A program made the position numbers and the translations under genes. From the IMG/VR virus record IMGVR_UViG_3300025011_000142, positions 1 through 31,328 of that record: DNA of 31,328 nt; one strand, written 5' to 3'. The first letter of the stretch is position 1; each line of letters begins with the position of its first letter. Positions 1 through 31,328 of this stretch are shown here, one piece after another. Source of the stretch: a virus. The notes beneath the pieces were generated by a model. It searched no databases. It had not been told where the DNA came from and saw only the letters and a list, made by a program, of their open reading frames with translations.

Positions 1-796
1 ATTCCTTACCATCTACTATGTATTCTGAGCATTCAAAACCTAATTGAGTAAATATCGTATTTGCTTTTTGAACTAATTGCTCTGCTTTATCTTTAGAAAT
101 AAAATATGAAGATATGTTATAAGATGGGTTTAAAGCAAAAAGCAATTGATCAAATTGTTCTTTAAACTTATTGTTTACTGTAAACTTATCAATTGTCACA
201 GAGGCACTAGGAAAACAAGGTTCCACATTGTCTTCGCCTTTATTGCCAAATTCATCTTCATCTTTACCAAGTAAGCAAAGTGCAGAAAATTCGAATGAGT
301 CTATTTGAAAGTTTCCGTTATCTTTTTCTGAATATGATTTAACATTTATTTCCATAGACTGGTTTATTCCATCATCAATTACCTTCTGTACTGGTTCAGG
401 ATATCTACCATACCAAAGAACAACATCTGCTTTTAAATAATTATGTTTTATACCATCTTCTTCCTCAAGTTCAACATATTCTGCATTATTATTCTCTTTA
501 ACTACACCATAAGGAACAGTATTGTCTTTTAATACCAATTGATTTCCTACAAATTCAATTGTTACATCATGACCTCCAAAATTTTGTTTCTCAGATAACC
601 AATGTCCAACTAAAGGAACAAGTCCCAAAGATGGCAAAGCGTCAGTAAAAGCTTTATCTGTAATATCAGATGAATTTCTATTATCTCCACTATATGCTAT
701 TAATGCAGTACCTTCAGCAAATTCAGAATTATTAACTTTCTTAAAATCATTATTAAACTTTACTTTAAAATTAGGATGTTTATTTAATACATTCAA
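1..796 (-). CDS. Phage head protease/scaffold-like protein, C-terminus cut by window edge
   Basis: This open frame runs without a stop from 796 to the left window edge (about 265 codons visible), so the C-terminus is missing. The start is TTG at 796: an in-frame TAA directly precedes it and a strong ribosome binding site, AAGGAGGTG (808-816), lies 11 nt upstream. The product has segments I associate with Firmicutes-phage proteins usually annotated as capsid maturation protease or head scaffold: EGTALIAYSGDNRN near the start, NFGGHDV, VPYGVV, NQSMEINV, then FEFSALCLLGK and EPCFPSASV. It follows the portal gene and one small gene, the usual position for a head protease or scaffold. The family assignment is from remembered sequence pattern and no catalytic residue was verified. 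It is fairly sure as a head-morphogenesis gene and less sure as a protease. Confidence 0.65.
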   Translation of the reverse strand, partial: MNVLNKHPNFKVKFNNDFKKVNNSEFAEGTALIAYSGDNRNSSDITDKAFTDALPSLGLVPLVGHWLSEKQNFGGHDVTIEFVGNQLVLKDNTVPYGVVKENNNAEYVELEEEDGIKHNYLKADVVLWYGRYPEPVQKVIDDGINQSMEINVKSYSEKDNGNFQIDSFEFSALCLLGKDEDEFGNKGEDNVEPCFPSASVTIDKFTVNNKFKEQFDQLLFALNPSYNISSYFISKDKAEQLVQKANTIFTQLGFECSEYIVDGKE

Positions 797-830
797 TTAT
801 TTATTTTCACCTCCTTAAAATATGATAATA

Positions 831-1025
831 TTAAAACATTAATTTATTACTAACAACACATTTACTTTTATCTACTTGATTAAAGTTAAATTTATTGTTG
901 GCATCAATAGCAAAAACCCAACATTTTTTATTATCAATGTTAGTTTCTTGAAAAAGTTTTAATTGTTGTGATTGGAGTTTTAGTTTTTCTTTCTCATCAA
1001 AACAGTATATGAATATTATAATCAC
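831..1025 (-). CDS. Small hypothetical protein between portal and head protease
   Basis: An open frame of about 60 codons fills the gap between the portal gene and the head protease gene. No domain is recognised. The translated protein is hydrophobic at its very start, then charged, with two cysteines in the second half and the ending VSNKLMF. The start is uncertain: the GTG at 1025 is itself part of the ribosome-binding-like AGTAGGTGA. A properly spaced initiator would be one of the next codons, ATT or ATA, and no ATG occurs in frame before the last residues. Position and codon use fit a real gene, but the function is unknown. Confidence 0.5.
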   Translation of the reverse strand: MIIIFIYCFDEKEKLKLQSQQLKLFQETNIDNKKCWVFAIDANNKFNFNQVDKSKCVVSNKLMF

Positions 1026-1035
1026 CTACTTAATT

Positions 1036-2637
1036 TTATCTAATGTTGCTTTCCTTATCCTGCCCAATAATCGTTGCATCTGAAGGTGTAGAGGTCTTCG
1101 GTGCTCCTCCTTTATCATCACTTCCTGAAGTTTGGTTCATGTTTTTGGGAGGTAGCCATTTATCTTTAGATTTAATTAGATTATTATAGTCAAGTGCAGC
1201 GTTATAATTGTCAGAAGAGTGGCCTGCCTTACTAACTAAAATATCTAGATCACCTCCAATTGTTGCTAGTTTATACTCTTTGTCAAATTCCTCAGTTTGA
1301 TTAAAGTAAGTTATTTTCCAAATATCAAGTGTAAAAGTATACTTTTTACGCAAATTCACATTACCAATCCTATAATTAAACCAACTCTGAATCTTGTCTA
1401 ATATGCTAAATACATTGGATTGAATATAGACTAAGTTTTGTGAAACACCAACAGAACTGTTTGTGCTTGAGCCACCAAGCAACAAGGGATTAGCTCCACT
1501 TTGCATGTATGCCATATTTTTAGCAAATTCAACTAAACTGTTTTTTTCATTTTGTATACTTCTAAATGGTATCTCTTTGAGAGGATAAGGTGATCCAGTT
1601 ATTGTGACTTTATCTGAGACTCCCGATGCTACGACATTTACCCACTGACTTACTACATCTGGTTCTACCAATGGGATTCCAGTCTCTTTGTCATGCGGGA
1701 ACTCAATATTGATTAATTTTATCGAATCATCCCTAGAACTCTCAATCTCTTCATCAATTAAATCATTAAGTAAAAACAACTCAGTAAATAATTGACTATA
1801 CAATGGCAAAAAGAAAGTATCATTATCTCCACCTAATTTAATACAACATACTTTTTCACTAGGTAATGGTTGCCATTCTGGATATCTCAATTTGTCTGGA
1901 TTCTTTTTATATCTATCATATAACACCTTAAATTCAGCAGGATATACTCCCCACGCAAATTCACTTAATTCATTATCTCTTGATAAATCATCAAAATATT
2001 TGAAATTGAATTCAACTTTATATTGTCCACCAAGAATTGAATATAATCTAATATACTTTATTGGCAGATCCCATAGATAAGGAAAATTTCCATCATTTTT
2101 CTCAAATCCACAGTATGCACCATATCGAACTATACTTTCAATAATTCTTCTTCCAGTTTTCTTTATATCAATATTTTCTATATAATCTCTAACTGTATCA
2201 AATTCATTTTCAAAATTGTTTAGGATTTTGTCAAATGCTTCTTGGTCTATTGGATTGCCTAATTCATCAAATTTAGTTTTTGCTTTTAACTCTAAATTCA
2301 ATTTCCTCATTGTAGATTTTGTTGGTTGAAGATAATTATCTAAAGTTGCCATATTTGAAGTTAGATTTACTAAAGTTTTATAGATTCCTTCAGGAGCATA
2401 TAGTAAATCTGATAAATCTAGAATTTCAGTTTGGTATTTATTTGGATTATTTAACCATAATTTTATTTTATCTATTGTAATATTTTTGTTGTTTTTAGTA
2501 TTTCTTTTATTAGAGAAGAATGAAGCAATACGAGATAGGGAAAAGTTTTTAGATTTTGATGGTTCCCATGATTCTTTTAATGCGAATAGATTAGGGGATA
2601 GGGGTTTGTTTTGATTGTTTTGGTTTTGGTCTGGCAA
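1036..2637 (-). CDS. Phage portal protein
   Basis: This 533-residue protein is the likely portal: the dodecameric ring at one capsid vertex through which DNA is packaged and ejected, and to which the terminase docks. The length fits the family. The central region with alternating beta segments, the segment FAKNMAYMQSGANPLL followed by Ser/Gly/Asn-rich SSTNSSVGVS, and a helical stretch after it resemble the clip and stem region of portal proteins from low-GC phages. It lies directly downstream of the terminase large-subunit gene, the canonical order. The start is TTG at 2637, preceded by AGGAGGT with 6-7 nt spacing; the first ATG is far inside the protein. The C-terminus is Gly/Ser/Pro-rich and probably disordered. 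The call rests on gene order and general sequence character, not on an invariant motif. Confidence 0.8.
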   Translation of the reverse strand: MPDQNQNNQNKPLSPNLFALKESWEPSKSKNFSLSRIASFFSNKRNTKNNKNITIDKIKLWLNNPNKYQTEILDLSDLLYAPEGIYKTLVNLTSNMATLDNYLQPTKSTMRKLNLELKAKTKFDELGNPIDQEAFDKILNNFENEFDTVRDYIENIDIKKTGRRIIESIVRYGAYCGFEKNDGNFPYLWDLPIKYIRLYSILGGQYKVEFNFKYFDDLSRDNELSEFAWGVYPAEFKVLYDRYKKNPDKLRYPEWQPLPSEKVCCIKLGGDNDTFFLPLYSQLFTELFLLNDLIDEEIESSRDDSIKLINIEFPHDKETGIPLVEPDVVSQWVNVVASGVSDKVTITGSPYPLKEIPFRSIQNEKNSLVEFAKNMAYMQSGANPLLLGGSSTNSSVGVSQNLVYIQSNVFSILDKIQSWFNYRIGNVNLRKKYTFTLDIWKITYFNQTEEFDKEYKLATIGGDLDILVSKAGHSSDNYNAALDYNNLIKSKDKWLPPKNMNQTSGSDDKGGAPKTSTPSDATIIGQDKESNIR

Positions 2638-2696
2638 GGAATGACCTCCTTTCTATTTAGTTGTTTAGTTTTATTTATTATAATGATTTATTTTGG

Positions 2697-5633
2697 TTAT
2701 CGTCTTGCTCTGCTTGATTTATTTGCTATTGCGAAGTATGATGAGGGGGAGATATTTGTTGGACGTTTTTTATTGGTTATGTTCTTTCTTCTAATTTGTT
2801 TCAAATACCACCCTAATAAAGCTAAACAATAAGACCTATCATCATTTAATTCATTTTCTTTATCTTTAGCTAAATCATATCTATAATTTTCATTACTCCC
2901 TGTGTATCTGTAGGTATAAATCAATTCTTCTTTTGCTAAATCAATATTTTTTAATGCCAATTCTTCTTCAAAGTCCAAAGGTGATTTCTTGAAAATTATT
3001 TCTTTTTCTTTAACTATGTTACCATCATCGTCTTCTACATCAATCATTTTTCCTGTATAATTTGGCAATAATAAATATCCTTTTGAATCATATTCATTTG
3101 TAAATGATATTAAATCTAAATTATTCATTTCTAATAATGCATCAAACATTTCTTTTTTATATTTTTGTGGAGACATTAATTTTAATTTATCAACAGCATT
3201 GGGAAATTTATGAATGTGTTCTTTGCACTCATCTTTATCAATAAAACCTTTATGTTTAAGGCCATTCGAATCTTTCCAATCCTCCATAAGATAATCTGCT
3301 ATTGTAGTTCCGTGTCCACCTGCACCTGCATCAATTAGTATACATTCAATATTTTCATAATCTGGATTTCCTTTTCCATTATAATCCAATATCATTTGTT
3401 TTACTAAAGATATTTGCTCAGGTGTTCTCATAGGTGTCTTTTTCTTTTTACCTATATCCACAAAACTGACACCATTGCATATCTCTAATCTTTCTCCAAC
3501 ATTTTCATCAAAAATTACTTCTCCAACTAAACAAACAGAGTTATCATATTGATGTGCTGGATCGTAAGCTATTATAAACTTTCTTTTCCCACGATCATCA
3601 TTTTTTAACACTGGACATCTTAATTGAGAATTTCTAACAATTGTTGCCCTTTTAAAAACCTGTTTATCTCCACCATCAAGACTAAATTTGTTGTAAAACT
3701 CTCTCATTGCTTTTTCTTTATTTTTTCTCATTTCTGCATCAATTTCATCTTTATTGATAAGTGGAACAGGATATAATTTTCCATTATAAGTGGCATTAAT
3801 CATAATTTCACAATTTAAATCACATACAAAATAATTCTTATCTCCTAAAAACATTCGTTTTGCATAATCTTTGTATAAGGTATAATAATAACTATCTGTG
3901 CTTGATGCAGAAGAAATAAAAAGTCTTTGATTAGGTATTTGTTGGGGATAAGTAGTTACATCTAAATCACCACCAAGCCTAAAAGTAGAATTCTGCAACA
4001 AAAATGGTATAGTGGCTACTACATATTCTTCTTCCGTCCAACCACTTTCATCATACACATTTAATGATGATCTTTTTCCTCTATTATTTGTTATGTCACC
4101 ACTTAAACTAGTCACGGAACTGCCATTATATAGTTTATAATTAAATCCAGATTGAGAATGAGTAAAACCATCCGTATTGGCTGTAGATTTAACAAGTTCT
4201 CCCATAAAAAAATCTGTCAATCCTGCAAAACTTTGAATTTCTTTCTTGGCTATTTTTTCAATTTTCATAAACGTATCTTGACTTTGTGCTGAAACATTAC
4301 TTAGAATATAACTGTTGTGTCCAGGTATTAATATTCCTTTTGACATGAGAAAAGGGGCAGCAAGGGTGGAATTATGAGTTACTGTAAATCTTTCTCCACA
4401 TAAATACAAATGCATTGGGTTATTTACCCCAATGCATTTTGTTGGAACACTATTTACTTTCTTGATTGATATTATACTTTTATTTAGCATTCTCTTATTA
4501 AGATTATCTCTTAATCTATTATGTTTTCTCTCTAGTTTAAAACAACTATTAGTTTTATCAACATAAAATAATATTCTATAAGAATGACACATTTTATTGT
4601 TACATAAAACATCTTTTTCTCCAATAGAGTGTTTAATACCAAGACTTGAAAGTAATTGTGAAAACTGCATAGTTAAATTATAATCTTTTTGCACAAACTC
4701 ACATTTACCATTATTATCTCCGTAGCAACTTCCATCAGTATCCATTAAACCTTTTAATAACTCATATCTTTGTTCTATGCTTGCAAATAAATAATCATTT
4801 GGAATATGTTTATTTTTTAATAAATTCATCTTAACTAAATTATTTTTAAATATATTTTGTTTACCTTTTCCAATAATACCAATGTTTATAGAATTAACAC
4901 GGTTAGGGTAACTTAATATTTTTGTATTGTATCCGCACTCTCTAATATTATTATCCATGCTATTCGTGTCATCTAGGCTGCAAGTTATTCTAGTGTCTCT
5001 TGAATTTCCGTCTCCTAACCAAACTCCTAGTACATAGGGATGTATTAACAATTCTTTTTCTTGATATTTAATTGGATTGGTAATAGGCACTCTATATTTA
5101 TATTCTTTACCTTTTCCATCTTTTCTTATATGAACATAATTTCCTACCATATCTTTTGTATGAAGCACTTTATAATCTATACCTTGATCTTTAACTTTTA
5201 CTGTCCATAAATGATTTTCGTCTGCTATTATTTTTTCTCCATCTTCAAATATAACTTCGTAACAATTATGATTATAAAAAATATCAGAAACAAAATCTAT
5301 TTTTGTAGGATTTCCTTGTTCATCTAATACATAATCATCAACAGTCAAATCCCTCATAAATTTAAAACCATTAGGGGTAGGAATTTTAGTATCTAACGCT
5401 AAAGCCTTCCCTCCATTTCTAGTAATACACCAAAGATTATATGCTTTTAACCAAGAATTCATAAATGCATATTTTTGTGCATCAAGGAACTCAATTCCCA
5501 TAAATCTCTCGCAAAATTTAATGGGTGCTTTTCTTCCCCATTGAATTATTTCTGCTAACTTTAAATATCCTTCGAGTTTTTTTTGAGAGAGTTGAATGTC
5601 AGAACTCCTAAGAAAGTATTCCAAAACAATCAA
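2697..5633 (-). CDS. terL: Terminase large subunit interrupted by an intein
   Basis: The precursor has 978 residues. Removing an intein at residues 77-421 leaves a 633-residue terminase, the ATP-driven packaging motor and head-filling nuclease. Extein motifs: a Walker A RNGGK|ST, split by the intein between Lys76 and Ser422; Walker B LNVYDE with Asp528/Glu529; RNase H-like nuclease acidic residues in IIAYDP (Asp691) and ILIDAGAGG (Asp768), with a further acidic cluster near the C-terminus (ELNDDRSY). The ATPase cannot be active before splicing because its P-loop is broken. The start is TTG at 5633, within a TTGA overlap with the stop of the upstream gene, so the two are probably translationally coupled; a weak GTGGGGG precedes it. 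The portal gene follows after 59 bases. Confidence 0.95.
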   Translation of the reverse strand: MIVLEYFLRSSDIQLSQKKLEGYLKLAEIIQWGRKAPIKFCERFMGIEFLDAQKYAFMNSWLKAYNLWCITRNGGKALALDTKIPTPNGFKFMRDLTVDDYVLDEQGNPTKIDFVSDIFYNHNCYEVIFEDGEKIIADENHLWTVKVKDQGIDYKVLHTKDMVGNYVHIRKDGKGKEYKYRVPITNPIKYQEKELLIHPYVLGVWLGDGNSRDTRITCSLDDTNSMDNNIRECGYNTKILSYPNRVNSINIGIIGKGKQNIFKNNLVKMNLLKNKHIPNDYLFASIEQRYELLKGLMDTDGSCYGDNNGKCEFVQKDYNLTMQFSQLLSSLGIKHSIGEKDVLCNNKMCHSYRILFYVDKTNSCFKLERKHNRLRDNLNKRMLNKSIISIKKVNSVPTKCIGVNNPMHLYLCGERFTVTHNSTLAAPFLMSKGILIPGHNSYILSNVSAQSQDTFMKIEKIAKKEIQSFAGLTDFFMGELVKSTANTDGFTHSQSGFNYKLYNGSSVTSLSGDITNNRGKRSSLNVYDESGWTEEEYVVATIPFLLQNSTFRLGGDLDVTTYPQQIPNQRLFISSASSTDSYYYTLYKDYAKRMFLGDKNYFVCDLNCEIMINATYNGKLYPVPLINKDEIDAEMRKNKEKAMREFYNKFSLDGGDKQVFKRATIVRNSQLRCPVLKNDDRGKRKFIIAYDPAHQYDNSVCLVGEVIFDENVGERLEICNGVSFVDIGKKKKTPMRTPEQISLVKQMILDYNGKGNPDYENIECILIDAGAGGHGTTIADYLMEDWKDSNGLKHKGFIDKDECKEHIHKFPNAVDKLKLMSPQKYKKEMFDALLEMNNLDLISFTNEYDSKGYLLLPNYTGKMIDVEDDDGNIVKEKEIIFKKSPLDFEEELALKNIDLAKEELIYTYRYTGSNENYRYDLAKDKENELNDDRSYCLALLGWYLKQIRRKNITNKKRPTNISPSSYFAIANKSSRARR
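4371..5405 (-). mobile_element. Class 3 intein with LAGLIDADG homing endonuclease inside terL
   Basis: This is a 345-residue in-frame insertion in the terminase. It begins ALALDTKIPTPNGF (block A with Ala at position 1 instead of Cys or Ser) and ends TVTHN before Ser+1. The class 3 triad is present: Trp67 in block B (ADENHLW, with the block B His65), Cys324 in block F (PTKCIGV), and Thr343 in block G (VTHN). Class 3 inteins, as defined for mycobacteriophage DnaB inteins, use the block F cysteine as first nucleophile because residue 1 cannot act. Two LAGLIDADG-type motifs (LGVWLGDGN around residue 127 and LLKGLMDTDG around 216) mark an apparently intact DOD homing endonuclease. The boundaries follow from the restored Walker A motif GGKST. 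Confidence 0.93.
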
Positions 5634-6760
5634 CCCCCACTAGATAATATATTATATTGTTGAGTTGTTTTAATTTTCATAAGCCTATTATCTTCTCTTA
5701 ATTTAATCAATTCATCATCTAATTTCTTTATTAAATCTCTTTGCTGAGATATCATATCTGTATAGTCATTTTCATCCCACATTAATTGCTCTCTAATACT
5801 TTTATTACTAAAGTCAGCTATTTGTTTCATAGCATCACAAGTTGCTAAATCAAATAAATTTAATTCAGCAGAAGATAAACCTATTTCATTTAATTTTTTT
5901 ACTGTGCCATTTAAAGTATTTCCACCTTTACTTTTATTATTATTATGATTAACAGAAATCCCATTATCTTTAGCCATAGCTAGAATTGAACGATATATCT
6001 TTTCTTTTGCTTCTACCAAAGATTTTACCCCGCCAACCTGACTAGAAACATTATTGATATCGGCTGTCATAAGAGCAAGTGCTTGATTAATCTTATCAAT
6101 TTGATTAAAACTTTTAACGATTTCTATACAAATTGGCAATTTAAATGAATCATCAACAGTATCTTGATCAAGAAAATTTGCTAAGGTATTACATAAATAT
6201 TTTTTATCCATCGGGTTTTCATTTTCAAATGGGTCATATCCAACCAGACGAATTACATCATCTCTATTATGCACATCTTCTTCAGACCAAGTTTTTATTT
6301 GGACATCCGTTTCTGAAGGTGGTAAAAATTCATTCTTTTGACCATCTATACTTGAAGAATGTACAAATGATAAATTAGAATATTGAGGCAATGAATTAAC
6401 TTTTGTAATATATGCTTGTGCTATATTACCGTTTGAGTTTCTTGCCTGTTGCTCTGCACTAGAATATAAATTAGATTCAAAGTATATATCTAACCATCTA
6501 CATAATAAATATAATGCTTTTTTTGTGTCTTCGTGTGTTTCTACAAGATAAGCATATAGTTCTATTACACACTTTCTGCATATAAACATACGACCATTAT
6601 TACTTTTAACCAACAAAGAATTTGATTGATAAAATCCTTTATCTTGATCAGTATATTTTTTTGCACAACAAGGACATCTATAATATTCTTTTTCGACTTG
6701 TGGCAGAGATACATTTATTGCTTCTTTTGTTACTGCCACTTTTTTAGGTCTTCCTGCCAC
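5630..6760 (-). CDS. Probable terminase small subunit-like DNA-binding protein
   Basis: The 376-residue protein is encoded directly upstream of terL, its stop overlapping the terL start (TTGA). It opens with AGRPKK, an AT-hook-like motif, and has a zinc-ribbon-like pair, CPCC (29-32) and CRKC (61-64). The C-terminal 40 residues (from about 330) form a charged coiled coil typical of oligomerising proteins. Small terminase subunits recognise phage DNA and form rings beside the large subunit. Position, DNA-binding features and the coiled coil support that role, but no small-subunit signature was identified, and 376 residues is longer than many members. The start is GTG at 6760 with AAGGAAGTG 8 nt upstream. 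An alternative is a packaging accessory or transcription factor. Confidence 0.55.
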   Translation of the reverse strand: MAGRPKKVAVTKEAINVSLPQVEKEYYRCPCCAKKYTDQDKGFYQSNSLLVKSNNGRMFICRKCVIELYAYLVETHEDTKKALYLLCRWLDIYFESNLYSSAEQQARNSNGNIAQAYITKVNSLPQYSNLSFVHSSSIDGQKNEFLPPSETDVQIKTWSEEDVHNRDDVIRLVGYDPFENENPMDKKYLCNTLANFLDQDTVDDSFKLPICIEIVKSFNQIDKINQALALMTADINNVSSQVGGVKSLVEAKEKIYRSILAMAKDNGISVNHNNNKSKGGNTLNGTVKKLNEIGLSSAELNLFDLATCDAMKQIADFSNKSIREQLMWDENDYTDMISQQRDLIKKLDDELIKLREDNRLMKIKTTQQYNILSSGG

Positions 6761-6779
6761 AAAGTTTCACTTCCTTAAT

Positions 6780-7832
6780 TTAACTAACTTCTTCTAAATC
6801 TTTATATTTACCATTATAATAATTATTTAAAAACTCATAGAATTGTTCTTCGGTATTACCACCATACCCGAACTCCTCATGGAACTTGGAGTGGTATTTT
6901 TCTTCTAAACAAACACCAAGAGGATGTCTATAATGAATTTCAAGACATTTATTTACTAATAATTTTATTTCTTCATTAGAATAAAAAGAAATATCTTCAT
7001 ACAATGGTAATCCAGTCTCATTTAAAGTATCCTTTACAATATTATCAAAAGAATACAAATGATGAATATCATCAAATCTCTTTTTAGTTAGAAAACACTG
7101 ATAATTGCCATTTTCTATACTATCTATTTTCCATTGTTTCAAATTTCTTCTAAGTTCTTGATATAAAGCACTTATCCCACCTTTATAATTAGGATTCAAT
7201 GAACCTATTCTTTTTGATCCAAACATTGGATTATTCTTACCCTTTGCTACTCCACGTTTAATGCGACTTATAGAAATACTTTTTCTCCAATTATCTGTAA
7301 AAGATTCAATTAATGATCTTCTTTTAACATCTGGTAATTTATATATTTTTAAACTATATGCTTTATCATGTAATTGTTTAGTAGTCAAATAAGAGAAAAA
7401 TTTATTTATGAATTCTTTATTCGTATATTTCGGATATTCTTTAATAAATATTTCCGTTTCTTCTTGTGTCCAGTAATGAGCATCACTTATTACAAATGAT
7501 TCTCCCTTACATTCTTTGCAAATGTTGCGTAATTTGTCTTCGCAAGTATTATCTCTAGGAAAATATAAAAAATCCAAAGGTAAATATCTACCACATTGTT
7601 TACACATTTTATGTAATACATTATCAATAGTTTTATACTTGATTTCATCATAATTATCAACTTTTACTGTTTTTCTTAGACCTAATTTTTGAACTTTATG
7701 TCTGATTGATTTTTCCGTTCTTTTAATACTTAATAAAGATACTATTTCTTTTGAAGTCTTTGTACTGTAATTATCTCTTATGATTTGTAAATCTTCTTCT
7801 GTCCAATCAGGTGTATTCTTTTGTTTACTCAT
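6780..7832 (-). CDS. HNH-type homing endonuclease with NUMOD and Myb/SANT-like domains
   Basis: This 350-residue protein looks like a free-standing homing endonuclease. Domains in order: a SANT/Myb-like helix-turn-helix (PDWTEEDLQIIRDNYSTKT and following helices), a Zn-ribbon-like Cys cluster (CKQCG then CKECKG, around 78-109), a second SANT-like segment (WTQEETEIFIKEYPKYTN), a NUMOD3-like motif (GKNNPMFGSKRIG), and a C-terminal HNH-like nuclease with Cys at QCFLTKKRFDDIHHLY and the later HPLGVCLEEKYHSKFHEEFG. Such genes copy themselves into alleles lacking them by cutting nearby DNA. It sits immediately before the packaging genes, which may be its target locus. The start is ATG at 7832 with GAAGGAA upstream. 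It lies only 20 bases from the next gene. Confidence 0.85.
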   Translation of the reverse strand: MSKQKNTPDWTEEDLQIIRDNYSTKTSKEIVSLLSIKRTEKSIRHKVQKLGLRKTVKVDNYDEIKYKTIDNVLHKMCKQCGRYLPLDFLYFPRDNTCEDKLRNICKECKGESFVISDAHYWTQEETEIFIKEYPKYTNKEFINKFFSYLTTKQLHDKAYSLKIYKLPDVKRRSLIESFTDNWRKSISISRIKRGVAKGKNNPMFGSKRIGSLNPNYKGGISALYQELRRNLKQWKIDSIENGNYQCFLTKKRFDDIHHLYSFDNIVKDTLNETGLPLYEDISFYSNEEIKLLVNKCLEIHYRHPLGVCLEEKYHSKFHEEFGYGGNTEEQFYEFLNNYYNGKYKDLEEVS

Positions 7833-7865
7833 TCTTCTAATTCCTTCTTTCTACACATTTATTGT

Positions 7866-7906
7866 TCTCTACACTTAAAAATAGAAAGGAGAGAGGAGTG
7901 TAGAGA
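7866..7906 (-). promoter_or_regulatory. Leader hairpin of the HNH endonuclease gene
   Basis: A perfect 10-bp inverted repeat (TCTCTACACT with AGTGTAGAGA, 21-nt loop) lies about 35-75 nt upstream of the endonuclease start. The ribosome binding site itself is outside the stem. Homing endonuclease genes of other phages are often held down by leader structures, so a role in limiting expression is possible, but that is inference. Confidence 0.45.
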
Positions 7907-7966
7907 TGGGTAGCTACTCCCAAATTACCTCTCAACTTCCAATCCACATATTCCTGTGAATAACAA

Positions 7967-7994
7967 ATAATCCAAACATTTCTGCTTGGATTAT
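7967..7994 (-). terminator. Possible terminator after the zinc-ribbon structural-type gene
   Basis: A perfect 9-bp stem (ATAATCCAA with TTGGATTAT, 10-nt loop) lies 24 nt past the stop of the upstream gene and is followed on the minus strand by a T-rich TTTGTTATT. The stem is AT-rich and the T-tract is interrupted, so termination would be weak. Confidence 0.4.
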
Positions 7995-8017
7995 CGACTT
8001 ACCCACAAAACTTAAAC

Positions 8018-8827
8018 TTATTCCAAATAACTACCACATCTATCACAAAATTTACTACTAGATCCACTAACTTTACCGCAAATCCTACACTGTAATTTAT
8101 CATTCACAGTAACAATTTTCTCAACTTTGTCTCCGATATCATTAAATCCTTGTAATTTCAAAATAATTACATGGGAGTTTTCTTCCAATACACCAATATT
8201 TCCATATTTAAATTCTTGATTAATCTCTTCGCCTTTTACAGTAATTCCTTCATCAAAACTTTTAAGATTTACAGAATTATTTAAAGAACAATTTTGAGCA
8301 GTAAAACTTGTTTGACAAATATTATTATTTAATGATCTCAAACAATCAGTCTGTACTGATTTAGGTGTTGTATTAGACGTAACAGTTATCCAAGTAGGAT
8401 TATAATCATAAATAGGTTGTTTATAAGTAACCCAAGGGTTAATAGGATTAAATACTTGATTAATCTGTTGAGTAATTGGTTTTAATTTCTCATACCAAAA
8501 CTCAATTCTAATCAATCCATCATCAATTTTATTTCCACGATATTCAGAAATTTCTTTTGTTTTTGGTATAAATTTAAACTTATTTTTTGCAGTACAATCA
8601 CTTAAAAATCCTTCTAATTCAGTTGTCTCATTTGGATTAACTAATAATGACTGACCATTAAGTACATCTACCCCATCTATAGATATCTTAACTTTTGCTT
8701 TTCTTGATTCAAGATTCTTGATGTAAATAGAATAATCTGAACCAAATGGAATTTGAATAATTCCCTCTTTTTCTCTAAGGATTTTACCATTGTTTTTGAG
8801 ACAGACCACCATTTTTTCTTGATACAT
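8018..8827 (-). CDS. Uncharacterised protein with C-terminal zinc ribbon
   Basis: The chosen start is the ATG at 8827 (MYQEK). It lies 9 nt after AAAGGA, whereas the TTG two codons upstream would leave only 3 nt. The 269-residue protein has a beta-rich N-terminal half (KVKISIDGVDV, LVNPNETTELEGFL, LIRIEFWYEK) that I associate with hypothetical proteins of large phages. A Pro/Asn/Thr-rich middle follows, then a C-terminal four-cysteine zinc ribbon CRICG...CDRCG (about 248-267). The function is unknown. A virion decoration or assembly role is possible from its place near the packaging genes, but nothing in the sequence proves it. Confidence 0.75.
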   Translation of the reverse strand: MYQEKMVVCLKNNGKILREKEGIIQIPFGSDYSIYIKNLESRKAKVKISIDGVDVLNGQSLLVNPNETTELEGFLSDCTAKNKFKFIPKTKEISEYRGNKIDDGLIRIEFWYEKLKPITQQINQVFNPINPWVTYKQPIYDYNPTWITVTSNTTPKSVQTDCLRSLNNNICQTSFTAQNCSLNNSVNLKSFDEGITVKGEEINQEFKYGNIGVLEENSHVIILKLQGFNDIGDKVEKIVTVNDKLQCRICGKVSGSSSKFCDRCGSYLE

Positions 8828-8833
8828 TTTCAA

Positions 8834-9034
8834 TCATCCTTTCTAGAGCACTGACTAAACTCTAAATATTAAAGTCAGTTAATTTTATTTTGCATTGTTT
8901 TTTGCATTGTTTTTTACAATACAAATAGAAGCACCAAATTAACGATGCTGCTCCTTATCTACTGTAAAAAATATTAAACTATCATAAAGTTACAAAATAA
9001 AACTTAGATTTTATTTTATTTTATCCTTGGATAA
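8834..9034 (-). other. Intergenic leader with tandem 12-bp repeat and two hairpins
   Basis: Two exact tandem copies of a 12-bp unit (minus strand AAAAACAATGCA) occupy 8891-8914. A 7-bp stem (ACTGACT/AGTCAGT, arms 8850-8856 and 8873-8879) lies just upstream of the ribosome binding site of the next gene, and a 6-bp stem (arms 8930-8935 and 8944-8949) lies near the middle. No sigma-A promoter is visible. The repeats may be a binding or promoter site, but that is a guess. Confidence 0.4.
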
Positions 9035-9523
9035 TCAACAATTACAATCATCTATGTACATTTTATGATCACTCCAACCGAGTCTCTTCATTTCTAAACT
9101 CATTTCAAATAACGCTTCTACAATACATCCTTCGCACCCATCAGCATTCATAATCTTCTCAAATGCTTTACCAACAGAGGCATTTACAATATCATCATGA
9201 CGTTGCGAGCGACAGTCATTGCATTGACACTCTTCATAATCACATATGCAATCTGTTTCTCCACATTCTGAACAAATATCTTCTAAATCTTCCTCATCAA
9301 TTTCATTACACAAACACTTAAAATCTTCGCAGTCTTCATTATCTGGGCAATTACAGCACTTACAATAAGAATCAACTTCATCTATTTCCTCAGTAACTAA
9401 TTCTTCAACCTTAAATTGCTCCATATAAGTCTCTTCATCAACTTGAATATTATCAATTGTATAAATTTCCATCCATTGTTGATTCTCAGCATCCCACATT
9501 GATTCATTGTTAAAAATACGCAT
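9035..9523 (-). CDS. Acidic cysteine-rich hypothetical protein
   Basis: This 162-residue protein is strongly acidic. Between residues 54 and 104 it holds 14 cysteines, mostly in CxC and CxxC spacing (for example CKCCNC, CLC, CSECGE, CIC, CQCNDC), with four more towards the C-terminus (GCEGC and a final CNC). This suggests several zinc sites or a metal-binding, metallothionein-like segment. The N-terminal part resembles a short beta unit (WMEIYTIDNIQVDEETY). No family is recognised. The start is ATG at 9523 with GAGGAAA upstream. It precedes the zinc-ribbon gene ending at 8018 and follows a small acidic gene. Confidence 0.75.
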   Translation of the reverse strand: MRIFNNESMWDAENQQWMEIYTIDNIQVDEETYMEQFKVEELVTEEIDEVDSYCKCCNCPDNEDCEDFKCLCNEIDEEDLEDICSECGETDCICDYEECQCNDCRSQRHDDIVNASVGKAFEKIMNADGCEGCIVEALFEMSLEMKRLGWSDHKMYIDDCNC

Positions 9524-9594
9524 TATTGTTTCCTCACTTTTATTTTTTATTTTATATTGTATTATTATATTGCATTATTTATGATTATTTAAAC

Positions 9595-9969
9595 CTAAAG
9601 CATATCTTTTTCCTTCAACAATACACTATTTTTAGAAACTTCAATACTACCATTAGTCTGTATTTGTGACATCAAAATATTATGATCAACATTCATTTTG
9701 TTCATAATAATAGAAACTACATCCTCCATAGACATACCTGAATTAATCAAACAAGTGTAAAATCCAGAAAAATAACTCGCTTCTTTCATTCCTTTGATAA
9801 ATTCATCTTTATCAATTTGAATATCTTTATCATTTTCTAGATTATCTGTGGAAATTAAAAATGGCTCTGTGAACATGAGGATGTCGTCTAATGGTGATTT
9901 TGATTCTTCTGTTTCAGGTGATTCTACTTTAAGTTCCTCTAATTCTTTATCATTACAATTATCACACAT
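9595..9969 (-). CDS. Small acidic hypothetical protein
   Basis: This 124-residue protein starts at the ATG at 9969 with a clear GGGAGAA ribosome binding site. Its first residues hold CDNC and a stretch rich in Glu and Asp; the rest is predicted helical, with a cysteine in FYTCLINSGMS. No known domain is recognised. It lies 19 bases downstream of the ClpP-like gene and is probably co-transcribed with it. Confidence 0.7.
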   Translation of the reverse strand: MCDNCNDKELEELKVESPETEESKSPLDDILMFTEPFLISTDNLENDKDIQIDKDEFIKGMKEASYFSGFYTCLINSGMSMEDVVSIIMNKMNVDHNILMSQIQTNGSIEVSKNSVLLKEKDML

Positions 9970-9988
9970 ATTTGATTCTCCCTATTTT

Positions 9989-10570
9989 TTAGATTATTTT
10001 ATCAATTACACCTAACTTATCTTGAATTGCTTCAGAACCCCAAAAGTACCAATCACATTTCATCTTCTTAATTTCTTCCATTTTCTCATCAGTGATATTT
10101 GTATTCTGAATAGTTATTTCTTTTAGTTTATTCCATATTGCTTGAGTTTCTTCTAAATCTTCAATCATATCCTGATGTTTACCAATTACTCCACCAGATA
10201 TATTATGAACCATAATTCTAGAGTCAGCAAAACCCCTACGCTCAGAACCACATGATAAAATCCAGAAACCTCCTGAAAAAGCGATAGAATGAACTGTTGT
10301 AATGATTTTGTAACCATCTTTAATCATACTTTTTATTTTTGCACAAAGAACTATTGTATCATAGCAATTTCCACCGTATGTATCTAAAACTATTTCAATA
10401 AGTTCTTTTGTTCCTGATTTAGCATCAAGTTCTTTAAGTCTGTCTAAATAATAAATTACTTTGAATATTGACTCTCTATCTATTTCTTCACAGAGGTATA
10501 TTTTTCTTCGAAATGCTGAATTAATACGCATTTCATCTATTGTTCTATCGGATGGCGTTAATATTTCCAT
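9989..10570 (-). CDS. ClpP-like serine protease
   Basis: This 193-residue protein has the length and layout of ClpP peptidase subunits, which assemble into double-heptamer rings that degrade proteins fed by an unfoldase. The catalytic triad can be placed by alignment to ClpP motifs: Ser99 in IAFSGGFWIL (ClpP GxASMxAF), His122 in SRIMVHNISGG (ClpP SRxMIHQPxGG), and Asp173 in CDWYFWGSEA. The ending LGVIDKII matches the ClpP ending YGLID-I. In phages this fold serves either as prohead protease or as a ClpP variant acting on host or phage proteins. Here it is well upstream of the terminase and a separate head-protease candidate lies after the portal, so its role is open. The start is ATG at 10570. 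Confidence 0.85.
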   Translation of the reverse strand: MEILTPSDRTIDEMRINSAFRRKIYLCEEIDRESIFKVIYYLDRLKELDAKSGTKELIEIVLDTYGGNCYDTIVLCAKIKSMIKDGYKIITTVHSIAFSGGFWILSCGSERRGFADSRIMVHNISGGVIGKHQDMIEDLEETQAIWNKLKEITIQNTNITDEKMEEIKKMKCDWYFWGSEAIQDKLGVIDKII

Positions 10571-10599
10571 ATACTTATTACCTTTCGATTAAAATTATA

Positions 10600-11916
10600 C
10601 TAAACATAACTATTAATAATCATTTCCAATCCCTTATCATCATCCCATATGAATGATTGTGCTTTCTTTTGAGCACCAACATATCCGCTATTATAAGTCC
10701 AAGCATCATTACCACAAATTGCACTTATCCATCTGAAAATAATACCATTTTGTTCATCTGTCATTTTTTCTTTGTGAAAATGTGATAAATGAAATTCTCT
10801 ATATTTTGCTTTTCCCCATAATTCAGGAACATCATTTTGCATACAGTAGACAATATTTTTTCGTTCGTCTGCCCCGTGTGCGAATCCAACAAGATTTTTA
10901 CCGATCAATATGTATTTGCGATTATTAAATACAGAATCAACCTCTACGTTATCATTATTTAGAAAATGCCAATACATTGCTTCAGTCATTGTAAATGATG
11001 TTACCTTATCGTGATTTCCACCGACATAAATTACTAATACTGGAGCAATATCAGTCAATTTATGTACAATTTGAATTATATTTTTTAACAACAATTTATA
11101 CATTACATCATATTTTACGTCTGTATCTTGTGGCGTACTTTTTGTCGTAGAATTAAAAATATTGTCAATATTTGCCACATCTTGACCAAAAGGAAATATT
11201 ATTTTCTTAATGTTATAGAATTTTACTTTATCTATAATATCGTTAATTACTTGCCATAATCTTTGTATACCAATTTCAGTAGAATATTCATTTCTTGTTT
11301 CATCAACACAACAAAGTTTATCAATATGAACATCTGCCAAATTAATTTCTAAAGTTTTACCTTTGATATTATAAGATTTTTGCTCAACAACTGGACTATC
11401 TAAATCTAATCCTCCTAATACTGTTTTAATCCAATTGGTATCAAATAATTTTGTATAAGGTTTAACACTTATTTTTGAACTATAGAGTATTTTTATCCCA
11501 TCTGCCTTAGTATTCATATTCCACATACTATTCTTGGCAGATGTAATAACCCACTCATCAGGTGAATAACCATGACTTCTCAAAACAAAATCAGGATCTT
11601 TAGATTCTTCTAAACTCATAGCAATCAATTTATCCGACACCTGAGAATTATCACTTTTAATTTCTACAGATTCTTTATAATTAGGCAAAGATTCAACTTT
11701 TACTTCATCCTTAACAACATCTAATTTTCTTAATGTTCCATCTTTATCTTGTTTTCTTTGAGTCCATTTTCTCCACTTTTCACCTGTAGAAAATATCATA
11801 CCATGATATAAATTAAGGTCTTTCCAAGTTGGATTATTTGTTTTAAAAAGTTTTCTATATTTATCTTTATCATTTTTGAAGTCTACGCCGATGAGATATT
11901 TTTCCTCGTCAGTCAC
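10600..11916 (-). CDS. Calcineurin-like metallophosphoesterase
   Basis: The C-terminal 250 residues carry the ordered motifs of dinuclear metallophosphoesterases: DVH (Asp195, His197 in LADVHID), GQDVANID (244-251, with Gln in place of the usual GDxxD glycine-aspartate start), GNHD (300-303), AHG (His347) and HFH (379-381). The relatives I know in phages are annotated as exonuclease- or phosphatase-like, and substrates can be DNA or nucleotides. The N-terminal 190 residues contain a Trp/Lys-rich segment (KWRKWTQRK) that could bind nucleic acid, plus a linker region. The start is GTG at 11916 with GGAGTG upstream. The gene lies 29 bases before the ClpP-like gene. Metal-dependent phosphoesterase activity is likely; the substrate is unknown. 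Confidence 0.85.
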   Translation of the reverse strand: MTDEEKYLIGVDFKNDKDKYRKLFKTNNPTWKDLNLYHGMIFSTGEKWRKWTQRKQDKDGTLRKLDVVKDEVKVESLPNYKESVEIKSDNSQVSDKLIAMSLEESKDPDFVLRSHGYSPDEWVITSAKNSMWNMNTKADGIKILYSSKISVKPYTKLFDTNWIKTVLGGLDLDSPVVEQKSYNIKGKTLEINLADVHIDKLCCVDETRNEYSTEIGIQRLWQVINDIIDKVKFYNIKKIIFPFGQDVANIDNIFNSTTKSTPQDTDVKYDVMYKLLLKNIIQIVHKLTDIAPVLVIYVGGNHDKVTSFTMTEAMYWHFLNNDNVEVDSVFNNRKYILIGKNLVGFAHGADERKNIVYCMQNDVPELWGKAKYREFHLSHFHKEKMTDEQNGIIFRWISAICGNDAWTYNSGYVGAQKKAQSFIWDDDKGLEMIINSYV

Positions 11917-11976
11917 TTAAACACTCCAATATTATTTATTTTCAATTTTAACAATCACAAATCGACCAATGTGATT

Positions 11977-12096
11977 TTATTTTATATCCTCATGATGTTG
12001 GCAATCTTGACAAAACATTATAGTCTTATTTACAAAATATTTAATCCAATATCTTTGTTTTCCGCAATTGGGGCAATATAATAGTTCATTTTCCAT
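11977..12096 (-). CDS. 39-residue zinc-ribbon microprotein
   Basis: ATG at 12096 follows AAGGAGG with good spacing and opens a 39-codon frame ending in TAA. The protein is almost only a zinc ribbon: CPNCG at 8-12 and CQDC at 29-32, then QHHEDIK. The function is unknown. It is one of several single-zinc-ribbon microproteins in this genome. Confidence 0.7.
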   Translation of the reverse strand: MENELLYCPNCGKQRYWIKYFVNKTIMFCQDCQHHEDIK

Positions 12097-12136
12097 TTGA
12101 TTAATCCTCCTTATATAGAGAACATTAAATTATTAA

Positions 12137-12165
12137 GGGACACCTAATATGAATTTAGATGTCCC
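12137..12165 (-). terminator. Hairpin between two small genes, possible weak terminator
   Basis: An 11-bp stem with one G-T pair (GGGACATCTAA with TTAGGTGTCCC) and a 7-nt loop lies about 70 nt after the stop of the gene ending at 12235 and is followed by TTAATAATTT. The stem is strong and the T-tract is poor, so it could be an RNA-processing or stabilising structure instead. Confidence 0.5.
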
Positions 12166-12234
12166 AATCATCCTTACTCCTAGCAATTATATGAAGACAG
12201 TTTATAAAAATTTTTCAAATTCAATGATAAATAA

Positions 12235-12459
12235 TTAGAACTTACCCATATTTTTCAAATTCTTAGAAATTTCGTTAAACAATTGTTTGGAATCAATTTT
12301 CTCATTAACTTTGTTTATTTCTAATTGAAAAATTCTCTTTTCTAAAGAACACAACCAAGCGATAAAAGGATCTTCTTCATTATCAAATAAATGACAAGTG
12401 TTTACAAAATTAGAATTACTATCATCTTCTGATATATTTATATCCTTAGATTTACACAA
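12235..12459 (-). CDS. Small hypothetical protein, 74 residues
   Basis: The start is TTG at 12459 behind TGGAGATGA with 9-nt spacing. The product is charged, with a helical second half (LEKRIFQLEINKVNEKIDSK) that could form a short coiled coil, and has three cysteines. No family is recognised. Its translation start lies just after the 3' end of the long structured non-coding region 12473-13321. Confidence 0.6.
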   Translation of the reverse strand: MCKSKDINISEDDSNSNFVNTCHLFDNEEDPFIAWLCSLEKRIFQLEINKVNEKIDSKQLFNEISKNLKNMGKF

Positions 12460-12472
12460 TTATTTTCATCTC

Positions 12473-13321
12473 CATTTATAAAATATTATAATGGCAGTTT
12501 TCATCTGGGATAACCACTGCCAAACCCATTTAGTAAGTCTTTGTCTTAGGTTAATGATAAATAAACCATTAACTGTCCCTGTAGAGGACATTGTTTTATT
12601 CTATCGTTCTCATCTGAGCCATATTGTTGATATGTAAGGGAAGACGGTCATTTGCTTCCCTATTTGTCGTAATTTATGAAGATAACCACTAAATTAATCG
12701 CAGTTGCCTTATTTGAATTCTTACAAGAAAATAACTTTCTGTAACTCTCTTGCTATTTCAACATTGAGTCATAACTTTTCGTAACTATTCAATGTATCCA
12801 TATCTATATATTTAACCAAAAGCATTGCAAAACAAGACTATTTACAAATTATTTAATTATATTTCCAATTTATTATTAAAATTACTATCCTCTTATTTCT
12901 AAGAGAGTATTTTTAAAATACTATAATTTTATATTATTTGTTCTTCTTGTTTTTAGAATTTAATCCTAAAATTTATCAAAGGATGATTAGCGAACGATTA
13001 TTGTACTAATGTAGTAATGAACTAAAGATATATCGAATTATTGAATAATGAATTTATGATTAGTGATAGATTTGCGACTTATCTTTACTATTAAAGTAAA
13101 ATCTGCTTGTTTAGATTTACCAGTTTCAAATGTTTGAGATGTATGTAAAGTTACATAATCTTGCATTATTTGAATGTTGTTCTTCAATTTGAATTTACAT
13201 CTGTATATTCCGATGTGCGAATTAGTCTGTATTTTGCTTTGCTCTTGGTTAGTTGTTTTAATAAGGAGAATATGTGGTTAGTCATATCCCCTTATTAATT
13301 GTCTTAGTTGAATTTAAGATA
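12473..13321 (-). ncRNA. Large structured non-coding region A (about 850 nt)
   Basis: No coding frame is found in about 850 nt, in a genome where gaps are usually under 300. On the minus strand, in order: a 16-bp stem (arms 13283-13298 and 13258-13274) with loop ACTAACCA; an AT-rich middle with short hairpins such as a 7-bp stem at 12906-12922 and CTCTTA-GAAA-TAAGAG at 12890-12905; and a 3' domain with consecutive stems at 12721-12744, 12670-12696 (7 bp), 12638-12660 (6 bp), 12574-12590 (5 bp), 12550-12573 (7 bp) and 12492-12522 (7 bp). Two of these loops show the same AGTGGTTATC. Size, density of stems and nearby tRNA recall the phage ornate RNAs GOLLD and ROOL, but I cannot match it by eye. 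The boundaries are only the flanking genes. Confidence 0.5.
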
Positions 13322-14008
13322 TTAACCAATACTGTCTAAATATTTACAAACAATATCTGCAGTAGAATCATGAATACTGTAAGGAAATTCATACTCAACA
13401 ATATCTTCCATCATTGCTTTTTCTATAGAAATACTGAGTTTATCAGCTTTTTCTAGTAACTGTTTATAATTATCGCTAACAATATTTTTATCAAAACTTA
13501 TTGTTTTAGTAACCAATACATCATATCTATACGGAACTTCTTCCCCATTGATATTGAACTTGAATCCCTGTGCTACAGTCTTTTTCTCGTCTGTTTTTAT
13601 ATTGATAAGACTATTTAATACTCCAGCTAAATTTCTAGATTGTTTTGCATTTGATATAGCAGAATCTAAACTAAGATTGTTATTATCTTTAGTTTCAATC
13701 AATATATTTCTTTTTGCTATTTCTACAGAAATTTCTAATTTTATCTTCTCTGAAATTAATTTTCCAACAAGATTAATTATATCAACCGTTGAAGCATCTG
13801 GATATTCTCTAATTGTGGTGGTATCTAGTTCCTCATTTTGTGCTTCTGGATTTGATTTTTCTTTAAGATGTGATTCAATTACAGAAATAGAGTTATTCTT
13901 ATTAGAAAGATATGAAGTTAGAGATGAAATAGTTTTATCAATATAAACAAGAGTCCTAAATGATTCTTTTAGTGAAATTGATGTATTAGTGTTTTGTGAA
14001 TTAGACAT
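13322..14008 (-). CDS. Hypothetical helical/coiled-coil protein
   Basis: This 228-residue, mostly helical protein starts at the ATG at 14008 with GAAGGAA upstream. Helices around 12-60, 75-110 and 175-200 alternate with Asn/Ser-rich linkers. A segment around 110-175 (ISNAKQSRNLAGVLNSL, then VPYRYDVLV) loosely recalls the small DIP1984-type coiled-coil proteins of Firmicutes phages, but the resemblance is not strong enough for a call. It lies between two long structured non-coding regions, so its transcript probably includes them or is processed from the same RNA. Confidence 0.65.
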   Translation of the reverse strand: MSNSQNTNTSISLKESFRTLVYIDKTISSLTSYLSNKNNSISVIESHLKEKSNPEAQNEELDTTTIREYPDASTVDIINLVGKLISEKIKLEISVEIAKRNILIETKDNNNLSLDSAISNAKQSRNLAGVLNSLINIKTDEKKTVAQGFKFNINGEEVPYRYDVLVTKTISFDKNIVSDNYKQLLEKADKLSISIEKAMMEDIVEYEFPYSIHDSTADIVCKYLDSIG

Positions 14009-14045
14009 TTATTTTTCCTTCTTTCAATTTGTATTTTCTTCTTTG

Positions 14046-14171
14046 TTATTCCTTTTCATAGGGAGTCAGTTTGTATGTCTTAGAATCGTTACTAGCACTA
14101 CAGTCATGTGGGGCTAGTAATTCCTTTATTTGTTTGAGTTCATTTAGAATTTCGGTTAGTATTACATCCAT
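14046..14171 (-). CDS. 41-residue microprotein
   Basis: ATG at 14171 follows AGAGGTGA with 6-nt spacing and opens a 41-codon frame ending in TAA. The N-terminal half is an amphipathic helix (MDVILTEILNELKQIKELLA) of the kind seen in many short phage coiled-coil proteins; the rest is Ser/Lys-rich. The function is unknown. It starts right after the terminal hairpin of structured region B. Confidence 0.6.
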   Translation of the reverse strand: MDVILTEILNELKQIKELLAPHDCSASNDSKTYKLTPYEKE

Positions 14172-14662
14172 AATCTTTTCACCTCTAATATTTTAAATAT
14201 GAAGGTGAGTCTACCCCTATAAACTCACCTTATTTGTAATTTGACATACTCATATATTTCATCAGTCTCATTGCAGTATGCCATTTGTCTCTATCACTAA
14301 GTTTAAATAAACTGTGATTAACGCCATAGAGAACAAACAATGAGTGATGAGGGGAATATCTAGTCGGCAATTAAGCCATTGTGTCATCCTAACCCTTTAT
14401 CTAAAGATGACTGTGTAGCACCCACATACACGCCTTACAGCATGGCTGATAATTACCTTTTTTGCTACATTTCCCTAATCTTGCTGTGAGAGTGACAATT
14501 GTGCACATCATCTCTCTCTAGATAAATTATCAGACCACAATAGTAGTGTCGCAGTCAATTCATTTGATATATCGTCCTAAAGTTAACGATGCCCCACCAT
14601 TTCTTTAAGTGATATATTAAATGTTAGACTATCAATTCTATCTCATATTATTGTGGTTAATC
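14172..14662 (-). ncRNA. Large structured non-coding region B (about 490 nt)
   Basis: There is no coding frame. The minus strand folds into an ordered series of long-range stems: a 13-position stem with one mismatch (14611-14623 with 14561-14573) enclosing a 7-bp stem (14603-14609 with 14576-14582); a perfect 9-bp stem (14525-14533 with 14446-14454) enclosing an 8-bp bulged hairpin (14508-14516 with 14488-14495); a 6-bp pairing (14464-14469 with 14414-14419) that crosses the 9-bp stem and so makes a pseudoknot; GCCAT/ATGGC closing a GTCATC/GATGAC stem; a nested arm closed by CTCATTG/CAATGAG (14338-14344 with 14267-14273); and a final perfect 9-bp hairpin (14223-14231 with 14202-14210). This many consistent helices strongly suggests a functional RNA. 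The identity is unknown; GOLLD/ROOL-like is the closest idea. Confidence 0.6.
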
Positions 14663-14845
14663 TTACTCTTCTTCTGTATTATCAGATTCTCCATCTAAAG
14701 ACAAATACTGATCACAACCATTGATTGTAATATCTAAAATTCCTGCTTGCTTTTTTGTACCTTCTAGTTTATACAGTTTTGTAGACCACTCACAAACACT
14801 AGCCTTTACACAAGATTCACAGTATTGGTTATTTAAGTTTGCCAT
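14663..14845 (-). CDS. 60-residue Cys-containing hypothetical protein
   Basis: ATG at 14845 follows AAGGTGG, spaced somewhat far. The product has CESC (9-12), Cys18 and Cys44, enough for one metal site, and an acidic tail SDNTEEE. No family is recognised. It lies between the tRNA gene and structured region B and ends one base before that region. Confidence 0.65.
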   Translation of the reverse strand: MANLNNQYCESCVKASVCEWSTKLYKLEGTKKQAGILDITINGCDQYLSLDGESDNTEEE

Positions 14846-14909
14846 ATATTAATAAATTCCACCTTTTAATTTTATTTTACTATTAAATTTGCCTTACGCT
14901 AATTTTATA

Positions 14910-14984
14910 TGGAGCTGATTTTCAGGATTGAACTGAAGACCTACACGTTACAAATGTGTTGCTCTACCACTGAGCTAATCCAGC
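14910..14984 (-). tRNA. tRNA-Thr (anticodon UGU)
   Basis: A 75-nt cloverleaf including an encoded CCA: acceptor GCTGGAT with AATCAGC, D arm GCTC/GAGC with loop AGTGGTA, anticodon arm ACACA-TTTGTAA-CGTGT giving anticodon TGT, and T arm TTCAG-TTCAATC-CTGAA. There are two blemishes: A6-A67 in the acceptor stem and A31-C39 at the top of the anticodon stem. UGU reads ACA, a codon favoured in AT-rich phage genes. It sits 13 bases after the HU gene and is probably cut from the same transcript. Confidence 0.92.
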
Positions 14985-14997
14985 TTATAAACTTTAA

Positions 14998-15279
14998 TTA
15001 AACAATTGCCTTAACTACTTCTTTCAGATTCTTGCCTGCTTTAAATCCTGGGGTTTTTGTTGCAGGAATCGTCATTGTTTCTTTAGTCTGTGGATTACGT
15101 CCAACACGTTCAGAACGATCACGTACCTCAAAAGTGCCAAATCCCACCAAACTAACTTTGTCATTTTTACCAAGTGTTTCTTCGATTACTGCAAATGTTG
15201 CTGTTACTGCTTCCTCAGATGCCTTTTTTGTCATACCAGTTTTCAATGCTACTTCTGCTACCAATTCTTGCTTATTCAT
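14998..15279 (-). CDS. HU-family histone-like DNA-binding protein
   Basis: This 93-residue protein has a complete HU fold: N-terminal helices MNKQELVAEVALKTG...KKASEEAVTATFAVIEETL, the beta-saddle VSLVGFGTFEVRDRSERVGRNP, the DNA-contacting arm with GRNPQTKETM and the proline region IPATKTPGFKAGKNLKE. HU dimers bend DNA without sequence specificity; phage relatives such as SPO1 TF1 compact or regulate phage DNA. The length is the family norm and it looks intact. The start is ATG at 15279 with AAAGGGGA upstream. It is followed by a tRNA and preceded by the PhoH gene. Confidence 0.95.
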   Translation of the reverse strand: MNKQELVAEVALKTGMTKKASEEAVTATFAVIEETLGKNDKVSLVGFGTFEVRDRSERVGRNPQTKETMTIPATKTPGFKAGKNLKEVVKAIV

Positions 15280-15354
15280 ATTTTAATATATCCCCTTTTA
15301 TTCTTTAATAGTATCTGCGTACTTTTAGTACCAGACCCGTGTTTTTATTTATAT

Positions 15355-16644
15355 TTAATCTAACAAATCTGCTAATTCTGCTGTCTTGCTACGTTCTGTA
15401 GTACAAAGTTCTATACAACCAAATAACTCATTCCCCTTTAAACTATTTATTGCCTTTTTCAAGCCACTATTTCTCTCAAACAAAGGATCATCTACTTGTT
15501 TAAAATCTCCATTAATCCATAAGGCAGAACCTTCTCCAAGTCTCCAAATAATTAATTGAATATGCTCCTTAGTAAGATTCTCACCCTCTGTCACATATAC
15601 TAGACAACGCTTTAAATCTCTTCCTCTTATTGTTGCTAATTGTTGAAGTTCGATTACTCCATCATCAATCAATTTAATTAACCCTTCAATTCCTCCAACA
15701 TGGTCTGCTAAAGGCATTGCATATGGCAACATTTTTTCAAATTCTGTGCCTTTTAAATAGCCAATACTTTTTGTATTTGCTACCTCATACTGATTTCTCA
15801 CAAAGACAATTTTATCAAATATACCTTGCTTAACCATAGAAATAGCATTAGTAGTCATAATTAGGTCTTTGCCGGAACCTGCCTTACCGAAAATTACTTT
15901 GCAGGTAATCAATTTATTTTGAAATAAATCAAATGCTAATTCTTGTTGTAAATTACGTGGTTTTATTTTACCAGTAAAAGAAAAAGAGTCTTGTTGCTTT
16001 TCAAATTTCTCATATTTAGGTTTCTTACTTTTATAAGAAAATGGAGTTTTCGGTACAATTGTAGTATCAACTAAATCGAAGAATTCTGTTCCATTCCATC
16101 TCTTCTTATCAACAATTTCTCCGTATTCATTTTTTATTACGAGATATTCATTAGTTAATAACTCAAAATGATTGGATGGACTTTCATAAAATATTGCTAA
16201 TTCATCGTCAGATAGTGTAATTTCTTTATATCCTTTGTAATTTAAATCTTCTGATTTATTATCATCTAATTTCTCACAAGGAATCATAAGTAAATTACAT
16301 TTTTTCCTAAATAACAAATCATTTGATAATGCAACAACATTATTATTTTGTTCATAAAGTTGATTTAAGACACTAATAATTTTATTATCCATTGAACCAA
16401 TATCAAAATATGAAGGAAGATTAAAATTACACTCATTGATTAGATAAACAACTTTATCTTCGTATTCCTCGATTGTTCTACCTGCTCGTCTAGCTTTATA
16501 TTTTTTATCCTCAATATTACTTTCTTTATGTTTATCTAATTCCTGAAGTACATAGCCACATATATACACTCTATCACACTTCAAAAAAATAGATTCTGGA
16601 TCTTGCATCAAAACATTAGTGTCAGGGAAACGTTCAACGGGCAA
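15355..16644 (-). CDS. PIN-PhoH fusion protein with altered P-loop
   Basis: This 429-residue protein joins a PIN-type RNase domain to a PhoH-type ATPase. The PIN domain (about 1-125) shows PDTNVLM with Asp8, Glu35 and Asp109 as the expected acidic residues. The PhoH domain begins near 225 (KPRNLQQELAFDLF, compare PRNxxQ-A), with the Walker A-like GKAGSGKD (253-260), VTEGEN (351-356) in the place of the usual VDEAQN, and GDFKQVD (379-385, typical PhoH GDxxQxD). Family members are proposed to unwind and cut RNA. Here the P-loop Thr/Ser is Asp and the Walker B Asp is Thr, so ATPase activity may be weak or lost. The start is TTG at 16644 behind AAGGGATGG. Confidence 0.88.
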   Translation of the reverse strand: MPVERFPDTNVLMQDPESIFLKCDRVYICGYVLQELDKHKESNIEDKKYKARRAGRTIEEYEDKVVYLINECNFNLPSYFDIGSMDNKIISVLNQLYEQNNNVVALSNDLLFRKKCNLLMIPCEKLDDNKSEDLNYKGYKEITLSDDELAIFYESPSNHFELLTNEYLVIKNEYGEIVDKKRWNGTEFFDLVDTTIVPKTPFSYKSKKPKYEKFEKQQDSFSFTGKIKPRNLQQELAFDLFQNKLITCKVIFGKAGSGKDLIMTTNAISMVKQGIFDKIVFVRNQYEVANTKSIGYLKGTEFEKMLPYAMPLADHVGGIEGLIKLIDDGVIELQQLATIRGRDLKRCLVYVTEGENLTKEHIQLIIWRLGEGSALWINGDFKQVDDPLFERNSGLKKAINSLKGNELFGCIELCTTERSKTAELADLLD

Positions 16645-16680
16645 TTTAAACCATCCCTTTATTATTTATTTTACTACATA

Positions 16681-16959
16681 TCATAAGACACGTTCACTAT
16701 TACTAACCACGCTACTATTACCACTAAACAAATACTTCTGATTATCTTTGACCTTATCCATATCTACTAATTCCTGTCTATCTTTCTCCTTTAATCTTAA
16801 TAGATAATTGTAAACTGGATCAATGCAAAATCTTTGCTTGCCTCTACCACTACCATATTTTCCTGTGACTACTAGACTCTCTCCATAATTTCCATGTATT
16901 TGTTTTAATATATTTTTTTGTATTAAGTATGTCATTTCATTTTTTGAGATTCTTTCCAA
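16681..16959 (-). CDS. Small hypothetical protein
   Basis: An open frame of 92 codons from TTG at 16959. The only good ribosome binding site, AAAGGAG, is about 16 nt upstream of that TTG, which is long; the in-frame ATG at 16935 is an alternative start but has no better site. The product is basic in its middle (GKYGSGRGKQRF) and helical, with no recognised family. It ends 36 bases before the PhoH gene start. Confidence 0.55.
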   Translation of the reverse strand: MERISKNEMTYLIQKNILKQIHGNYGESLVVTGKYGSGRGKQRFCIDPVYNYLLRLKEKDRQELVDMDKVKDNQKYLFSGNSSVVSNSERVL

Positions 16960-17549
16960 TGTTTGTTATTGATGCTCCTTTTAGTTTGGAGTATTGTTAT
17001 TTTTTGTTATTGTTATTGTGAATTTTATATATTATAAATGTGCTATCGACCAAAACACATTAATAAACGATTTAGTAAGGAGAGTAGGCACTTACTTATG
17101 CCTTACCCTCCAGTTCTTCTCATATGCCGTTGGTCAACACCTATCTACTCTGTGAGTAGGGGTTGTGTGGTGTTACAGCATATGTGTCTAATACTAAAGC
17201 GACCAAACTTTTGATATTAGACGGTTGAGTGTTGAGTTTATTATGTGGAAAACTAAGATGTCAATCTAATGGTGTATTATCTATAACCCTTCTTGCATTA
17301 CGCTCACTTCGATAATACTAGATGCTCATTTTGTTTACTAATCTTATTGGCAAAATCAATAAACAAAATCGCTAAAGCTTTTTACTAACATAGCCAATAT
17401 CACAGTCTCGTTAGTAAGGAAAAATCAATAAATGAGATAGTCGAAAACCTTGATATATAAGGGTTTCTCTACTCATAATAACAAGAGAATTAAAATTTGC
17501 TCAAACCATTGTGGGAGTAGGGTTGTAGGTATTTTAAAAACATACACAT
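16960..17549 (-). ncRNA. Large structured non-coding region C (about 590 nt)
   Basis: No coding frame is found. Minus-strand helices: TTACTAAC/GTTAGTAA (17410-17417 with 17382-17389) crossed by TATTGGC/GCCAATA (17393-17399 with 17345-17351), a pseudoknot; a perfect 10-bp stem (17360-17369 with 17328-17337) whose loop contains one pseudoknot strand; an 8-bp stem (17311-17318 with 17274-17281); an 8-bp hairpin (17215-17222 with 17186-17193); a three-tier arm CATATGC/GCATATG, AACACC/GGTGTT and CTACTC-TGT-GAGTAG type (17121-17184); a 12-bp bulged hairpin (17099-17111 with 17079-17090); and AATGTG/CACATT (17037-17061). Two hairpin loops carry TTGGTC, complementary to GACCAA at 17130-17135. This is a functional RNA candidate with GOLLD/ROOL-like size and setting, unidentified. 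Confidence 0.6.
17475..17504 (-). promoter_or_regulatory. Weak candidate promoter for structured region C
   Basis: TTGAGC (17499-17504), an 18-bp spacer and TATTAT (17475-17480) give a mediocre sigma-A match that would start RNA just before the first stems of region C. It could be chance in such AT-rich DNA. Confidence 0.3.
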
Positions 17550-18341
17550 TTATTTATTTCTATATTCTTTTTGCTTGTCGGCATTATAATTTCTCCATAT
17601 TTCTTTCCAACATTCCTTACAATATTTCTGATTTTTCCCTGTTTTCTTTACCAACTCTTCGCATCCATCATTCTCACATTTAATTACTCCATTATTACCA
17701 TTAAACCAATCAAAATAATAACCAATATTATAAAAATTATTTACTTCAAATACAAAATTCTTACTTAACTCAATATTTTCAATGAACAATAAATTAACTC
17801 TCCCCCTATTTCTAATATCTATATATCCCATATTAGATAAATCATTAATGATAATATTTATATCATATGTATCAGGAATCTTAGACATTTGTTTAATTTC
17901 TTTATATAATTCCACTTTTCCACCAAAAAAGTTAAACTTTGATGCATTATTAAACTTTTGCAAACATAATTCCTTATTTAATTTTGTTTTAATCATTAAT
18001 GTAAACAATACTTTTTTGTAATATTCCTCAATTTCTAATCCATTGATATATTCAATTTCTTTATCTGTAACTGGAATACTGTTTATCACTATTAGTTTAT
18101 TAACCCCTTTACTCCCATATCTTAATGCAGAATTAATTATCTTAAAATACTTTACCCTATTAAATTCTATAATGTACTTATCACAAAACTCGTAGATCAA
18201 TATCTTTCTTTGTTTCGCAGATATTTTCATTTCCTGTTTATAATATTTTACTAGTATTTTTAATTCATATGCTATATACTTAGTTAAAAATCCTTCCTTT
18301 AATAATCTTTCCGCATATAACTTCTCATTATATTTTATCAA
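17550..18341 (-). CDS. Hypothetical protein with C-terminal zinc finger
   Basis: This 263-residue basic protein starts at TTG 18341 behind GGAGGT, in a TTGA overlap with the stop of the RNA polymerase gene, so translation is probably coupled. The N-terminal 200 residues are helical and Lys/Tyr/Ile-rich. The last 45 residues hold a zinc-finger-like cluster, CENDGCEELV and YCKECW, followed by a basic tail KQKEYRNK. Similar C-terminal fingers occur in many phage proteins of unknown role. Being coupled to the polymerase gene, it may be a partner or specificity factor, but only the context says so. Confidence 0.75.
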   Translation of the reverse strand: MIKYNEKLYAERLLKEGFLTKYIAYELKILVKYYKQEMKISAKQRKILIYEFCDKYIIEFNRVKYFKIINSALRYGSKGVNKLIVINSIPVTDKEIEYINGLEIEEYYKKVLFTLMIKTKLNKELCLQKFNNASKFNFFGGKVELYKEIKQMSKIPDTYDINIIINDLSNMGYIDIRNRGRVNLLFIENIELSKNFVFEVNNFYNIGYYFDWFNGNNGVIKCENDGCEELVKKTGKNQKYCKECWKEIWRNYNADKQKEYRNK

Positions 18342-21127
18342 ATTTTTACCTCCATTAATTTATATTTTTTATTCAAATACTCTATAGTTCCTTCTTTATC
18401 TTGCATAGGAAATAGGATAGGTGATTGTATTCTATTATTCTTTACATTCTGAAACATATATTTCCCATAGATATTCCATAATAAATCTTTATTAGAACTT
18501 GGTAACTTTATATAGAATATTTCTACTAAATAATTTACTAATTCATATATATTAGAACATATTTTTGTCATATCCTTTTTGAACTTTTCATATATTCCAT
18601 TTGTTTGTGACTCTATACTATCATCATGTTTTCCATTAGTAGATATTGCATTAGTCCCAATATTGCTTAAGTCTCTAATCTCATCTTTGAAACCCTTATA
18701 TCTTTCTAATACTTTACCGTATACCTCTTCGTTATTTATAATTCCTTGTTTTTGATATTGAGTATGTAAATTATCTGTATTTTCAACTTTTAACTTATTC
18801 TTGATATTAAAGTTTATAGATTCAATATGTCTACATATGTTGTTTGCCACGCAATCACTGTCAATAACTGGCATGTACTTATGATAGGAGTTTATAAAGT
18901 TTTGTTCGTCTATAGTTTTTCTTTTCTGATTCATCAATTGTTCTAATGGAATTCCAAATTTCTGTTTGCAAGATAAGTCATATCCACTAACATGTTTATT
19001 ATATTTAACTCTAGTGTGCTTATACAAGTATATAAAAAAGTAAGGATGCCTATCTAATAATAAACTATTATGTAAATTCTTTTTTATCTTTAGTTCCTCT
19101 GAATCATTCTCATCATATTTTTCTCTCTCAACCCATTTATAAGGTATTCCTTTAACTTCTTTCCCAATCTTTGCTTTATCAATTTGAGCAGACTGTAATT
19201 TTGTACACATTTTTAGTCTATTCATTGTTATTTTATACTCTTCACTATCTTCTTTAAATAAAGGCAATAATGCATAAGCAGATGTACTTTTATTTGTAAT
19301 AGACCCAATAATTGAACCAAATGCAAATAAGTCAGCATTAAATAAATCAATAGGTTCTAATATTTTCCTATCTGATTTTGGAACTTCATATACTACTGGT
19401 AATTCATCTTCATATATTCCACCAATAATGGTTGTATCTGAAGTGGTTGCTATTGCGTCCATGTCCCAGTCACTTCCGGCCCAGTGCATTGTTTCCATAC
19501 CATGAACATTAACAATGATACCTGATGTACAATATTTATACCATTTATCTAGTTCGTCATTTTTTACTAAATTAAGTTTTAAATGTTCACTTCTATAAGT
19601 CAGTGGTGCTCTCATAGAATCTACAATTTTAACACCTTTATTATTCCAATAATTTGAATAATATTCTTTTTTACCTAAAAGACCAGTAACTTCTAATCCA
19701 CAAACATGTTGCATCATAGCGTAGGGATCGCTCACTAAGGTTTCAAAATTTCCATCGAGTAGTAAATCCCCCAAGCAAGCTCTCTTAATTTTTTTCTTAA
19801 CAAGATTGTATATTTTGTTCCTTATATATTTATCTTTTATTAGTTCATGATTAGCAATCAAACTCTTAACCCAATAATTTTTAGGACTATTTATATACTT
19901 CACAAATGATTCTTCTGAAATATTTTCACCAATCAGAAATAATAAGGTATAGTAGATATTATCTGATGTTACTCCATTTATCCAATTTACTGTTTTCTCA
20001 CATATTTTGTCTATATCAGTTTTACTAAGCTTAAGAGTTTGATTAAACTGATAGTTCATTTTAAGAATATCTTTATCATCTTTTGGACTATATAGTGATA
20101 TTCCCCATTGTAATTTATTCTTTATACAATTTTCTTGATATACTTCAATACTATCAAAGGAGTCCCAAAGTTTAAATTGCCCCTCAGAAATTATTACATC
20201 TATATTTTTAAGATTTACTTTAATATTATTTCCTTCTGAATTTTTATATACTGTATTAACTTCATAATTCCCTTCATTAACTTCTTGACAAAAAGTTTTT
20301 ATATCGAATACACAGAGCATCCCTTTCAAATAGTTCTGTCTTATGCACCATTGGGATGGAACATAATCTAACCCTAATTCTTTGCTCCAAAGTTTAGCTT
20401 GTTCATAACTTATAAGTCCTTGTCCGTCAAATCGATTAAACTCTGCTGTAATATCTTTAACTTTAATAATATCATCTTCTGATTTTTCTGTCTCAGTAAC
20501 AAAATTAACTTTAATATCCATAGAGTTATTTAAGTCTGGAACAACGCAAAATCTAGGGGTACTTACAACCTTAGTATTTGACCCTGCTAAACCTCGATAC
20601 GCATTGAATTTTGATGGGATAAGTTTTTTATTCTTATCCCTGCCATTATCAAGTATATCTGTCAATCTATCAACTATTGCTTCATCACAAAAAACTACTG
20701 TGGATACTCTAGATTGAGATGCAGATGACGAAAATCTAACAAATCGTTTGTTATTAAGTAATAAGGAATTTTCAAATAGATATTTATAATGTGATTTATG
20801 TTCCATTACTACAGTTATGTATTCTGGAATAAACATCATATCATAAATTAACTTCTTTAACTCAATTATTCTATCTGAATTTTCCTTAGATGATTTTTGT
20901 TTCTTTAATTTATTCCTCTCAGCATACCATTCTTCAAGTTTTAATAAGTCTACTTGTTTATTTTGAATATCTCTGATGCTTCTTAATATTTGGTTGTCTG
21001 CAAGGGCTATGATCTCACCATTTTCTTGTGCTTCTTCAAATGTTAAGTCAAATTTGTATTCGTATTCCTTTAGGCGAGAACTTTTAAATTTCATGGTATA
21101 GAATTGGCGATTACTGATGGTCAACAC
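18338..21127 (-). CDS. YonO/QDE-1-like single-chain RNA polymerase
   Basis: This 929-residue protein is a DNA-dependent RNA polymerase candidate of the two-barrel type shared by SPbeta YonO, crAss-like phage polymerases and eukaryotic QDE-1. First barrel: FDGQGLIS (233-240) and, downstream, CIRQNYLKGM with Lys268 in KG. Second barrel: SDWDMD (552-557), where Asp553, 555 and 557 are the expected metal-binding residues. The family usually reads DxDGD, so the glycine is Met here. Downstream segments such as IGSITNKSTSAYALL (about 614-628) and QIDKAKIGKEVKGIP also fit family memory. Such enzymes transcribe phage genes without host subunits. The start is unclear: GTG at 21127 has AGGAG directly against it, and the gene overlaps the end of the upstream endonuclease gene by 17 nt. 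Confidence 0.82.
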   Translation of the reverse strand: MLTISNRQFYTMKFKSSRLKEYEYKFDLTFEEAQENGEIIALADNQILRSIRDIQNKQVDLLKLEEWYAERNKLKKQKSSKENSDRIIELKKLIYDMMFIPEYITVVMEHKSHYKYLFENSLLLNNKRFVRFSSSASQSRVSTVVFCDEAIVDRLTDILDNGRDKNKKLIPSKFNAYRGLAGSNTKVVSTPRFCVVPDLNNSMDIKVNFVTETEKSEDDIIKVKDITAEFNRFDGQGLISYEQAKLWSKELGLDYVPSQWCIRQNYLKGMLCVFDIKTFCQEVNEGNYEVNTVYKNSEGNNIKVNLKNIDVIISEGQFKLWDSFDSIEVYQENCIKNKLQWGISLYSPKDDKDILKMNYQFNQTLKLSKTDIDKICEKTVNWINGVTSDNIYYTLLFLIGENISEESFVKYINSPKNYWVKSLIANHELIKDKYIRNKIYNLVKKKIKRACLGDLLLDGNFETLVSDPYAMMQHVCGLEVTGLLGKKEYYSNYWNNKGVKIVDSMRAPLTYRSEHLKLNLVKNDELDKWYKYCTSGIIVNVHGMETMHWAGSDWDMDAIATTSDTTIIGGIYEDELPVVYEVPKSDRKILEPIDLFNADLFAFGSIIGSITNKSTSAYALLPLFKEDSEEYKITMNRLKMCTKLQSAQIDKAKIGKEVKGIPYKWVEREKYDENDSEELKIKKNLHNSLLLDRHPYFFIYLYKHTRVKYNKHVSGYDLSCKQKFGIPLEQLMNQKRKTIDEQNFINSYHKYMPVIDSDCVANNICRHIESINFNIKNKLKVENTDNLHTQYQKQGIINNEEVYGKVLERYKGFKDEIRDLSNIGTNAISTNGKHDDSIESQTNGIYEKFKKDMTKICSNIYELVNYLVEIFYIKLPSSNKDLLWNIYGKYMFQNVKNNRIQSPILFPMQDKEGTIEYLNKKYKLMEVKI

Positions 21128-21974
21128 TCCTATCTAATAAAATATAATCTTCTTTGAAAAACCAACAAAATCCACCAGCAGTTTTTCTTTCGTTCCTGCA
21201 ACATTGTGATATATTAGTATTAAAAACACCAGTATTTTTATAGGCATCAACAGCACTATTATATTCAGCAATAAAAGAATAATCCTTATTAGTTTGAATA
21301 ACCGGCTTCTTACTAGCATCTCCAATTTTTATTTTAGATTCTTCAGTATGCTTTAATCCAATGTGAGACTCACTAATTTTGTTCTTAGTTTCATCACTAA
21401 GATGTTTTCCAAATGCCCAGTGTCTCTCTCTTGTTTTAGCTTCTCCTAATTTCTTTATATGTTCAACAGAAAATTGTCTGCCAAAGTTTGGATTTTTATC
21501 TCCGCTAAAAGCTATACTACGCCTATTTCTTGCTTCTTTTGATAACTTTCTTTTACTAGCCGATATACTCATTTTTAATCTAGATTCATTACTATATTTA
21601 ATTCCTAATACCCCACCTCCACCTTCTGTACTATTGTATCCTTTTTTGTAAGTATTGAATGTTTTAATATAAAAAATTTCATATTTATCTAAACTTTCTT
21701 TTAAATCTAAACGGTTCGCTTCTTTTATAAAATGAATACTTTCAATAGAAAAGTTCTCGTATCCGTATTTATTTATTGCATTATATAATTTATTTTTTAT
21801 TTTTAGATTCTGTAAATGTTCTTTCCATCTCTTCTCAATATTTCTTGTTGTCTGCCCAATATATTTTTTATTGTTTATTAGATTTGTAATACAATATATG
21901 TAACCTTCAAACCCTCTGTCATCTGTATAATCAATTGTATTAATAATGTTTTCTCCGACTTTACAAGTTAACAT
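21111..21974 (-). CDS. GIY-YIG homing endonuclease with NUMOD3 repeats
   Basis: This 287-residue protein has a GIY-YIG nuclease domain: GYIYCIT (24-30), KKYIGQT (36-42), then Arg and His in RNIEKRWKEH, NAINKYGYENF and a Glu in YEIFYIKTFNT. After it come NUMOD3-type repeats (KNPNFGRQFSVEHIKKLG, HLSDETKNKISESHIG, KHTEESKIKIGDA) and a C-terminal NUMOD1-like DNA-binding helix-turn-helix (AVDAYKNTGVFNTNISQCCR). It is a free-standing homing endonuclease. The first 22 residues before GYIY are an unusual leader. The start is ATG at 21974 with a strong AGGAGAAG site. Its end overlaps the RNA polymerase start by 17 nt, so the polymerase may depend on its translation. Confidence 0.9.
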   Translation of the reverse strand: MLTCKVGENIINTIDYTDDRGFEGYIYCITNLINNKKYIGQTTRNIEKRWKEHLQNLKIKNKLYNAINKYGYENFSIESIHFIKEANRLDLKESLDKYEIFYIKTFNTYKKGYNSTEGGGGVLGIKYSNESRLKMSISASKRKLSKEARNRRSIAFSGDKNPNFGRQFSVEHIKKLGEAKTRERHWAFGKHLSDETKNKISESHIGLKHTEESKIKIGDASKKPVIQTNKDYSFIAEYNSAVDAYKNTGVFNTNISQCCRNERKTAGGFCWFFKEDYILLDRSVDHQ

Positions 21975-22016
21975 TAATTACTTCTCCTATCTTCCATAAT
22001 TTATTATAATAGGTAC

Positions 22017-22037
22017 AAGGAGAGTAAAACACTCCCC
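22017..22037 (-). other. Short GC-rich hairpin before the endonuclease gene end of the operon
   Basis: On the minus strand GGGGAGT-GTTTT-ACTCTCC forms a 7-bp stem (one G-T) between the stop of the 91-residue gene and the start of the GIY-YIG gene. No T-tract follows, so a terminator is not supported; it may be an RNA-stabilising or processing structure. Confidence 0.3.
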
Positions 22038-22070
22038 CATACCACCCCAGACCACTAAAATCCCAAACCC

Positions 22071-22346
22071 CTAATTTTCTTCCTCTTCACCATAAATCAA
22101 AGCATTAATTCTCTCAACAATAAATTCCTTATCGCATCTCATATGATACATTGCCAATAAATCATAAGCATCTCTCAAATCTAATTCATAAAATACTTGT
22201 GGAGATTCATTAAAATCTATTAGAAAATAACTTTCTACATCACCTTTAACTCCATCTAGTAATCTATAATTGAATAAATTAAACAATGTTCTTGCTCCAT
22301 TTTGTGCTTTATCTAAGTAAATCTCATCTGTAATTTTAGTAATCAT
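22071..22346 (-). CDS. Small acidic hypothetical protein, 91 residues
   Basis: ATG at 22346 follows GAAGGAAA with good spacing. The protein is compact and mixed alpha/beta, with acidic ends (VESYFLIDFNESPQVFYELD, tail YGEEEEN). No family is recognised. It lies 25 bases after the first methyltransferase gene. Confidence 0.7.
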   Translation of the reverse strand: MITKITDEIYLDKAQNGARTLFNLFNYRLLDGVKGDVESYFLIDFNESPQVFYELDLRDAYDLLAMYHMRCDKEFIVERINALIYGEEEEN

Positions 22347-22371
22347 TATAATTTTCCTTCTTTCATATAAA

Positions 22372-23157
22372 TTATTTATTAACCATTAATCCATCCATAT
22401 GCAATCTAACTCTTTCTTGTCCTAATGCAAAATACTTATCGTCATTTTCAAACCCTATGTAATTCCTATTTGTATTTATACATGCTATTGCTGTTGTGAA
22501 TGATCCCATGCAGTTATCTAGAACTAAATCATTTTCATTGGTGTATGTATTGATTAGATATTCAAACAACTCCGTTGGCTTTTGAGTTGGATGAATAGTT
22601 GAACTTGGATGAACTTTTTCAAACGTAACAATTGATGTAGGAAATTTCATATCACCATGTTCATCTGATTTATCAATCATTCCAGCTTTCCCATAATTAG
22701 TACCACTAATATCTTCTCTATCTTTTTTACCTTTAGAATGACTTTTAGTTTCTCCTTTGAATTTTTGTGGATTATATGTAGATAATTTTTTATAAAACAC
22801 ACAAATATCTTCATGGCATCGCAACGGCATTCTATTTGCATTTAAAAATCCAGTTGTCATAATCTTATTCCATACAATATTGTATCTCCTCATTTTCTTA
22901 TTACTCTGCATTAAGTCTGATGTAAACATTCCATTTCCAAACAATATTATCGCTCCATTATCTTTTATAATACGATTATATTGTTCCCATAATTTATCAA
23001 AAGGTATTATTGTGTCCCATTTATTTCTCGCTGTTTGACCATATGGTAAATCACAGAGTATCATATCTATACTCTTATCTTCTATCAAACACATACTCTT
23101 ATCACCAATACAATCTGAATTATAGACTTTATTTAATTCTAGCAATATTATATTCAT
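22372..23157 (-). CDS. Beta-class DNA methyltransferase (adenine-N6 or cytosine-N4)
   Basis: This 261-residue amino-methyltransferase uses S-adenosylmethionine to methylate exocyclic amino groups in DNA. Motif IV DLPYG (36-40) comes before motif I LVLDNCMGSFTTAIAC, with PTQKPTELFEYLI just ahead of it: the beta order. Motif I departs from the usual DPFxGSGTT (Asn-Cys for Pro-Phe, Phe for the second Gly). The target-recognition part in the middle is short. The ATG at 23157 is almost touching its GGAAGGA site, so the TTG at codon 5 (23145) is a possible true start. A lone methyltransferase in a phage usually protects against restriction or marks the genome; no nuclease partner is seen. Confidence 0.85.
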   Translation of the reverse strand: MNIILLELNKVYNSDCIGDKSMCLIEDKSIDMILCDLPYGQTARNKWDTIIPFDKLWEQYNRIIKDNGAIILFGNGMFTSDLMQSNKKMRRYNIVWNKIMTTGFLNANRMPLRCHEDICVFYKKLSTYNPQKFKGETKSHSKGKKDREDISGTNYGKAGMIDKSDEHGDMKFPTSIVTFEKVHPSSTIHPTQKPTELFEYLINTYTNENDLVLDNCMGSFTTAIACINTNRNYIGFENDDKYFALGQERVRLHMDGLMVNK

Positions 23158-23166
23158 ATCCTTCCA

Positions 23167-23295
23167 TTAATATTTATCTAATTCTTCTATACACCTATCA
23201 CATAACCAAAATTTATATCCATAACTATTGTCCGTATATTCATCCCCAGTACCTTCTTCAATTTCTTTTTCACAGGCTTCACACATTTCGTTCAT
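23167..23295 (-). CDS. 42-residue zinc-ribbon microprotein
   Basis: ATG at 23295 follows AAAGGAGATGA with 6-nt spacing; the frame ends in TAA at 23167. CEAC (5-8) and CDRC (32-35) make a single zinc ribbon on a very acidic chain. It lies between the two methyltransferase genes. The function is unknown. Confidence 0.7.
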   Translation of the reverse strand: MNEMCEACEKEIEEGTGDEYTDNSYGYKFWLCDRCIEELDKY

Positions 23296-23320
23296 AAAAT
23301 CATCTCCTTTTACAATTTAT

Positions 23321-23473
23321 TTATATCAACTGATCATTGGATATTAAATCTAATATTTCATATTTTAACCAAACATATAAATGTTCTTTACAGTTATTAC
23401 ATCGATGAATATCTGTATCCACATAAGTACCACAATAAATTGTATTGTCACTTCCACAATAATGACAAATCAT
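23321..23473 (-). CDS. 50-residue zinc-ribbon microprotein
   Basis: ATG at 23473 follows AAAAGGAG with 8-nt spacing; the frame ends in TAA at 23321. Zinc ligands are CHYCG (3-7) and CNNC (25-28), followed by a helical tail KEHLYVWLKYEILDLI. It is paired with another zinc-ribbon microprotein gene just downstream. The function is unknown. Confidence 0.7.
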   Translation of the reverse strand: MICHYCGSDNTIYCGTYVDTDIHRCNNCKEHLYVWLKYEILDLISNDQLI

Positions 23474-23538
23474 ATTTATATTCTCCTTTTCTATATTTAT
23501 AATTTATCCCTTAAAACTCACCTTTATAGGAATGTTAT

Positions 23539-24834
23539 TTATGTATTTACTACTTCTTTAATCCTATTCATAGCAATATTACAATAAGGATCTTTCTCTG
23601 TATTCAACATTTCAATATTAATCCATTTTAAATTATAATTCTCATCTTTATTAAGTTCTTCACAACTTAATCCATGAGTTCCACTTCCTGATGTAATATC
23701 AATTGTTGTACCATCTAAAGGTGTAACTAATTTTATTAACCATTTAATCAGTGCTTTAGGTTTAACTGTTACATGAGTATTACCTTCACCTTTTTCTTTC
23801 TTGGAAGTCTTAGCACAATAATAAAATGGCACAAAATCTTCCGTACTTACATTTAAGAAATATCTACTAGCTCCACCTGAATCTCCTAATCCTCCTGCGT
23901 TTTTACCTTTATCTTTACCACTATATTTCCCATAGACAGATTCATTGTCTATTAATGCTGATCTTTCTCCTTTTCCGCCAGTTGACTTACTAAGTCCACT
24001 CTGACTATCCAATATTTCTCCCATATCCGAATCTAGTATAATATTTGCAGGAAATCTTCCTTGTGGTTGAACAAATTCTCCAATTCCCCTTTTAAATCCA
24101 CTTCCTTTTCCTTCTGATCTATCTGTATTTTGCCAACTACTATCTTCACTTGCGTTTCTAATGTCTCCAGAATATCCTCCACCATTTAAATTATCTGAAG
24201 TTGGAATTCTACAAGCATCAATATTCATTCCACCACAATCATATTTCTCAATATTTTGTATGTATGTTCCTTCTAATGGTTTTTGGAATACCGTAATTGG
24301 TTCGTGTGCAGGTTTTAGGCCTGATGTTTTCCATCCATCCCAAGTCTTTGCTTGATCTGTTTCAGGAATATTTACTGTTTCTCCCCAATTTCCTCCTTGC
24401 CCTTCATATACTCCATTTTTACCACCTATTGGTCTTTGAACTTCACTTAAAGGTCTTTCTACTCCTGCTTTCTTATCAAATAACTTACTTATGTCTTGAT
24501 TTTTTGGAAAACCAGTCCCATAAATATAATCAATTTCTTCAACTATATTAAATCCTACATCTTCAAAAGCAGATTTCATTCTATGATTTGTTTTTGGATG
24601 ACCAAATATTAAAACATAACCTCCTGGTTTAATTATTCTATATAGTGGTTCTGCTCTATCTTTACACCAATTATAAAAATTAGTTGTAGTATCCCACTTT
24701 TTAGACATGAATGATAAATTGTAAGGAAAATCTGATACACAACTATCTACTGAATTATCTTTTAATGTTTTCATAACCTCAACATTATTACCATGAATTA
24801 ATTCACCATTATCTGTTTTATATATTGTTTCCAA
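23539..24834 (-). CDS. Second beta-class DNA methyltransferase, large variable region
   Basis: This 431-residue protein carries motif IV DFPYN (35-39), then a segment KPGGYVLIFGHPKTNHRM and YIYGTGFPKNQDISK. A long Gly/Asp/Asn-rich region (about 120-330) probably forms the target-recognition part. Near the C-terminus are VTVKPKALIKWLI and the motif I equivalent TIDITSGSGTHGLS. DFPYN in place of DPPY and DITSGSGT in place of DPFxGSGT are seen in some phage enzymes of this type. The start is TTG at 24834, 8-9 nt after AGAGGAA; the first internal Met is at residue 21. With the other methyltransferase 1.2 kb away, two different sites are probably modified. Confidence 0.85.
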   Translation of the reverse strand: METIYKTDNGELIHGNNVEVMKTLKDNSVDSCVSDFPYNLSFMSKKWDTTTNFYNWCKDRAEPLYRIIKPGGYVLIFGHPKTNHRMKSAFEDVGFNIVEEIDYIYGTGFPKNQDISKLFDKKAGVERPLSEVQRPIGGKNGVYEGQGGNWGETVNIPETDQAKTWDGWKTSGLKPAHEPITVFQKPLEGTYIQNIEKYDCGGMNIDACRIPTSDNLNGGGYSGDIRNASEDSSWQNTDRSEGKGSGFKRGIGEFVQPQGRFPANIILDSDMGEILDSQSGLSKSTGGKGERSALIDNESVYGKYSGKDKGKNAGGLGDSGGASRYFLNVSTEDFVPFYYCAKTSKKEKGEGNTHVTVKPKALIKWLIKLVTPLDGTTIDITSGSGTHGLSCEELNKDENYNLKWINIEMLNTEKDPYCNIAMNRIKEVVNT

Positions 24835-24878
24835 TTATTATATTCCTCTTTTCTATTTATTATTGTGTTTATATAATT

Positions 24879-25088
24879 CTAATAATCCATTTCTGCACAA
24901 GGAACTGAATTTAAACCATATTTATTATCACACGTTTTACATATATAGTTACCTGAATCTAAATCATAATAGATATATTTAATATTTGTCATACGCTTTC
25001 CACAGTGAACACATCGTTCATCAACTCTATCTAATTCTACATCACCATAATTACTATCCCCTCCTTTACATTGCTTTAACTTTGTCAT
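24879..25088 (-). CDS. 69-residue zinc-ribbon protein
   Basis: The start is the ATG at 25088 (MTKLKQC), 7 nt after a strong CGGAGGAT site. A longer frame opening at 25133 lacks a site and overlaps the upstream gene heavily. The protein has CVHCGKR (about 27-30) and CKTC (49-52) ligands and ends VPCAEMDY. Its start lies inside the last 23 nt of the upstream gene, implying translational coupling. The function is unknown. Confidence 0.7.
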   Translation of the reverse strand: MTKLKQCKGGDSNYGDVELDRVDERCVHCGKRMTNIKYIYYDLDSGNYICKTCDNKYGLNSVPCAEMDY

Positions 25089-25452
25089 TATGCATATCCT
25101 CCGATGTCCCAGTAGAATTATTATAATCCTCAACCACTATTTCGACTTTACTGCCTATTAAACTATATAAAGTATTTTCTATAGCAAATGATCCTACATG
25201 ATAAGAATATGTTTTATATTTATCTTTTGAAATATGTAATGACTCAAATCCATGGAATGTTTCGTTACTATTGTATACTCTAATTGCCACTCTAATTAGT
25301 TTTTTAATTGTATTCTTTGAGTTATAAATTGTGTCTAGGATATCTGTGATTGATTTTTGTTCTTTTGTTGAAATATCTGTGATTATATAATTCATTCTTG
25401 ATAAGTCATTTTCATCTAGAGAAATTTCTCCATTAAAGTAATGTTTTTGCAT
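25066..25452 (-). CDS. Hypothetical protein, 128 residues
   Basis: ATG at 25452 follows GAAGGCA. The protein is mixed alpha/beta, with an acidic start (ISLDENDLSRMNYIITDIST), a helical centre (TIKKLIRVAIRVYN) and a beta end (KVEIVVEDYNN). No known family is recognised. Its C-terminal codons overlap the start of the zinc-ribbon gene downstream. The same frame stays open about 34 codons upstream of this ATG, so a longer form from a non-ATG codon cannot be excluded. Confidence 0.7.
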   Translation of the reverse strand: MQKHYFNGEISLDENDLSRMNYIITDISTKEQKSITDILDTIYNSKNTIKKLIRVAIRVYNSNETFHGFESLHISKDKYKTYSYHVGSFAIENTLYSLIGSKVEIVVEDYNNSTGTSEDMHNDKVKAM

Positions 25453-25698
25453 TTTAATTGCCTTCTTTCTATTGTTAATTTTATTTTTGTATTTATTGAA
25501 CTTTTTACAGATACATGTCTCTTGATTATATAGTTCTCCTAATATTTTCCACCTCTAGAAACCGCCTGTAGCAAGGGTTTGAAATACACATTTTTAGAGA
25601 ATTAAAATATTTGAGCCTAGAATCAATTAGATTTTTATTTGTGAATACTTGTTAGTATGCAAATATTGAACGTCTTAGATAATCAAATATTTGTGATT
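25453..25698 (-). other. Intergenic region without a supported gene
   Basis: About 245 nt, AT-rich except for a small GC-richer block around 25550-25580. I find no promoter, strong hairpin or properly led small gene. The downstream frame is open from about 25555 but lacks a standard start there. Confidence 0.4.
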
Positions 25699-26109
25699 TT
25701 ATGTATTTGTAATATTATTTTTCTGTTCTTTGAGTTTTAACTTTTCCTCTTTTAATTTTTCTTTCAGTTTCCAATCTTTTAATTGTTGGTTGCTTCCTTT
25801 TGTTAATATTCTTACTATTTTATGTATCTCATGTAAACTTTCCTCCGCGAATAAAAGAACTGCCTCTTCACAAATATTACCACTGATATGTTCCCATACT
25901 TTAATTCCTGCTGATTCAAACTTTGGCATAAGATTGTTTACTGTACTTGAACCAGAGGGTAGTAACATTGCGAGTATATCAGGATTATCTGAGTAGCGAT
26001 AGATTTGATTATTTTTAAATTTGAGATAATTATCGTCTTTGTTTTTTGAAGGTTTTCCGTCTGTATTGGTTTGCTGTTCTACATAATATGTACCGATATA
26101 TTTAAGAAT
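25699..26109 (-). CDS. Hypothetical protein started at an ATT codon
   Basis: The reading frame extends 47 codons above its first ATG (25968), up to an in-frame TGA that lies inside the ribosome binding site. A near-perfect AAGGAGGTG sits 8 nt before ATT at 26109 (ATA just before it is the alternative), so initiation at ATT gives 136 residues. The product begins with a beta-rich part (YIGTYYVEQQ, YLKFKNNQIYRYS), continues with LAMLLPSGSSTVNNLMPKFESAGI and ends in a charged helix (KLKEKLKEEKLKLKEQK). No known family is recognised, although the layout resembles conserved small phage proteins. The ATT start is the notable point; ATT initiation is known from infC. Confidence 0.78.
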   Translation of the reverse strand: MLKYIGTYYVEQQTNTDGKPSKNKDDNYLKFKNNQIYRYSDNPDILAMLLPSGSSTVNNLMPKFESAGIKVWEHISGNICEEAVLLFAEESLHEIHKIVRILTKGSNQQLKDWKLKEKLKEEKLKLKEQKNNITNT

Positions 26110-26173
26110 TATTTTTCACCTCCTTCCAATAAATATTTATTTTGCTATTGTATATTAAAACAATCAAACCAAC

Positions 26174-26347
26174 TCAATATGTGTTATAATTACACATTAA
26201 CTTTTCATTATCACAATCATTACAAACTAAATATACCCAATGTTCTGTGTAACTATCATCATACCACATATTAAAATTTTCAATATTTTTAATTGAAGTG
26301 GAATTGCTGTGGCAATTTTTACATTCAATATGAAATCCAATATCCAT
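26174..26347 (-). CDS. 57-residue zinc-ribbon microprotein
   Basis: ATG at 26347 follows GAGGAGGTGA, spaced about 11-13 nt. Zinc ligands are CKNC (9-12) and CNDC (42-45), and a last Cys lies near the end. It is the first gene behind a near-consensus sigma-A promoter (26377-26406), so it heads a transcript that also covers the ATT-start gene and those after it. The function is unknown. Confidence 0.72.
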   Translation of the reverse strand: MDIGFHIECKNCHSNSTSIKNIENFNMWYDDSYTEHWVYLVCNDCDNEKLMCNYNTY

Positions 26348-26376
26348 TTCTTTCTTTTCACCTCCTCTCTGTAATT

Positions 26377-26406
26377 ATTATACCATATTGTTTATTGGAA
26401 TGTCAA
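26377..26406 (-). promoter_or_regulatory. Sigma-A promoter with extended -10
   Basis: TTGACA (26401-26406), an 18-bp spacer ending ATATGG, and TATAAT (26377-26382). Both hexamers are perfect, and TG one base before the -10 makes it an extended -10. It drives the zinc-ribbon microprotein gene starting at 26347. Confidence 0.88.
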
Positions 26407-26457
26407 ATAATTATTTTTATATTGTATTTGTATAAACTCCTCCCAATCCTACTAGCT

Positions 26458-26694
26458 TTACTTCATTATATTAATCAATCTTCTCATATGCTCAATAGTA
26501 TCAAATAAATCACTAAACATATCAACTCCATCTGATCTATTAATAGCACCATATCTTTTACATAAATTTGCAAACTCACAATATTCTAAACTATCTTGTT
26601 TACATTCCATACATTTATTAGGATTTTCTTCATCTTCTGTATCAGTGAATATTAGATTTTTAAGTTTTGTTATTTCAGTTTGATTTAGGTACAT
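26458..26694 (-). CDS. Cys-containing hypothetical protein, 78 residues
   Basis: The chosen start is ATG at 26694, 7-8 nt after AAAGGAGGTGAG; the frame is open 10 codons further to a TTG, but those codons contain the binding site itself. The product has CMEC (about 28-31), then Cys at CEF and LCKRY, which may bind one metal ion, and a helical C-terminus (DLFDTIEHMRRLINIMK). The function is unknown. Confidence 0.7.
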   Translation of the reverse strand: MYLNQTEITKLKNLIFTDTEDEENPNKCMECKQDSLEYCEFANLCKRYGAINRSDGVDMFSDLFDTIEHMRRLINIMK

Positions 26695-26711
26695 TTTGTT
26701 TCTCACCTCCT

Positions 26712-26993
26712 TTACATTGTACAATTATACAAATCTTTCATCTCATCTTTTAAAGATCCATATCCATATTTATGATCTAATCTTGGAAATATTGTTACTG
26801 AGCGTTTCCATTTCATATGTTCTATGGTTAGGATAATTTCATGTCCTATGCTGTAACCTTCTTTATCAAGTTTATCATATTGACTTACTATGAATTTAGG
26901 AGGAGAATCTATATCTGTTTTGTATTCTTGCTTACATATTTTATCTACTGCAAATTGTATAGAGTCTATGATATTTATGTATTCTAGTTTCAT
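26712..26993 (-). CDS. Hypothetical protein, 93 residues
   Basis: ATG at 26993 follows AAAGGAGAA at a rather long distance (about 13 nt). The protein is mixed alpha/beta, with a helical N-terminus (INIIDSIQFAVDKICKQ) and beta strands (PKFIVSQYDKL, HEIILTIEHMKWKRSVTIFP). No family is recognised. It lies 9 bases after a small membrane-protein gene and is probably co-transcribed with it. Confidence 0.68.
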   Translation of the reverse strand: MKLEYINIIDSIQFAVDKICKQEYKTDIDSPPKFIVSQYDKLDKEGYSIGHEIILTIEHMKWKRSVTIFPRLDHKYGYGSLKDEMKDLYNCTM

Positions 26994-27002
26994 TATTTTA
27001 AT

Positions 27003-27179
27003 TTAATTCTCCTTTTCAAATAATTTATTAATTACAGGAAATAATAAACCTATTGCTCCACCTATTGAAAATATTAATGATATGTCCATAGAATTATAAT
27101 TTGGAAATGCTTGATACAGAAAATAAGGTGTAATTGCACATAATGAGACTTTAATCATAGTATTAATTATATTATTCAT
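27003..27179 (-). CDS. 58-residue membrane protein with two predicted helices
   Basis: ATG at 27179 follows AGAGGAAAG with about 9-nt spacing; the frame ends in TAA at 27003. Two hydrophobic stretches (about 9-25 and 33-50), separated by a short FPNYNSMD turn, suggest a hairpin in the membrane, with the basic/acidic tail NKLFEKEN. The function is unknown; a phage holin-like or host-membrane role cannot be judged from this. Confidence 0.65.
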   Translation of the reverse strand: MNNIINTMIKVSLCAITPYFLYQAFPNYNSMDISLIFSIGGAIGLLFPVINKLFEKEN

Positions 27180-27203
27180 AATTATAACTTTCCTCTTTTC
27201 TTT

Positions 27204-27491
27204 TCAGTAAATATTATTTTTGAATTTTACTTCAATATATGTATTATCGTCACTATCATCTATTCTAAACCAAAGTTCATTTAATTCAGGATATTTAGTT
27301 TTACACATTGCATATAATAGATTCTGAAAATCCTTTTCTGATAATGAATTTATGTATTCTTGAGTAGATCCTGAAAATGCTGTATTGTATTTCTTTAATA
27401 CATCATTTATAAATAACTGATTTTTATTAATGTTTACGCCTCTAGAATTTTGTTGTTTTCTTATCTCTGGATTTTCTGGTAATTGGGCCAA
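27204..27491 (-). CDS. Hypothetical protein, 95 residues
   Basis: The start is TTG at 27491, 8 nt after AAGGAGGA; no ATG occurs in frame until late. The protein is basic and helical first (PEIRKQQNSRGVNINKNQLF), then acidic (RIDDSDDNTYIEVKF). No family is recognised. Confidence 0.68.
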   Translation of the reverse strand: MAQLPENPEIRKQQNSRGVNINKNQLFINDVLKKYNTAFSGSTQEYINSLSEKDFQNLLYAMCKTKYPELNELWFRIDDSDDNTYIEVKFKNNIY

Positions 27492-27521
27492 TTTAATTTC
27501 CTCCTTACATTCATTTCTCGC

Positions 27522-27537
27522 TCGACAGATTTGTCGA
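27522..27537. repeat. Small perfect inverted repeat
   Basis: TCGACA-GATT-TGTCGA is a 6-bp stem with a 4-nt loop in the short space between two genes. It is GC-richer than its surroundings. It could be an operator or an RNA hairpin; no T-tract follows. Confidence 0.35.
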
Positions 27538-27554
27538 ATGAAGTTTTCTATTAT

Positions 27555-27824
27555 CTATCTACCTTCCCAACAAAATGTTTTAATTGTAGTGTGCCTTTTA
27601 CAACAATTGCATTTCAATTTAGTTTTTAGAAAATATCCTGTACTATCACTGTCCCAAAAATCTGTTGCGTGAGATTCACACCCTTGTATTTCTACTTTTA
27701 CAATTTGAGAACATATTGGAACAATTATTATAGGTTTTGAGTAATCTCCTTCTTTTAGGATATGTTTATTAGCGATTCTATTGCCACAGTGTTGACAATC
27801 AATGTAGGTGTTTATTGTAGTGAT
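27555..27824 (-). CDS. Zinc-ribbon protein with a non-ATG start (ATC)
   Basis: An open frame of about 89 codons, clearly protein-like: CQHCG near residue 9-13, CNCCKRH near the end, a beta-rich middle (PIIIVPICSQIVKVEIQG) and a final Cys. The frame is closed above by a TGA, and there is no ATG, GTG or TTG between that stop and the first zinc knuckle. The best candidate is ATC at 27824 (giving TTINTYIDC), 12 nt after GAAGGG; ATA at 27815 is the alternative. A promoter with a perfect extended -10 lies just upstream. The gene looks real; only its initiator is unusual. Confidence 0.62.
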   Translation of the reverse strand: MTTINTYIDCQHCGNRIANKHILKEGDYSKPIIIVPICSQIVKVEIQGCESHATDFWDSDSTGYFLKTKLKCNCCKRHTTIKTFCWEGR

Positions 27825-27850
27825 TTTATTTCATATCCCTTCTATAATTC

Positions 27851-27881
27851 ATTATACCATATTTTGGTAATAAATTGTAAA
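27851..27881 (-). promoter_or_regulatory. Extended -10 promoter
   Basis: TATAAT (27851-27856) is preceded by TGG (extended -10). TTTACA (27876-27881) lies 19 bp upstream, or TTACAA at 18 bp. The spacer and -10 hold a 5-bp dyad (TACCA-AAATA-TGGTA), a possible operator. It drives the zinc-ribbon gene starting near 27824. Confidence 0.7.
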
Positions 27882-27897
27882 TAAATTATTTTACCAT

Positions 27898-28149
27898 TTA
27901 GTTTTCTTTATATCTGTTACAGTCTTTAATAATCTGAATGTTGATTTTCTTAATGTTTTTACAATAGTTTTTAGGCTGTACTATAAATTGCTGAATATGC
28001 TCTAATACAAAGTAATGCCCTTTTTGATACCATTTACCCAAACCTATAAGTTTTAATGGGTAATAAGGTAAATAAGTTATAAAATAAAACATATAAGTAG
28101 GAATTACAACTAAAATTATGTACCACGTAGGAAATGGATTGAAAAACAT
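27898..28149 (-). CDS. Small membrane protein, 83 residues
   Basis: The start is ATG at 28149, 7 nt after AAAGGAGGTG; the GTG three codons upstream lies within the binding site. The first half is hydrophobic and aromatic (WYIILVVIPTYMFYFITYL, about 9-27), one or two membrane passes, followed by a basic cytoplasmic-type tail (KNIKKINIQIIKDCNRYKEN). The function is unknown. It has its own strong sigma-A promoter and a structured leader, so it is likely expressed early. Confidence 0.7.
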   Translation of the reverse strand: MFFNPFPTWYIILVVIPTYMFYFITYLPYYPLKLIGLGKWYQKGHYFVLEHIQQFIVQPKNYCKNIKKINIQIIKDCNRYKEN

Positions 28150-28196
28150 GTATTTCACCTCCTTTGTATTATTATATTTTATTTATTGATTTTTAA

Positions 28197-28255
28197 GCAA
28201 GGGGTAGGTTTATGGTTAGTGAGATTATTATGTAAAGCGTACCCGCACCCCTTGC
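28197..28255 (-). promoter_or_regulatory. Structured 5' leader of the small membrane protein gene
   Basis: A perfect 9-bp stem (GCAAGGGGT with ACCCCTTGC, arms 28247-28255 and 28197-28205) begins within about 10 nt of the predicted transcription start and encloses 41 nt, including a possible GCG-GGTA-CGC mini-hairpin. It is the most GC-rich spot nearby. No T-tract follows, so it is not a simple terminator; it could be an RNA-stabilising leader or a ligand- or protein-binding element. Confidence 0.5.
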
Positions 28256-28265
28256 CTATGTGATA

Positions 28266-28294
28266 ATTATAGCATGGATTGATTTTTGTGTCAA
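28266..28294 (-). promoter_or_regulatory. Consensus sigma-A promoter
   Basis: TTGACA (28289-28294), a 17-bp spacer and TATAAT (28266-28271): a perfect consensus with ideal spacing, about 115 bp upstream of the small membrane protein gene. It is the strongest host-type promoter in the window. Confidence 0.92.
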
Positions 28295-28362
28295 AGAATA
28301 ATATTATTTTTGTGTTTATGTAATAAATAATGTAATATCTTATAAGTTTGTATTTTAGAAAT

Positions 28363-29568
28363 CTATTTTACTAGATTCCCAAAATCTGCAAACTTCAAAT
28401 CATAATACTTCTCAGCAACATCTGGATATTTTTCCTCTAAATCCTTCATGTATCTATTTGAAGAACAATTCTCTCCATTGACTTCTACATTGGCTTGACA
28501 CCACTCTCTATAACTTCTTTTCTTAAATTGTGATGGTTGGTTACACCATCTAGCTACATTAACATATGTACCATAAAATTCACTATCTTTATAATCCTTA
28601 TATCTCATTATATATGGCAAACATTGATATTTCATAAGAATTTTAATTCTCTCAAACATAGAATATATATCACCAATACCTTGACTTCCATATGCTACTA
28701 AAACGTAAAGTTTTGTTGTTTTTGTATTGTATTTTCTCCATAGAGTTAATTTTTCTTCTATTAAATCTCTATCCATAATATCATCAAATGCAAATATATA
28801 GTCACCTTTATACTTTACACCAGACATTGTTTTTGCTTTGTCGTCTGTCATTAATCTTAAATCAAGTCCTTGTTTGAATTGGAACGATTTCTTAGTGGCA
28901 ATTAACTCTTCTATAATATCTTTCCACTTTGGATAACCAAATAAGTTATCATCCAATAAACATATGTATGGTTTATCTTCGTCTAAAAATTCTTTAATTG
29001 GAGAATGTAATTCTACTTTATCGTACTTTTTGTTTACACAGAATTCGCACTTACGGAAGCATCCTCTCGTATTGAATCCAATTGAGTAGTCTAGATAATA
29101 CTCAAACTCTTTTCTTTTTGCTCCTTCTCTCATCATATCACCTATCCAATTATGATATAAGATATAATCTGGTTTCATATGTTCAATGAAATCTGGCAGG
29201 TCGGGCATAAGTTCATAATAAAAACCTGTCCCTCCATAATACAGATTATCATATTTCATTATATCAATTGGTATTTCTGTATAATCAAACACTTTAGAAA
29301 TGTAAACCATATCATATTTTTCTATATCATTATAGTTCATTAGTAGAGTTACTTTGTCAGAACGTCTATATTTATGATATGCACTTATTTTCATTAATGC
29401 TAAATTAGGAAATCTATGACTATTGTTACTTAATAAATCTGCATCTATTATTCCAATCTTCAGACCGAACTCCTCCTTGCTGTCATGCTCAATCATCGCA
29501 TGATAAGATGGAATTGGCAAGTCTTTGTTTAAGTTATTATTTGATTTATCTTTTTTATTATTTTTCAT
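28363..29568 (-). CDS. Radical SAM protein with B12-binding-like N-terminal domain
   Basis: This 401-residue protein has the radical SAM cluster motif CxxxCxxC at Cys170, Cys174 and Cys177 (in RGCFRKCEFC), which would bind the 4Fe-4S cluster that cleaves S-adenosylmethionine. The N-terminal 150 residues (KIGIIDADLL, RFPNLALMKISAYHK, YDMVYISKVF) look like the Rossmann-type, B12-binding-like domain found in many such proteins, without an obvious B12 histidine. Later segments include ICLLDDNLFGYP and FKQGLDLRLMTD, typical of the barrel. The substrate is unknown; phage relatives are mostly uncharacterised. The start is ATG at 29568 behind TTAGGAGGA. It follows the helicase gene by 46 bases. Confidence 0.85.
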   Translation of the reverse strand: MKNNKKDKSNNNLNKDLPIPSYHAMIEHDSKEEFGLKIGIIDADLLSNNSHRFPNLALMKISAYHKYRRSDKVTLLMNYNDIEKYDMVYISKVFDYTEIPIDIMKYDNLYYGGTGFYYELMPDLPDFIEHMKPDYILYHNWIGDMMREGAKRKEFEYYLDYSIGFNTRGCFRKCEFCVNKKYDKVELHSPIKEFLDEDKPYICLLDDNLFGYPKWKDIIEELIATKKSFQFKQGLDLRLMTDDKAKTMSGVKYKGDYIFAFDDIMDRDLIEEKLTLWRKYNTKTTKLYVLVAYGSQGIGDIYSMFERIKILMKYQCLPYIMRYKDYKDSEFYGTYVNVARWCNQPSQFKKRSYREWCQANVEVNGENCSSNRYMKDLEEKYPDVAEKYYDLKFADFGNLVK

Positions 29569-29614
29569 TAATTATTCCTCCTAATATTTTATTTATTGAT
29601 TTTATTATGATTAT

Positions 29615-31234
29615 TTATCTCTTCTTAATAATCCAACTAATCTTATTCGCTTTCACACAAGTATGAACATCAAATTTAGTTCTCAATACCTTACCATTCG
29701 CCCACCATTCATTCTTTAACCAATCTAATTGCTTTTGAGTTGCAGGTTCATATTTCCACTTTGCTTTTCTGTCTAGGAATGTGCTATATTTTCTTGAAGC
29801 ATATTTTTCTGCTTCTTCAATGAGATTAATTAAATTATCATCCTCAGATATGTAATCTTTTGTGTTGATTCTATTAGTAGTATCAACTATGTAAAGTTCA
29901 AATATATTCTCTTGCAGATTCTTATAGATGGTATAATGTAAATCAGATGTTATTGATAATGCAAATGTATTTATGTCACACTTATACCAATTTAGGTAAG
30001 CTTCTTCAAAATACTCACTCATATTTGTTTTAAACAGTTTTAATTCTTCAGCAATTAATGCTAATCTTTCAATTTCTTTCTGCTTCGCTAATTCTTCTCT
30101 TTCTAGTTTCTCTGCTTTATTCTTTTCTTCACGTTCAATCGCTTCGGTTAATGTTTCTTGATCTTTAATTTCTACACCAAATATATCAGTCATTGTCATT
30201 AAGTCATGTTTGCGAACAATATCAACAACATCAATAATTAAGCAATTAGATTTACCTTCTGATGTTCTAAGTCCACGACCAATAATTTGAGTATAGAGTA
30301 TTTTCGATTTCATGGGGCGACACAGAAGTATCGCATCTACTGGAGGATGGTCAAATCCCAAACTTAGTATTCCTACGTTTACAATCACAGGTAATTTACC
30401 AGACTTAAAATTATTAATCACTAATTCTCTTTGATTATCTTCAATGGTTGAATCAACATAATCACAAACAATATCATTATCTTTAAACTTTTGACAAATA
30501 TCTCTGGCATGGGCTATTCCTGATGCAAATACAATTGTAGATTTTCTATCTGAAGCATATTTGAGATAGGATTCTACTATGAGATCGTTTCTAGTGTCCG
30601 TATTTACAGTATCCTCTAATTGCCTCTGATTAAATTCTCCTGCTATTGTTTTTACATTAGATAAATCTGTGTCAGAATGGACATATATTGCTTTAGGTTC
30701 ACAGAGATAATTACTCTTAATCATTTCTAATATAGATTTCTCATAAATGATTCCGTGAAAAACATTCTTCATATCTGGATTGAAAGCAGTTGCGGTAAGA
30801 CCTATAACCTTTATATTAGGGTTAAGTTTATCTAGTATCTTTTTAATTTGTCCTACTGAACTGTGGCATTCATCGAAAAAAACTAATTCAAAATCACCAT
30901 ATTCAGACATTTGTTCTAATCTAGTTGATTTAGAATGCGTCAATGACTGTCTCGTTGCTATTACGACTTTATTGGAGACACTATTTAATGATGCTTGTAC
31001 TGATCCAACATCTAAATCAGGATTTGTATTATATAGTTTCTCAATTGTTTGAGTTCTTAACTCTGATGATTGAACCACTATAAGTACACGCCCAACTGTT
31101 TCGTTTGCAATTGATGCCATAATTACCGTCTTACCTGTACCTGTGCTCAAGGATAATATACCATTAAAATTTGGTTGTAGATTTTTAACTGCTTCTACAC
31201 TTTCTAATTGATATGGACGCAATTCATATGCCAT
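29615..31234 (-). CDS. SF2 DNA helicase (UvsW/type III restriction helicase-like)
   Basis: The 539-residue protein has the full set of superfamily 2 motifs: RPYQLESVEAV (Q-motif region), Walker A TGTGKT (31-36), Walker B DECH (121-124), GLTATA (145-150), and motif VI QIIGRGLR (316-323), with VNVGILSLGFD as motif V. After residue 360 comes a long charged coiled coil (about 365-405) and a C-terminal domain with aromatic residues (PATQKQLDWLKNEWW) like those found in phage recombination helicases. Probable work: ATP-driven unwinding or branch migration in phage replication, recombination or repair. The start is ATG at 31234 with GAAGGAGA upstream. Confidence 0.9.
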   Translation of the reverse strand: MAYELRPYQLESVEAVKNLQPNFNGILSLSTGTGKTVIMASIANETVGRVLIVVQSSELRTQTIEKLYNTNPDLDVGSVQASLNSVSNKVVIATRQSLTHSKSTRLEQMSEYGDFELVFFDECHSSVGQIKKILDKLNPNIKVIGLTATAFNPDMKNVFHGIIYEKSILEMIKSNYLCEPKAIYVHSDTDLSNVKTIAGEFNQRQLEDTVNTDTRNDLIVESYLKYASDRKSTIVFASGIAHARDICQKFKDNDIVCDYVDSTIEDNQRELVINNFKSGKLPVIVNVGILSLGFDHPPVDAILLCRPMKSKILYTQIIGRGLRTSEGKSNCLIIDVVDIVRKHDLMTMTDIFGVEIKDQETLTEAIEREEKNKAEKLEREELAKQKEIERLALIAEELKLFKTNMSEYFEEAYLNWYKCDINTFALSITSDLHYTIYKNLQENIFELYIVDTTNRINTKDYISEDDNLINLIEEAEKYASRKYSTFLDRKAKWKYEPATQKQLDWLKNEWWANGKVLRTKFDVHTCVKANKISWIIKKR

Positions 31235-31264
31235 TATTTAATTTCTCCTTCAAAATCTTTTTAT

Positions 31265-31327
31265 TTATAAGTTTAAAAACAAATCATTTATTAAATTAAT
31301 CAATCCTAAACTTGAAGCGATAGCGAA
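31265..31327 (-). CDS. C-terminal end of a gene entering from the right edge (tentative)
   Basis: An open frame from the right window edge ends at TAA (31265), giving about 20 residues (AIASSLGLINLINDLF...). It is too short to prove coding; another frame ending at 31296 is also possible. It is placed as expected for the gene upstream of the helicase in the same operon. Confidence 0.3.
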   Translation of the reverse strand, partial: FAIASSLGLINLINDLFLNL

Positions 31328-31328
31328 A

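Follow-up and report, generated by a model that had tools for sequence, protein, structure and literature searches.

Gene order around the locus

The window analyzed here, a stretch of 31,328 nucleotides of viral DNA (IMG/VR record IMGVR_UViG_3300025011_000142), carries all of its main genes on the minus strand, which is also the sense strand of the interval that concerns us, 14172-14662. Read along that strand (all features below lie on it), a gene for an HU protein in the YonN position (14998..15279, 56% identical to SPbeta YonN) is followed by a tRNA-Thr gene (TGT; 14910..14984, found by ARAGORN and Rfam) and by a gene for a 60-aa Cys-containing protein (14663..14845), which has relatives in contigs L004, L020, L030, L032, and L060 and no match in searches of PHROG and Pfam. 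The interval comes next, in agreement with the first-pass annotation, which had proposed a structured RNA after a tRNA-Thr and one small gene. It stops one base ahead of a 41-aa ORF (14046..14171), which directly follows the last RNA module described below (M2) and has similar ORFs in L003, L014, L032, and L044. Beyond lie the gene for a 228-aa protein (13322..14008), our anchor for retrieving relatives, and region A (12460..13321), where the island is again poor in ORFs and most relatives align colinearly at 71-79% identity. A 74-aa ORF (12235-12459) follows region A, and conserved ORF-less sequence occurs again at 12110-12234, upstream of the exonuclease gene. This gene (metallophosphoesterase/exonuclease, 10600..11916; PHROG 704, E 1e-58) is in the YonJ position and matches SPbeta YonJ weakly (E 2e-4). 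The island occupies the space between the HU and metallophosphoesterase genes, and protease, terminase, and portal genes come after it.

The 228-aa protein has no family match, and its best fold-search matches, coiled-coil look-alikes without TM support, were set aside. In L046 (reverse strand), L026, and L027, an ORF (499 aa; 404 aa in L027) either immediately precedes the 228-aa gene or falls within its start. The insert in L046 is preceded by ATGTCTAATTC, which suggests an intron-like or homing-endonuclease insertion.

Among the gene products of the phage is a YonO-type RNA polymerase (18338..21127), a 929-aa single-chain protein 58.5% identical over its full length to a protein of Bacillus phage BUCT082. 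The latter is an SPbeta-group phage, and YonO of SPbeta itself is a distant relative of the BUCT082 polymerase. BUCT082 also has a relative of the portal protein (E 4e-26), and from the polymerase relatives we infer a host among the Bacillota. For several related contigs, which are among the largest, the search for YonO returned no match. Directly upstream of the polymerase gene lies a GIY-YIG homing endonuclease gene (21111-21974). The terminase gene (2697-5633) has an apparent intein within its ATP-binding motif (GGK / ALALDTKIPTPNGF...THN / STLAAP), which we deduce from the sequence itself together with shared matches to PHROG families of helicase loaders and primases.

Four structured RNA modules

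The minus strand of the interval is predicted to fold at -137 kcal/mol versus -105.7 +/- 5.9 for shuffled sequences (z -5.33, 0/100), and the plus strand less strongly (z -4.04). Windows of 150 nt mostly show just modest stability (mean z -1.5). There is no ORF of at least 50 aa in the interval on either strand, the longest stop-free run being 46 codons. GC content is 0.33-0.40 versus about 0.19-0.35 in the other intergenic stretch, an enrichment that had been remarked on before. Rfam was searched at the gathering score over the whole window and at E <= 5 over 12400-14920, where E-values vary with the length searched; no family matched the interval, and mir-29 and sR11 scored far under their cut-offs.

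As far as sequence comparison can tell, the interval is four separately folding RNA modules, in the order M8, M9, M3, M2, and not one RNA. M8 (14529..14658) is a long nested arm closed by a 9-bp stem, ACCACAATA/TATTGTGGT (14657-14649 with 14542-14534), and is stable alone (z -4.73). It has relatives in L030, L035, L060, L032, L015, and L034, and 11 of its 47 predicted pairs show double changes (six sequences). The small hairpin M9 (GAGAG..CTCTC, 14482..14525) recurs in L006, L031, and L060; its fold alone is not significant (z -1.28), and it has no double changes. M3 (14364..14477; z -2.03 alone), common to L003 (91%) and L052, combines a conserved TGTAGC/GCTACA pairing (14469-14464 with 14419-14414) with a GTCATC..GATGAC hairpin (14411-14383) that becomes GTCTTC/GAAGAC in L052, a compensated change. 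We do not claim the outer stem of its minimum free energy fold, GGTAATTA/TTAATTGCC, because L003 appears to break the pairing.

M2 (14199..14358; 14 distinct sequences, z -3.79) has a 13-position helix (14350-14338/14273-14259), an 8-bp helix that crosses it (14282-14275 with 14250-14243) to form a true pseudoknot, an internal arm, and a 9-bp 3' hairpin (AAGGTGAGT/ACTCACCTT, 14231-14202). The loop of this hairpin is an invariant GGGG, complementary to a CCCC near the M2 5' end. Over these 14 sequences, pairing is kept in 97.0% of pair cells (98.2% in the 13-position stem), compared with 38-45% pairing in slid controls, and double-change cells number 15 against 3.3 in shuffles. The 3' hairpin accounts for most of this covariation. 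With one double change in the pseudoknot helix and none in the CCCC/GGGG contact, these two rest mainly on conservation. Almost none of the gaps in M2 has a length divisible by three, which argues against coding, and the 3' hairpin is not a terminator, since no T-run follows it.

Thus the first-pass annotation was borne out as to the existence of a structured region, and its elements have probable counterparts: its 13-position stem and pseudoknot in M2, its 9-bp long-range stem and nested arm in M8, and its 9-bp terminal hairpin at the 3' end of M2. It had named the uncompensated breakage of the 13-position and 9-bp stems in homologs as the result that would speak against it; the former is kept as given above, and the latter is compensated in L032 (M8) and, as the same stem of a skipping-rope RNA, in L031. 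Of the four modules, M2 and M8 have comparative support, with little covariation in the sequences of M9 and M3. That the stretch is AT-rich spacer folding by chance, or a missed gene, finds some encouragement in the modest 150-nt windows; we give it practically no credence, given the overall z of -5.33, the lack of an ORF, the gap lengths, and above all the covariation of M2, which already refutes it.

Gain and loss of modules in related phages

Using the 228-aa gene as anchor we retrieved 26 related loci, and further contigs were added through module patterns. The locus opens with HU, in many cases followed by a tRNA and in most by a small protein gene; the variable slot comes next, and after it the 228-aa gene (in loci that have one) and region A. 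In L050 and L056 the array leads directly into region A, without the intervening 228-aa gene, and in L006, L049, L052, L047, and L035 there are tRNA genes among or after the elements. Among the first contigs compared, the slot measures 165 to 1026 nt. It is filled by short elements, often 85-97% identical between contigs and differently combined, which are interleaved with tRNA genes and small ORFs and keep one orientation.

We assembled the module strings by hand, merging long and short skipping-rope forms. Twenty-six contigs (the window and 25 others, mostly from one sample series, so that counts are not independent samples of nature) yield 25 distinct strings drawn from about 17 island elements. 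To the M8-M9-M3-M2 of the window correspond, for instance, M1-M2 in L005, M8-M9-M5-M1-M6-M11 in L060, skipping-rope-M9-M5-M10-M1-M2-M11 in L031, and M5 alone in L012. The stretch 14172-14662 occurs at one place per record; its full 490-nt combination is found only in one 100% identical contig, and its modules occur separately elsewhere. In spite of this turnover, order is nearly fixed: among the 52 element pairs that co-occur at least twice, both orders are seen in one, versus 36 in shuffled strings. The elements behave like genes that are gained and lost within a cluster, as happens in phage tRNA clusters. The gain and loss of modules points to many exchangeable RNAs instead of one, and since the order stays while modules come and go, independent RNAs acting in trans are an easier explanation than one cis structure. 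We read the island RNAs as exchangeable and probably trans-acting.

The motif GTAAG[AT]CC recurs in unrelated island modules (L003 5272, L005 4969 and 5700, L032 3542, L067 2786, and others), one of them in SPbeta. Counted in the modules of the window it is absent, and we did not use it.

These data bear on two alternatives. The island could be one large ornate RNA, particle-forming and similar in function to GOLLD and ROOL, whose optional domains differ between phages. Like those two it is a large phage RNA locus near tRNAs, the 5' region of GOLLD itself varies and its linker sometimes contains tRNAs (PMC12286853), and a fixed module order would also fit one RNA with optional domains. Nevertheless, each module that we looked at, M2 and M8 among them, is closed by a stem of its own; a slot can consist of one module only (L012), the array includes protein genes, and there is no Rfam match. 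We regard this alternative as unlikely. Specifically, the GOLLD and ROOL models matched in neither of the two Rfam searches described above (the whole window at the gathering score; 12400-14920 at E <= 5), and the interval does not behave as a single conserved RNA of about 500-800 nt. Of the first-pass proposal, a structured RNA beside a phage tRNA is upheld by the comparative evidence, and a single 490-nt RNA of GOLLD/ROOL type gives way to four independent modules.

Alternatively, the elements could act as DNA, whether as recombination targets, as packaging signals, or as miniature mobile elements, and their folds would reflect inverted repeats. The local exchange of 85-97% identical blocks would suit this reading, and SPbeta packaging sites have been proposed nearby, around yonR-yonP (PMC8270828). 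Against it stand a pseudoknot with 97% of its pair cells kept, a sense strand that folds more strongly, modules that hold one orientation and order, and a stretch confined to one place per record, and we consider this explanation very improbable.

Correspondence with the SPbeta late operon

In SPbeta (NC_001884; L067 2316-3996) a gap of 1.68 kb without annotated genes separates yonN from yonK. An "unannotated non-coding RNA" in this gap belongs to the late operon, which depends on the YonO polymerase, and a YonO start site (coordinate 2225998 of B. subtilis 168) has been published upstream of yonK and this RNA (PMC5467207). We found that the gap starts, just after yonN, with a skipping-rope-like RNA (29.6 bits, below the cut-off of 36.7; E 2.4e-5 in a search of 191 nt), and that a DUF3800-VIII RNA lies near its end (47.5 bits; the family also matches the B. 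subtilis control genome). The content of the gap is itself patchy among SPbeta relatives.

At the sequence level, no convincing stretch is shared by the window modules and the SPbeta gap. The M2 model gave nothing above noise in SPbeta-type loci, and the public phage collection holds no DNA-level relatives and no M2. The link to SPbeta therefore rests on position, polymerase, and skipping-rope. An M2 pattern search in bacterial genomes returned one match, in Corynebacterium pelargi, which we take as chance because its GC-rich flanks are unlike M2 and the M2 model finds nothing at the locus. Nonetheless, the shared position and neighbors, on the same strand between HU (YonN) and a YonJ-like exonuclease, indicate that the island occupies the late-leader RNA position of the SPbeta group. 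We are confident that the stretch belongs to a modular late-leader RNA island of SPbeta-related phages with YonO-type polymerases. The positional match also makes the question of what the island does testable in B. subtilis.

An element of ~115 nt (TACCTCCTTACACGGGTC...) is found in SPbeta-group phages and Bacillus Herelleviridae (L066 8085-8200, L067 3130-3244, L075 2605-2735); its stem TGCACA/TGTGCA is apparently replaced by GGTGTG/CACACC, a compensated change, and the copy in 015DV004 precedes the portal gene. Skipping-rope also occurs in Streptococcus and Enterocloster phages. The presence of an SPbeta-gap element in Herelleviridae and of skipping-rope elsewhere shows that such RNAs are shared between unrelated phages.

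From its position the island could also be a leader that acts in cis on the late operon, its folds protecting the long transcript, blocking termination, or timing the translation or processing of downstream genes. The island heads the late genes, which share one strand, and has the published YonO start site as precedent; in phage ICP1, too, the most abundant transcript is an ORF-less region at the start of the lysis cluster (PMC7567579). Set against this are the strong turnover of content at a constant position, with slots from 165 to 1026 nt, the occurrence of skipping-rope and the SPbeta element in unrelated phages, and the missing T-run after the M2 hairpin. On balance we find a cis-acting leader somewhat unlikely.

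RNA families in the islands and their possible function

The islands hold three recognizable families: skipping-rope, DUF3800-VIII, and, in one contig only, abiF. Skipping-rope (RF02924) scores above the cut-off at the first slot position in L003, L004, L031, and L020. To our knowledge, its function is not known. It has been described as a phage RNA with a pseudoknot (PMC7779021; PMC8501573). M8, the first module of the window, occupies the same slot and has the same outer stem as skipping-rope has in relatives; within that stem, skipping-rope has three hairpins and M8 one long arm. Because the interior differs and the skipping-rope model does not match M8 at E <= 5, we regard M8 as a stand-in for skipping-rope, not a member of the family. 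The two are never found together (six and seven contigs, overlap 0), which would happen by chance with a probability of about 0.12, so that mutual exclusion is suggestive only. The abiF RNA lies at the end of an island (L028 2181-2217; 41.6 bits, cut-off 37), and no Abi_2 protein was found on the 12-kb record of L028, a short fragment. M2, M3, M8, and M9 are structured modules that match no Rfam family.

By extension from the published SPbeta counterpart, the island would form the 5' portion of the late operon transcript made by the phage polymerase. In this scheme the modules would be accessory RNAs that work in trans, retained or discarded in the manner of phage tRNAs, and most likely they would serve to occupy host or defense RNA-binding proteins. 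AbiF RNA neutralizes the AbiF toxin by direct binding (PMC12373285), and phages are known to use RNAs to occupy defense proteins, as RNA anti-CRISPRs (PMC10651486). Given this precedent and the presence of abiF, skipping-rope, and DUF3800-VIII in the islands, a role as decoys or antitoxin mimics appears the most likely function, and would account both for the turnover and for these families. It is the function we favor, by analogy and tentatively, as a hypothesis. The full reading, a modular late-operon RNA island transcribed by the phage polymerase, with trans-acting modules that are likely decoys, has in our judgment an even chance of being right. It is conceivable, if rather doubtful, that phages of the SPbeta group, giant relatives included, maintain a dedicated, recombining RNA island at the late-operon head in which each RNA neutralizes a different host or defense RNA-binding protein. 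Were this true, the island would be the RNA counterpart of an anti-defense gene island, a library of exchangeable structured RNAs.

Comparison with known systems

Like GOLLD and ROOL, the locus is a large region of structured phage RNA with tRNA genes nearby: the tRNA-Thr gene lies close by in the window, and tRNA genes are found at many of the related islands. It differs from them in that GOLLD and ROOL are each one conserved RNA, and the island is an array of separable modules. We know of no function established for large phage ncRNAs near tRNAs since their discovery.

With abiF RNA, type III antitoxin RNAs, and RNA anti-CRISPRs the likeness is one of proposed mode of action, in which an RNA occupies a host or defense protein. 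The window differs from abiF RNA in that it has no abiF motif and the partner protein we propose is hypothetical.

A further close parallel is the SPbeta yonN-yonK RNA. The two differ in that transcription has been shown for SPbeta, that a DUF3800-VIII RNA is present there, and that no sequence common to SPbeta and M2 or the other modules was found. The skipping-rope-like RNA at the start of the SPbeta region is a point of likeness, since relatives of the window phage have skipping-rope at the first slot position. In both, an ORF-less region follows the HU gene and precedes the exonuclease and structural genes, in a phage with a YonO-type polymerase.
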